64,000 bases of DNA from Desulfobulbaceae bacterium (GTDB lineage: Bacteria > Desulfobacterota > Desulfobulbia > Desulfobulbales > Desulfurivibrionaceae): positions 1 through 64,000 of the forward strand of contig SJBG01000009.1 in NCBI GenBank assembly GCA_004332195.1, given 5' to 3'. Under the pieces are notes generated by a model. It was not told where the DNA came from. It saw only the letters and a program-made list of their open reading frames with translations, and searched no databases. Positions 1 through 64,000 of the stretch are shown piece after piece (the stretch's first letter is position 1; every line of letters starts with the position of its first letter). Made by a program: the position numbers and the translations under genes.

Positions 1-10
1 GGTAAGCGCA

Positions 11-63
11 GACTCCGAATGAACGAAGCTTAGGCGCTGGTGAACTGATCTTTTACGGTTCCG
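11..63. repeat. Hairpin repeat family 2, partial copy C (opposite orientation)
   Basis: Reverse complement CCGTAAAAGATCAGTTCACCAGCGCCTAAGCTTCGTTCATT aligns with copy B. Confidence 0.65.
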
Positions 64-174
64 GGTTTTGCTAAACTTGATAGCTTTGGTGAACTGATTA
101 CCTGGCTGACAGTAACCGTGGTGGCTCCCAGCCCTCGGGGTCAACGGAGAGGATCGCGGAATTGATTGACTTTT

Positions 175-325
175 GGCCACCTTCGTTATTTTGAAAAATT
201 AGCTATTTTGTTCGAGTTTACGGCACGTAAAAAAAAATTACCGCAGGCACATGGTTGATATTCCGAGGATAATTTTTTGAGCATAACGCGGAAATCGGGC
301 GAAAGAGCAATTTTTCAAGGTGGCC
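175..325. mobile_element. MITE-like element family 1, copy 1
   Basis: GGCCACCTT...GAAAAATTAGCTATTTTGTTCGAG...GAGCAATTTTTCAAGGTGGCC; flanks TTTT/TTTT. Confidence 0.85.
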
Positions 326-352
326 TTTTATCAATGCCAACGTGGTGTAAGT

Positions 353-1108
353 ATGGTGAAAAACAATGTTGTCTGTATGAAATGGGGTAAGATTTATGGG
401 CCTGAATATGTGAACATTCTCTATCGGATGGTGAAAAGGAATCTTACCGCGCCTTTTCGCTTTGTTTGCTTAACAGATGACCCGGCAGGCATTGAGGATG
501 GGGTTGAGACAATCCCCATTCCCTTTTTCCCGGAACCGAGTCCGGAGCACTACCGAAAATGCCAGGCTTGGCGAAAATTGCTGCTCTTTGAGCGAACGCT
601 CTTTGATCTTGAAGGCACGGTTTTTTTTCTTGATCTTGATGTGGTTATTGTTGGCAACCTGGATGTTTTTTTTGATTACTCAGACAAGCTGGCGATTATC
701 GAGAATTGGTCTCAGCCCAATCAACTAATCGGCCAATCCTCCGCTTTTTGTTTCAAGGTCGGTAAGTATAGCCAATTGCTGGAGAGTTATTGCGCTAATC
801 CCGACAGGACGGCGGAGAGATACCTTACGGAGCAGAGGTATATTACCAAATTCCTGGGGCCCAATAATTTTGCTTATTTCCCGGCGGAGTGGTGTCGAAG
901 TTTCAAGATGCACTGTCTGCCGGGTGGAATCTTGAACAGCTTGATCACCCCGACTAAAATTCCAGCAAAAGCCAGGGTGATCGTGTTTCACGGTAATCCC
1001 AATCCACCTGATGCTCTGGCCGGGGTTTGGGGGAGACCGGTGCCCTGGTACAAGCGGTTTTACAAGACGGTTAAGCCAACAAAATGGATCGCCGAGTACT
1101 GGCGATGA
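353..1108 (+). CDS. Glycosyltransferase-like protein (GT8/nucleotide-sugar transferase type)
   Basis: ORF with MKWGKIYGPEYVNILYRMVKRNLTAPFRFVCLTDD and FFLDLDVVIVGNLD (DxD-like). Start placed at the internal ATG (MVKNNV) because the listed GTG start at 320 lies inside a repeat element. Confidence 0.7.
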   Translation: MVKNNVVCMKWGKIYGPEYVNILYRMVKRNLTAPFRFVCLTDDPAGIEDGVETIPIPFFPEPSPEHYRKCQAWRKLLLFERTLFDLEGTVFFLDLDVVIVGNLDVFFDYSDKLAIIENWSQPNQLIGQSSAFCFKVGKYSQLLESYCANPDRTAERYLTEQRYITKFLGPNNFAYFPAEWCRSFKMHCLPGGILNSLITPTKIPAKARVIVFHGNPNPPDALAGVWGRPVPWYKRFYKTVKPTKWIAEYWR

Positions 1109-1127
1109 ACTGTTACCGGAATTCATC

Positions 1128-2234
1128 TTAGAGTCTGTAATGTTGGCCCTTGACCATAGCTTTTTCAAGCAGGCTTTTTATCCCGATCAGCGGTTTTTTT
1201 ATTCTTAAGATCTGACGGTTCATGATTATTTCTTCGCCATCTTCCTTGGTCCCTGTTTTGTCTACGTTTTGCTTGTTGTTGGTCTCAATGTGTCTGGCCA
1301 GAACGGCAAACAAGTTGTGCTCTTCCAGCACTCGGCGCCGGGCTTCAATGATGTGGGGCAGGCGATCCGGGTATTCGTTGTTGTTGATGGTGCTGCGAAT
1401 GATATCGCGGGTGGCGGCGAAATTGCCGATATCGATGGAGATAAAGCTTTCGGGGGGGAAGTAGTCTCCGGCGTTGGGACAGCCGTGATAAAATGGCAGG
1501 GTGTGGCCGAGAAAAGCGTCTGGCAGTTTTTCCGTCAGGTGATGTTGATAAACATGATTTTCGATGGCGATATGATACTGATACGGATCTAAGGCCTCGG
1601 CCTTGTCGGACATGGGCCGAATGCCGTGGCCAAAAACATCCAACTCCGGCAGGGCTTCCTGTAGTTGCTTGGTGAAACCTACCCGGCGAGTGTGCAAGGT
1701 CAAGCCGCCGGACCGGCTTGAGCAAACGGTGGAGATCAGTTTGCTTTTCAGTGGTGGGGTTGTTATCTGTAGATCTTGATAGTTACGTGGTTTGTCCCTC
1801 TCGGAGGTGCATAGCTTGTCGCCGACGAAAGGCAGCCCATAGAACCAGATCAGGCCGGGTTGAGTAAAGATGGCATGAGAGTGCTTGATGACCCAGGGCT
1901 CCTGGCTGGTGATCATGGCCCCGTACTGGCGCAGGTAATCAGTGCCGTAAACCGTAACGGTGGAGGGCTCAGTGGTCACCAAAATGGTGTTGGCTCTGGG
2001 GCAACGTAATTTTTCCAGCCCCCCTTGGCCCGCTGTCCGGGAAATATCGTGGTACACTACCAGCCAATCGTAGTGTTGCTCGGCGGCATCAAAAGTAAAG
2101 CGACATTGCCCCCACAGGTGATTTTCCGGCAGTTGTCGGGAAAAGACGATTTTAGTTTCGGGTGACGGCATTCGCGCCAGCAGCTTGACAATAATGGGTG
2201 GCGATTGGCTGGTCGAGCGGTCTTGGGTGTACAT
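1128..2234 (-). CDS. Glycosyltransferase family 10 (fucosyltransferase)-like protein
   Basis: Motifs YQYHIAIENHVYQHHLTEKLPDAFLGHTLPFYHGCPNAGDYFPPESFISIDI resemble the GT10 C-terminal domain. Internal ATG (MYTQDRS) preferred as start. Confidence 0.7.
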   Translation of the reverse strand: MYTQDRSTSQSPPIIVKLLARMPSPETKIVFSRQLPENHLWGQCRFTFDAAEQHYDWLVVYHDISRTAGQGGLEKLRCPRANTILVTTEPSTVTVYGTDYLRQYGAMITSQEPWVIKHSHAIFTQPGLIWFYGLPFVGDKLCTSERDKPRNYQDLQITTPPLKSKLISTVCSSRSGGLTLHTRRVGFTKQLQEALPELDVFGHGIRPMSDKAEALDPYQYHIAIENHVYQHHLTEKLPDAFLGHTLPFYHGCPNAGDYFPPESFISIDIGNFAATRDIIRSTINNNEYPDRLPHIIEARRRVLEEHNLFAVLARHIETNNKQNVDKTGTKEDGEEIIMNRQILRIKKPLIGIKSLLEKAMVKGQHYRL

Positions 2235-2256
2235 GTTAATGTCCTGAATCCGTGAG

Positions 2257-2592
2257 CTATATCGTTCTCCCCAGAGTTTCGGGCGGGGGAATCTTTTTTT
2301 TATCCCGAGCGATCCCTGAAAAAAAGCGATCATTTTTCATCTCGGTAATGGCTTCGTAGTCGCGCTTACCGAGGACAAGAATACCGATATAGCTGCGGAT
2401 GATATCGATGGCGGCAATATCCTTGGTTTCCGGCAGGACCTTCTTCAACTTGCTGCCCAGTTTAGTAAAGCGATTAACCCCAAGGCCAGCAAGCGCCAAA
2501 CCGGGATGGGATGGATAGAATTCGTCCTCGGACTGTTCGACGATGAATTTGCGCATTTTGCAACAAGGTGGGCAGCCTCTATAATTGTTCAC
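2257..2592 (-). pseudogene. N-terminal remnant of an IS1380/IS4-like transposase
   Basis: GLALAGLGVNRFTKLGSKLKK...IRSYIGILVLGKRDYEAITEMKNDRFFSGIARDKKKIPPPETLGRTI resembles the N-terminal region of IS1380-type transposases. Homology continues in another frame (FFQGSLGIKK), so it is frameshifted and truncated. Confidence 0.55.
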
Positions 2593-3752
2593 CTGTCGCC
2601 CCTCTGTTGTACAAGTTCTTTGTACACACGTTCGGTGTTTTCATAAAAAGCGCGCAGGGTAAAATGTTTGAGCACCCTCTCTCTGCCGGCCCGGCCAAAG
2701 CGTTGTCTTTTTTTTGCGTCCTTCAGAGCATCCGTGAGTGCCGCAGCCATTGCTTTTGGGTCGGAGGGGGCAACGAGCCAGCCGGTAACATTCTCTTGAA
2801 CAGTTTCAAGCGAACCACCATGCGCCGTGGCGATGACCGGTTTTTCCATGGCCATTGCCTCAACAGTTGTCCGACCAAAGGCTTCAGGTTGGCTTGATGA
2901 AGCGGAAACGACAATATCAGCCAGAGCCAAAGCGGCCGGCATATCCGAGCATCTGCCGGTCATAAGAATACGATTCTCAAGGCCGTATTTCTTCACGAGT
3001 TGTCCAAGTTCTGCCGTCAATCCGGGGTTTTCTTCGATATCACCCACGAGCAGAGCATCAAAAGGAAGACCTTCAAGCAAAGAAAGACTGTGGATAAAAA
3101 CGTCGGGCCCCTTAAGTCTTGCCAAACGCCCCGGCAGCATAACAACGGGTCGATTCGTTTTTTGAAAGCCCCATTGCGAGGTGAGGCGTAAGATACGTTC
3201 TTTCCCTACGCGATCTGAATGAAAAACATTCTCATCTATTCCTCCGTAGATAAGAGTGGTTTTTTCTCTTGCTCCGTAATGTCTTGCTATATGATCTTCT
3301 ATGGCCTTGGATATAGCGATGACCCGTTGTCCTTTGGCCATGATCGCACTGAATTTATTAACCGAATAGAAACCGTGAAAGGTTGTTACCAGCGCCGGAC
3401 GCTGAGCGTTCGGCAGACTTTTCCAAACAAGATAGCCGAGCCATGCGGGCACACGGGAACGTAGATGCAGGACATCCGCCCGCTCACGTAACAACAGGCG
3501 ACGCAAGGGGAAAAAAAAACGCAGACAGGCAGGACTTTTCACGCCGACCTGCATGGTGATATGCGTGCTGTGATCTTTTTCCAACTGTTGCACCATGCGG
3601 CCGCCGGCTGATATGACTATCGATCGGTGTCCATGTGCCGCCAGAAAACGCCCTATATCGAGAGTGTCCCATTCCACCCCGCCCTCTTCGAGATCGGGAA
3701 GCATCTGGACGACGGTGAGAGGCTTCTCTGGTCGAATATCTTGTTTATCCAC
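2589..3752 (-). CDS. Glycosyltransferase family 4 protein
   Basis: VVQMLPDLEEGGVEWDTLDIGRFLAAHGH, PGRLARLKGPDVFIHSL, and SSSQPEAFGRTTVEAMAMEKPVIATAHGGSLETV (GT-B E-x7-E motif). Confidence 0.88.
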   Translation of the reverse strand: MDKQDIRPEKPLTVVQMLPDLEEGGVEWDTLDIGRFLAAHGHRSIVISAGGRMVQQLEKDHSTHITMQVGVKSPACLRFFFPLRRLLLRERADVLHLRSRVPAWLGYLVWKSLPNAQRPALVTTFHGFYSVNKFSAIMAKGQRVIAISKAIEDHIARHYGAREKTTLIYGGIDENVFHSDRVGKERILRLTSQWGFQKTNRPVVMLPGRLARLKGPDVFIHSLSLLEGLPFDALLVGDIEENPGLTAELGQLVKKYGLENRILMTGRCSDMPAALALADIVVSASSSQPEAFGRTTVEAMAMEKPVIATAHGGSLETVQENVTGWLVAPSDPKAMAAALTDALKDAKKRQRFGRAGRERVLKHFTLRAFYENTERVYKELVQQRGDR

Positions 3753-4668
3753 CTCCCACCACCCCTTGGTCGATTACGGTCCGATTAAGAATCGGAAACT
3801 GTTTTTCCCGGGGAAAGGCAATAATTTCATTACTGTCCAGGGAGTGCATGGTCGTAAGTTGCGTAAGTTTGTACCGGCCGGTCTTTTTATTCTTTGTTGA
3901 GAAAATATAAAACAAGTATTGGTCGGGGAACAAAGATGTCATGCCCTCGAAAGTTCCCAGTGCATCTCTGGTGGCGGATGAGGATTCGAATATTACCACC
4001 GGCCGGTGGCTATCAATGGTCTGACGGAGGCCCCCAATTACCTGGCGCTCATGACCTTCAACGTCGATTTTTATCAGGCTAATATTGTGAATATTATGCG
4101 CGGATATCTCGTCATCGCCGATGACAACTTCCAGGGGGATGGCTGTTTGTTTGTTGTCAGCGTAATACTTTTCTTTAAACGATCCAGTCCCGAGGTTTGA
4201 TACGCTCGGGGGATAAAAATCGACAATCTCTCTCTTGTTACTTAACCCCACTGGATGAACAATGACATTGTTTATCTGATTCAGGTTTATCTTCTTTTTT
4301 AATATATCTCTGACCGGCTCATATGGCTCAAAAGCATGAATGATTGACGCATATTTGGACATAAAAAGTGAATGATTGCCGATGTTTGCTCCAACATCGA
4401 GAAATACGACGTCTGTTTTTAACATGGAAGTGACAACATCTCTCATGAAAAACAACATGAATTTTTCATAAGCACCCCGTAACAGCACCTGATAGTCAAT
4501 ATAATTGCTTGTGGTACCAGGCCAGACGAGACCAAAAAAATCTGTCTCAAAGATGTGACCATCATTAAAATCGGGCGAAATTATTTTGATCAGGAGTTCC
4601 CGAATGCTTCGGTGAATATATCTTTGTTTGCATATCCACTCCGCAATCAAATTTTGTCTTGTTTGCAT
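3745..4668 (-). CDS. FkbM family methyltransferase
   Basis: VVFLDVGANIGNHSLFMSKYASIIHAFEPYEP and SLIKIDVEGHERQVIGGL are FkbM signatures. Confidence 0.88.
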   Translation of the reverse strand: MQTRQNLIAEWICKQRYIHRSIRELLIKIISPDFNDGHIFETDFFGLVWPGTTSNYIDYQVLLRGAYEKFMLFFMRDVVTSMLKTDVVFLDVGANIGNHSLFMSKYASIIHAFEPYEPVRDILKKKINLNQINNVIVHPVGLSNKREIVDFYPPSVSNLGTGSFKEKYYADNKQTAIPLEVVIGDDEISAHNIHNISLIKIDVEGHERQVIGGLRQTIDSHRPVVIFESSSATRDALGTFEGMTSLFPDQYLFYIFSTKNKKTGRYKLTQLTTMHSLDSNEIIAFPREKQFPILNRTVIDQGVVGGG

Positions 4669-4695
4669 ATTTCTGCCGGTAAAGCGATAAATAAA

Positions 4696-5958
4696 CTAAC
4701 TTTTTTGCTTTTTTATCAAAAAATACGGTGCTCCTGAAAGCGCTACGATGTAGGCGAACAACGAATGATACCAGCTATGATATATATTATACCCGGCTAA
4801 CCCTATGACCATGAAAACAAGGAGCAAGCTAATCAATTCAGGATATGCTTGATTGTTTTTGATATGAACCCGCACAAGCTGGACAAAAAGCCAGCAAAAG
4901 GCCGCCAGCCCGAAGATACCTGTGGCTGTGAGCAATTCCAGCACGTGATTGTGGGCATGCGTAATACCGGTGAGCTGCTTGGAAGAAATGGTGCCGCCAC
5001 CAGGAACATCAAGAGTTTTAGGAGGCAGTGTTGCAACTTTTTCTTCGTAGACGTCCTGGAGTGCTGAAACACTTGTGCCGATAAGCGGATGCTCTTGCCA
5101 TATCTTAAAAGAGATATCCCAGATGATAAAACGGGCATAAAGGCTTGAGAGGTTTGTTAGTTTTTCCGGTTGTACGTTTGTAAGTGGAAGCAGCGCTCCC
5201 AAGACCAGAACGATTCCTGCCAAGAAAAGCAAGAGCGTTTTCTTTGAGTATCGCCGCAGAACGTAGTAAGCAAGACAGCCGAGAAGACCGATAAAAGCCG
5301 CGATTATACAGGTTCTGACCGAGCTGTGAATGACGAGAAAAAACGAGAGCCCACCAAGAGCAAAGGCAGACATCCTGTTGACGACGCTCTCTTTCGTTCG
5401 TAACAAGGCAAAACAGCAAAAGAAGGGAGCAGCGTAGGCCGCGATTCCCGCTATTCTTCCGGTGAGAAAGATTTTACTCTGGTAGTCGATCAGGGGCGTG
5501 CCGAGAAGATCATATCCGACAAGATAAGCCATGAGCATATTGCCGCCCGACCAGATAATTCCTCCGGCAAGACCGCAAATGAGATATCGCGTGACCGGTA
5601 AGCGCTGGGCAATATCAAGCAGGGCGGCGACAAAGAGAAATTGTCGGATAAAAACAAGATCATGCATGAAGCCCTTATCCCCCGGGCCGTTGACCAGTAA
5701 GCTGATCACCATAATGCAGTACCAGGCAAGCCAGGGAAGAATGAGGGGGTGTTTAAGGAGATTGGGCACGGGATTGTAACGACCGATACCGCAACGCACA
5801 AGCCAGCACACCCCGGTCAAGGCAATAACCGCTTCAAAGGGGACGTTGCCTATGATCAAGGCAACGGGAAATAACGCTGCGAGATACAGGCAGCAGATAT
5901 CAAGGCGATGAGGCCACACTGACGTTGCTTGTATCATTACTGACGTTGCTTGTATCAT
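4696..5958 (-). CDS. O-antigen ligase/polymerase family membrane protein
   Basis: Multi-TM protein; GTSVSALQDVYEEKV...GITHAHNHVLELLTATGIFGLAAFCWLF matches the WaaL/Wzy_C signature. Confidence 0.85.
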   Translation of the reverse strand: MIQATSVMIQATSVWPHRLDICCLYLAALFPVALIIGNVPFEAVIALTGVCWLVRCGIGRYNPVPNLLKHPLILPWLAWYCIMVISLLVNGPGDKGFMHDLVFIRQFLFVAALLDIAQRLPVTRYLICGLAGGIIWSGGNMLMAYLVGYDLLGTPLIDYQSKIFLTGRIAGIAAYAAPFFCCFALLRTKESVVNRMSAFALGGLSFFLVIHSSVRTCIIAAFIGLLGCLAYYVLRRYSKKTLLLFLAGIVLVLGALLPLTNVQPEKLTNLSSLYARFIIWDISFKIWQEHPLIGTSVSALQDVYEEKVATLPPKTLDVPGGGTISSKQLTGITHAHNHVLELLTATGIFGLAAFCWLFVQLVRVHIKNNQAYPELISLLLVFMVIGLAGYNIYHSWYHSLFAYIVALSGAPYFLIKKQKS

Positions 5959-7019
5959 TTTGCCGTCATTTCCCGGTATTTTTGTTCAAAAAGAGGAATG
6001 ATTTTTTCCGGAGCATATTGATCCTGATACACCAGCCATGCTTTTTTTGCCTTGGCGGCCGCCTCATCCTGATTGTGCCAAGCCTTACGCATGGCTGCGG
6101 CGAGGCTTTCGGGATCGCCCGGTTCCGCGAGAAAGGCGGTTGAGTCATCGAGGATCTCTCTTGGCCCCTGAACACGGGTAGAGATGATAACGTTACCTCT
6201 GGCCATGGCCTCGAGTATCACGATACCAAAAGGCTCATGCCAAGAGGGCAGTACAAAAAATGGGCTTTGATCCAGAAAGCGTGCAGTGTCATCTATCCAG
6301 CCCGGCAGAGTGACAAAATCTTTTAATCCCAGGGTGTTGATAAGCTCAAGAAGATTGCCGCGCTGCGGGCCGTCACCACCGAGAATCAGGCGCGCCTTAA
6401 GGCCATCGTTATGGAGCATCTTTATGCTTTGCAGCAAAACGGGGAAACCCTTTTCGGGAGCGAATCTGCCAAAAGCGGTAAAGACGGGGGTATTGTGCGA
6501 GAAATCTCGAGGGTCTTTTGGGGTGCTGGCTACGGTAAGTCTTGAAAAATGCGGAATGACGGTGATGTCCTTTTGTTCAACACCGTGTCGCATAAGATAG
6601 CTTTTTTGATGTTGTGTGCCTGGGAAAAAATGATCGATTTTTCTGTAATATTTCAACTTGACATAATCGTGCAGATTAGCAGCGACCGGTATGGACAGAG
6701 ACGCGGCCGCGCTTCCTGCAATCATTGATCCTCTGGCAAGGTGCGTGTGAATGACATTCGGCTGAAAATTCCGCAGCGCCCGGCGCATTTTGTTGCGTGC
6801 GAGTGGGCTGAAGTCCCAGCGCGCTTTGAGTGTCGTTACCGTGATTCTATCATGTTCAAGTTGCTTAAGTTCGACAAATTCCGGATGACAGACCGCCTGC
6901 ACACGGTGCCCGGCTTCGGCAAGATGTTGGCAAATATCAACGAACAATCTCTCGGCCCCGCCAAATCCCGATGAAAGCATAACCTGGGCAATACGCAACG
7001 ATGAAAGAGAGAGAGTCAT
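5955..7019 (-). CDS. Glycosyltransferase family 4 protein
   Basis: FGGAERLFVDICQHLAEAGHRVQAVCH, FGRFAPEKGFPVLLQSI, SWHEPFGIVILEAMARGNVIISTRVQGPREIL. Confidence 0.88.
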   Translation of the reverse strand: MTLSLSSLRIAQVMLSSGFGGAERLFVDICQHLAEAGHRVQAVCHPEFVELKQLEHDRITVTTLKARWDFSPLARNKMRRALRNFQPNVIHTHLARGSMIAGSAAASLSIPVAANLHDYVKLKYYRKIDHFFPGTQHQKSYLMRHGVEQKDITVIPHFSRLTVASTPKDPRDFSHNTPVFTAFGRFAPEKGFPVLLQSIKMLHNDGLKARLILGGDGPQRGNLLELINTLGLKDFVTLPGWIDDTARFLDQSPFFVLPSWHEPFGIVILEAMARGNVIISTRVQGPREILDDSTAFLAEPGDPESLAAAMRKAWHNQDEAAAKAKKAWLVYQDQYAPEKIIPLFEQKYREMTAK

Positions 7020-7197
7020 GGTCGGTTTGCTCCGGTTTTATAAAAAGATACAAAGGACACTCGTGGTTTTCTCCCCTTCTCTATCGGTAAAGACTATTCC
7101 TTCCCGTAATCGCAAGCCGTTTGGACGAAAAAACTGAGCGCGCCGGAAGCTATGCGCTGATTGTCAGCGCGTTCATCAGGTTTGTTATCTGGATATC

Positions 7198-7251
7198 GGC
7201 TGGAGGTTCGCAGACTCAATAACACAAACCGTTTTGCCTGTCATCCGAATC
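7198..7251. repeat. ~54-bp direct repeat copy 1
   Basis: GGCTGGAGGTTCGCAGACTCAATAACACAAACCGTTTTGCCTGTCATCCGAATC matches 9742-9795. Confidence 0.85.
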
Positions 7252-7427
7252 TTGCCGCCGGGGTATACTGGATAGTTGATTTTATGTCTTTTTTTGCGAG
7301 CTTCTCTCCTCTCATCCACCGCGTCAAACCATGGCGGGCGCTTGTCTGGTCGCAGCCCGATCGTAACTTATGATCTCAAGCCATACATCAAGAAGCAACA
7401 AGGGATGATTCAAGCAAGGAGGATTTC

Positions 7428-7556
7428 ATGAAAGTGTTAGTTGTTTACTGCTCGATGTACGGACATATTTATAAAATGGCGGAAACAGCCGCCCAAGGAG
7501 CGCGATCGGCGGCTGGCGTGGAAGCTGTGCTCCGCCGAGTCCCGGAGACCCTTCCT
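7428..7556 (+). pseudogene. Truncated WrbA-like flavodoxin/quinone reductase N-terminus
   Basis: [43 protein letters not shown] is a typical WrbA N-terminus with a good RBS (AAGGAGG). Similarity ends abruptly and the frame runs antisense into the 3' end of the ELM1-like gene. Confidence 0.75.
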
Positions 7557-7628
7557 CACGGCAAAGAATCGCATGTCGCAACAGCCTACTTTGGTGGCAC
7601 TGACGTCCAGCCTGCTCGGGTCCGCGGC

Positions 7629-8615
7629 TTACAATCTTTCCGGCCACCATCTTCGCAAAATCTCTCTGGCGCAACGTTCGGCCTCATTAAGGACAGTTGC
7701 GACCGTCGGCAGGGGAGTGCCGGCCAACCAATGATCAAAGCGCCCAATCCGGTTTTGTCGCTCCAGTTGGTCCAGGCTGCGTTGATGGAGGCTCCTTCCC
7801 GGCCGTCGCCATTGCACCGGCAGCACTCCCACCCGGCAGCCGGCGCTCAGAGCCTCGTAAACCATGGAGATGCTGTCGGCGGTTACCCATACTTCCCCGT
7901 TTTGCTGGTACTGCTTTTCGATCCAGCTTCCGGCGGTATCCTCTGCCCGGTAAAAAGTGGCTCGATTCGGAACGGTGGCGGTCAGATGGGCCAGTCTGAT
8001 CACCGTCTCCGGCGGGGTTCGCGGGGATGAGGAGATAGTCCAGATCCGCTCCCGACCTTGTTTGATCAGGGTTGCTACTTGTTGGCAAATCAAATCCGTG
8101 TCCCACCGGTGACTTTTGGGGTCCAGGCCACCGATCAGGATCAGGCCCCGGTGGTGGTCATGTTTCTCTTCGTCAACCGACAAGCAGGGAGGGCCGGTGG
8201 TGCGAAAAATATTGTCGGCATCGGCAACACGGTCACTAGCGAGCAACAAACAGAGGTCGAAAGCGTGGCGCAGCGAGATATCGGGGCGCATACAGCAGAC
8301 TGCCGCAGCCCTGTTGCCCAACCGGTGCTTGTCCCGGACGATGGCTGGATGAGTCCGTCGGCCGCTGCCAATCAGCAATTTTTCGGCCAATCCCGCCGTT
8401 GCTCGCCGTCGGTTAAGTTTGAGCAACAAGGCGGCGGGCATCATTGTAAGCATACTGTTGATTGTTGAAGCCGAGGTTTGGATGCTGACGGTAATCGGGG
8501 TCAATTGCTGCAGGGCTTGGATGACTGCCATGGTTTGCTTTTCGTGGCCGGGTCGGCCATCAAGGTATGCGTTGATTGTCAGTTCGTTCATCATTTTAAA
8601 AATAACGCTTATCAA
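7629..8615 (-). CDS. ELM1 (mitochondrial fission)/DUF1022-like family protein
   Basis: [19 protein letters not shown] and [15 protein letters not shown]...[26 protein letters not shown] resemble the bacterial ELM1-like family. Confidence 0.75.
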
Positions 8616-8717
8616 TATGCTAACAGCCTGTCGAAAAACCTCCGTGGGCTGTTAACTTATCCTGGAAGCAAATCAGAGCATGTAAATAAGGCAGATAACT
8701 GGGCAAGTCAAGTACAC

Positions 8718-9629
8718 TTAGATGAATGATTTAGAGCAGTCCGAGCACGCAGCTAGATTCATTTGCAATGCGTCGGTGTGATGCTTTCTCAGCGATAGAT
8801 ACTGCGAATTCTTCCATATTTCTGCGATTGATGATTTGCCCAGGTCGCCGAGGATAACGCTCCCTTCGAAATCCAGGCAACAAAGCGATGACTTTCCATC
8901 GGCTAACACCGTAAATGTTCTCCAGATTCGTGCGCAAGGTTTTCTTGTTTTGCTGGTTCCCGGGCTAGTAATCACGGCATTGCTCCAATTGTGTAATTTT
9001 CCAAACGAAAACTTGTCAACACAGTTTTTCAGTGATTCCATGGTCGCGCTTTTATCTGAGGTGCTGTTGCAGGATATTTCAATTTTAAGGGGGGATGCCA
9101 TCTGGTTTCTTACGGCGACTAAGGTCTTGATGTTGTCGATGATTTGATCAAATTTTAATGGTGTTCTTAATCTTTCAAATTCCTTTTTGTTTGCTCCGTC
9201 AAAACTGATTTTGATTTCATCCAGACCTGCTGCAATTAGTTTTTTTGATATTTCTGCGGTAAGCAAAGAACCATTAGAGAAAATTTTTATTCTTCGGAGA
9301 CCTTTTTCCTTGGCGTACTTTATTCTTTGAACAATTTTATTATCCAGTAGTGGTTCGCCAAAGTTATGCAAATGAACATTGGGGCAATTATGTTCAGCGC
9401 ATTCATCTATCACTTTTTTGAAAACACCGTCATCCATGATCTTGGTGGCTCTTTTCATGGTACGGTGTGGGCAAATGATGCATTTTGCGTTACAGGCGTT
9501 CGTCGTTTCAATTTGAACGGTGTTCGGAAAATTGTTCGTTGTGATATTTAAAATGTTTCCGGCTGTAAGACATAGTATCTTTGATAAAACCTGTTGAATT
9601 GAGCTGGTCAGGTTGCGGTCGGCGGCCAT
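8718..9629 (-). CDS. Radical SAM/SPASM domain protein
   Basis: IETTNACNAKCIICPHR (CxxxCxxC), SPASM-like C-terminus CLDFEGSVILGDL...LAACSDC. Confidence 0.88.
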   Translation of the reverse strand: MAADRNLTSSIQQVLSKILCLTAGNILNITTNNFPNTVQIETTNACNAKCIICPHRTMKRATKIMDDGVFKKVIDECAEHNCPNVHLHNFGEPLLDNKIVQRIKYAKEKGLRRIKIFSNGSLLTAEISKKLIAAGLDEIKISFDGANKKEFERLRTPLKFDQIIDNIKTLVAVRNQMASPLKIEISCNSTSDKSATMESLKNCVDKFSFGKLHNWSNAVITSPGTSKTRKPCARIWRTFTVLADGKSSLCCLDFEGSVILGDLGKSSIAEIWKNSQYLSLRKHHTDALQMNLAACSDCSKSFI

Positions 9630-9741
9630 TTTGCCGTTGCCCCATACGTTGTGGTTGAGTTGTTTAGACCCGATATCGGTTGTTGTCAGCTTGGCGGACC
9701 GATTCGGCTGTCAGATCGACCGGATGTTCGATTGCCGACCC

Positions 9742-9795
9742 GGCTGGATGTTCGCAAACTCAATAACACAAACCACTTTACCTGTCACCTGAATC
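9742..9795. repeat. ~54-bp direct repeat copy 2
   Basis: GGCTGGATGTTCGCAAACTCAATAACACAAACCACTTTACCTGTCACCTGAATC. Confidence 0.85.
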
Positions 9796-9940
9796 CGGCA
9801 ATTGAGTGGCGGAACCAGACCCATATACTTGCGGCCACCCTGAAAAATTGCTCTGGCGTATGGTTGATATTATGTTGCTAACAGAAACCGGAAAAAGGTT
9901 GCCGTTTGGAACAGAACCAACTATACTGCGGACTCTTTAT

Positions 9941-10038
9941 GGAAGTGGAAAGGGTACTGGTGGCCCTCCCGGACTTCAAATCCGGCGCACCGGGTTAACA
10001 GCTTGGTGGGTGGGTTCGATTCCCATGCACTTCCGCCA
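9941..10038 (+). tRNA. selC: tRNA-Sec (selenocysteine, anticodon TCA) with encoded CCA
   Basis: Anticodon arm CCGGA-CTTCAAA-TCCGG, long variable arm, T-arm GTGGG-TTCGATT-CCCAT, acceptor GGAAGTG/CACTTCC, GCCA 3' end. Length ~98 nt matches bacterial tRNA-Sec. Confidence 0.93.
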
Positions 10039-10121
10039 TCTCTTCTTTGATCGCCCCCCAAAGAACAAGCTTTACCGACGTCTTCCGGTCGCTTCATCTT
10101 CTCGTGAAAACAAGCGAAAAA

Positions 10122-10997
10122 TCACATTTCCGGACGTAACAGGGGGAAACCCAAGGTCTTTCTTTTGGCTACGTACTGCTCGGCCACGTGACGGGTGATA
10201 TTGCGAATTCGACCGATATAGCGGGTCCGTTCGGCCACGCTGATCGCCCTGCGGGCATCGAGCATGTTGAAGGTGTGCGAACATTTCAGGCAGTAATCGT
10301 ATGCGGGCAAGGTTAGTTCCAGATTCAGCAGACGCAGGGCTTCAGCCTCGCAGATGGCGAAAAATTCCAGCAGTTTGGTGACGTTGGCGTGCTCGAAGTT
10401 GAAGGCTGAGAATTCCTTTTCGGCCTGGAGAAAAATATCGCCGTAACTAATTTGATTGTTCCAGGAGATATCGTAGACACTTTCTACTCCTTGCAGATAC
10501 ATGGCAATCCGTTCCAAACCGTAAGTTAGCTCCACTGTTACCGGACAGAGATCCAGGCTGCCGGCCTGCTGGAAATAAGTGAACTGGGTAATCTCCATGC
10601 CATCAAGCCAAACCTCCCAGCCCAGGCCGGAAGCTCCCAGGGTCGGCGACTCCCAATCATCTTCGACAAAACGAATATCATGCTCCAGGGGATCCAAGCC
10701 CAAACTGGTCAGGCTTGCGATGTAAATCTCTTGAATATCCGCGGGTGAAGGCTTGATGATCACCTGGTACTGGTAATAATGTTGCAGCCGGTTGGGATTT
10801 TCCCCGTAACGACCGTCGGTTGGCCGCCGGGAGGGCTGGACGTAAGCCGTGCTCCAGGGTTCCGGTCCCAGGGCCCGCAGGAAGGTGGTTGGGTGAAAGG
10901 TTCCGGCTCCGACTTCCATGTCGTAGGGTTGCTGAATGGTGCAACCCCTTGCCGCCCAGTAGTGTCCCAGGGCAAAGATAATGTCTTGAAAATGCAT
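10122..10997 (-). CDS. glyQ: Glycyl-tRNA synthetase alpha subunit
   Basis: [80 protein letters not shown] is diagnostic. Confidence 0.97.
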
Positions 10998-11235
10998 AAG
11001 CCGCCAACGAAAAAAAATCACGAAAAAGATCGCGGTCTTTGTCGGGCCGCGCTCAGAACATATTGCCCTTCGGGCAAAAGGGGGGCAGGGGTCGGTGATC
11101 AGGAGACAGGGGACAAAGATTTTATGAATGTGCTCTGTTTTCCGGCTCTTGACCCTTGACCCCCTGTCTCTGGTCCTCTGTTTACGGGACATCCCCCCGG
11201 CATGTCAAGCAAAACGTCCACCAAAAACCTGTTTA

Positions 11236-12003
11236 CTACTTTATGCGAGCCAAGGCCGCGGCGACCAGTTCATCCACGGTGGCGGTGAGCAAACGTGGGT
11301 GTTGATAAAAGACCAGGGATTGAGACTGACCCAGTAACAAACGCAGGGCGGGAGTGGCGGAACCGGCGCGGAGCAAACCCAGGGCGCGGGCAGCCAGGCC
11401 TCGAACGGTAGCATCCGGGGAATCCAGGTAAGGCAGCAGGTAGTGGCTCGCCCTTTTTTTTTCGAGCAATTGGGGCCGAACCTGGGCTAGTCGACCCACA
11501 CCCCACATTAGCCCTTGCTGCAATGGGGGATATTCGAGAAAAGCCCCATCCTCCCGCATAAAAGAAACCAGGATGTGGGTGTATTCATCAGCCAGTTGGG
11601 CATGATACACCAGGCATGCAGCTATGGCCTCAGGGGCCCCCCAACCGATGCCGCCGGACTCGTCGTTAAGGCTCCACATCAGGCGGCGCATCACTACCCG
11701 CGCCGCCTCCTTATTATTGTTTGCCAGGTCCGCCACCAGGGGGCCCATGACGCTCACCGTCCGCCAGCGCAAAAGGGGGTCATTATGACAGAGCAGAGAG
11801 AACAGGGCCTGCAAGACCCGGGGCCTTGGCCAAGCCAGCAGCTTGGCCACCAAGTCGTTCAACTCGGCGGTCGGCTCTTCACCGGGGGTTGCCGACATCT
11901 CCTTGGCGGCAAGGCCATTTTCCGCGACAAACCTTGCCTCCACCAGGGGGCCGACTTCGACTAGTAGTTGCGAAACCTGCTTTTTGACGGTTAACAAGCC
12001 CAT
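11236..12003 (-). CDS. HEAT-repeat protein similar to the DVU0298 family
   Basis: MWSLNDESGGIGWGAPEAIAACLVYHAQLADEYTHILVSFMREDGAFLEYPPLQQGLMWGVGRLA. Confidence 0.7.
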   Translation of the reverse strand: MGLLTVKKQVSQLLVEVGPLVEARFVAENGLAAKEMSATPGEEPTAELNDLVAKLLAWPRPRVLQALFSLLCHNDPLLRWRTVSVMGPLVADLANNNKEAARVVMRRLMWSLNDESGGIGWGAPEAIAACLVYHAQLADEYTHILVSFMREDGAFLEYPPLQQGLMWGVGRLAQVRPQLLEKKRASHYLLPYLDSPDATVRGLAARALGLLRAGSATPALRLLLGQSQSLVFYQHPRLLTATVDELVAAALARIK

Positions 12004-12054
12004 GAAAAATCCGCCATTGCCGATTAGGCAATTTGATGAAGTGGAGGCAAACTT

Positions 12055-13248
12055 TTACGATTTATTCATGGCTTGAGCCACCGATCTTCCCAACTCTACG
12101 CAATCCTTGAGGGTTTTGTGGGTCGGCACATTTTTAATGCGCACCCCGTCTTGCGCTGCGGGTATTTCCATATCTTCCAAATACTTGTTGAGCTGTTTCA
12201 GGGCCTCACCGCTCCAGCCGTAAGAACCAAAGGCCGCGCCGATTTTGTTCTTCGGCCGCAGTCCTTTCATGTAGGTGAGAACATCGGCCATGGCCGGCAT
12301 CAGGTTGTTGTTGAGGGTGGGCGAACCCAGAATAACCGCCTTGGCATCCAGAACCTCGGTCATGATGTCGCTGCGGTGATTTTTGCGGACGTGCAGCAGG
12401 CTGACGGAATTGATTCCCTCCTGTTGCAGGCCGCTGGCCACCGCCTTGGCCATCTTTTCGGTGCTGTGCCACATGGTATCGTAAACAATAACCGCCTTGT
12501 CGCGGGCTTCCTGATTGGCCCAGCGTTGGTAGGCCTCGATGATCGCCGTCGGGTTTTTTCGCCAGATCAGGCCGTGGTCCGGGGCGATCATCTCGATCTC
12601 CGGGCCGTTGGCCTTGATTTCGGCCAGCAACTTTTGCACGATGGGGGAAAAAAGCAGCAAGATGTTGGCATAATACTTGGCGGCATGGGCCATCAATTCG
12701 TGGGGGTCTACCTCATCGTCAAAACGTTCGGAGGTGGCCCAGTGTTGACCGAAGGCATCGCTGGAGATCAACAGCTTGTCTTCGGGGATGTAGGAAAACA
12801 TGCTGTCCGGCCAGTGCAGCATTCGGGTTTCGACGAATTTGATCGTTCGCTTGCCTAAAGCAATGCTGTCCCCGGTTTTGGCCACCATGTAGGGCCAATC
12901 AGGCCGGTGAAAATGCTCCAGCAGGGCCTTGTGTCCCATGGGCGAACAAATAATTTTTTCCGGTTTGATCAGGTCAATCATCTCCGGCAGGCTGCCGGAA
13001 TGATCCAACTCCACGTGGTTGAGCACGATGTAGTCGATCTTGGCTGGATCAACAACTTGATGAATGTGATGAAGCAGGTCGTTTTTAAACCCCGAGCGGA
13101 CGGTGTCGAAAAGAACGGTCTTCTCGTCCCGGATCAAATAGGCGTTGTAGGTGGTGCCTTTCTTGATCGAATAGCCGTGAAAATCACGACTGTTCCAGTC
13201 CACGGCCCCCACCCAGAAAATATTTGGTTTGATCTCAACGGCTTTCAT
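12055..13248 (-). CDS. FprA family A-type flavodiiron protein
   Basis: IVLNHVELDHSGSLPE (HxExD), APDHGLIWR, and a C-terminal flavodoxin domain AVIVYDTMWHSTEKMAKAVASGL. Confidence 0.93.
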   Translation of the reverse strand: MKAVEIKPNIFWVGAVDWNSRDFHGYSIKKGTTYNAYLIRDEKTVLFDTVRSGFKNDLLHHIHQVVDPAKIDYIVLNHVELDHSGSLPEMIDLIKPEKIICSPMGHKALLEHFHRPDWPYMVAKTGDSIALGKRTIKFVETRMLHWPDSMFSYIPEDKLLISSDAFGQHWATSERFDDEVDPHELMAHAAKYYANILLLFSPIVQKLLAEIKANGPEIEMIAPDHGLIWRKNPTAIIEAYQRWANQEARDKAVIVYDTMWHSTEKMAKAVASGLQQEGINSVSLLHVRKNHRSDIMTEVLDAKAVILGSPTLNNNLMPAMADVLTYMKGLRPKNKIGAAFGSYGWSGEALKQLNKYLEDMEIPAAQDGVRIKNVPTHKTLKDCVELGRSVAQAMNKS

Positions 13249-13284
13249 TATTGTCTTTCCTCTATCATCTTTGGGTTTTTCCTT

Positions 13285-13659
13285 TTATGCCCGCCAGAGT
13301 CCGTGCAGGTTACAGTATTCCCGAGCACTGACTTCTTGAGCGCTGATCGCAAAGACGGCCTCGGGGGCTTGATCCGGTTCCAGAAACTGGCGATATACTT
13401 TGCCATCGGCCACCAACTCGATCCATTCAATATAATGTTTTTCATTCATGGGATGCGCCACCGAGCCGACCTTCACCTGGTAGCCACCGTCAATTTTTTC
13501 AATCACCGGCACGTGTTTTTCTTGGGCCGCGTCTACGGTGTTTTCGCTGACCAGCCTCATGGGCTGGCCGCAGCAGACCAACTCGCCGACTCCGGTATGG
13601 AGAACTTCGACAATATTACCACAAACATCGCACTTATACACTTCCAGTTTATTCGTCAT
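13285..13659 (-). CDS. dfx: Desulfoferrodoxin (superoxide reductase)
   Basis: [48 protein letters not shown]. Confidence 0.95.
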
Positions 13660-13673
13660 GATAAAATCTCCGT

Positions 13674-14249
13674 TTACCAGTTTTCCTTAAGGAGCTCGAA
13701 ATGAGCCTGGACGTGATCGCAGGCGGGACAACGATCGGGAGCTGTGGTCCCTTCGTGAGTGTAAGCGCAGTTACGGCACTGCCAAGTGGTCGTCTGTTGA
13801 CGACTAAAAACCCGGCCCGCTTCGATGTTGGCTCGCAGGGCCCGATAACGTTTTTCATGAAAGACTTCGGCCACCGCGATTTTTAAAAAAATTTCCGCGA
13901 TTTCAGCAAAGCCCTCTGCGTTGGCAACTTTGGCAAAGTTGGGATACATCTCGGTATGCTCATAGTTTTCTCCCGCTGCGGCCTCGGCCAGGTTTTCCAT
14001 GGTATTGCCGATCATCCCGGCAGGAAAAGTCGCGCAAATTTCCACCTCACCCCCCTCAAGAAGCTTAAAAAGGCGTTTAGCATGTTCCTTTTCATGGTTG
14101 GCGGTCTCTTCGAAAACCGCTGAAATTTGCACATATCCTTCTTTTTTGGCCTGAGAGGAAAAATAGGTGTAGCGATTGCGGGCCTGGGATTCGCCGGCAA
14201 AGGCGGTTAGAATATTTTCTTCTGTTGCAGTGCCTTTCAATGTTTTCAT
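13674..14249 (-). CDS. rbr: Rubrerythrin
   Basis: [39 protein letters not shown] and a C-terminal rubredoxin-like domain [24 protein letters not shown]. Confidence 0.96.
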
Positions 14250-14461
14250 CGAAACAGTCTCCTTAAACTTGATGGGTTAGTGAGGGGTATACCGGTAAGC
14301 AATCATAAACACCATCGGGTTGCCGCCACGTTGCAAAGTGTCAGTGGACCCTTTTGGCAACCACATTTGATAAGCGCTTTGGGCGCGGGCCAATCAGGGT
14401 CGAATTCAGTCCTGACGCGAGATATGCCGACGTGCGATGCCGGCCATCAGGCAAATTTGTT

Positions 14462-14836
14462 TTAACGGCAAGCCGGGCAAAGACCGGTGAACTCCAGGTT
14501 ATGGCGCAAAATGGTAAAATCAGTATGTTGCTTAGCCTGACATTCGAGTTCAGTATCAATGGGCAGGTTTGGCAAATCGTCGAGCCGATCACAATTGAGA
14601 CAGCGAACATGATAGTGGTGAACGACTTTACCGTCGAAACGCTTTTGGGTTCCGCCAGCCTCCAGCTTCCGGATCAGTCCCTGTTCGGCCATTAGCTCCA
14701 GGTTACGGTAAACCGTGCCCAAACTAATCCGGGGCAATTTTTTCCGCGCCAGCTGATAAAGCTCATCAGCGGTGGGATGAGTGTGCAGTTTGCAAAGCTC
14801 ATCCAGTAAAACCTGTCGTTGCCTGGTTACCCGCAT
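14462..14836 (-). CDS. Fur family transcriptional regulator (PerR-like)
   Basis: MRVTRQRQVLLDELCKLHTHPTADELYQLARKKLPRISLGTVYRNLELMAEQGLIRKL, HYHVRCLNCDRLDDL, GLCPAC. Confidence 0.92.
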   Translation of the reverse strand: MRVTRQRQVLLDELCKLHTHPTADELYQLARKKLPRISLGTVYRNLELMAEQGLIRKLEAGGTQKRFDGKVVHHYHVRCLNCDRLDDLPNLPIDTELECQAKQHTDFTILRHNLEFTGLCPACR

Positions 14837-15059
14837 GGAAGTGCCTAGCCTAGAGACACGAGATCCTCCTTAAAATTTAAGCAACTGCCGCCGCTCCGCC
14901 CGGAAGGGAAAGCTTCCGGCAGCTACAACCGCCCGCAGCCAAACAAAACAGGAAAGGTTACTACCACGACAAGGTATAGCAAGAGTCCTCTGAACGCAAG
15001 GGGGCAAAAACAATTTATTTTCAGCCGACAGAAGAACCTAAGTAGTTTCCATCCGGAAA

Positions 15060-15647
15060 CTAATTTTTCAAGGTAGCCTCAAGTTCGTTGAGCAGTCGTT
15101 CAAGCGGTTGGGCGGTGTTGATGACCAGGAGTTGGTCGCCGCTGAGTTCGACAGGGTACTGGAATTTGTCCCGCTGACGGTGGTAGATTTCCCAGCGTCC
15201 ATCGGAGACGGCCTGAGGATCGCCGGCCCGGATGGCCAGTCGCTCCCGCCTGACCTGATCTGAACACTCGCAGAGTACAAAGTGGGCGATAAGGCCCAGC
15301 GAACCGGCCAGGGCGTTGACCTCGTCGCGTTCCAACCGACCCAGGTAAGCGGCATCAAGGACCACCTTTTTATTCTGGTGTAGATCGGTGGCGGCCCGGC
15401 AGAGCAGTTCGTCGTAGGTAAGGCGGCTGAACTCCGGCGAGTAAATGCCCTGGGCGGCATCCTCTGGGCGCCTGGTAGCGGCCGCCAGCCCGGCCAGTTC
15501 TTTGCGAACCACGTCGGAATTGTGGTAGCTTAAAGAGTGACGGGCGGCCCAAGCCTTGGCCAGGGTGCTCTTACCGGCGGCAATCATCCCGAAAAAAACG
15601 TAAAAGCGGGCAGGCGAAGATGTCGCTGAAGTTTGGCCCACTGTCCG
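15060..15647 (-). CDS. ATP-binding/kinase half of a bifunctional APH-like/AAA protein (split frame)
   Basis: FYVFFGMIAAGKSTLAKAWAARH (P-loop), CSDQVRRERLAIR. Usually the C-terminal domain of the adjoining phosphotransferase-like protein; exact start uncertain. Confidence 0.65.
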   Translation of the reverse strand, partial: RTVGQTSATSSPARFYVFFGMIAAGKSTLAKAWAARHSLSYHNSDVVRKELAGLAAATRRPEDAAQGIYSPEFSRLTYDELLCRAATDLHQNKKVVLDAAYLGRLERDEVNALAGSLGLIAHFVLCECSDQVRRERLAIRAGDPQAVSDGRWEIYHRQRDKFQYPVELSGDQLLVINTAQPLERLLNELEATLKN

Positions 15648-15669
15648 AACGAGGGCTGCGGGCGGAGTT

Positions 15670-16794
15670 TTAGAAGCTGTGGCTGCGGGCATAGTGCTCG
15701 GCCAGGGTGAAATAACGTCCGGCCTGCTCCAGCGATTTTTCCTTGGTGGTTGCATCCACCTCCGGAGCGTGGGCGGTGAACAGGCCAATCTTGCCGCGCA
15801 CGTAGGCGCGGTAGCAGCAATAGAAGGGCAACATCGCGCTTAGTTCAGGGTCGGCGGTCTGGATAATGAACTGTTCGACGAAGTAACGAGAAAGCCGGCT
15901 TAAGCCGTGAAAGTTGAGATCCATGACTAAAAAGGCAATATCACTGGCCACATCGCAGCAACGAAAACGTTGGTTGAACTCAATGCAGTCAAAAATGTAA
16001 ACCTTTTCTCTATTCTCGGCAAAACAGATATTGGCCGAGTAGAGGTCACCGTGGCCTTCGCAGATCCGCCCCGCTTCCTGACGCTGCCGGAATAATGGCT
16101 CTTGTCTGAGAAAATCATGAGTATACGAACTGATTAAGTTGAACTGTGCGTGGCTTAAAGCCGGGCCGCCGACAAATTCGGTAGTTTGCTCAAGATTTTC
16201 ATTCACGTTGAGCGCTACCGTCTCGACGCTACCCATGAGGGCCATGACCTTCGGATCTCCGGCTGCCGCGCGGTAAAAGGGGACGAGCTTGGCCGTGATC
16301 TGATCAAGGTGTCTGGCACTCAATTCACCCCGCGCGATGACCCCGGCCATCATGCCGACTTCCGGCATCCGCACCATCCTGACCAGGTATTCCACCGGCT
16401 CCCCGTTGCCAGCCTGGTTGCGATGGCCGCTCGGGCGGTCAAAGTTAAGCTGGTGGTCAGGAGATATCATCTGATCGTCGTTTTCGTGGTGTTCGGCCAG
16501 CTTAAGGGAACCATCAGCTGCCCGATTAAGCTCCCATACATCCAAATAAATCTCTGGACAAAGCCGACGGTTGAGCCGCAGCTCCTCTTGGCAAAAATGA
16601 CGACGCTTAGCCGGCTCAATAAAATTGAGAAAACCGAAATTCACCGGTTTTTTCATCTTGTAAACAAAATTTCCGGCCAGAAACACGTAAGAGATATGGG
16701 TCTGAACCAGCTCCACTCGCTCCACCGGATGAGGATAGGCCGTCGGGTTCAGCAAAAACCGCACGGTTTCGGGCAATTCGCGATCTTTTGTCAT
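15670..16794 (-). CDS. Aminoglycoside phosphotransferase-like (APH) domain protein
   Basis: RICEGHGDLYSANICFAENREKVYIFDCIEFNQRFRCCDVASDIAFLVMDL. Confidence 0.85.
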   Translation of the reverse strand: MTKDRELPETVRFLLNPTAYPHPVERVELVQTHISYVFLAGNFVYKMKKPVNFGFLNFIEPAKRRHFCQEELRLNRRLCPEIYLDVWELNRAADGSLKLAEHHENDDQMISPDHQLNFDRPSGHRNQAGNGEPVEYLVRMVRMPEVGMMAGVIARGELSARHLDQITAKLVPFYRAAAGDPKVMALMGSVETVALNVNENLEQTTEFVGGPALSHAQFNLISSYTHDFLRQEPLFRQRQEAGRICEGHGDLYSANICFAENREKVYIFDCIEFNQRFRCCDVASDIAFLVMDLNFHGLSRLSRYFVEQFIIQTADPELSAMLPFYCCYRAYVRGKIGLFTAHAPEVDATTKEKSLEQAGRYFTLAEHYARSHSF

Positions 16795-16830
16795 AGTTAC
16801 CCCTGAAGCTCAATCTACTTTATAGCTCCC

Positions 16831-16966
16831 ACTAAGGGCCATTAAATTTAGCGAAATTCAGAGCGGTAAAAGTTCACTAGCGCCTCAGCTTCGCCCGCTT
16901 TGACCTTCGAAGCATAGTTTGGTTACGTTAAGAAGGCCAAAATGGGCGAAGCTGAGGCGCTGGTGA
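16831..16966. repeat. Hairpin repeat family 2, copy A
   Basis: GCGCCTCAGCTTCGCCC...GGGCGAAGCTGAGGCGC long stem, homologous to copy B. Confidence 0.85.
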
Positions 16967-16970
16967 GTTT

Positions 16971-18770
16971 TTAGCTGGTTTCTTGCCAGTCCGGGCGTAG
17001 TTTTAGTTCCGTCAATTGACGGCGGGCCACCGGGGCCGGGGCCTCGGTCAGCGGACAGGTTGCCTTTTGGGTTTTGGGGAAAGCGATAACGTCACGGATG
17101 CTATCGCGCTGGGCGATGATCATCATCAGCCGGTCCAGGCCCAAGGCCAGACCGCCGTGGGGCGGGGCGCCCAGTTCCAGGGCCCGAACCAGAAAGCCGA
17201 ACTTGTCGTTGATCTCTTCAGGGCTGATCTCTAAAGCGGCAAAAATTTTTTCCTGCAAGTCCTTGTGATGAATGCGGATCGAGCCGCCGCCGATTTCGGT
17301 GCCGTTGAGCACCAAGTCGTAGGCCCGGCTACGGATCTTGCCCGGGGCGCGGTCCAACTGGGGCAGGTCTTCCTCGTTGGGAGCGGTGAAGGGGTGATGG
17401 ACCGCAACGTAGCGTTTGGCCTCCTGGTCGTATTCCAGCAGCGGAAAATCAGTGATCCAGACAAAGGAAAAGTCATCCTTTGAGGTCAACTGGCGACGAC
17501 GGGCCAGCTCCAGGCGTAGTTCGGCCAAGGCGTTGTGGACCACCGTCGGCTGATCGGCGACAAAGAAGAGCAGGTCAGCGGGCTCGGCTTTGAGGGTCGC
17601 CATTATGGCCTGTCGTTCTTCCTCGGTGAAAAACTTGGCGATAGGTGATTGCCACTGGCCGTCTTGTTTGATCTTGACCCAGGCCAGTCCTTTGGCCCCG
17701 AATTCGCCGACATAAGCGGTAAGATCGTCGAGGTCCTTGCGGGAAAAATCCGCACAACCCTTGGCGTTGATGCTCTTGATCATCCCGCCTTTTTCCACCA
17801 CCTCGCGGAAAACTTGGAGTTCGCAATTTCGTACCACTTCGGTCAACTCCACCAGTTCCAGGCCGAAACGGGTGTCGGGATGATCGTTGCCGAAACGGCT
17901 TATGGTCTCGGCATAGGTTATGCGGGGGAAGGGCGGCGACAAATCCCGCCCGAGGGTGGCGGTAAAAAGGGCCTTCATCATGCCCTCGGTGACCTCCATG
18001 ACTGCTTCTTCGTCAATAAAAGAAAGCTCAAGATCGACCTGGGTGAACTCCGGCTGGCGATCGGCCCGCAGGTCTTCATCGCGAAAACAGCGAACGATCT
18101 GGTAATAACGATCCATTCCCGCCACCATCAGCAACTGCTTAAAAAGCTGGGGTGACTGAGGCAGGGCGAAGAACCGGCCGGGATTGACCCGGCTGGGAAC
18201 CAGGTAGTCGCGAGCCCCTTCCGGGGTGGAACGGGTAAGAATCGGAGTTTCAATTTCGAGAAAATCCGCGGCGTTGAGATAGCCGCGAATAGTCTGACAG
18301 GCGGTGTGGCGCAGCAGCAGATGGTTGGCCATGGTCGGGCGACGCAGGTCGAGATAGCGGTATTTTAGTCGGAGGTTGTCGGAAATTTCCACCTCTTCGT
18401 CCAGGGGGAAGGGCGGGGTCCGGCTCTGGTTGAGAATCTGCAGCTGACCGACCATGACTTCGATTGCTCCGGTGGCCAGCTTGGGGTTGATCATTCCCGC
18501 TGGTCGAGCCTGAACTCGCCCCCGCAAAGCCAGCACCCATTCACTCCGCAGACGGTGGGCCTTGTCGTGAATTTCGGGGTTTATTTCCGGATTGAAAACC
18601 ACCTGGGTAATTCCCCACCGGTCGCGGAGATCAATAAAGATAACCCCGCCATGGTCGCGGCGACGCAGCACCCAGCCCATCAGGGTGACTTCTTCGCCAA
18701 TGTGGTTTTTGTTCAGAATATTACAATAATGGCTGCGTCGCAGGCTGCCCATGGATTCCATGGAACTCAC
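16971..18770 (-). CDS. aspS: Aspartyl-tRNA synthetase
   Basis: RDHGGVIFIDLRDRWGITQVVFNPE, FRDEDLRADRQPEFTQVDLELSF, GGLALGLDRLMMI. Confidence 0.97.
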   Translation of the reverse strand: MSSMESMGSLRRSHYCNILNKNHIGEEVTLMGWVLRRRDHGGVIFIDLRDRWGITQVVFNPEINPEIHDKAHRLRSEWVLALRGRVQARPAGMINPKLATGAIEVMVGQLQILNQSRTPPFPLDEEVEISDNLRLKYRYLDLRRPTMANHLLLRHTACQTIRGYLNAADFLEIETPILTRSTPEGARDYLVPSRVNPGRFFALPQSPQLFKQLLMVAGMDRYYQIVRCFRDEDLRADRQPEFTQVDLELSFIDEEAVMEVTEGMMKALFTATLGRDLSPPFPRITYAETISRFGNDHPDTRFGLELVELTEVVRNCELQVFREVVEKGGMIKSINAKGCADFSRKDLDDLTAYVGEFGAKGLAWVKIKQDGQWQSPIAKFFTEEERQAIMATLKAEPADLLFFVADQPTVVHNALAELRLELARRRQLTSKDDFSFVWITDFPLLEYDQEAKRYVAVHHPFTAPNEEDLPQLDRAPGKIRSRAYDLVLNGTEIGGGSIRIHHKDLQEKIFAALEISPEEINDKFGFLVRALELGAPPHGGLALGLDRLMMIIAQRDSIRDVIAFPKTQKATCPLTEAPAPVARRQLTELKLRPDWQETS

Positions 18771-18800
18771 TCCTTAATTTAGTGGCGTTGGGGTCAGATG

Positions 18801-20081
18801 TCAAAGGCCGGAGATCAGGGGGTCAGGGGTCGGAAGTTTATTGGCAAGTAGGGCGGCCAATTCATCATTCAGGGGAACCTGGCACTCTTCCTTGCTGGTC
18901 AGATCGCGCAATACCGCTTGGCCGGCATTTAGCTCGTTTGCCCCGATGAGCAGGACCAAGCGGGCCTTGAGCCGGTCGGCCTGTCTCATCTGGCTCTTTA
19001 GCCCCGGGGTCTGGAAGTTCATCAGGGCGCTCAGGCCGGCCAAGCGGCACTGGTGGAGCAGGGTGAAACCGTATTCGGCGGCGGCCTCGCCCAGGCAGGC
19101 CAGAAAAAGGTCCGGGCCGGAAGCTGGCGCCATCGGTTGTTCTTGGAGCAGTAGAACCAGCCGTTCAATGCCCAAGGCAAAACCGATGCCCGGCAGATTT
19201 TGGCCGCCCAACCGGTGAACCAGGCTGTCGTAACGGCCCCCGGCCCCCACCGCGCCTTGGGACCCTAAGGCATCGGTGATCAGCTCGAAGGTCGTGCGGG
19301 TGTAGTAGTCCAGGCCGCGAACCATAAAGGGGTTGAGGCGGTGGGGCGCCTGAAGGGTGTCCAGGTTGCGGCGCACCGTTGTCAGATGCTGCGCGCAGGG
19401 CGGACAAAGGGCGTCGAGAATGGCCGGGGCCTTGGCGTTCAAGGCTCGGCAGTTAGCGCTTTTGCAGTCCAGCACCCGCAGAGGATTGGCTGTGGCGCGG
19501 CGCCGGCAATCCTCGCAAAGCTGCTCTTGGTGGCCGGCGAAAAAATTCACCAGCTTTTGCCGGTAAGCGGGGCGACAAGCGGGGCAGCCCAACGAGTTGA
19601 GCTGCAACTCAGCGGCCAGCCCCAACTCCACCAAAATTTGCCGGGCCATGGCGATCACTTCGGCATCCAGCCGGGGATGATCGGAACCCAGGGCCTCGAC
19701 GCTTAGCTGATGAAACTGACGCAAACGTCCCTTTTGGGGGCGCTCATGGCGAAACATCGGTCCGATGGTAAACAGACGACTTAATGGCCGACGCAGATGA
19801 AGAGCATGTTCGATAAAAGCTCGCAGCACCGGGGCGGTGCCCTCGGGCCGCATGGTCAGGGACTCACCATTGCGGTCATTGAAAGTGTACATCTCCTTTT
19901 CGACGATGTCGGTGGCCTCGCCGATGGAGCGGGCAAACAACCCGGTTCTTTCCAGAATAGGCACCTTGATTTCCTCGAAACCAAAACGCTGGAAAACATC
20001 GCGGGCCGTAGCCTCCACCCGTTGCCAAAGTGCGGCCTCGTCGGGGAGAATATCCTTGAAGCCTTTCAGGGCTTGCATCAA
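18801..20081 (-). CDS. hisS: Histidyl-tRNA synthetase
   Basis: ALKGFKDILPDEAALWQRVE, MRPEGTAPVLRAF, FMVRGLDYYTRTTFE, GIGFALGIERL. Confidence 0.97.
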   Translation of the reverse strand: MMQALKGFKDILPDEAALWQRVEATARDVFQRFGFEEIKVPILERTGLFARSIGEATDIVEKEMYTFNDRNGESLTMRPEGTAPVLRAFIEHALHLRRPLSRLFTIGPMFRHERPQKGRLRQFHQLSVEALGSDHPRLDAEVIAMARQILVELGLAAELQLNSLGCPACRPAYRQKLVNFFAGHQEQLCEDCRRRATANPLRVLDCKSANCRALNAKAPAILDALCPPCAQHLTTVRRNLDTLQAPHRLNPFMVRGLDYYTRTTFELITDALGSQGAVGAGGRYDSLVHRLGGQNLPGIGFALGIERLVLLLQEQPMAPASGPDLFLACLGEAAAEYGFTLLHQCRLAGLSALMNFQTPGLKSQMRQADRLKARLVLLIGANELNAGQAVLRDLTSKEECQVPLNDELAALLANKLPTPDPLISGL

Positions 20082-20157
20082 AGTAACTTCCTGATAATCA
20101 GCAACGCTGGTTCTAGGTTGGACTACTGTTCCGGGGCTAACTTAGCATTTCGATTTA

Positions 20158-20299
20158 GGCCGCCTTGAAAAATCAGCTATTTTGTTCGAGATCAAGGCCT
20201 GCGAAAAAAAATTACCGCAGGCATAAGGTTGATATTCCGAGGATAATTTTTTGAGCATAACGCAGAAATCGAGCGAAAGAGCAATTTTTCAAGGTGGCC
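20158..20299. mobile_element. MITE-like element family 1, copy 2
   Basis: 142 bp, same termini and core; flanks TTTA/TCTA. Confidence 0.9.
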
Positions 20300-20435
20300 T
20301 CTAACCAAAAACATGATCTTCTAGCGCAATAGGTCGCAAAAGTCAATAAATGTCCACCTGGCTGACGCGATTGCGCGACTGAAGGTTACGCCGTTGTCGG
20401 CACAGGCACTGGGCATCCGGATTTGGGCCACCTTT

Positions 20436-20939
20436 TCAAGGTGGCCCAAAAAGGGAGGCGTGCGCCAAGAGTTTGGCGTGGACTATTTTGATACATTGAT
20501 CCATGATCACCGTCAACCCGGCGGCTTCGGCTTTGCGGGCCGCTTCATGATTGATCACCCCCTCCTGCATCCAGACGGCTCGAGCGCCCACCGCAATGGC
20601 CTCCTCCACCACCGGCAAAACCTGGTCGGAGCGGCGGAAGACATCGACAATATCGATACGGCCGATTTGTAGAGGACGACCTGGTTCCGAGGACTGTTCC
20701 GAAGCCTTCAAGGTTGCTAAGGACTGAGTGAGCGCCCGGGCGGCGCTGGTCAGGTTGGGGTAGCAAGGTAAGTCAAGAATTTCTTCTTGCCTGGGGTTGA
20801 CCGGGATTACTTGATAGCCGTGGTCCAGCAGGTAGCGGGCCACCCGGTTGCTTGGTCGATCTTGCTTGGGTGAAAGACCAACCACGGCAATGGTTCGGGC
20901 GGCGCTTAAAAGCGTACGATAGTTGGTTAAATTTTCCAC
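20436..20939 (-). CDS. CoA-binding protein (YccU family)
   Basis: TIAVVGLSPKQDRPSNRVARYLLDHGYQVIPVNPRQEEILDLPCYPNL, AVWMQEGVINHEAARKAEAAGLTVIMDQCIKI. Confidence 0.92.
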   Translation of the reverse strand: MENLTNYRTLLSAARTIAVVGLSPKQDRPSNRVARYLLDHGYQVIPVNPRQEEILDLPCYPNLTSAARALTQSLATLKASEQSSEPGRPLQIGRIDIVDVFRRSDQVLPVVEEAIAVGARAVWMQEGVINHEAARKAEAAGLTVIMDQCIKIVHAKLLAHASLFGPP

Positions 20940-21241
20940 CTAACCTCACGATAAGTGATTAGAATTGAAAATAAGTAGCTGGAGTTGCGAAATGCAGTTT
21001 TTTTATTTAAGGGCGAAAAAAGCGGCAGACTCCATCAGGTTGATTTACGATAAACTCCGTGGATCGCGGTTGTGCCGGTAGCGATTTGTGAATGTTTGTG
21101 GTTTAATCGTGAGAAAGGGGTCAAGCCCGCGGCATACGATTAACGCAGAATCGCAGGTTGGGTTGGGCATACGTTGATTCGTTAATTGTGTACCGTGGGT
21201 TTGACCCCGATGGCACTTGTCGTCGATCCCCTTTTTATTGA

Positions 21242-21383
21242 GGCTATCTTGAAAAATTAGCTATTTTGTTCGAGTTCAAGACATGCGAAAAAAAATTACC
21301 GCAGGCATATAGTTGATATTCCGAGGATAATTTTTTGACCATAACGCAGAAATCTGGCGAAAGAGCAATTTTTCAAGGTGGCC
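21242..21383. mobile_element. MITE-like element family 1, copy 3
   Basis: 142 bp; flanks TTGA/TTGA. Confidence 0.92.
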
Positions 21384-21544
21384 TTGAGCAAGATGCACGC
21401 CATGGGTCAATCTACCCCAGGTCCGATCTTGCCGCAAGATGGAATAAAACAGGACACCAAGGGCGCGCTCGGAAATAGCTTCACATTTTGCGGTGAGGTG
21501 AAGCGCTTTTTCATTTGTTTCAAAATTGCGACAAGAGGTGAGAA

Positions 21545-21736
21545 ATGTGTCAGATGAGTGTACTGCTCAGTCGGCCGGAAGAAGAGGAGCTGGTGGCGGA
21601 AAACGCCTCCCTGCTGGAAGTCGAAGATGATGGCGTTAAAATCAGCGCCCTGTTCGAGGATCCCAGGATTGTTCACGGGGTGAAGGTGACTCGAATCGAT
21701 TTTTTGGCCGGCAAAGTGTGGCTTGCGACTAACTGA
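21545..21736 (+). CDS. CooT-family small putative nickel-binding protein
   Basis: 63 aa MCQMSVLLSRPEEEELVAENASLLEVEDDGVKISALFEDPRIVHGVKVTRIDFLAGKVWL; MCQ start and size fit the CooT family. Confidence 0.7.
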   Translation: MCQMSVLLSRPEEEELVAENASLLEVEDDGVKISALFEDPRIVHGVKVTRIDFLAGKVWLATN

Positions 21737-21750
21737 TTCTAAGGATAATT

Positions 21751-22008
21751 ATGACGGAAAAACAAGTAGTGGAAAAACTGCGGATTCTTTTGCCACACTG
21801 GATTGAACATAATCGAGGACATGCCATCGAGTTTCGCCGCCAGATCGCCATTGCCCGTAGCGAGAGCATGGATGAGGTGGCGACCCTCATCGACCGGGCC
21901 GCCGATATCATTGAAGATGCCGACCGCCGACTGGCGGAAGCCCTGGTTAAGGCGGGAAGTTCGGCCCACGATCATAGCCGCGGTGGTCATCACCATCACC
22001 ACGATTAG
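21751..22008 (+). CDS. Small protein with histidine-rich C-terminus (GGHHHHHD)
   Basis: 85 aa ORF starting 14 bp after the CooT-like stop; predicted helical, tail SSAHDHSRGGHHHHHD. Confidence 0.75.
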   Translation: MTEKQVVEKLRILLPHWIEHNRGHAIEFRRQIAIARSESMDEVATLIDRAADIIEDADRRLAEALVKAGSSAHDHSRGGHHHHHD

Positions 22009-22080
22009 GTTTCGCGCTCGAAAAAAGGGAGCAGATCCTCTATATCAGAAGACAGGCAGCAAGAGACAGAAGACCGGGCA

Positions 22081-22731
22081 CTATTCCCCTGCCCTCAGCC
22101 AAGTATCAGGCTGGAATGGGGGTAGCTTGATGATTTCCATAAAGCTGTTGACGTGGTATTCGGCCGCAAGGGCGGGGTTTTTGAAGGCGATCAAGGGGAT
22201 GCCGGCGCCGGTGGTATGCTCCCGATCAATCTGGGAGTCGCCGATATAAATGGTGTGCTCCGGCCCCACCGCTAGAGTGCGCAGGATGCGCTCCAGGGCC
22301 TCGGGGTGGGGCTTGGGGTTGACCACGTCTTGAGCGGTCACCACCTGATCGAAGCAGGCGGTCAACTTAAACACCTCAAGGACGAGGGGCATGGTGGTGG
22401 TTCGGTTGGTGGAGATTGCGGTTTTGCGCTGGGGCCGGAGATAGGCAAGAAACTCCAACAGGTCTGGCTCCATGTGCATATACTGCAAAAACGCGGTGTA
22501 ATCCAGTTGGCGGCAATAATCTTTGACGGCGGCCAAGTCTGCGGGGTAATTACGGAAGATATGACGGATGGAATCACCCGCATGGTGCGTATGGACGTAA
22601 TCAAGCTCATCATGATCCATGGTCGGTCGTCCGAAACGAGCCAGGATATGATTGTAGTATTCCTGGTTGGCTCGCCTGGAATCGAACATGACTCCGTCAC
22701 AGTCGAAGACTACCAGCTTGATTTCGCTCAT
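22081..22731 (-). CDS. HAD family hydrolase
   Basis: LVVFDCDGVMFDSRRAN, AISTNRTTTMPLVL, KPHPEALERIL, YIGDSQIDREHTTGAGI. Confidence 0.93.
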   Translation of the reverse strand: MSEIKLVVFDCDGVMFDSRRANQEYYNHILARFGRPTMDHDELDYVHTHHAGDSIRHIFRNYPADLAAVKDYCRQLDYTAFLQYMHMEPDLLEFLAYLRPQRKTAISTNRTTTMPLVLEVFKLTACFDQVVTAQDVVNPKPHPEALERILRTLAVGPEHTIYIGDSQIDREHTTGAGIPLIAFKNPALAAEYHVNSFMEIIKLPPFQPDTWLRAGE

Positions 22732-22799
22732 TTTGTTCCTTGTTGATCGGCAATCGTAGACCCCTCGGAACAGGGGTTGGAGTTTAGGTCCTGACCTCG

Positions 22800-24526
<1,727 letters not shown>

Positions 24527-24530
<4 letters not shown>

Positions 24531-24610
24531 TTTACGGCTCAAGGCCGATGAATCCGATTGAAGTGGAACAAAAAAAACTCGTCCACGGCTTGACAAAGAA
24601 AAAATCATAG
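24527..24610 (+). CDS. 27-aa microORF overlapping the nadB stop (ATGA)
   Basis: MIYGSRPMNPIEVEQKKLVHGLTKKKS; ATG overlaps the nadB TGA, SD-like AAGGGG upstream. Confidence 0.35.
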
Positions 24611-24697
24611 AGTAAAAGCAAAAAACCTGCATCGTAAGCAAACGGATGTTTATTATAAACCTTGAATCAAGCATTTTAGTCTAAGGAGGAACAAACG

Positions 24698-25018
24698 ATG
24701 GCCACAATCGAGCACAATGGAAAGGTTTTCAACGTGGATGAAGACGGCTTTCTGATCAAGGGGATGGAAGATTGGAACGAGGATTGGGTTGACTACGTCA
24801 GGGGTATCGAAGGCATTGATGAGATGACTGATGAACACCGGAAGATCATTGGGATTCTCCAGGATTACTTCAAGAAAAACGGAATTGCCCCGATGGTTCG
24901 GATTCTCTCCAAGACCACTGGTTATCCACTCAAGCGAATCTACGAGCTGTTCCCCTCCGGTCCAGGCAAGGGAGCTTGTAAGATGGCTGGCTTGCCGAAA
25001 CCCACCGGCTGCGTGTAA
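24698..25018 (+). CDS. dsrC: DsrC/TusE family sulfur relay protein
   Basis: VDEDGFLIKGMEDWNEDWVDYV and C-terminal GPGKGACKMAGLPKPTGCV with both conserved cysteines (CX10C). Confidence 0.95.
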   Translation: MATIEHNGKVFNVDEDGFLIKGMEDWNEDWVDYVRGIEGIDEMTDEHRKIIGILQDYFKKNGIAPMVRILSKTTGYPLKRIYELFPSGPGKGACKMAGLPKPTGCV

Positions 25019-25105
25019 GTTCCGGCTCGACCTGGTTTTCAGCTAGTTTCGTAGTAAGAGGCGTCTCTTGTTGCTTGGAAGTTTTAATTACTTGGAAGTT
25101 TTAAG

Positions 25106-25144
25106 AGGGAAGAGGGATAAAAAAAATCCTTCTTCCCTTTTTTT
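25106..25144 (+). terminator. Probable Rho-independent terminator after dsrC
   Basis: GGGAAGAGGGAT-aaaaaaa-ATCCTTCTTCCC followed by TTTTTTT. Confidence 0.8.
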
Positions 25145-25234
25145 GTAGCGTCTCCTCCCCTGGTCTCGGCGGTTTTTCGCCGAAATCGGTTGACAATCGA
25201 GACATAATCTACCATACAGTAGCGTCTTTCCTGC

Positions 25235-25311
25235 GGCGATGTAGCTCAGTTGGTTAGAGCATGCGGCTCATATCCGCAGAGTCCGGGGTTCAAGTCCCTG
25301 CATCGCCACCA
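25235..25311 (+). tRNA. tRNA with CAT anticodon (elongator Met or Ile2)
   Basis: GGCGATGTAGCTCAGTTGGTTAGAGCATGCGGCTCATATCCGCAGAGTCCGGGGTTCAAGTCCCTGCATCGCCACCA forms a full cloverleaf with CCA. Confidence 0.95.
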
Positions 25312-25521
25312 TAAAACAAATCCGGAGTGTTCCGGTAAGATATAAAACCCCGAGTCCGTCACTCTGACACTGATCTTTTCTTGCTCGGTGTCCATCTGCG
25401 TAAAGGGGAAAAGGGGTCGGAGTGGGCTCAAAACTCGCCCTTTTTGATGTGGAACACGTCCGGATTATCAAGCGTCTTGATATGTATGATATGACCGCAA
25501 ATGATATAACTGTTGCCAAAG

Positions 25522-25659
25522 GGAACAGACTTCAGTAAAATAACGGATGAGGAACTGACTCGTATAGAGTTTCTTATTAACCGGAGACCCGGAAAATGTC
25601 CGGGCTGTAAAACACCGCTTGAAGTTGCTTCATCTCATAGTGCTGCACCTCGAGGTTGA
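25522..25659 (+). pseudogene. C-terminal remnant of an IS30-family transposase
   Basis: Manual translation GTDFSKITDEELTRIEFLINRRPGKCPGCKTPLEVASSHSAAPRG* resembles the IS30 C-terminus (typical ...ITDEEL..IE..LN.RPRKCLG.KTP.EV). No N-terminal part is present. Confidence 0.7.
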
Positions 25660-25829
25660 ATGTGGGACACGAAGTTCAACCTCTGTAAATTTTTCAGGCA
25701 TTTTTCATCCCTCCTTATCTTTTGGATTGCTAACCAGTTGGCCCGTTTCCGAATTATCGACGCTGAAATGTGGAAATGTCAAGAGCAAATGATGTGGTCC
25801 GGTTTTTTTTAGTGGCGGCTAACAGGTTT

Positions 25830-26612
25830 TTATTTGTTGCGTTGTCGGCGCGGTGAGTGGTGCTGATTCCGGTGGGGGATCAGGGAGTGGGGTTTTTCTT
25901 GACCGTGGGCTTGCATTAGGGGCTCGTCTGCCATGATGACGGCCGGTTGGCCATCGGCGACGATCCGGCCTTGACCAAGCAACAGGACTCGGTCGCAGAC
26001 CTCAAGAATTAGTTCCAGGTCGTGAGAGGCGATAAGGCTGGTTTTTTGCTTTCGATTTTGTTGGAGCAGGGAGATCAGCCGGCGACGGGAGCGGATATCG
26101 AGGCCGGTGCTGGGCTCGTCGTAGATCACCAGGGCCGGATGCATAGCCAAAGCCCCGGCAATGGCGACGATCCGTTTTTCTCCTTCGGAAAGATGATGTA
26201 TCGGCCGTTGGGCTAAGGCCGCAGCCCCCACTGACTGCAGGGCCTCATTAACCCGGCTTGCGACATCTTGGGCGCTCAACCCCAGGTTTTGCGGGCCGAA
26301 GGCGACGTCTTCCCAGACCGAAGGGCAGAAAAGTTGATCATCTGGTTTTTGCAAGACCAAGGCGATTTCCGGGATAAAACTATTTTTGGTCAACTCTCGA
26401 CCCCGAAAGCGGATTTGCCCGCGACTGGGCGGCAAAATGCCGCAAGTCACCAAGAAAAGGGTGGTTTTACCCGCTCCGTTGGGCCCAATTAGTCCCACCC
26501 GTTCCCCGGCCTGGATTTGCAGGGTTAGCCCGGTAAGGATCCCCCGATCAGGCCCCCCCGGGGTGTCCGGGTAGGCGAAGCAAAGATCGTTGATTTCAAG
26601 CAGGGCGGTCAT
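25830..26612 (-). CDS. cbiO: Cobalt/nickel ECF-type ABC transporter ATP-binding protein
   Basis: GLIGPNGAGKTTLFLVTCGIL, HHLSEGEKRIVAIAGALAMHPALVIYDEPSTGLD. Confidence 0.93.
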   Translation of the reverse strand: MTALLEINDLCFAYPDTPGGPDRGILTGLTLQIQAGERVGLIGPNGAGKTTLFLVTCGILPPSRGQIRFRGRELTKNSFIPEIALVLQKPDDQLFCPSVWEDVAFGPQNLGLSAQDVASRVNEALQSVGAAALAQRPIHHLSEGEKRIVAIAGALAMHPALVIYDEPSTGLDIRSRRRLISLLQQNRKQKTSLIASHDLELILEVCDRVLLLGQGRIVADGQPAVIMADEPLMQAHGQEKPHSLIPHRNQHHSPRRQRNK

Positions 26613-27340
26613 AGCGAGACAATCAGCAGCGACCAGAACAGGCTGACCCCTAACAGCATAAAATCCAGTCTTACCGCCTTAAAGTCGGAGACCGGGCCGT
26701 CGTTGTGGCCGTAGCCGCGCAGGCGCATGGCCCGATAGATCCAGTCGGAACGTTCGTAACTGCGAACCAGCAGGCTGCCGGTGAGCCAGGCGACGATTTG
26801 TAAATAACGGAGGCGTAACCTGTTCCCCTTGAAACCCCGAATCCGCATGGCGATGCGCATTTGTCGGTAATCGTGACCGATCACCCGGAGATAGCGCAGA
26901 ACCAACAGGGCCATGTCCGTCAAAATCCAGGGCAGACCCAAGGCCCGCATGGCCTTGATGTTGGCGGTAAGCGGGCTGGTGTTGAGCAATATCAGGGCGC
27001 TGAGGAATATCCCCAGAAACCGGCCACCGATCAAGACGGCGGCCTCCAACCCTTCCCGACGGATGAGCAAAGGGCCGACCGTCAGCAAAATTTCTTCCCC
27101 CACCGCCAGGGGCAGGCCGATCAGCAAGAACAGCAGCAGCAGGGAGGGATAACGCAGGCGGCGCAAGATAAAAGCCGGAGTCAGCCCGGAAACGACCATT
27201 AAGAGCAAAGGGACGACCAGTATCAGGGGTACCAGGCGTAGGTCGTTGACCATGGCGAAGGCCAGAATCAGGGCGCCGAGTGCAACCAACTTGCAGCGTG
27301 GGTCCCAGCGTTGCAGGAGGCTGGTTTTTTTTATTTCCAT
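26609..27340 (-). CDS. cbiQ: Cobalt/nickel ABC transporter permease CbiQ
   Basis: DPRCKLVALGALILAFAMVND, SYERSDWIYRAMRLRGYGH, multi-TM. Confidence 0.9.
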   Translation of the reverse strand: MEIKKTSLLQRWDPRCKLVALGALILAFAMVNDLRLVPLILVVPLLLMVVSGLTPAFILRRLRYPSLLLLFLLIGLPLAVGEEILLTVGPLLIRREGLEAAVLIGGRFLGIFLSALILLNTSPLTANIKAMRALGLPWILTDMALLVLRYLRVIGHDYRQMRIAMRIRGFKGNRLRLRYLQIVAWLTGSLLVRSYERSDWIYRAMRLRGYGHNDGPVSDFKAVRLDFMLLGVSLFWSLLIVSL

Positions 27341-27972
27341 TGCAAAATGGTCGGCTTGACCCTTTGGAGGAAGCCGACCAGCAGGGCGGTGATGACTCCT
27401 TCCAGCACGATCAAAGGTAGATACGCGACGGCTAATATGGTAATAATTGCGGTGGCGGTGATTTCCTGCTGGTGTTCTATTTGGAAGCCGACCAGTAGGG
27501 CGCCGATAAAGAGCATCGTGGCGCCGAACACCGCCCCCGACCCCGCCAGCAAACCCCGGCCGATGGTGCGGGGGAAACTTTCATCGGGTCGGCGATTCAG
27601 GTGAAAAAGCCAGCCGACAAGCAGGGCTGGAATCCCTAAAATCAGGCTGTTGACCCCCAAGGTACTTAGTCCGCCATGGCCAAACATCACCGCTTGAAAA
27701 AAAAGTCCCACCAAAATGGCAGGAAAGGCAAAGGCCCCCAGTAAAATCCCGATCAAGCCGTTGAGCACCAGATGCACGCTGGCTGGCGGCAGAGGGACGT
27801 GGATTAGTGAGGCCACGAAAAAGGCGGCGGTGAGCAGGGCCGCCCGGGGGATCCGCTCCCGGGGGTCGCCGGCATCCTTGATCCGTTTCAGGCAATACCA
27901 AGTGATGGTAAAGCTGGCGGCAAAACCACCGGCGACCACCGGCAGACTCAAAATTCCATCGGCTATATGCAT
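27331..27972 (-). CDS. cbiM: Cobalt/nickel transporter CbiM
   Basis: MHIADGILSLPVVAGGFA, PPASVHLVLNGLIGILLG, FQAVMFGHGGLSTLGVNSLILGIPA. Confidence 0.93.
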   Translation of the reverse strand: MHIADGILSLPVVAGGFAASFTITWYCLKRIKDAGDPRERIPRAALLTAAFFVASLIHVPLPPASVHLVLNGLIGILLGAFAFPAILVGLFFQAVMFGHGGLSTLGVNSLILGIPALLVGWLFHLNRRPDESFPRTIGRGLLAGSGAVFGATMLFIGALLVGFQIEHQQEITATAIITILAVAYLPLIVLEGVITALLVGFLQRVKPTILQWK

Positions 27973-28115
27973 CTGAGGTTAATCCTTAAAGCAAGTGGGG
28001 GCCTGCTATTGATCTTGTTAGTCAAACCCAGCGAAGACCCGCGCCCCTTGCTCTTGCCCGAAAGGCCGGTGCGAAGCGCCGCTAAAATTTCTCAAGAATT
28101 GTCCGATCCATTATT

Positions 28116-29844
28116 TTATTTGTCGCTTTTTGTCAATCTCTTTCGGAATTGTGCACGAACTGGAGCATGAGATGCGACTTCTTTACCCCTTTTCCCAGTT
28201 AGGGCGGCCAAGGTGGCAATCAGTTTGCTCCTGACCATGGGCTTAACCAGAAAAGCGTCCATCCCGGCGGCAAAACAGATCTCCTCATCTTCCTTGTGGG
28301 CGTGGGCGGTGAGCCCGACGATGGGTATGGGGGAAGTGCACCGAGCCAGAGCGACAAACTTTCGGCGTTGCTCGGCTTCTTTTTCAATCGCCCGAATTTC
28401 GCGAGTGGCGGTCAAGCCGTCCATCCGGGGCATTTGCACATCCATCAAAATCAGGACAAATTCCTCTTGCCGCAGGCACTCTAAGGCTTCCAGGCCATCT
28501 GCGGCCACCACCGCCTCATAACCCTGCTTGCCGAGCAGCAAGGAGGCCAGTCGTTGGTTGACGACATTATCCTCCACCACCAAAATTCGGGATCCGTCGG
28601 CGTCGGCGCCGGGACCAGCATCATCCACGGCGCTGGTCCCGGCGCTGGCATCAGACGATTGCGCGACAGTTGCCGTCTCGTCGGCTGACGTCACCGGCGC
28701 CGACCGGACCGCCGGCGAGACCGCCGGCGAAGTCGCAGTCGTGAGCGAAGAAGTCTCGGCCAAAGCAATGACAAACCGAAAAGTACTACCCTCTCCCTCT
28801 TGGCTTGTCACCTCGATTTGTCCCCCCATCGATTCGACCAGTTGTTTACAAATACTCAAACCCAGGCCGGTGCCACCGAAAAGGCGGGTGGTGGAGCTAT
28901 CAACCTGGGTGAACTTTTCAAAAATGGCATCCAGGCGCTGGGCGGGAATTCCAATGCCGCTGTCCTTGACCGCGAAGCTCACGGCGACCGGGGCAGGAGC
29001 GGAGGTGCTGCCAACCTGATTTTTATCGTTTACCCAACGTCCACCGCTGGCTGCTGCGACCCGGAGTTCAATCGTTCCTTTTTCGGTGAACTTCAAGGCA
29101 TTGCTCATCAGGTTGGTCAGCACCTGGCCAAGACGGTGGCTGTCACCAAGCAATAAAGTAGGCAAGTTGTGATCACAATTAACCAGCAACTCCAGTCCCT
29201 TGTGGCGGGCGCTCAGAGTAAACATCGCCGCCACCCTCGCAAGCAGTTCGGTTAAACTAAAGGGAATGATTTCAAGATCCAAATGACCGGCTTCAATCTT
29301 GGCCAGATCGAGAATATCATTAAATCAGGGTCAACAGCGCGGTGGCAGAGTGGCGAATGATCTGGCAATACTCCTTTTGGTCACCGGTAAGGGCCGTTTC
29401 GGCCAGCAACTCGGAAAAGCCGATGATGGCATTCATCGGGGTGCGCAACTCGTGACTCATATTGGCCAGAAACTCGCTTTTCAGACGATTGCTCTTCTCA
29501 AGACGGGCGTTGGCTTCACGCAACTGCGCGGTCTGGCGGGTGATTTCGCTTTCAAGCTTGCGCGCGTACTCCCGCTCTTTTTCCTGGTGGAGTTGATACT
29601 GTTGGTAACTCTCCTCGATCAACTTGCTGTGCTGCTGCTTAAGCACTGTGATTTGGCGGCGATACTGGGCATCCTGTGTGGAAAACTCCTGACGCTTCCG
29701 GTCTTGTAAGGCGTAATCAATAAATACCTTGAGCAGTTGCGGGCCCACCGGCTCGCGGCTCAAATCCACCGTCCCGGGAATGCTCCAGAGCAGAATCCCG
29801 GCGAAATGCTCGATGACTAACGAGTAAACCCAAGTGCTAGCCAC
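28116..29844 (-). pseudogene. Hybrid sensor histidine kinase/response regulator, split by a frameshift near 29320
   Basis: SEFLANMSHELRTPMNAIIGFSELLAETA...ALLTLI* then (other frame) NDILDLAKIEAGHLDLE...GTGLGLSICKQLVESMGGQI...REC domain ILVVEDNVVNQRLAS...LILMDVQMPRMDG. ACCCTGATTTAATGATATTC appears to carry one extra T relative to LLTLINDILDLAKIEAG. Confidence 0.85.
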
Positions 29845-29894
29845 CGGCCGTCGCAGCCACCACTAACCCGGCGGTTCTGCGGAGGAGGCGTTAT

Positions 29895-30147
29895 TAGGCG
29901 TTGTTCTGAACCGGCCGGCAAGATAAAGGACTCGTTCAGGAAATCGGCATGTTTGCTGAATGCCTGGGCAAGGGCCTCGATATACAGGGTTTGCTTGTCA
30001 GGGAAATGATGATAAAGAGACGTCGCCTTAATCCCCACGGCCCGGGCGATTTGCCGCATGCTGATCCCGGCATATCCTTTTGTTGGCAAAAAGCGGAATT
30101 GTTGCGGTTAATATTTCCGCCCTGGTGCTTTGTCTGTCCACACCCAT
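29895..30147 (-). pseudogene. Truncated, frameshifted TetR-family regulator N-terminus
   Basis: MGVDRQSTRAEILTATIPLF / KGYAGISMRQIARAVGIKATSLYHHFPDKQTLYIEALAQAF (TetR HTH) in two frames. Confidence 0.8.
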
Positions 30148-30208
30148 TTTTACAAACTCCCTGTTGCATAGCGCAGTCGAATGACGGCAAGAGCCGCGTC
30201 GTTGCTGG
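30119..30208. repeat. 90-bp direct repeat copy 1 (TetR start region)
   Basis: Near-identical to 32776-32865 with about 6 visible mismatches. Confidence 0.9.
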
Positions 30209-30315
30209 CTTTATCATAGTTGACATAACTTGCTGTCCGCATGGTTGCCGCGTCGGGAGCTTCCGTTAATACCAATACCTTCTTTTTCATAAATCTGCGC
30301 CTCCGGTTCTCATTT

Positions 30316-32007
30316 TCATAAATTTCGTCCGCTACGTCGGCTGGAGAGTAGCAGCCATATCCCGCCTATTGCCGCACCTATAAATCCAAGCAGACCGAAC
30401 ATGGGTAAACCCAGCAGTACGGGGCCACGCCCTATTGTCATAGCAATGGATGAACCTATGATCAGGGCGGCAATGACAATGCCCATGGTCAGGCGACTGG
30501 CGGCGCGATCCAGTTGATCCCCGAAACGTTGCAAACGAGTTATATCCACGTGTACCTGGAGTTTGCCGCTCCGAGCTGAGCGCAAGAGGTGGCGCAGGTC
30601 TTGGGGCAAATCGGTCAAAATTTCAAGACCACTCGCAATCGCCCGCCATCCCCGCCTGGCAAGAACATCGGGGGTATAGCGGGCCAGTATTGCCCGGCGC
30701 AGGAAAGGGGAGGCCTCTGCCACCATGTCAAACTCTGGATCGAGTTGACACCCCATACCTTCCAGGGAGATTAAAGATTTAATCAGCAGCGTTAAATCCG
30801 GTGGCAAAATGAGTTGATAGTCGCGTAGCAGGGTTGTCAGATCAGCCAGCACGGCGCTGATCTTGAGTTCTTTCAGGGGAACACCGTGGTATTGATCAAT
30901 AAGTCCATCAATTTCTAATTTCAAACAATCCGTATCGATTTCAGCATTCTCGGCCCAATCGAGCAACACTTCAACAACGCTGCCGACTTCCCTCTCCGCC
31001 AGCCCATGAAGCAAATCCACGACCTGGCTGCGTCGATCGTGGGACAAGCGGCCAACCATGCCGAAGTCGATGAAGGCGATACGGTTTTCCGGCAGGTAAA
31101 AGACGTTGCCTTGATGCGGGTCCGCATGAAAAAAACCATCCTCCAGGATCATCTTTAACACTGCCTGGTCGCCACGCTGGGCCAAGATTTTTCGATCCAG
31201 ACCAGCCCGGTCGAGGGCTTCAAGGTCACGGCCGGGGATGCCTCTGATATATTCCTGCACGTTCACACGTTCGCCGGTCCATTCCCAATATACCCTGGGG
31301 ATGACGATTTCCGGATGCGCTGCAAAATTACGGGCAATCCGCTCCGCGTTGCGGCATTCTGCGGCCAGATCCAGTTCGCGGCGCAGTGACAGTGAGAACT
31401 GGCGTATCACTTCTTGTGGTCTGAACCGGCGCATCTCCTGGGACTCCGTCTCGATAACTTTTGCCAGGCGCTGCAAGAGCCGCAGATCGGTTTCCACAAT
31501 CGACCGGATACCGGGACGCCGCACCTTGACAATGACCTCGTCTCCATCCTGCAAACGTGCGCGGTGAACTTGGGCGATGGAGGCTGCGGCCAACGGCTGG
31601 GGATTCAGCATGGCGAACACCTCTTCCGGCGCAGCGCCCAGATCTTCCTGTAACTGCTGCCTGATTTGTTCAAACGGCACTGACGGCACCCGATCCTGCA
31701 ATTTCTCGAATTCAACAATCCACTCGGGGGAAAACAGATCCATGCGGGTGGCGAGGATCTGGCCCAGTTTGATGAAAGTTGGTCCCATCTCCTCCAGGGC
31801 ACAGCGCACTCTCTCTGGCGGCTCCAACCGCGCCAGTTCGCCGACCTCTTTCCAGCGCAGCACTCTGCCTGTGTGTTCCAGGGCATTGGCCATCCCTAGT
31901 CGGCGCACCATATCGCTGAAACCGTAACGGATCAGAATTGAGGCGATATCGTGGAGTCGCCCCAGATCGCGAGCGGCACTCAGAGTTTCCCAAAGCATGG
32001 AGGCCAT
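30316..32007 (-). CDS. ABC1/AarF/UbiB family atypical kinase
   Basis: LGPTFIKLGQILATRMDLFSPEWIVEFEKLQDRVPSVPFEQI, AAASIAQVHRARLQDGDEVIVKVRRPGI, DGFFHADPHQGNVFYLPENRIAFIDFGMVGRL. Confidence 0.95.
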   Translation of the reverse strand: MASMLWETLSAARDLGRLHDIASILIRYGFSDMVRRLGMANALEHTGRVLRWKEVGELARLEPPERVRCALEEMGPTFIKLGQILATRMDLFSPEWIVEFEKLQDRVPSVPFEQIRQQLQEDLGAAPEEVFAMLNPQPLAAASIAQVHRARLQDGDEVIVKVRRPGIRSIVETDLRLLQRLAKVIETESQEMRRFRPQEVIRQFSLSLRRELDLAAECRNAERIARNFAAHPEIVIPRVYWEWTGERVNVQEYIRGIPGRDLEALDRAGLDRKILAQRGDQAVLKMILEDGFFHADPHQGNVFYLPENRIAFIDFGMVGRLSHDRRSQVVDLLHGLAEREVGSVVEVLLDWAENAEIDTDCLKLEIDGLIDQYHGVPLKELKISAVLADLTTLLRDYQLILPPDLTLLIKSLISLEGMGCQLDPEFDMVAEASPFLRRAILARYTPDVLARRGWRAIASGLEILTDLPQDLRHLLRSARSGKLQVHVDITRLQRFGDQLDRAASRLTMGIVIAALIIGSSIAMTIGRGPVLLGLPMFGLLGFIGAAIGGIWLLLSSRRSGRNL

Positions 32008-32678
32008 TATTGTTTCTTTTTATTACTGCCGGCTTTCTGGAGAGTCTCGGCAATACCCTCGAGAAAACCCGCAGCGGCCTGTGACAGTTGCGCGCCCACC
32101 TTCAAAGCTGTATCAGTGCCGGTAGTCACCCTGTCACGCACGCTCTTTTCCAGTTGCCGGGACAGCGTTTCAGCAGCCTTTGTCGCTGCCCTACCAACCA
32201 TGGTGCCGCTGTTGCGGGCGTGCTGTGCCAGATCGTTTAGTGAAGCCCTTGCCGTATCATCTGACGCTTTAGCAACGCTTTTTACGGTATCCAGAAACAT
32301 ATCTTCCAATATGAGCAGGTCATCCAACGCCTGCTTGAGATCCTGTGATCCAAAATCCTTGATGCGACCAGCTGCTTCTTCAATGGCCAGCTTGGAAGCC
32401 TCCGCTGACTTCTCCAGCGCTTCATCCACACCGGCCATTGCCTCCCGCAGTGACTGTCTGGCCTGAGTGCCCTTCTCCTTTGTGCCGGCGCTTGCACCCT
32501 GCAGCACTGCCTGGACGACCTCCCGCATCTTTTGTGCCTCAAGGTGTCCATCGCTCAGCAGCGCCTTCAAGGTAATGTCCCGGACAGTCTCGAGAATGTG
32601 CTCACCCTCTTCTACTGCGGCACGGGTTGCTGTTTCTGCTTTGCGGTTCAGATCTTCCTGTTTTGTTTGATCATTCAT
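32007..32678 (-). CDS. Phasin-like/DUF6781-like helical protein
   Basis: MNDQTKQEDLNRKAETATRAAVEEGEHILETVRDITLKALLSDG..., Ala/Glu-rich helical; shares the stop/start junction with the ABC1 kinase. Family name is from memory. Confidence 0.6.
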   Translation of the reverse strand: MNDQTKQEDLNRKAETATRAAVEEGEHILETVRDITLKALLSDGHLEAQKMREVVQAVLQGASAGTKEKGTQARQSLREAMAGVDEALEKSAEASKLAIEEAAGRIKDFGSQDLKQALDDLLILEDMFLDTVKSVAKASDDTARASLNDLAQHARNSGTMVGRAATKAAETLSRQLEKSVRDRVTTGTDTALKVGAQLSQAAAGFLEGIAETLQKAGSNKKKQ

Positions 32679-32775
32679 TACGTTCTCCTCTTTTATTTGG
32701 TTACCATAAAAAGACTGCCTTGTATTCAATGGTGAATCCCCGCCTGTTTTAGGGGAAATGGTGATAGAGAGACGC

Positions 32776-32865
32776 CGCCCTGGTGTTTTGTCTGTCCACA
32801 CCCATTTTTACAAACTCCCTGTTGCATAGCGCAATCGAATGACGGCAAGAACCGCGTCATTGCCG
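32776..32865. repeat. 90-bp direct repeat copy 2 (second, internally deleted TetR start fragment)
   Basis: Reads on minus MGVDRQNTRAASLYHHFP, i.e. the TetR start joined directly to SLYHHFP. Confidence 0.85.
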
Positions 32866-32879
32866 GTCGCATCAGGTAG

Positions 32880-33810
32880 CCCTTGATTGACGCCAGGTTC
32901 AACTTGAGCAGTTCGCCCAGAGTCCAGGCTGTTTGTTTCTCTGAAGAGGTTCTCGGGCCGCTTGAGCAGCAGTCAGCGTTTGCGTTTAAGAACATTCTCC
33001 TGGCCATTGGCCTTGAACTGTTTGACCTCATCAAGCTAAATCTCGTCAATTGCCTCGTTGAACTTCCGCATGATGTGGAAACGATCGAGAATGTTCAGGG
33101 CCTGTGGAGCTCTTCTCGCAATGACCTTGAGGTACGGCGCCCACATGTCGCTGCAGATGAGATGAACTGTAGTTTGGCACTGTTCTCTCTGGGCTAAACT
33201 CATGAAAGAACCGCAGCAGCGTTTTAACTAAGGCGTTTAAGACCGCTCCAAAGGAGTCGTCTGGCACCGGCATTGACCTGATAAACCAGCGTCAGGTACT
33301 TATGCCCTTTGAAAACGGCGATTTCATCCACGCCGATCTCGGTAACACCCTTAAGGCTTCTGCGCCCAGACCGTAATTAACGACAAACTTGACGGCTTGG
33401 AACACGGTGTCCCATCTGGTCTTAAAAATATCGGCCGTTTCCTTTAAGGACAACCGCTTCGCCCAGTAAGACAGGAAAACCTGGTAGGAAAAAGTCATTC
33501 GTTTCTTGCCGTAGGCCCAAGGTAGGGACTCGACCTTGACACCGTGCTCCGGACATTTGACTAGGGCGTGGCGCATAACGAAAGTAAGCCGCAAATGACC
33601 AAATCGGCAGATACTTAAACAGTCGCTCACCCTCGCGGTCATAGACCGTTCGTCGCTTACCGCACTTAGTGCAAATCGGCCGGCTGTTGCGGCGCGGCTC
33701 AATGTCAATGACCAGAGGCTCTCCACGCCATCGACAAGCTTGACGCAGGTGGAGCCGTAAACGAATGACTTGAATCGTTCAACTTTGTTCAGTAGAGTCT
33801 TGATCAGCAT
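32880..33810 (-). pseudogene. Degenerate ISL3-family transposase
   Basis: CPEHGVKVESLPWAYGKKRMTFSYQVFLSYWAKRLSLKETADIFKTRWDTVFQAVKFVVNYGL then, in other frames, LICSDMWAPYLKVIARRAPQALNILDRFHIMRKFNEAIDEI and LLLKRPEN; multiple frameshifts. Confidence 0.8.
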
Positions 33811-33883
33811 TGTCTTTCTCTGGTTTGGGTTTGATAGTTTCGGGAAAAACCATCTTATCCATCCAGAAAAGACAATGCTCTAC

Positions 33884-33970
33884 TTAAGCCTCCTTGTTGA
33901 TCGGTATCGATCAACCATTTTCACTGTCGCCTATTCACAGATTCTGCGGAGGAGGCTTAAACCTATTGCA
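33884..33970. repeat. ~87-bp palindrome-ended element TTAAGCCTCC...GGAGGCTTAA with internal REP-like hairpin
   Basis: Perfect 10-bp terminal inverted repeats; internal GTTGATCGgtatCGATCAAC palindrome. Confidence 0.7.
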
Positions 33971-34079
33971 AAAGTTTGAAAAGTTGAAAATGATTTTAAT
34001 CTCAGCAATTGACCAAAACTTTATTTCCTCGATAGACTGAACCAAATCCGCCGGAAGTAACCACAACGAGAATCAGCGA

Positions 34080-35363
34080 TCAGCAAGTTGCGCTGCGGTC
34101 CAGAGCTTTCCTTCCGATATCTCGACGATAATAGCAACCAGGCCAGGAAATAACCGCCGTCGCCTGATAAGCTCGATCAATGGCCGCCGGCAAGGTCTCA
34201 GCCAGGGCCGTAATCCCCAGAACCCGACCACCGGCGGTAACCACTTGCCCTTTTTCCCGTCGAGTCCCGCCATGGAAAATCTTCACCCCGGCCAACTTGG
34301 CGGTGGCATCCAGGCCGGTGATCTCATGGGCGATGGTATAAGAACCAGGATAACCCTCCGAGGCCATGACCACGCAGACCGCGGGGCGAGGATCGATATC
34401 TAGACTGATCTTTTCCAGACGCTGGTCAATCACCGCCTCGATAACCTCGCTTAAGTCGCTACGCAACCGCATCAACAAAGGCTGAGTTTCGGGATCACCG
34501 AAACGACAGTTGAACTCCAGAACTTTGGCCTCGCCATCTTTGATCATCAATCCAGCATAAAGCACCCCCTGATAAGGCCGACCTTCCGCGGCCATCGCCG
34601 CCATCGTGGGGTACATGATCTTGGTCATGACCTGGCGCTCGATCTCCGGGGTCAGCGCCGGAGCTGGGGAATAGGCCCCCATCCCCCCGGTGTTGGGACC
34701 ACGATCCCCGTCGTAAATCGCCTTGTGATCTTGAGAGCTGGGCAGCGGTAAGACCGTTTTGCCGTCGGCAAAGGCCACAAAAGAAACCTCCTCGCCGGGC
34801 AGAAATTCCTCGATTACCACCCGGCAACCGGCATCGCCGAAAGCTCGTTCAGTCATGATCAGATCAAGAGCGGCCAGGGCCTCGGTCCGGTTGGCGACGA
34901 TGATCACCCCTTTGCCGGCAGCCAGCCCGTCGGCCTTGATAACCACCGGGAAATTTAGGCTATCGAGATAATTGACCGCTTGTTCCCGTTCGGCAAATAC
35001 CGCGTAAGCGGCCGAGGGAATTTGGTATTTAGCCAACAGATCCTTCATGAAAACCTTGCTGCTTTCAAGAGCCGCCGCCCGACGAGTCGGCCCGAAAATC
35101 CGCAACCTCTGATCCCGGAAATAATCGACTATTCCCTGACTTAAAGGGGCCTCAGGCCCAATCACGGTAAGATCGATGCCCTCGGCCCGGACCAAGGCGG
35201 CCAAGGCTTCATGATCAAAAACCTCAAGCTCAACGAGGGTGGCCAGTTCGGCAATTCCGGCATTACCCGGGGCACAGTAAACCTTGCTCACCCGCGGCGA
35301 ACGGCTGAAGCTCCACGCCAGAGCATGCTCCCGACCACCCGAACCGATAATCAATATTTTCAT
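34080..35363 (-). CDS. purD: Phosphoribosylamine--glycine ligase
   Basis: MKILIIGSGGREHALAWSFSRSPRVSKVYCAPGNAGIA, VIKADGLAAGKGVIIV, NTGGMGAYSPAPALTPEI. Confidence 0.97.
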   Translation of the reverse strand: MKILIIGSGGREHALAWSFSRSPRVSKVYCAPGNAGIAELATLVELEVFDHEALAALVRAEGIDLTVIGPEAPLSQGIVDYFRDQRLRIFGPTRRAAALESSKVFMKDLLAKYQIPSAAYAVFAEREQAVNYLDSLNFPVVIKADGLAAGKGVIIVANRTEALAALDLIMTERAFGDAGCRVVIEEFLPGEEVSFVAFADGKTVLPLPSSQDHKAIYDGDRGPNTGGMGAYSPAPALTPEIERQVMTKIMYPTMAAMAAEGRPYQGVLYAGLMIKDGEAKVLEFNCRFGDPETQPLLMRLRSDLSEVIEAVIDQRLEKISLDIDPRPAVCVVMASEGYPGSYTIAHEITGLDATAKLAGVKIFHGGTRREKGQVVTAGGRVLGITALAETLPAAIDRAYQATAVISWPGCYYRRDIGRKALDRSATC

Positions 35364-35648
35364 CTCTCTCTTCGCGCCAGATAAACTTTGAATTAAATGT
35401 TGAACCTGTTGCCGTTTCTAGAGAATACCGTTTCCACCGCCTTTTTTCAAGGCGAGCGGCAAAGCGCCCTTAGCCCACATTACCCTTGACAGGCCACTGC
35501 CACTTTGCATAAGATCGACTAACGCCAAGGAGTAAAAATATCCAGCCCCTTTGTCGGCAGCAATCAAACAGTGCTCTGCTGTTTGATTAAACCAAACTGG
35601 TGAGTCACAAATTATTGGCTAAAAAAGCCTCATTTTATCCCAGCTTAA

Positions 35649-35790
35649 GGCTATCTTGAAAAATTAGCTATTTTGTTCGAGTTTACGGCATGCGAAAAAA
35701 AAATTACCCAGGCATATGGTTGGTATTCCGAGGATAATTTTTTGAGCATAACGCAGAAATCGGGCGAAAGAGCAATTTTTCAAGGTGGCC
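35649..35790. mobile_element. MITE-like element family 1, copy 4
   Basis: 142 bp; flanks TTAA/TTTA; right flank overlaps the greA stop codon. Confidence 0.92.
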
Positions 35791-35791
35791 T

Positions 35792-36292
35792 TTAGTCATC
35801 ATCGTCCGACGACGGCGGCGCAATATCGATCACCTCAAACTGCCGAACCCCGCCCGGGGTTTTAACCACGATCTCGTCGCCCACCGATTTCCCGATCATT
35901 GCTCGCCCCAGGGGTGATAACACCGAGATGCTGCCAGCCTCAACACTGGCTTCCTCCGGCCCCAGTAGCTGGTAGCTAACCTCGTCATCGGTATCAAGAT
36001 TGACCAGTTTGACCACCACTCCGAAGACCACTCGCTCACAATCCAAGGTCAGGGCGCGGCAATCAATGACCTCGGCACGGTTCAATTTGTCCTTTAGTTC
36101 CATGATCCGACCTTCAATATGGCTCTGGCGCTCCTTGGCCGCGTGATATTCAGCATTTTCCTTAAGATCGCCATGTCCCCGCGCCGTCTCAATAGCCTTG
36201 ATCAATTCCGGTCGCTCCTGCCGCTGGAGGCCATGCAACTCCGCTCGAAGTTTCTCGTAGCCTTTCTGGGTTATGGGAATACGTTCAACCAT
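35792..36292 (-). CDS. greA: Transcription elongation factor GreA
   Basis: MVERIPITQKGYEKLRAELHGLQRQERPELIKAIETARGHGDLKENAEYHAAKERQ. Confidence 0.96.
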   Translation of the reverse strand: MVERIPITQKGYEKLRAELHGLQRQERPELIKAIETARGHGDLKENAEYHAAKERQSHIEGRIMELKDKLNRAEVIDCRALTLDCERVVFGVVVKLVNLDTDDEVSYQLLGPEEASVEAGSISVLSPLGRAMIGKSVGDEIVVKTPGGVRQFEVIDIAPPSSDDDD

Positions 36293-36515
36293 TCTACTTC
36301 CATCCTCCAACCAACTCATCATCATAAGATCTGGGTTTTGCAAACGTGACAAAAACAAGGTACAAGGAATGTAAACAAGGTGAAATCGCAAAAGAGTCGG
36401 CAACTAGTAAAAACAACTTTAGAGAACCCGCCTTTCTCATGAACGGACAGAGTAACAAACGTAGCACCCGGCTGTCATCTTAAAAAGGTAATACCGGCAA
36501 CGAGGAGAGCTTAAC

Positions 36516-36728
36516 ATGAAACCATTGCTGTTTTTTCGTTCGATGGCTGGACCCCTGATGATCCTGTTTGCCGGCTTGACGACTCTCGCTTGTACCCCCA
36601 GGGTGGAGGTGGTCATGCCCAGCGAGCCCATTCATATCAAGCTTGACATTAAAATCGAACATGAAATCAGAGTCAAGGTTGACCGCGAACTGGATAACCT
36701 GTTCAGCCCGGAAAGCGGCCTTTTTTAA
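36516..36728 (+). CDS. ynbE: YnbE-like lipoprotein
   Basis: 70 aa with lipobox-like LTTLAC and TPRVEVVMPSEPIHIKLDIKIEHEIRVKVDRELDNLF. Confidence 0.8.
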   Translation: MKPLLFFRSMAGPLMILFAGLTTLACTPRVEVVMPSEPIHIKLDIKIEHEIRVKVDRELDNLFSPESGLF

Positions 36729-36802
36729 TCGGATGTTTACCAGGAGCAAAAATCGCGTCCTGATCTTTTTGGAGCCAGACTGAAATCAATTTTCATTAGG
36801 AG

Positions 36803-37198
36803 ATGACGATGACTACTCTGCGTAAATGCTGCTATCCTCGCGGTTTCAAGAAGTTGCCAGTCATGCTGCTGTCGGTTTTGTCGCTGCTGTTGTGGTTAGC
36901 TCCGGGAGCAGCGGCCATGACCCTGCAGGATGCCATCAATGCTCTGGGCGAGGCCAAGAATCAGGGGCTGGTAGGGGAACAATCAAACGGCTACCTTGGG
37001 GTGGTCGCCGGCAACGCCCGGGGTGAGGCCATCGCCTATCTGATCAATAACGCCCGCCGGGCTGAGTATCAGCGGATGGCTCGGGAAAACAATATTTCCC
37101 TGCAGGACGTGGAGCTGATGGCTGGCCAGAAGGCCATCAACCTGACCCCCCCAGGTCAATTCATCAGAATGCCGGACGGCCAATGGCGCCGCAGGTGA
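36803..37198 (+). CDS. ydbL: YdbL family protein (DUF1318)
   Basis: MTLQDAINALGEAKNQGLVGEQSNGYLGVVAGNARGEAIAYLINNARRAEYQRMARENNISLQDVELMAGQKAI. Confidence 0.85.
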   Translation: MTMTTLRKCCYPRGFKKLPVMLLSVLSLLLWLAPGAAAMTLQDAINALGEAKNQGLVGEQSNGYLGVVAGNARGEAIAYLINNARRAEYQRMARENNISLQDVELMAGQKAINLTPPGQFIRMPDGQWRRR

Positions 37199-37259
37199 AC
37201 CAGTCGCAGCCCGTAAAAACCCCAAAAGAGGTCAGAACTTTTGAGATTTAAGAGTTGAT

Positions 37260-37775
37260 ATGGATAAAAAAAACAGCAACACTGGAAAAAGTGACCAGAA
37301 TTGCGCTTTAATCATGGCCGCCGGGGGCCTTATTGAGCGGGGGCAAGGAGTGAGTTTGCGAATTGCGGTGATTCACCGTCGGCGCTACCACAACGACTGG
37401 AGTTTACCCAAGGGCAAACAGGATCCAGGCGAGAATCTGATGGAAACGGCTCGGCGCGAAATTTACGAAGAAACCGGCTGTCGGGTCCAGCTCAACGGCT
37501 TTGCCGGTTGCATCCAGTATTTTGTTGAGGAAACACCCAAGGTGGTGCTTTACTGGAAAATGCTCGAAATCAATAGTATCAATATTTTCAAGCCATCCAG
37601 CGAAGTGGCCAAGCTGGATTGGCTGACCCCGGCCGAGGCATTGCAACGCCTCACCTATGAAGACGAAAAGGAATTGCTAAGCCGAGTTTACCATACTAGC
37701 TTGGCTGATCCGTCAACCAAGCATTCATCAAACCAGTTTCCGGCGGCATTGCCCTCTTTACCCCTTACAAAATAA
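37260..37775 (+). CDS. NUDIX hydrolase
   Basis: [28 protein letters not shown] Nudix box. Confidence 0.93.
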
Positions 37776-39372
37776 AGCGGCTCAAGTCTTCATCGCCCAC
37801 CACCTCAGCCAACTGCTGACGGACATAATCGGCGCTTATCTCGAATTTTTTTTCACTCAAATCGGATGCCTCAAAGGCCAGGGTTTCCAGCAAACGTTCC
37901 ATAACGGTGTGCAGACGCCGGGCCCCGATATTTTCGGTGCGGGAGTTTACCTCGGTGGCCAGGCGGGCCACCTCGCGAATGGCCTCGTCGGTAAATAAGA
38001 GGTCTATTCCCTCGGTTTTCATCAAGGCGACATACTGTTTAAGCAACGCGTTTTGCGGTTCGGTGAGAATTCGGTAAAATTCCTCTTCCCCCAGCGAGTT
38101 AAGCTCCACTCGAATGGGAAAGCGGCCTTGGAGCTCGGGAATCAGGTCGGAGGGCTTGCACACATGAAAAGCCCCACTGGCAATAAACAAAATATGATCG
38201 GTGTGGACCATCCCGTGTTTAGTGGTCACCGTTGAACCCTCGACGATGGGCAACAGATCGCGCTGGACCCCTTCCCGGGAGACCTCGGGGCCATGCCCCG
38301 AACTTCCGGCCCTGGAAGCAATTTTATCGATTTCATCCAGAAAAACAATCCCGGCCTGCTCGGTGCGACCGATGGCCAAGCGGATCACCCGGTCATGGTC
38401 GATGAGTTTTTCCGCTTCGCTCTGCTGTAGAATTTCCCGAGCTTCCCGAATCTTACATTTGCGTTTTTGGGTCTTGCGAGGGAACATCTTGCTAAACATG
38501 TCCCGCAAATTGGATTCCATGCCATCCATGCCGCCAGCCGACAACATCTCAAACATCGGGGTGGACTGCTGCTGTTCCAGCTCAACCTCCACTTCGCGCT
38601 CATCAAGCTTACCCTCCCGCAGCATCTTGCGGAATTTCTCTCTGGTGCTCTCAGAGAACCCACCGGGGCCGGGGCTGCCGGTTGCGCTGACTGGCGTCGA
38701 AGTTTCGGCGGCAGTCCGGGCCATCGTCGCCATGTCGGTTGGCCGGAGCGGGCCGGCCTTGCTGCCGGCAGCAGCATCGGGCAGACCAGTGACGTCCGCA
38801 ACCGCCGGAGAGATGTCCTTGCCACCACCTGTGGGCCCGCCTGCACCCCAAGCGAAAAAGGGCGAAACCCCAGCTCCGGCGCTTCCAGGACGGGACGATG
38901 AAGGTGGGACCAGCAAATCAAGAATCCGCTCCTCGGCCAGGATTTTGGCTTTTTCCCGGACCATCTCCCGCTCTTCTCCCCGGACCATATTGATGGCCAA
39001 CTCCAAAAGGTCTCGGATTATCGATTCAACATCTCGACCGACGTAGCCCACTTCGGTAAACTTGGAGGCCTCCACTTTGAGAAAAGGCGACTGGGCCAGA
39101 CCCGCCAAGCGGCGGGCGATTTCGGTCTTGCCGACTCCGGTGGGGCCGATCATGATAATGTTCTTGGGAGCGATTTCATCCCGCAAAGGGGGCGGTACCC
39201 GGCGGCGGCGCCAGCGGTTGCGCAGGGCGATGGCCACCGAACGCTTAGCCTGGCTCTGACCGATGATATAGTCATCCAGTTGACGGACAATCTCCCGAGG
39301 AGTATGAGAATTGACCGCCCCGGCATCTGGTTCTTCTTTCTCATAATTGGTCGTAATTGGCATAATCATCAA
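37765..39372 (-). CDS. hslU: ATP-dependent protease ATPase subunit HslU with extended I-domain insert
   Basis: [87 protein letters not shown]. Confidence 0.96.
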
Positions 39373-39387
39373 GGCAACCTGCTCCCG

Positions 39388-39918
39388 TTAAAGAGTTTCA
39401 AGGTGGATATTGTCGTTGGTATAAACACAGATACCGCCAGCAATTTTCAACGACACCTGGCAAATCTCGGCAGCATCCAAAGCGCTGTGAGCCACCAGGG
39501 CCTTGGCGGCCGCCTGGGCGTAGGGACCGCCGGAACCGATGGCGAGAATGCCGTCATCGGGTTCAATCACATCACCATTGCCGGAAATCAGCAAGGATCG
39601 TTCGCCGTCCACCGCCACCAGCAGAGCCTCCAGACGGCGAAGCATGCGATCGGTGCGCCACTCCTTGGCCAGCTCCACCGCCGCTCGCAACAAATTACCG
39701 TTGTACTTTTCCATCTGCTGTTCCAGCTTGTCGAAAAGGGTGAAGGCATCGGCAGTAGCCCCGGCAAAGCCGGTGATTACCCGACCATGATACAGGCGAC
39801 GAATCTTGCGCGCCTGGTGTTTAACCACCACATTGCCCATGGTGACCTGACCATCCCCGGCCACCGCCACCTTGCCCTGGTGTCGCACCGCCAGCACTGT
39901 GGTCGAACGTATTCTCAT
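39388..39918 (-). CDS. hslV: ATP-dependent protease subunit HslV
   Basis: [62 protein letters not shown]; start at the internal ATG. Confidence 0.96.
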
Positions 39919-40081
39919 CTTATATGGTCCTCCGAAGTTTGATGATCCCGTAAAAAGTCCAAATTTCCACAATTGGTGACACTAACTCAACGATCTGCGC
40001 CGCAAAACCTTCGTTTTTTGGAGTTTTTACGGAACCGTCAGGTTTAATCGCCGCCCCCCGATTCGGGGAAGGTTGTGATTC

Positions 40082-41185
40082 TTATTTTTGCCCGCCCCCT
40101 CGGCTAAAGGGGTGGGTCTTGTCGTATACTGCCGTCAAGTGTTCCAGATTGAGGTGGGTGTACCTTTGGGTAGTGGAGAGACTGGCATGGCCCAGCAACT
40201 CCTGAACGGTCCGCAAGTCAGCCCCCATTTCAAGCAAGTGCGTGGCAAAAGAATGACGCAGGGCATGCGGGCTGACTCGGGCGGCGATCCCGGCCCGTTC
40301 GGCATAGGTTTTTACCAGCCGCTCAATGCTGCGAGTGGTTAACCGTCCACCCCGGGCGTTGACAAACAGGGGTCGCGCACTAATCTCGGGTTTTTTACTC
40401 GGCCTCGGCAAAATCCGCCCCTGATCCCGTTTCTGTCCTGGCTCCTGCCCCTGTTGCTGTCTCGGTCCCTGATCTTGCCCCTGCCCCTGTTGCCGCAGTC
40501 GCTGCTCCTGTTCCTTTATTTGTCCTTGTCGCTGCTTCTGGTTCCGGCTTTTACTCGGTTTCTGCCCCTGGCCGGAACGAAGTAATATCTCCCGCTGGGG
40601 CAGATAAGCTAAAATCGCCTCCCGAGCTGGGGTGCCCATCGGCACCAGGCGTTCTTTGTTACCCTTGCCCTTGATCCTGACCATTTCTTCGGTCAGGTCA
40701 ACCTGGTCAAGATTCAGAGCCGTCAACTCCGCCACCCGTATTCCCGCGGCATAGAGCAGTTCCAGGGCTGCCCGATCACGGGCGGCAAAAGTATCGGAGG
40801 GACCAGGCATTTCCAGCAAAGAAAAAATTTCGTCCACACTGAGCACCGTCGGCAAGTATCCTTCCACCTTGGGGGTGGCAACAGTGGCCGCGGGATCGTG
40901 GGCAATCACTTCATTTTTTCGCAAATAGCGAAAAAATGTTCGCAGAGCTGAGAGCTTACGAGCCACCGAGGAGTTTTTGTTGCGTCCATGCAAGCTGTAA
41001 ATAAAAGCCCGTACCCGCCTAAGATCGAGGTCTTGCACCGTGTTCGCCGGGCCAAAACCCCGGTCGGTTGCGGCAAATTCCTGTAAATCTCGTCGGTAAT
41101 TGCTGACCGTATGCGGGGAGTAGCCTTTTTCCACCCGCAGCCACTCGGAAAATCTCTCGATATGTTCGCCTATAGCGTCACTCAT
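40082..41185 (-). CDS. xerC: Tyrosine recombinase XerC-like with a low-complexity insert
   Basis: YSPHTVSNYRRDLQEF, LLYAAGIRVAELTALNLDQVDL, SPHALRHSFATHLLEMGADLRTVQELLGHASLSTTQRYTHL; adjacent to hslVU. Confidence 0.93.
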   Translation of the reverse strand: MSDAIGEHIERFSEWLRVEKGYSPHTVSNYRRDLQEFAATDRGFGPANTVQDLDLRRVRAFIYSLHGRNKNSSVARKLSALRTFFRYLRKNEVIAHDPAATVATPKVEGYLPTVLSVDEIFSLLEMPGPSDTFAARDRAALELLYAAGIRVAELTALNLDQVDLTEEMVRIKGKGNKERLVPMGTPAREAILAYLPQREILLRSGQGQKPSKSRNQKQRQGQIKEQEQRLRQQGQGQDQGPRQQQGQEPGQKRDQGRILPRPSKKPEISARPLFVNARGGRLTTRSIERLVKTYAERAGIAARVSPHALRHSFATHLLEMGADLRTVQELLGHASLSTTQRYTHLNLEHLTAVYDKTHPFSRGGGQK

Positions 41186-41432
41186 CGCAACTGCTCAACC
41201 TCATCCCCGCATACTTATTATGGTCTTGGCAATAATCTTTCGTAACTGTTTAGCGAAACAACAACCGGGGGCTGGCCGCTACTCTAAAAGCAACAGAGAT
41301 TTTTCCGCCAATGAAAAAGGTTGCAACTTGTTGTTTATGTGCTGGTCTTATGGTATGCGCCACGTTATTTGTTACTCATACAAGGTGGGGCTGCCAAATT
41401 GGCTTAACCATGTCCCGTAACCGTGCAGGAGT

Positions 41433-41500
41433 GTTCCATGTTGGTTCATTTGGGACTTTATAAGCATACTTGTGTTATGCAAGAAGGCCGAAATGGGAAG
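41433..41500. repeat. Hairpin repeat family 2, partial copy D
   Basis: CATTTGGGACTTTATAAGCATACTTGTGTTATGCAAGAAGGCCGAAATGGG aligns with copy B. Confidence 0.6.
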
Positions 41501-41740
41501 GTCAAAATGGGACAAGACGGGGTGCTCCCGAACAGTTGCAATCTTTCTTGATCAGCTTAACCGGAGGCAGCCTACCACAGCCCGCTTTTTTTTAAAAGAG
41601 GTTGCCCCATTTATGTCCCTCATTTATACTGGGGCCTGCGTAATACCTCCCGGTCGGTTCCTCTGGTAAGCCCCTGGTAAGCCCGCCTTTGCGCAAGGTT
41701 GCCGGAATTGCCGGGCGCTAAGCCATCAGGAGCGATGATA

Positions 41741-41971
41741 ATGGCAAAACATAACTTTGAAGAATCTATGGCCCGGATGGAAAAAATCACCCGGGAACTG
41801 GAAGGTGGCGATCTCAGCCTAGAGCAGTCTCTAAAGAAGTTTGAGGAGGGCATTCGTCTTACCGAGCTCTGTCGTAAAACTTTGGATGAAGCGGAAAAGA
41901 AAGTAGAAATCCTGCTGCGCAAAAACGGAGAAATCGTCGCTGAACCTTTCAGCGACCCCGATGGATCATGA
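41741..41971 (+). CDS. xseB: Exodeoxyribonuclease VII small subunit
   Basis: FEESMARMEKITRELEGGDLSLEQSLKKFEEGIRLTELCRKTLDEAEKKVEIL. Confidence 0.94.
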   Translation: MAKHNFEESMARMEKITRELEGGDLSLEQSLKKFEEGIRLTELCRKTLDEAEKKVEILLRKNGEIVAEPFSDPDGS

Positions 41972-42119
41972 GCTCCGCCGTCCAAGCAACCACCAGGATT
42001 CAATCACTCCGGCCAGTCACCCCGGTCATCAACCTGGCGCCAATTGTCAACCCCTGGTTCTCCGGATATCAGAGAGCTATTGCCTTACTGATAGGCCCGG
42101 TAAACTGCAAAATTTGCAT

Positions 42120-43028
42120 ATGGATATAAAAGAATATCTCGCCGATCGGCAAACGAAAGTCGAACAGGCTTTGGAATCTTTGCTGCCTCCGGATTCGGGG
42201 CCGCTGACCAATCATATTGAGGCCATGCGCTACAGTCTTTTGGCCGGGGGCAAGCGGATCCGGCCTATTCTCTGCCTGGCCGCCGCCGAGGCCCTGTCGA
42301 CCAGCGCTGAACCATTGCTGCCTTTGGCTTGTGCTCTTGAGTGTATCCACACCTACTCGCTGATTCATGACGATCTGCCGGCCATGGATGACGATGACCT
42401 GCGCCGGGGGGTCCCCACCAGTCATAAAAAATTCGGCGAAGCGGCGGCGATTTTAGCCGGCGACGGCCTGCTCAGCTTGGCCTTTGAACTGCTGACCTCC
42501 CCCCTGCCCGACAACCCCATCCGGGCGGAAGACCGCCTGCGGATTGTCCATAATATCGCAGTGGCCGTAGGTCCCAGAGGTATGGTGGGCGGTCAGGCGC
42601 TGGATATCGAAGCCGAGGGGCCGAACCGCCCAACCGCCAAACCGCTTAAATTGGAAGAGCTGCACCGCATTCACTGCTACAAGACCGGGGCCTTGATCAC
42701 CGCAGCGGTCCAGACCGGGGCCATCGCAGGCGGGGCCGATCAGCGTCAGTATGCAGCGCTGAGTGTTTACGGCCAACAGATCGGCTTGGCTTTTCAGATT
42801 GTCGACGACCTGCTTGACGTCACCGCCGATTCCGCCACTTTAGGGAGAGCTACCGGTAGCGATGCCGCCCGGGGTAAAGCCACCTATCCCGCGCTGCTCG
42901 GCCTGGAGAAAACCAGAAGTAAGGCCACGGAAGCGGGAGTTGCAGCCATCTCCGCCCTGGAAATTTTTGATCATCACGCCAACCCCCTGCGGGAGCTGGC
43001 CCGTTATATTGTTTCGAGAAAACGTTGA
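42120..43028 (+). CDS. ispA: Polyprenyl synthetase (farnesyl/geranylgeranyl diphosphate synthase)
   Basis: LLAGGKRIRPILCLAAAEAL, LIHDDLPAMDDDDLRRG, IGLAFQIVDDLLD. Confidence 0.94.
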   Translation: MDIKEYLADRQTKVEQALESLLPPDSGPLTNHIEAMRYSLLAGGKRIRPILCLAAAEALSTSAEPLLPLACALECIHTYSLIHDDLPAMDDDDLRRGVPTSHKKFGEAAAILAGDGLLSLAFELLTSPLPDNPIRAEDRLRIVHNIAVAVGPRGMVGGQALDIEAEGPNRPTAKPLKLEELHRIHCYKTGALITAAVQTGAIAGGADQRQYAALSVYGQQIGLAFQIVDDLLDVTADSATLGRATGSDAARGKATYPALLGLEKTRSKATEAGVAAISALEIFDHHANPLRELARYIVSRKR

Positions 43029-43086
43029 TTTTAACCCCCTAATCCCTTTGCTCGCAGGGTATTATGTTTTTACGGTGACCTAGTTT

Positions 43087-44991
43087 ATGAACAGCCAAAC
43101 AAGTCTCGCCCAAAGTCGCGAACGATTGCTGTCCACCATCGACTCCCCCCATGACCTGCGCCGTTTAGACCCAGCTTTGTTGCCCCAACTGGCCACCGAG
43201 CTACGGGAAACCATCATTAGTACGGTGGCCAAAACCGGTGGCCACCTGGCCCCCTGTTTGGGGGTGGTGGAGCTGACCTTAGCGCTGCACTATATTTTTA
43301 ATACCCCAACTGACAAAATCATCTGGGATGTGGGCCATCAATGCTACGCCCACAAACTGCTCACCGGCCGTCGCGATCGTTTTGACAGCCTGCGTCGTTT
43401 TGGTGGAATCAGTGGTTTTCCCAAGCGTGCGGAAAGTGAGTACGACCCCTTCGACACCGGGCACAGCAGCACCTCCATTTCCGCCGCCCTGGGCATGGCC
43501 ACCGGCGCCGCTCTGAATGGAGAGAACAACAAGACCATCGCGGTGATCGGTGATGGCTCGATGACCGGCGGCTTGGCCTTTGAAGGTCTCAATCAGGCCG
43601 GTCATTTAGGCAAGAACTTGATCGTCATTCTCAACGACAATGAAATGTCGATCTCGCCCAGTGTCGGAGCTTTGTCGAGCTTTATCAGCCGCAAGCTCAC
43701 CGGTCGAACCGTGGCGCGCATCAAAAAAAATATGGAGCATTTTCTGAAAAACTTTCAACTTGGCGAAAACTTTTTTCATCTCCTCAAGCGCAGCGAGGAA
43801 AGTCTCAAAGGCTTTTTCACGCCCGGGATGCTTTTTGAGGCTTTCAAATTCGACTATGTCGGCCCGATTCCCGGCCATGACCTGGAATCCTTACTGGCAA
43901 CCCTTCGCAATGTCCGTGATTTTAGTGAGGGGCCGATGCTGGTTCATGTCATTACCACCAAGGGCAAGGGCTATGCGCCGGCCGAACAATGCCCCGACAA
44001 TTTTCACGGAGTCGGACCTTTTGTCGTTGCTGACGGCTGCGAGGTCAAAACCCCGACCGGCGGTCCGGCCAGTTACACCAAAATCTTTGGTGATACCTTG
44101 GTGGAACTGGCCCAGGAAGATCCTCGAATTTGTGCGATCACCGCGGCTATGCCCATTGGCACAGGCTTAGGCCCGTTTGCCGAAAAATTTCCGGATCGTT
44201 TTTTCGATGTCGGCATCGCCGAGCAACACGCCACAACCTTTGCCGCCGGACTGGCCTGCGAGGGACTGCGACCGGTGATCGGGATCTATTCCACCTTTCT
44301 CCAACGGGCCTTCGATCAGGTGATCCACGATGTCTGCCTGCCCGACCTGCCGGTGGTTTTCGCCATCGATCGCGGCGGGGTGGTGGGTGATGACGGCCCC
44401 ACTCATCATGGGGTCTTCGATCTCGCCTTTCTCCGCATCATCCCTAACCTGGTGCTGATGGCCCCCAAGGATGAAAACGAGTTGCGTCACCTGCTTTATA
44501 CTGCTTTCAAATATTCAGGACCGGTGGCCATCCGTTACCCGCGGGGGCTCGGCCTGGGAGTGGAGATTGACCGCCAGTGGCAAAAAATCCCCATTGGTCA
44601 GGCCGAGCTGCTAAGAGAAGGCGAAGATATCCTGCTGTTGCCGGTGGGCAACCGGGTTTATCCAGCCCTGGAGGCGGCGGATAGCCTGGCCGGTATGGGG
44701 ATTAGAGCCGCGGTGATCAATCCCCGTTTCATCAAACCGCTGGATGAGGAGTTGATCACGCACTGGGCCGGTCGTACCGGTCGGGTGGTGACGGTAGAGG
44801 ATAACGTGCGGACCGGAGGATTCGGCTCCGCGGTGTTGGAATTGCTCCAGCGCTGGGGTTTGGCCGCAATCAGAGTGAAAAACCTGGGCTTGCCCGATCG
44901 TTTTCTTGAGCAGGGGAGTCAGCCGCAGCTCTGGCAAATCGGCAAAATCGATGCGGCGGCAATCAGCGCCGCCGCACTTGAACTCCGGTAA
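43087..44991 (+). CDS. dxs: 1-deoxy-D-xylulose-5-phosphate synthase
   Basis: [66 protein letters not shown]. Confidence 0.97.
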
Positions 44992-44997
44992 CCGCGG

Positions 44998-45549
44998 TTA
45001 CTGCTTGAGACGCTGGTTTAGCTCTCTAAGGACCTTGTTGCTGATATCCAGGGCTTCGTTGGCGTAGAGCAGACCGGTACGGCTCCGCAGGCCTTTGGTG
45101 GTGACTTCCAAGATTAAATCATAGTTGTTGTTTTTGCCTAACTCGGCGATGATCAAGTCCAGTTCGCGGAGAATTGGATCCATCAGCTTTTGCTCCACCT
45201 GCCGAACGGCTATCTGGGCGTCCTCATTGCGGATCTCAAACTCCCGGTAGCGACGTTGAAGCTCACGCTCTCTTTGTCTTTTAACCTGCTCACTCCATAC
45301 CGATTTTTTCTTTTCAATCTCGTTGAACAGGGCATCCAGCTCGGTCTGCTTCTGCTGAAGAGCGGCTCGATGCTTTTCGACTTCGGCCTCAATCTGACCG
45401 CGAACCGCCTGCACCACGTTTGATTTATCCAAAACATCCTGGACGCTGATGGTGGCAATTTTGACATTGGCTGCGGCCGCCGGCAAAGCCAAAGGGCCGG
45501 ATAGCAGTCCGGCAAAGACTAACAAAACCAAATACTTACAATGTGTCAC
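44998..45549 (-). CDS. Skp/OmpH family periplasmic chaperone
   Basis: Signal peptide, VKIATISVQDVLDKSNVVQAVRGQIEAEVEKHRAALQQKQTELD, coiled coil. Confidence 0.85.
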   Translation of the reverse strand: MTHCKYLVLLVFAGLLSGPLALPAAAANVKIATISVQDVLDKSNVVQAVRGQIEAEVEKHRAALQQKQTELDALFNEIEKKKSVWSEQVKRQRERELQRRYREFEIRNEDAQIAVRQVEQKLMDPILRELDLIIAELGKNNNYDLILEVTTKGLRSRTGLLYANEALDISNKVLRELNQRLKQ

Positions 45550-45688
45550 TGAAGTTACTCCTTACTTTTACGACTTTAACGGAAAATAAAAAAGCCAACC
45601 CGGCTCACAATCCGACCGCCGATGACTGTTCAGGCCGGGGTGAGCCCCCCCAACGCCATCAGCCTCGTTTATCCGGTACCCACTAAAA

Positions 45689-46282
45689 TTACCGGAGAAT
45701 AACAAAATCAGCCCGTCGATTTAGCGACCAACAAGACTCATCACTTTCAAAACAGATCGGTCGCTCCTCACCAAAACTAATAGTTTCCAGACGGCCAGCG
45801 GTGACCCCCAGGTCCATCAAATATTTTTTGGCGCTCATGGCCCGACGCTCACCCAGGGCCAAGTTGTATTCACGGGTCCCGCGCTCATCGGCATTGCCTT
45901 CAATTCTCACCCGAACCAGCAGATTATCCAGCATAAAGTTACCGTTTTTGGTGATTCGCTCGGTCTGATCGGGGCGAATGTTAGAGCGGTCGAAGTCAAA
46001 ATAAACCGGAAACAACGAAGCGGAAGTTCGGCCTTCAAGAACGGCCAGGTCGACATTACGATCACCGGTATCAGCCAGCAATTCTTCAGCGGCTGGTCCG
46101 GGCCAAATTTGAGCAGGCTCCCAAGCCGCGTGAGGCGGCGCGGTTTCAATGATATTGGGCGGGTCAGCCGCGATCGGCGCGGCAGGGCCAACCTGGACCG
46201 GTCTGGCACAACCGAAGGTGAGCAGGGAAAACGCACAAACAATTGCCACCGCGCCAATAAACCCTTTAAATTCCTTTTTCAT
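45689..46282 (-). CDS. pal: OmpA/Pal family peptidoglycan-associated lipoprotein
   Basis: Lipobox SLLTFGC; VYFDFDRSNIRPDQTERI...VRIEGNADERGTREYNLALGERRAMSAKKYL. Confidence 0.92.
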   Translation of the reverse strand: MKKEFKGFIGAVAIVCAFSLLTFGCARPVQVGPAAPIAADPPNIIETAPPHAAWEPAQIWPGPAAEELLADTGDRNVDLAVLEGRTSASLFPVYFDFDRSNIRPDQTERITKNGNFMLDNLLVRVRIEGNADERGTREYNLALGERRAMSAKKYLMDLGVTAGRLETISFGEERPICFESDESCWSLNRRADFVILR

Positions 46283-46593
46283 GAGTTCTTCTCCCTTATC
46301 TTAATTTTAGAACAACAGTTCAGTAAGAAAACGTTGTGTTTGCCCGCAAACTTGGTTACAGTCCCCATCGTCGGTCACTATAAAAAAGAGAATCAAAAAG
46401 TCAAGATGTTTCGACATAATTATTGCAGTCGATGTGTTTCCCCGTTCAAGCTTTACTCTCACCCCCTAAATTCCCCCTTTTTTTCTTTTTGACAATTTCA
46501 TAAAGTCAGGCTACCAAGGAGAGTTACTCGCGGGATTAGCTTGTGCCACCTGCCGCCGGACAACTACGCCACCATCACCGCAAAGAGCAAAAC

Positions 46594-48783
46594 ATGAAAC
46601 ATCAAGATATCAGCCCCGGTAGTCTGCTGGCCACCGGCCCCCACGGAACCTTCTTCGGCGTTTCCCAGGAATGCTTCAACCGGGTATGGCGGACCCTGAC
46701 TGCTCCTGAGGGTAATTCCGTCATCTACGTTTCCATGGAGATCGGAGCCGACCGCGATGTTTATCACCCGGTGAAGGATCGGCTGGACAAACTGGCAAAA
46801 GGCAAGGATATTCCAGCCGAACTGCAGTATTATGTCGATAAGTTTACCAACGGCCCCAGCAAAATTCCCGTTTACAGCGGGGGTTTGGGCGTTCTCGCCG
46901 GGGACACCCTAAAAAGCTTTGCCGATTGCCACATCCCGGTGGCGGCGGTCTCCCTGCTCTATCGGCGAGGATATTTTTCCCAACTGATTGACTTAAAGCT
47001 CGGTCAGGTAGTCTGGTCCCGAAAATGGTCGCCGGAGGAGGTTCCCGGCCTCTACCTGCTCCACCAACCCGGCGACCCAGCCACGCCACTCACCGTCGCG
47101 GTGGATTTTCATGATCGTGAAGACCAACTCATACGGGCGGAAGCCAAACTCTGGATGAAACTAGAGATCGGCAACGAGCTTGATTTTTTTGTGCCGGAAA
47201 TCATGCTCGATTACGATCTGCCCGAGACCCCGGATTGGATCAGAAAAGTATCGGAACAGCTCTATGACAGCAGTTCGGAGACGGCCAAGGTCATCCAACG
47301 TCGACTACTGGGGGCCGGGGTCCTACCGGCGATGCGGGCCCTGGGGTTTAGCGCCAAAACTATTCATCTCAATGAACAGCATGGGGTGGTTCTGGTGCTG
47401 GCCTTGATCACCGAGATCCTCCATCGCCGACTGGGCGACGATTTTCGTAACCAAGCCAGCGATCAAGCTATTTTGCAGGCCGCCGATGAAGCGGCCCGCC
47501 AGGTGGTTTACACCATCCACACCTCGGTCAAGGCCGGCCACGACCGCTTCCCCCGCGCTATTTATCACGGCCTGGAACATTCTTTTTACCGCCGGATCCT
47601 GCGTCTGCTGGCCTTGGATGAGCAAAATCCGGAGCAATACAACTTCACCACCCTGGCCATGCGAATCAACCGGGCCACCAACAGCGTCAGCCGCCTCCAC
47701 CGGGAAGTCACCCGATCCCAGTTCCACCAGTACCGCGACCGAATCAGCGCCGTTACCAACGGGGTCCATCACCTTACCTGGATCAGCGACGCCAAGGCGG
47801 CGGTTTACGATTGTTTCCCTGAATTGGCCGGCTGGCGCCGCGACCCCAGCGTTTTCGGCCAAGCCTCAGCCCTTTGCCAAAATCCCCAGTTTCGACAAGA
47901 TTTCGCGGCAGCCTGGCAAAAAGACGGAGACATCCTGATCTCGCACCTCAACGGCATGCTCGCCCAGCATCGTCGGCAGCGGTTCTCTACCTGGATTGAT
48001 CCCCCCAACCACCTTTCTTACCTGGAAGACGCGAAAGGTCGACTGGAGACCGGGGTCTTCACCTTCGGCTTTGCCCGGCGTTTTTCCACCTACAAGCGAG
48101 CCGATCTGATTTTTGATGATCTTGACCGGCTGGCCGCCATCCTTGTCACCAACCAGTGGCCGATCAATTTCGTTTACGCCGGCAAGGCCCATCCCGCCGA
48201 CAAGCCGGGTCAGGAGTTAATCAAAAGCATTATCAATATCCAGGAAGAGCTTTACCACAAGACAAACGGACTGGCCCGGCTGGTCTTTGTCCCCGATTAC
48301 GACATGGCAATGGCCAAGATGATGGTGGCCGGTTGCCACGCCTGGCTCAACAGCCCCAAACGGCCTTTGGAGGCCAGCGGCACCAGCGGGATGAAAGCCG
48401 CGATGAACGGAGTGCCCAATGTCAGCATTATGGACGGTTGGTGGGTGGAGGGTTATCACGCGGGCCAAACCGGCTGGAAGTTTGGTTACGAAGGCCCGAT
48501 TCAGGCCGAGCTGCTCAGCGAGCACTTATCAGACCTTCTCTATCAGCAGGATGCCGCCTCATTTTATGAAATGCTACCGAACCTGCTTGGGGCCTTTTAT
48601 CACCAACCGAATCGAGCCGACTACCTGGACCGTTGCATTATGAACCTGGCCCTTAACTGTCCGATTTTTAACACCCACCGGATGGCGGCGGAGTACGTAG
48701 ATCGTTATCAGCTTGTGTTGCCACCAACCGTCGACGCGCGGATAAGAAAATTCCGCGCCCTTTATCAGAGCGATCTTCCGTGA
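46594..48783 (+). CDS. glgP: Alpha-glucan phosphorylase (GT35)
   Basis: SKIPVYSGGLGVLAGDTLKSFADCHIPV, HLNEQHGVVLVLALITEIL, GFARRFSTYKRADLIF, RPLEASGTSGMKAAMNGVPNVSIMDGWWVEG. Confidence 0.93.
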   Translation: MKHQDISPGSLLATGPHGTFFGVSQECFNRVWRTLTAPEGNSVIYVSMEIGADRDVYHPVKDRLDKLAKGKDIPAELQYYVDKFTNGPSKIPVYSGGLGVLAGDTLKSFADCHIPVAAVSLLYRRGYFSQLIDLKLGQVVWSRKWSPEEVPGLYLLHQPGDPATPLTVAVDFHDREDQLIRAEAKLWMKLEIGNELDFFVPEIMLDYDLPETPDWIRKVSEQLYDSSSETAKVIQRRLLGAGVLPAMRALGFSAKTIHLNEQHGVVLVLALITEILHRRLGDDFRNQASDQAILQAADEAARQVVYTIHTSVKAGHDRFPRAIYHGLEHSFYRRILRLLALDEQNPEQYNFTTLAMRINRATNSVSRLHREVTRSQFHQYRDRISAVTNGVHHLTWISDAKAAVYDCFPELAGWRRDPSVFGQASALCQNPQFRQDFAAAWQKDGDILISHLNGMLAQHRRQRFSTWIDPPNHLSYLEDAKGRLETGVFTFGFARRFSTYKRADLIFDDLDRLAAILVTNQWPINFVYAGKAHPADKPGQELIKSIINIQEELYHKTNGLARLVFVPDYDMAMAKMMVAGCHAWLNSPKRPLEASGTSGMKAAMNGVPNVSIMDGWWVEGYHAGQTGWKFGYEGPIQAELLSEHLSDLLYQQDAASFYEMLPNLLGAFYHQPNRADYLDRCIMNLALNCPIFNTHRMAAEYVDRYQLVLPPTVDARIRKFRALYQSDLP

Positions 48784-48819
48784 TAAGCGGTTTTTCGTAG
48801 CAAGTGGTGGATAAACAAA

Positions 48820-49653
48820 ATGTGGAATTCCAAGGATATCTACTTTATCTCAGATAGTACCGGCATCTTGGCTAGCAACCTGGGTCATGCCATGATACGT
48901 CAGTTCCCCGCGATAAGCTTTCACGAAGAGCGTTTTCCTTTTATCGTGACCCCGGAAGAGGCGGGGAAAACCCTGGCCTATATTCTCAAACATTCGGGGG
49001 GGCGGCGACCCATTATTTTCAGCACCATCGTGAGCGAAGAACTTCGCCGGATTTTCGATCACCCCGAGGTGGAGTTGTTCGACGTTTTTGCGGCCTTTCT
49101 TGAGCGGCTAGAGGGTTTCTTGGAAGCCAGGGCCCTGCGAGTACCGGGGTTTTCCCGGCACGAGGACAATATCTCGATGGCCAAGCGGGTGGAGGCCATT
49201 CATTTCACTCTCGAACACGACGACGGGATCAAGCTCGACGAGGTTGACGAGGCCGAGGTAATTCTGCTGGGGGTTTCCCGGACCGGCAAGACCCCGGTTT
49301 GTGTCTATATGGCTACCCAGATGGGCCTAAAAGCCGCCAACTTCCCCTTAACCGCCGAACACCTTTGGGAATACCGACTGCCGGAATTGCTGCGGCGCAA
49401 TGCCTCCCGGGCGGTGGGCCTGACCACCAACCCGGAGTTGCTGCACAACGTGCGGGAAAAACGTTACAAGAATAGTGACTATGCCAAGCTGAGCACCTGT
49501 AGCCAGGAGATCAGCTTGGCCGAGCAGATTTTCCGTAACTACAACGTACCTATCATCTCCACCGCCGGCAAATCCATCGAGGAAATTGCCACCCAGATCG
49601 CTCAGGAACTAGGAATCAGCAAAAAATTGGCAAACATTAACCTGATTTCCTGA
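48820..49653 (+). CDS. Pyruvate, phosphate dikinase/phosphoenolpyruvate synthase regulatory protein (DUF299)
   Basis: IYFISDSTGILASNLGHAMIRQF, VILLGVSRTGKTPVCVYMATQMGLKAANFPL. Confidence 0.93.
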   Translation: MWNSKDIYFISDSTGILASNLGHAMIRQFPAISFHEERFPFIVTPEEAGKTLAYILKHSGGRRPIIFSTIVSEELRRIFDHPEVELFDVFAAFLERLEGFLEARALRVPGFSRHEDNISMAKRVEAIHFTLEHDDGIKLDEVDEAEVILLGVSRTGKTPVCVYMATQMGLKAANFPLTAEHLWEYRLPELLRRNASRAVGLTTNPELLHNVREKRYKNSDYAKLSTCSQEISLAEQIFRNYNVPIISTAGKSIEEIATQIAQELGISKKLANINLIS

Positions 49654-49704
49654 TCTTCGCCTTTTTTTTAAGCTGACGGCTAACAGCTTTTTCAAATCAG
49701 ATCC

Positions 49705-51366
49705 TTATTTAACAATGGCGCCGGTACTTCCGGAGCTGACTCTGGTCGCGTAGCGAGCCACATAACCGCTGGTAATTTTGGGGGGCGGTGGCGACCAACC
49801 GCTTCGGCGTTTTTTTAGTTCGATGGCGCTCACTTGCAGCTCCAGGCGACGATTGGGGATATCAATGACGATTTCATCTCCTTCGGCCACCAAGGCGATG
49901 GGGCCACCATCGGCGGCTTCCGGCGAGACATGACCGATACAGGCCCCCTGAGTGCCCCCGCTGAAACGGCCATCGGTGACCAGCGCCACCTGCTTGCTCA
50001 GGCCCATACCGACAATGGCGGCGGTGGGTGCGAGCATTTCCGGCATTCCCGGTCCACCCCTGGGCCCACTGTAGCGGATGACCACCACATCGCCGGGCTT
50101 GATTTCGCCCGCCAAAATAGCGTTGTGCGCCGCACTCTCGCCATCAAAGACCCGAGCCGGTCCACGATGAACCAACATCTCCTCGGCTACCGCCGATTGC
50201 TTGACCACCGCGCCATCCGGGGCTAGGTTGCCGTACAGTATACTAATCCCACCCACCTGGCGATAAGGGTTGCTCAGTGGTCGAATTACTTCGGAATTAT
50301 GAACTTTGACCCCCTGAAGGTTTTCCCGCAGGGTCTTGCCGGTGACCGTCATTACCTCCAGGCTGAGCCCGGCGTCGCCCCGGCTAAGCTCATACATCAC
50401 CGCCGTCACCCCCCCAGCCTCGTCTAACTGCTGCACACTGTGCGGGCCGCCGGGCAGCAGGCTGGCGATATGGGGAGCTCGGAGACCAACCTCGTTGAAG
50501 CGGGCCATGGTCAACTCAACCTTGGCCTCGTGGGCGATAGCCAGGATATGCAGCACGGTGTTGGTGGAGCAGCCCAGGGCCATATCCACCGCGATCGCAT
50601 TATCAAAGGCCGCAGCCGTGGCGATATCACGGGGCCGGATGTTTTCCTTAAGCAGATGGAGCACCGTCATCCCGGCCTCCTTGGCCAGGCGAATCCGGGC
50701 GGAAGCCACGGCCGGAATGGTGCCGTTGCCCGGCAATCCCAGGCCGATGGCCTCGGTCAGGCAGTTCATCGAATTGGCGGTGAACATTCCGGCGCAGGAA
50801 CCGCATCCGGGACAGGCTTTCTCCTCCAGCTCGGTCAAGTCCTCCACACTCATGGTGTTGGCCCGAACTTTTCCCACCCCTTCAAAAACACTGACCAGGT
50901 TCACATCATTGCCCCGAAAACGGCCGGTGAGCATGGGTCCGCCACTGACCACCAAAGCGGGAATGTTGAGCCGAAGCATGGCCATCAACATCCCTGGGGT
51001 GATCTTGTCGCAGTTGGGCACCAAGACCATCGCATCGAAGGGATGGGCCATGGCCATGATTTCCACGGAGTCGGCAATGATCTCTCGGCTGGGCAGGGAA
51101 TACTTCATGCCCAGATGATTCATCGCCAGACCATCGCAAACCCCGATGGTGGAAAAGGCTATGGGGGTTCCGCCAGCCATCCTTACCCCGGTTTTAACCG
51201 CCTCCACAATCCGATCAAGATGAATATGACCAGGAATAATCTCATTGTGGGCGTGGGCAATTCCCACCAATGGTCGACGAATTTCCTCATCGGTGTAGCC
51301 CATGGCCTTCAACAGCGACCGGTGGGGCGCCCGCTCCAGTCCTTTTCGCATCGCGTCACTTCTCAT
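49705..51366 (-). CDS. ilvD: Dihydroxy-acid dehydratase
   Basis: [76 protein letters not shown]. Confidence 0.97.
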
Positions 51367-51439
51367 GCCTTGATCCTCCTTGTTCTTTTTGTTTCATCGT
51401 TCGGGGGGAGCGAACATCAAAAAAAGCTGGCAATAGTTC

Positions 51440-51577
51440 ACTAGGGCTATTAAATTCAGCGGAATTCAAAACTGTAAAAGATCAATTCACCAGTGCCCCA
51501 GTTTCGTTTATTGGGACCTTAAAGCATAGTTTGCTATGTTATAAGAAGGCCAAAATGGGCGAAGCTCTGGGGTGTTG
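51440..51577. repeat. Hairpin repeat family 2, copy B
   Basis: ACTAGGGCTATTAAATTCAGC...TAAGAAGGCCAAAATGGGCGAAGC matches copy A. Confidence 0.85.
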
Positions 51578-51843
51578 ATAAACTTTTATCAACCGGAATC
51601 TACGCAAGCAGCCACCAACTGTCAAGCAAAAGTCCACGACTAAAACACGCAAAAAGTGAGGAATAAATAAAAGGAACAAATAAAAGGAACAGGCTTGTCT
51701 ATTTTGTCGGAGAACGGTAGAATCAAGCATGCAAATCGCAAGCAAAAATAATAATTTAACCTCATCATCCTCTCGCTTTGGGCGCAACCGTTGGCCCATC
51801 GCCTGTTCGCCGTCTGGCGCATTTTTTCAGGACACCTGCTGCA

Positions 51844-52850
51844 TGAAATTCATTTTCGGCCCGGTCAATTCCCGTCGACTCGGCATATCTCTCGGCATCG
51901 ACCTGCTGCCGCCTAAAACCTGTAATTTCAACTGTATCTATTGCGAGGTCGGCCCCACCACAGACTTCGCCACTGAACGCGGGGAATACACCGATACCGC
52001 CGCCATCATTGATGAGATCGACGTCTTTGGGGCCAACCAAGCTGCGGTGAGCCGTTTGGACATTCTGACCATTACCGCCTCCGGCGAACCTACCTTGCAC
52101 GCTGGGCTGGGTCGCATCATCGAACACCTTAAAAAGAACATCGCCAAACCGGTGGCGGTGTTGACCAACGGCTCTCTTTTGCACCTGGCCGAGGTGCGCC
52201 GAGAACTTGCCGCGGCTGATATCGTCATTCCTTCCCTTGATGCGGCCCGAGAGGCAAGTTTTCGCAAAATCAACCGACCGACCGCCGCTTGCCGTCTAGA
52301 ACAAGTCATCACCGGGTTAGCCGATTTTTGCCGGGACTTTAACGGTCGCTGCTGGCTGGAAGTTCTGTTGGCCCGGGGAATCAACGACCGACCCGAGGAT
52401 CTGGCCGCCCTGGTGGCCGCGGCGCAGCGGATCAAACCGGAACGAATCCAACTGAACACCGTGGTTCGCCCACCGATAGAGGCTTACGCCCTCCCCCTGA
52501 CTCTCGATGAAATGCGAGCCGCCGCCGCCATTTTTCCGGGACCGGTGGATATTCTGACCGATTATACCCCGGGGACATCGACCGCCGTCGTCGCAGAGCC
52601 CTTGACCGCAACAAAGGGCCAGCTTAAAGATATTGAGCGCCGGAGAGAGGCGGTGCTGCATCTTCTGCAGCGCCGCCCTTGCACCGCCACCGACGTAAGC
52701 GTTGCGCTGGGACTTCCGTCGCAGGAAGTCGCCGCCGCCCTTGAACACCTGCGGGAGCTTGGCCGGATCGAGCCAAGCAGTCATCGCGACAAAGAATACT
52801 TTATCGTCTTGCCGCAACGGCAAGAACCACTACCGGATAAAAACTTATGA
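51844..52850 (+). CDS. Radical SAM protein
   Basis: FGPVNSRRLGISLGIDLLPPKTCNFNCIYCEVGPTT; C-terminal wHTH-like region. Confidence 0.9.
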
Positions 52851-52919
52851 GCGGCGCGGAATCCCGCTCCGTTTCAGGCCGAGTCAGTCAAGGGCTGGGC
52901 CGTAAAAAAAAACAACAAG

Positions 52920-55070
52920 ATGGAGGAAAACGGCAAGATGCCGCAAGATCAGCAAAACCAAGCAGACCACGATGAACCTGGATCCAGGGTTGGTGTAAAA
53001 CCCGCGACCAGCGCCCAACTGGAATCCGCTCGAGAAAAACCCGAGCAGCAAGACCGCAAAGATGCCGCCGTCGTCGACCCGGGGGCCATCCCCGCCGCTG
53101 CCGCCCAAAAACCGGGGCGCAGTCCTTCGGCCCGACGTCGGGAACAAAGAGCCCGAGCCAAGGAAAGAGCGGCGACTAAAGACTCGGCTGATACTAGTCC
53201 CCAGGTTGCCGGGGTAACGGCCGCAACCGTCAGGCAACAAAAAAGCCACACCGACGACAAAATCCCAAGTAAGGCCGGCAGCTTGTCTAAAGCCGCAAAC
53301 CAGGGATCTACAAGTCTCAACAAGACGATAAAAACCCCGGTCGGTGACGACGCTGGCGCCATTTTGGCCGACACCGTCTCAGCCGGGAACGTACTAGCGG
53401 AGACGGCGCCGACAGGGACTTTATCGGCTGACCAGAAAACGGCGACCAAACCAGCCGCCCCAAAAAGAAAACGTCCGGTGAGTAAACGGGGCAAGCAACG
53501 CCAGGCCGAGGAGAAAAAATCGACTTTTGAATCCGCAAGCGCCGACAGTCCGGGCGATGAAACCCCCCCGGTCAGCGGGACTCACTGTAAGCTGTTGATC
53601 AATACCGACGAGCCGGAGGAGTGTCGTTTGGCGCTGGTGGAAAACGGCAAGGTGGAGGGTTTTTACATCGAATCGAAGAGTCGGGCCCAGTACAAAGGCA
53701 ACATTTATAAGGGCCGGATCACTTCGGTCGAGGCCAACCTCCAGGCGGCCTTCGTTGATATCGGCCTGCCCAAAAACGGTTTTCTCTCTTTCAGTGAGAT
53801 TCACCCGGAATACTACACAAAAAAAGTCGACCCCGACACCCACTGGAAAGACCTGAAAATTCAGGAGGTGATCAAGAAAAGCCAAGAGGTCCTGGTGGAA
53901 GTGGTCAAGGAGGCCGCCGGCAACAAGGGGCCCAGCCTCACCACCTACATTTCTCTGCCGGGCCGTTGTCTGGTGTTGATGCCGGGCAGTGACAGCGCTG
54001 GAATTTCGCGCAAAATCGACGATGAGGTCAAGCGTCGCAAACTCCGGGAGATGGCGGAGGCACTCAATATTCCCGAGGGGATCGGTTATATCGTCCGCAC
54101 CGCCAGCCAGGAAATAACCAAAACCGCGCTCAATCAGGATTTACGCTATCTCCTTAATCTCTGGGAAGAGATCAGGAAAACCGGCCAGGAGGTTGCTGCT
54201 CCGGCCCTGGTCTATCAGGAACAGAATATCATCTCTCGCTTTCTCCGCGACCACTACACCACCGATATCAAGGAGATCCTGGTGGACGCCGAAGATGCCG
54301 CCGAACAGGTTCGCGACTTTCTGCAACTGCTGCCGGCGATTCAGCGACGCAAAACCACGGTCAAGCTCCATCAGGGCAGTCAGCCAATTTTTCACCAGTA
54401 CCATGTGGAAAAACAAATCGAACAAATGTTTCAACCCACCATTCCCCTGGCCTCCGGGGGATCCATCGTAATCAATCCCACCGAGGCCCTGGTGGCCATC
54501 GATGTCAATTCGGGCCGTACCGCCGCTAAAGACCGCGATTTTGAGGCGAGCATCTTTATCGCCAACATGGAGGCGGCGGAAGAATTGGCCCGCCAGCTAC
54601 GGATGCGCGATTTAGGTGGCCTGATTGTGGTCGACTTCATCGATATGCGCAGTGCCGCCCATACCCGTGAAGTGGAGAAAAGGGTGCGGGAGTGCATGAA
54701 AAAGGACAAGGCCAAGGTGGATTTTTCCCGGATCTCCAAGTTTGGCCTGATGCAGATCTCCCGCCAAAAAATGGCGGCGCCAATCCAGACCACCAGCTAC
54801 AAGACTTGTCCCAATTGCGAGGGCCGAGGCATGATCCCCTCGGTGGAGAATCTGGCCTTAAGCCACCTGCGCCAGTTGCAGACCGGCCTGAGCCGCCGCA
54901 GGTCCAAAAAGGTAAATCTTTCCCTGCCGATGGATGTAGGCCAGTATATTCTCAACAAAAAACGGGAGGATTTGCTGGAATTGGAAAAGGAGTATCAAGC
55001 GGACATCATTATCGAAGTTGACCCAACCATGCCGCCGGCCGGCATTAAAATTGACTTCAGGCTATCTTGA
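52920..55070 (+). CDS. Ribonuclease E/G family protein with long disordered N-terminal extension
   Basis: KLLINTDEPEECRLALVENGKVEGFYIESKSRAQYKGNIYKGRITSVEANLQAAFVDIGLPKNGFL, VAIDVNSGR, GLIVVDFIDMRS, CPNCEGRGMI. Confidence 0.93.
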   Translation: MEENGKMPQDQQNQADHDEPGSRVGVKPATSAQLESAREKPEQQDRKDAAVVDPGAIPAAAAQKPGRSPSARRREQRARAKERAATKDSADTSPQVAGVTAATVRQQKSHTDDKIPSKAGSLSKAANQGSTSLNKTIKTPVGDDAGAILADTVSAGNVLAETAPTGTLSADQKTATKPAAPKRKRPVSKRGKQRQAEEKKSTFESASADSPGDETPPVSGTHCKLLINTDEPEECRLALVENGKVEGFYIESKSRAQYKGNIYKGRITSVEANLQAAFVDIGLPKNGFLSFSEIHPEYYTKKVDPDTHWKDLKIQEVIKKSQEVLVEVVKEAAGNKGPSLTTYISLPGRCLVLMPGSDSAGISRKIDDEVKRRKLREMAEALNIPEGIGYIVRTASQEITKTALNQDLRYLLNLWEEIRKTGQEVAAPALVYQEQNIISRFLRDHYTTDIKEILVDAEDAAEQVRDFLQLLPAIQRRKTTVKLHQGSQPIFHQYHVEKQIEQMFQPTIPLASGGSIVINPTEALVAIDVNSGRTAAKDRDFEASIFIANMEAAEELARQLRMRDLGGLIVVDFIDMRSAAHTREVEKRVRECMKKDKAKVDFSRISKFGLMQISRQKMAAPIQTTSYKTCPNCEGRGMIPSVENLALSHLRQLQTGLSRRRSKKVNLSLPMDVGQYILNKKREDLLELEKEYQADIIIEVDPTMPPAGIKIDFRLS

Positions 55071-55233
55071 AAAATTAGCTATTTTGTTCGAGTTTGCGGC
55101 ACGTAAAAAAAATGGTTGACCGATGCCGGTCAACAAGGGAACTTATTACCGCAGTCATATCGTTGATATTCCGAGGATAATTTTTTGAACATAACGCAGA
55201 GATCGGGCGAAAGAGCAATTTTTCAAGGTGGCC
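55060..55233. mobile_element. MITE-like element family 1, copy 5 (with 32-bp nested insert)
   Basis: 174 bp; flanks TTCA/TTCA; extra palindromic segment at ~55112-55145. Confidence 0.92.
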
Positions 55234-55297
55234 TTCATCCGGAGTTAACTGAACATTATGTAGACTGCCGACCTTACCGGATCCACCAACCGACCGT

Positions 55298-56347
55298 TTA
55301 CCTCTGATAACGCTGAACCGCTCGGTGGTGATCACGGTAATTGGTGGAGAACTGATGGGAGCCGTTATTGCGGGAAACGAAAAAGAGATAGGCGGTTTTT
55401 TCCGGCCGCAAAACGGCGGCGATGGCCGGTCGGCCGGGGTTGGCGATGGGCCCGGGGGGCAGGCCGTGAATGACATAGGTGTTGTAGGGGGTTTTCGTGC
55501 GGAGGTCCGTCCGGGTCAAGCGGCGGCCAAAACTCTTGAGGCCGTAGATAACGGTGGGGTCGGCCTGCAGACGCATCCCCCGCTCCAGTCTATTGAAAAA
55601 AACCCCGGCAATCAGGCTCCGTTCAGCGTCGAGCACGGCTTCCTTTTCGACAATGGAAGCCATGGTCATTATTTCCAGCTCGTTAAGGCCGGTGTCGTTG
55701 CCCAACTCCAGCAGCAATTCGCTTAAGACGCGACGAGTGCGGGCCACCATCACCTCAACAATCTGCTCTTTGCTTTGCCCTCGCGTGAAAAAATAGGTTT
55801 CCGGGAAAAGCCAACCCTCAAGCGTCGGGCCGGGCACGGCAAAACGGGCCGGAGTCGTCGGATCGCCAGCAAAGGCGATAAAGGCGGCGGCGTCCAGCAG
55901 TTGCTGGTCGGCCAACAGTTCGGCCACCTGATAGAGGTTGTGTCCTTCAGGAATTGTAACCTGACGGCGAAAGCCGGACCCAGCGATCAGCAGTTGCAGG
56001 ATTTCCCAAGGACTGACCCCGGCTGCAACCATGTACTCCCCGGCCCGAAGCTGAGCTTGGCGGCCGGAGATTATCGCCAACCAGCCAAAGCGGTGATCCC
56101 GGCGTAAAACCCCAGCCTCGATCAGATGGCCTTCAATGGCGACAAAAGATGAACCCGGCGGAACAAAAACCAGAGTTTCACGCTCGTTGGGGCCAGGGCT
56201 CACCGCGTAAGACCATAACCACAAGCTTCCAGCCCCGACCAGCAAAATCATCAAGCCCAGCAGCAGAACGACCAGACGAACCAGACAACCTCCAGGCTTG
56301 CGTTCGTCCCTCAACTGTTGTTCCGGTTCCAAATCGTACGGCTTCAT
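55298..56347 (-). CDS. mltG: Endolytic murein transglycosylase MltG
   Basis: EGWLFPETYFFTRG, MTMASIVEKEAVLDAERSLIAGVFFNRLERGMRLQADPTVIYGL, PYNTYVIHGLPPGPIANPGRPAIAAVLRPEKTAYLFFV. Confidence 0.96.
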   Translation of the reverse strand: MKPYDLEPEQQLRDERKPGGCLVRLVVLLLGLMILLVGAGSLWLWSYAVSPGPNERETLVFVPPGSSFVAIEGHLIEAGVLRRDHRFGWLAIISGRQAQLRAGEYMVAAGVSPWEILQLLIAGSGFRRQVTIPEGHNLYQVAELLADQQLLDAAAFIAFAGDPTTPARFAVPGPTLEGWLFPETYFFTRGQSKEQIVEVMVARTRRVLSELLLELGNDTGLNELEIMTMASIVEKEAVLDAERSLIAGVFFNRLERGMRLQADPTVIYGLKSFGRRLTRTDLRTKTPYNTYVIHGLPPGPIANPGRPAIAAVLRPEKTAYLFFVSRNNGSHQFSTNYRDHHRAVQRYQR

Positions 56348-56385
56348 GGGATAAATGAGAGAAGTGAGAGCTTTTGAAAAAACTG

Positions 56386-58764
56386 TTACTGGCGAAAAAT
56401 AATTTTTAGAATATGGTCCATGTTCTTGACCGGCACGAATTTGATCTTGTCTCTCAAATCTTTGGGGATCTCCGTCAGATCTTTCTGGTTATGTTCGGGC
56501 ATGATCACCGTGGTAATCCCGGCCCGCAACGCTGCTAAAGCTTTCTCCTTGAGACCACCGATGGGCAGAACCCGACCCCGCAGGGTGATCTCGCCGGTCA
56601 TGGCCGCATCAGCTCGCACCGTTTTGTGGCTCAAGGCCGAATAAAGGGCCGTGGCTATGGTCACCCCGGCCGAAGGGCCGTCTTTGGGAATGGCCCCGGC
56701 CGGGACGTGGACGTGAATATCGAGATTGTCGAAATAATCTTCCTTAAGTTTGAGTTCCTTCATTCTTGAGCGGCAAAAGCTCAAAGCCGCCTGGGCCGAC
56801 TCCTTCATGACCTCACCCAATTGACCGGTCATAGTTAAACTACCCCGACCCTTCATCAGCGAAATCTCAACATAGAGAATTTCTCCACCCGTCTCAGTCC
56901 AGGCTAGACCGGTGGAAATGCCGGGCTGATCGATTGACTCACATTCGGCCTCGGGCAAAAATTTGGGCGACCCCAGATAGCGATGAACCGTTCGATTGCT
57001 GACGGAATAAGGTCCCTTGCCCCCCTCGGCGACCTTGCGGGCGATCTTGCGACAGATCGCCCCGATCTCCCGCTCGAGGTTACGCAAACCCGCCTCTCGG
57101 GTGTAATGGGTAATCAGTCGGGCAATGGACTCCTCGGCAAAATTGATCTGTCCGGTCTTAAGTCCGTTTTCCTTGATCTGGCGGGGCAGCAGGTAACGCT
57201 TGGCAATCTCGATCTTCTCCTCATGAGTGTATCCGGCCAAACGGATTACCTCCATTCGGTCGAGCAGGGCGGCCGGAATGGTATCGGTCATGTTGGCGGT
57301 AGTGATAAACATGACCCTGGAGAGATCCACCGGCAGATTGAGATAATGGTCGGAAAATTCGGTGTTCTGGGCCGGATCGAGGACCTCAAGTAGGGCTGAC
57401 GAGGGATCCCCCCGGTAATCGGCGCCCACTTTATCGATTTCGTCCATCATAAAAACCGGATTGTTGGTCGCAACGGTTTTAAGTCCCTGAATGATCCGGC
57501 CGGGCATCGCCCCGATATAGGTGCGGCGATGGCCGCGAATTTCGGCCTCATCCCGCATTCCGCCCAGCGAGAGGCGATGAAACTTGCGTCCCAGGGCCCG
57601 GGCGATGGACTGGCCCAGCGAGGTCTTGCCCACCCCGGGAGGTCCGACAAAGCATAAAATCGGCCCCTTGCTGGTTTTGTTGAGTTTCCGCACCGCCAGA
57701 TATTCGAGAATCCGCTCTTTGACCTTTTCCAGCCCATAATGGTCGGCATCAAGCACCTGTTTGGCCTCTTTGAGATCAAGCCGGTCTTTGCTGGACTTGC
57801 GCCAAGGCACATCCAGCAGCCAATCAAGATAGGTGCGAATGACGGCGGCCTCAGAGGCGTCGGAATGCATCATCTCCAAGCGTTTAAGCTGCTTTAAGCC
57901 CTCTTTTTTGACCTCCGGCGGCATCCGCCCCTTGGTGAATTTTTCTCGAAGCTCATCGAGTTCCAGGGAACGATCATCGATATCGCCCAGTTCTTTTTTT
58001 AGAGCTTGCAACTGCTCGCGCAAAAAGTATTCCCGCTGACCGCGCCCCATCTCCTCCTTGGCCTCGGACTGAATCCGGGCCTGGACGGTGGAGACCTCCA
58101 CCTCTTTACGCAGAAACTCGGCTACTTTGCCCAAGCGGACCACCGGATCAAGCAACTCCAGCACCGATTGCGCTTCCGCCACCTTGAGCTGGAGATTGGA
58201 AATCACCAGGTCAGCCAGGCGCCCCGGCTCCTCAACGCTGTTGAGGACTATCATCAGGTCTGAGGACATGATCCCTTTGAGCGCCAGAATTTTTTCCGTT
58301 TGCTCGCGGACATCACGCATCAGGGCCTCGATTTCCACGCCGATTTCCGAGCATTCCTCGTTGCTGAGCACCTCAATGTCGGCCAGCATAAAAGGCTCTT
58401 GCTGGGTAAAGCCGGTGATTTTAGCCTTGTTAACCGCCTGGACCAGCACCTTGAGTCGGCCATCTGGCAACTTCAAGGTGCGCATCACCATACAGACCAT
58501 GCCGGTATGGTAAATATCCTCAATCCCCGGCGCATCGACCGCGGAATCTTTCTGGGCCACCAGCATAATCAGCTTGTCCCGACTCATCGCCTCATTAACC
58601 GCCCCCACCGAAGAGAGACGACCAACAAAGAGCGGCAGAATCATGTAGCTAAACACCACCACGTCTCGAACCGCCATCACCGGCAGATTGGTGGGAATAT
58701 CACGCTCATTGATCTCACGGCCGGCATCAAGTTTACTACTGATATTATCTTCGATCTGCACCAA
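56386..58764 (-). CDS. lon: ATP-dependent protease Lon
   Basis: LCFVGPPGVGKTSLGQSIARALGRKFHRLSLGGMRDEAEIRGHRRTYIGAMPG, PKDGPSAGVTIATAL. Confidence 0.97.
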   Translation of the reverse strand: MVQIEDNISSKLDAGREINERDIPTNLPVMAVRDVVVFSYMILPLFVGRLSSVGAVNEAMSRDKLIMLVAQKDSAVDAPGIEDIYHTGMVCMVMRTLKLPDGRLKVLVQAVNKAKITGFTQQEPFMLADIEVLSNEECSEIGVEIEALMRDVREQTEKILALKGIMSSDLMIVLNSVEEPGRLADLVISNLQLKVAEAQSVLELLDPVVRLGKVAEFLRKEVEVSTVQARIQSEAKEEMGRGQREYFLREQLQALKKELGDIDDRSLELDELREKFTKGRMPPEVKKEGLKQLKRLEMMHSDASEAAVIRTYLDWLLDVPWRKSSKDRLDLKEAKQVLDADHYGLEKVKERILEYLAVRKLNKTSKGPILCFVGPPGVGKTSLGQSIARALGRKFHRLSLGGMRDEAEIRGHRRTYIGAMPGRIIQGLKTVATNNPVFMMDEIDKVGADYRGDPSSALLEVLDPAQNTEFSDHYLNLPVDLSRVMFITTANMTDTIPAALLDRMEVIRLAGYTHEEKIEIAKRYLLPRQIKENGLKTGQINFAEESIARLITHYTREAGLRNLEREIGAICRKIARKVAEGGKGPYSVSNRTVHRYLGSPKFLPEAECESIDQPGISTGLAWTETGGEILYVEISLMKGRGSLTMTGQLGEVMKESAQAALSFCRSRMKELKLKEDYFDNLDIHVHVPAGAIPKDGPSAGVTIATALYSALSHKTVRADAAMTGEITLRGRVLPIGGLKEKALAALRAGITTVIMPEHNQKDLTEIPKDLRDKIKFVPVKNMDHILKIIFRQ

Positions 58765-59047
58765 ATATCCTCCCCGTAAAGCAAGAGATAATAAAACTAT
58801 GGATGAGTAAAGGCATGGTTGAGTAAGGCAAAAAGTGAAAACTAAGCATTTACGCTGGTGGTGTCAAGATGCTCGGCCCGAGGGTCGCCCTTCGCTGAGT
58901 TTCCGGTTGACAACCAGAGTGGCTATTACTACGTTGGAGTGGTAGTTTCTACGCTCATACATATGGATTCATGGCTCGGGAAAACCCAGAAAAACAAAGT
59001 TTCGCATTCGCATTCTTGTATTAACCGTTACTTAAGGAGAATCAGTA

Positions 59048-61216
<2,169 letters not shown>

Positions 61217-61233
61217 CCCGGCTAAAGAGTCCT

Positions 61234-61370
61234 AAAGACAAGTTGTTTTTTGCTTGACAACTAAACGATTACCGTTTAAAAGACAGGTTGTTTTTTTGCT
61301 TGACAACTAAACGATTACCGTTTAGAAGACAAGTTGTTTTTTGCTTGACAACTAAACGATTACCGTTTAA
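61234..61370. repeat. Three tandem ~45-bp repeats containing two inverted repeats each
   Basis: Unit AAAGACAAGTTGTTTTTTGCTTGACAACTAAACGATTACCGTTT occurs three times nearly identically. Confidence 0.95.
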
Positions 61371-61452
61371 CGGCTTGCCACCCCGGGCCCTTGCTCCCTG
61401 TTTCCCCTCCGGGGGCGGGCCGCAGGGGTTCTTTGCGTAACGGAGTGCCATA

Positions 61453-62586
61453 ATGTGTCGATTAAGTGCTATTAGCTCGACGGAATACTCTTCGGTGATG
61501 GAGGCCATCATCGCCCTTGATACCATGAAGGAGGGCCACGACGGCTCCGGTCTCGGGGTTACCCTGAAGGATCTGGGCGGCGAGTTCGCCAACCTGAAAA
61601 AATACCCGATTTTCTCGGGAATCTGCACTGATGCCGGGCGCCGCAAGCTCGACGATTATATGGAACACCGCGGTTTTGCGGTCAAGTTTAAATGGGAGCC
61701 CAAGATCACCGAGGGACCGGGAATTAACGTCAGCCGTCGTGGTCATTACCTGGCCACCGTCTATCAGTACCCGGACGCTTATCGCGATCGACCCCAGGCC
61801 GACAAGGAGGAACTGCTGCTTGGCGCCCACCAGGATCTGCGACGCTGTGGGGCCGATGACGAATCGATCTACGCTTTCTCCTTATGGCCCGATGTGATCA
61901 CCCTAAAGGAGGTGGGCGATCCGCTGGAGGTCGGCCGTTTCTTCGGTTTCGAGGAAAAACCCCTTACCGCCAGGGTGGTGTTGGCCCAGGGGCGGCAGAG
62001 CACCAACTACGCGATCCAGCTCTACGCCTGTCACCCCTTTTTTTTACAGGGCTACTGCACGATGACTAACGGCGAAAACACCGCCTTTGTCCCCAACCGT
62101 CATTTTCTTACCAGCCGCGGTTTTATCGGCTACACCGGTTACGACTCGGACTCGGAAATATTTTGTCATACCCTTCACTATGTCCATCATCAACTGGGCT
62201 ACCCTCTGCCTTATTATAAGGACGTCGCCACCCCGCTCAAGGATTGCGAGTTTGCCGCCCGCCCCGATGGCGCCGTTTTAGGGCTGCTCAAACGCTCCCT
62301 GCGTCAGCTCTGTATCGACGGCCCCAATTGCAGTATCGGTTTTCTGCCCGACGGCGCCGTCTTTCTCTTCCAAGATTCAAAGAAGCTGCGGCCGGGGATC
62401 GTCGGGGGAGGCCCCGGCAAGTACGGCCTGATGAGTGAAGAGTGCGGCCTGGAACAACTGCTGCCTAGGCGTCAACGTCAATCAGATATTATTCCCATGC
62501 GCTACGATCTGGTGATCATCAGCCCCGGCGCGCAGGAGGTCAAGGTTTGGAATCAGCGCAACGGCTCGATCACAACGGTGAACTGA
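61453..62586 (+). CDS. Archaeal-type glutamate synthase amidotransferase subunit (class II GATase)
   Basis: MCRLSAISSTEYSSVMEAIIALDTMKEGHDGSGLGVTL (N-terminal Cys2 nucleophile). Confidence 0.9.
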   Translation: MCRLSAISSTEYSSVMEAIIALDTMKEGHDGSGLGVTLKDLGGEFANLKKYPIFSGICTDAGRRKLDDYMEHRGFAVKFKWEPKITEGPGINVSRRGHYLATVYQYPDAYRDRPQADKEELLLGAHQDLRRCGADDESIYAFSLWPDVITLKEVGDPLEVGRFFGFEEKPLTARVVLAQGRQSTNYAIQLYACHPFFLQGYCTMTNGENTAFVPNRHFLTSRGFIGYTGYDSDSEIFCHTLHYVHHQLGYPLPYYKDVATPLKDCEFAARPDGAVLGLLKRSLRQLCIDGPNCSIGFLPDGAVFLFQDSKKLRPGIVGGGPGKYGLMSEECGLEQLLPRRQRQSDIIPMRYDLVIISPGAQEVKVWNQRNGSITTVN

Positions 62587-64000
62587 CTTTACTCGAGTTT
62601 CCCTTCATCATCCGCTGGCGCGAGGATCGCTGTAGCCGTTGCGGTCGCTGTACCGCGGTCTGTCCGACCAGGGCCATCGAGCCTTCGGTAATGGCCCAGC
62701 GGCTGGTGTACTCCGACGGCAACAACTCCCTGCCCGCCACGATTCGCCGGGTCAGCCAGGTGGTTCGTCAGGTCAATGATATCGCCCGTCATTGCGTAGG
62801 TTGCGCCACCTGTAGCCTGGTCTGTCCCAACATGGCGATCATGCCGGAGTACAACCCCAACCACAAATTTTTGTTCCACAAGAACCAGGGCGGTATTCCT
62901 TACGCCCGCGGAGGGCGGCGTAATGATGCGACCACCTCGACTCTGGATAAGTTGAAATTCACCCGAATTTCCATGATTACCACCCCCTCGCTCGATGCCG
63001 GTCGCCACGAATTTCACCTCCGCACCTTGATGGGCCGCAACCTGCCCCCCGAGGCTCTGCCCCTGGAGCTGGCAGACGGCTTGTTGCGGCCCCGGGCCGG
63101 GGGCGTGATCCCGCCGGTACGGGAAATTTTTCCGATCCGGATCGGTGGGATGTCCATCGGCGCCCTTTCCCCGCCGATGTGGGAGGGGCTGGCCATGGGG
63201 GTGGCTTATCTCAATGAGGTGGAAAATATCCCGGTGGTGATGTGCTCCGGCGAGGGCGGCCTGCCGCCGCGCCTGCTCAGGTCGCGCTATCTCAAATATT
63301 TCATTCCCCAGATTGCCTCGGGCTACTTCGGCTGGGACGAGATTATCCACGCCCTGCCGGAGATGATCGAAGACCCGGCCGCCATTGAAATCAAGTACGG
63401 CCAGGGGGCCAAACCGGGCGACGGCGGCCTGCTCATGGCCTACAAAGTGCTCAAGCTGATTGCCAAGATTCGCGGGGTGCCGATGTACGTCGATCTGGCC
63501 TCGCCGCCGACCCATCAGACCAAGTACTCGATCGAAGAGGCGGTGACCAAGATGATTCAGTCGGTGAGTATGGCCTGGGGTTTTCGGGTCCCGGTTTACC
63601 CCAAGATTGCCGGGACCAAAACGGCCCTGGCGGTCCTCAACAACCTGACCCGCAATCCCTACGCCGCGGCTCTGACCATCGACGGCGAAGACGGCGCCAC
63701 CGGGGCGGCCTACCATGTTTCCCTGGACAAAATGGGCCACCCCATTGCCAGTAACCTGCGGGATTGCTACCTTGCGCTGGTCAAGCAGGGCAAGCAGAAC
63801 GAACTGCCCCTTTTTGCCGCCGGCGGGGTCGGCAAGGAGGCGAATCTCGCCGCCAACGCCGCGGCCCTGATTCTGCTGGGGGCATCAGGGGTGGATATCG
63901 GCCGATACATCATGCAGGCGGCCGCCGAATGTTATGGGGATGAGCGCAACCGCTGCAACCTCTGCAATCTGGGCCGCTGCCCGCGGGGGATCACCACCCA
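62547..64000 (+). CDS. Archaeal-type glutamate synthase large subunit (ferredoxin + FMN domain), partial at window end
   Basis: Manual translation: EFPFIIRWREDRCSRCGRCTAVCPTRAIEP, HCVGCATCSLVCPNMAIMPEYNPN, GQGAKPGDGGLLMAYKVL, SPPTHQTKYSIEE, GEDGATGAAYHVS. TTG start after AGGAGGT, overlapping the upstream gene. Confidence 0.88.
   Translation, partial: MESAQRLDHNGELTLLEFPFIIRWREDRCSRCGRCTAVCPTRAIEPSVMAQRLVYSDGNNSLPATIRRVSQVVRQVNDIARHCVGCATCSLVCPNMAIMPEYNPNHKFLFHKNQGGIPYARGGRRNDATTSTLDKLKFTRISMITTPSLDAGRHEFHLRTLMGRNLPPEALPLELADGLLRPRAGGVIPPVREIFPIRIGGMSIGALSPPMWEGLAMGVAYLNEVENIPVVMCSGEGGLPPRLLRSRYLKYFIPQIASGYFGWDEIIHALPEMIEDPAAIEIKYGQGAKPGDGGLLMAYKVLKLIAKIRGVPMYVDLASPPTHQTKYSIEEAVTKMIQSVSMAWGFRVPVYPKIAGTKTALAVLNNLTRNPYAAALTIDGEDGATGAAYHVSLDKMGHPIASNLRDCYLALVKQGKQNELPLFAAGGVGKEANLAANAAALILLGASGVDIGRYIMQAAAECYGDERNRCNLCNLGRCPRGITT

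Follow-up and report, generated by a model that had tools for sequence, protein, structure and literature searches.

A mobile hairpin element of Desulfobacterota with an RNA-like body and exchangeable ends

Five short repeats lie in the 64,000-nucleotide stretch of a Desulfobulbaceae genome analysed here (contig SJBG01000009.1; "the window"). We propose, with a probability of roughly 75%, that they represent a mobile DNA element that is moved in trans and combines a conserved, RNA-like hairpin body with several exchangeable classes of ends. The element is non-autonomous and MITE-like, measures ~141–142 bp (140–174 bp among copies) and has TIRs of 17 bp, as seen in the window copies and in 83 complete copies.

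The original prediction described a five-copy, non-autonomous, MITE-like family. All five copies were recovered with the coordinates, ends, A/T-rich core and 4-bp flanks that it had given, three of the flank pairs being exact and two not (Table 1). The longest stop-free stretch in any window copy is 52 aa, so that no transposase is encoded between the ends, again as claimed. Five is the correct number for the window, but far too low for the genome, which holds ~135 copies. Copy 5 supplies the stop codon of a 716-aa ORF (52920–55070), the last codons of this upstream gene having been replaced by the insertion. Three smaller traces of the element were recognised by eye, and the small palindrome among them is possibly a deletion derivative.

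Table 1. Element copies, relics and a tRNA gene in the window.
Feature	Position	Strand	Length (bp)	Flanks	Remarks
Copy 1	175–325	+	151	TTTT/TTTT (duplication)	Type A ends; 9-bp insert in left TIR; model match 184–325
Copy 2	20158–20299	+	142	TTTA/TCTA	RNA fold −57.3 kcal/mol, z −7.9 (+ strand)
Copy 3	21242–21383	+	142	TTGA/TTGA (duplication)
Copy 4	35649–35790	+	142	TTAA/TTTA
Copy 5	55060–55233	+	174	TTCA/TTCA (duplication)	32-bp internal hairpin insert; empty site in sister genome G004
Decayed relic	9833–9875	−			TIR-like GGCCACCCTGAAAAATTGCTCT, then loop-like GGCGTATGGTTGATATT; by eye
Isolated right-end relic	15061–15078	+			TAATTTTTCAAGGTAGCC; by eye
Small palindrome	20426–20446				GGCCACCTTTTCAAGGTGGCC, two fused element tips; by eye
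Selenocysteine tRNA gene	9941–10038

Did these copies arrive by transposition? Among the 83 complete copies, taken from the window and from 80 stretches of the same genome, 47 have identical 4-bp flanks, whereas 2000 shuffles gave 4.2 on average and never more than 12. Duplications of other lengths (2, 3, 5 bp and above) account for 0–5 copies only, and the composition of the flanks gives the target C|TWWA|G. The site of copy 5 was compared across four genomes of the same genus (81% DNA identity) and is empty in the sister genome G004, which reads GACTTTATCCGG where the genome under study has GACTTCA-element-TTCATCCGG. In the longer reading, GACTTTATCCGGGAGTAA stands against GACTTCA, element, TTCATCCGGAGTTAA; the target is single and clean, with one TTTA in G004 in place of two TTCA. 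Insertion of the element is therefore true transposition, and the duplicated flanks across the genome-wide set and the empty orthologous site uphold what had been predicted from the window copies. The element is a MITE on all features that could be tested, namely TIRs, 4-bp duplications at a defined target, an empty site and the lack of an ORF, a proven partner excepted.

The genome under study (G000; 1.66 Mb, 21 contigs) contains 135 core matches at up to three mismatches, as opposed to 0 for a reversed control, which amounts to ~1 element per 12 kb; at least 124 matches were returned by a covariance model. Local copies are on average 93% identical. Two complete genomes of the same genus yielded 0 copies by BLAST or covariance model while the genome under study has ~135, and the burst is therefore lineage-specific. 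It coincides with a small genome size: G000 is rated complete at 1.66 Mb, and complete genomes of the genus measure 2.8–3.1 Mb. Half-copies that break near the hairpin apex were also observed (L174, L182, L184, L185, L198; L116, L138, L143, L163, L165), the left halves stopping at positions 40–68 and the right halves beginning at 57–71. Orphan left ends, considered as possible IS elements, were rejected as such, because they belong either to half-copies or to complete copies whose cores have changed.

The copies prefer the 3' ends of genes, in sense orientation. With ORFs chosen by length and no gene finder, 0 of 88 local copies fall inside an ORF of at least 70 aa. Between co-directional genes, 39 copies are sense and 17 antisense (p about 0.005, by hand), and in 59 of 87 cases the upstream gene reads into the element in sense. 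Several copies are located at or across the stop codon of the upstream gene, in part because the T/A-rich target often contains TAA. Two candidate functions were rejected: an intrinsic terminator, as the T-run is absent after the hairpin in the copies read, and an internal promoter (TTGATA...GATAAT), as its spacing is 7 bp only.

Covariation and strand asymmetry define the body as one long hairpin, interrupted by conserved internal loops, on one strand. For 53 diverse elements, RNAalifold predicts 27 pairs, 17 of them with double changes. A 33-pair structure is 95.6% paired and shows double changes in 19 pairs; it was assigned by hand after inspection of the same sequences, so that the percentage leans favourable and the double-change counts are safer. 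Cells with double changes number 158, compared to 43 after shuffling (0 of 500 shuffles reach the observed value) and at most 35 in slid controls. The covariation score is 0.332, compared to 0.147 shuffled and at most 0.118 slid. The inner stem occurs in the paired forms TTACC/GGATAA, TAAGC/GCATTA and TTTTAACC/GGATTAAAA, and the unpaired loop bases are conserved (CGCAGG / CCGAGG and AAGG / AACGCA). Because the TIRs join the same hairpin, their imperfection, GGCTATC versus GGTGGCC, corresponds to wobble pairs in RNA.

On the + strand, G-T cells exceed A-C cells by 148:22 in the body, or 72:22 once two wobble-dominated pairs are left out; elsewhere the ratios are 119:10 for local ends, 24:4 for class C and 33:20 for class B. 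Judged by minimum free energy, the + strand is the more stable one in 151 of 152 elements, with a mean gap per class of 11–18 kcal/mol. When clades are collapsed (75–80% clustering, 7–8 clusters), the asymmetry weakens to between 21:8 and 21:12, and shared ancestry therefore accounts for part of it. We infer from these folding and covariation models that the body has been selected as RNA, or as one single strand.

Could the hairpin instead be selected as single-stranded DNA, needed by the mobilising machinery in replication or transposition and with no role as RNA? The long palindrome-like structure, the breaks of half-copies by the apex and the presence of a Y1 (RAYT-type) gene in the genome would agree with this, and yet we consider it quite improbable. 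If the role were in DNA, G-T would not be expected to prevail over A-C on one strand whatever the orientation of the insertion, the same strand is favoured across all end classes, and duplications of 4 and 6–7 bp indicate DDE rather than Y1 transposition. The Y1 transposase gene in question (RAYT-like, PF01797; L271, 1133–1423, − strand) sits beside an IS5 relic, is flanked by AAAGGGGACAGATTTATTTTT-type repeats and shows no linkage to element copies. REP sequences of the REP/RAYT system are hairpins of 20–40 nt moved by a Y1 transposase without target duplication, unlike the present element with its 141 bp and DDE-type duplications.

How widely is the element distributed? Relatives are present in other families of the same order, and the family was detected in 53 of 396 sampled Desulfobacterota genomes (~13%). 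Exact core matches come, among the matches listed, almost only from Desulfobacterota or old Deltaproteobacteria records, a few of which look misbinned. Contig QLUN01000034.1 (L081), filed as Chloroflexi BS517, carries an element whose sequence and flanks equal those of contig 6 of the genome under study, for which reason it is probably misbinned. Desulforhopalus (L057) and Treponema (L082) gave core matches that were dismissed as chance; the element is absent there. The culturable Desulfogranum mediterraneum DSM 13871, by contrast, carries a type-A copy (L054). The distribution bears on the possibility that the body is a host-beneficial non-coding RNA or regulatory element, for instance a 3'-end stabiliser, whose mobility is secondary. 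The conserved unpaired loop bases and the sense bias at gene ends are what such a function would leave behind, but patchy occurrence (the 53 genomes above), absence from sister species and bursts in copy number give the element a selfish look, and we regard a primarily host-serving role as unlikely.

Family members keep the length of 141 bp, and their central ~110 bp align almost without gaps. Their ends form at least four classes that differ in target duplication. Class A ends (GGGTRTCTTGAAWAATT) are accompanied by 4-bp duplications, exact in 8 of 16 elements in other genomes versus 0.9 expected, and class B ends (GTGTCYRTCCAGAAAT) by 6-bp duplications in 8 of 26 versus 0.5 expected, with two further cases of 7 bp. 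Most class C copies (GGAGGCTGTCCGAGAAT) have TA on both sides, a pattern in which a duplication is indistinguishable from a fixed target and its length is not provable; class D ends (GAGCCTYTTGCAAAATG) show a 4-bp duplication in 2 of 3. Mean identity of the body is 0.72–0.73 between classes and 0.73 within class A, while identity of the left end drops from >0.8 within a class to 0.46–0.61 between classes. In a maximum-likelihood tree of the body only (105 columns; fine branching not settled, A/B split strong), five A elements, four B elements and one further end type share a clade supported at 100/99; further A and B elements fall outside this clade, and seven class changes are required where the minimum is four. 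Since both A and B occur in both deep lineages of the core tree, ends have been exchanged among elements with one body, presumably through the change of mobiliser proposed below.

Inserts add to the variation in length. The 32-bp insert TGGTTGACCGATGCCGGTCAACAAGGGAACTT of copy 5 gives rise to a 172–174-bp variant also represented by ~13 of the 83 copies of the genome under study, and a close copy of it lies outside elements in L167. A hairpin-like insert of 24 bp, GGTAAGCGAGCCTGCGAGACTCCG, is found at several different positions in type A, B and C elements of different genomes (L058, L061, L063, L068, L089, L092, L215, L073; the elements in L073 and L215 are seemingly decayed) and is possibly a nested mini-element. 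A second insert, TGCCCCGCAGGAAATGCCCTTGGGG, is present in the loop of two elements, one of type C and one of type B, and in one further case lies outside elements altogether (L053, L077, L083).

Which transposases might move the element? The relative G047 carries a complete IS5-family element (NF033581, 276 bits, cut-off 140) with a TATA/TATA duplication and the ends GGGAGCCTTGAATAATT and GGGTTCCTTGAAAAATC (GGGAGCC.../GGGTTCC...). Another relative, G055, has several IS copies with GGGAACCTTGAAAATTA ends adjoining TTGA, TAAA and similar flanks, and a relic of the same IS5 transposase persists on contig 4 of the genome under study. The ends of the IS5 partner match type A partially, being similar and not identical, and the IS5 elements and the MITE have a 4-bp A/T-rich target in common but no DNA past the tips. 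In the genome under study, a search for an intact transposase with exact element ends returned the IS5 relic only; a PF01609 profile search gave three weak places, rejected as autonomous partners since none has type A ends. The sequence comparisons thus make an IS5-family transposase the likely mobiliser in this genome, supported and not proven because the ends in G047 are similar rather than identical. The IS5 parent suggested by the original prediction accordingly gains a similar-ended element in a relative and a local relic, and lacks an intact partner here.

For type B, ISNCY elements (NF033593) have matching ends: in G242, an ISNCY transposase (384 bits, cut-off 325) has an exact type-B end ~125 bp upstream of it, and the hairpin body is missing from the interval. 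In G056, a broken transposase gene containing a DUF772 domain lies between two type-D ends. No mobiliser of type C was found, including by a search for DUF4096 transposases. Different end classes thus fit different transposase families. The IS5 and ISNCY partners differ from the element in carrying transposase genes and no hairpin body; only the terminal ~17 bp are common to both.

It is against this background that the conventional explanation must be weighed: an ordinary MITE, internally deleted from an IS5-family element, in which the hairpin simply follows from the long imperfect inverted repeats, and a recent burst and horizontal spread account for the conservation of the body. The type of ends, the 4-bp duplications, the IS5 relic, the similar IS5 element in relatives and the high identity of local copies are all as expected from such an origin. 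However, bodies that differ by ~27% between genomes remain paired, and their inner stem, at a distance from the ends, has undergone many double changes; the complementarity is one-sided; neither IS5 nor ISNCY partners contain the body; and the body stays while the ends change. We therefore find an ordinary IS5-derived MITE a rather doubtful account.

Under our preferred reading, a mobile element moved in trans with a hairpin body and exchangeable ends, DDE transposases would act in trans on the 17-bp TIRs. In the genome under study these would be ends of the IS5 kind, with insertion duplicating 4 bp at the target, the identity of the transposase being suggested by related IS elements and the local relic. 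The element would most likely be transcribed by read-through from the upstream gene, and selection would act on the folded RNA, the hairpin perhaps serving processing or stability such that insertions at 3' ends are tolerable or useful. The lineage may persist by changing its mobiliser, with IS5-like, ISNCY and two other end classes on one body. More tentatively, and at somewhat less than even odds, the unit of selection could be the structured RNA body itself, which would have taken its ends repeatedly from active DDE families of the host, at a constant 141 bp, over phylum-scale time.

Is the element related to known systems? E. coli genomes carry ERIC, and a distant-sensitivity search of 20,395 E. 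coli records detected no match to the element. ERIC (IRU) of Enterobacteriaceae and Vibrionaceae is likewise a small, intergenic, palindromic mobile element with tens to hundreds of copies and a long RNA hairpin, and alters transcript levels at gene 3' ends in Yersinia (PMC10969869); the element described here differs in its 4-bp and 6–7-bp duplications and in having several end classes on one body. Correia elements of Neisseria are MITEs with a folded transcript that RNase III cleaves at the terminal repeats (PMC10969869); they are set apart by description, belonging to another host group and having no described conserved body with exchangeable ends. QMITE1 and QMITE2 of Coxiella burnetii are transcribed MITEs with stable RNA hairpins, QMITE2 mostly in 3' untranslated regions, but measure ~400 bp and 190 bp, have direct repeats of other lengths and are confined to a single species (PMC5896051, PMC10969869). 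Chunjie, a MITE from the related anaerobic lineage of Geobacter uraniireducens, is present in 38 copies, likewise has conserved ends and direct repeats, and is distinguished by its described length of 178–235 bp (PMC10969869).

The window copies matched no Rfam family at gathering score, five loci giving only a sub-threshold miRNA match (E 0.1), and no match to the element was found in plasmids, phages or viral contigs. Among the papers covered, mostly open ones, MITEs with RNA roles were represented by ERIC, Correia and QMITE, and none was described with the same body or changing ends. The apparent novelty lies in the conserved RNA-like body together with the exchange of ends; the MITE nature itself is known.

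MITEs are usually seen as insertion sequences in decay whose middles are neutral. In the present family, which numbers hundreds of copies across Desulfobacterota, it is the middle that is conserved, and the ends can be replaced. The family lends itself as a natural test both of the use of an RNA fold to a parasite and of the way in which non-autonomous elements switch their transposase.
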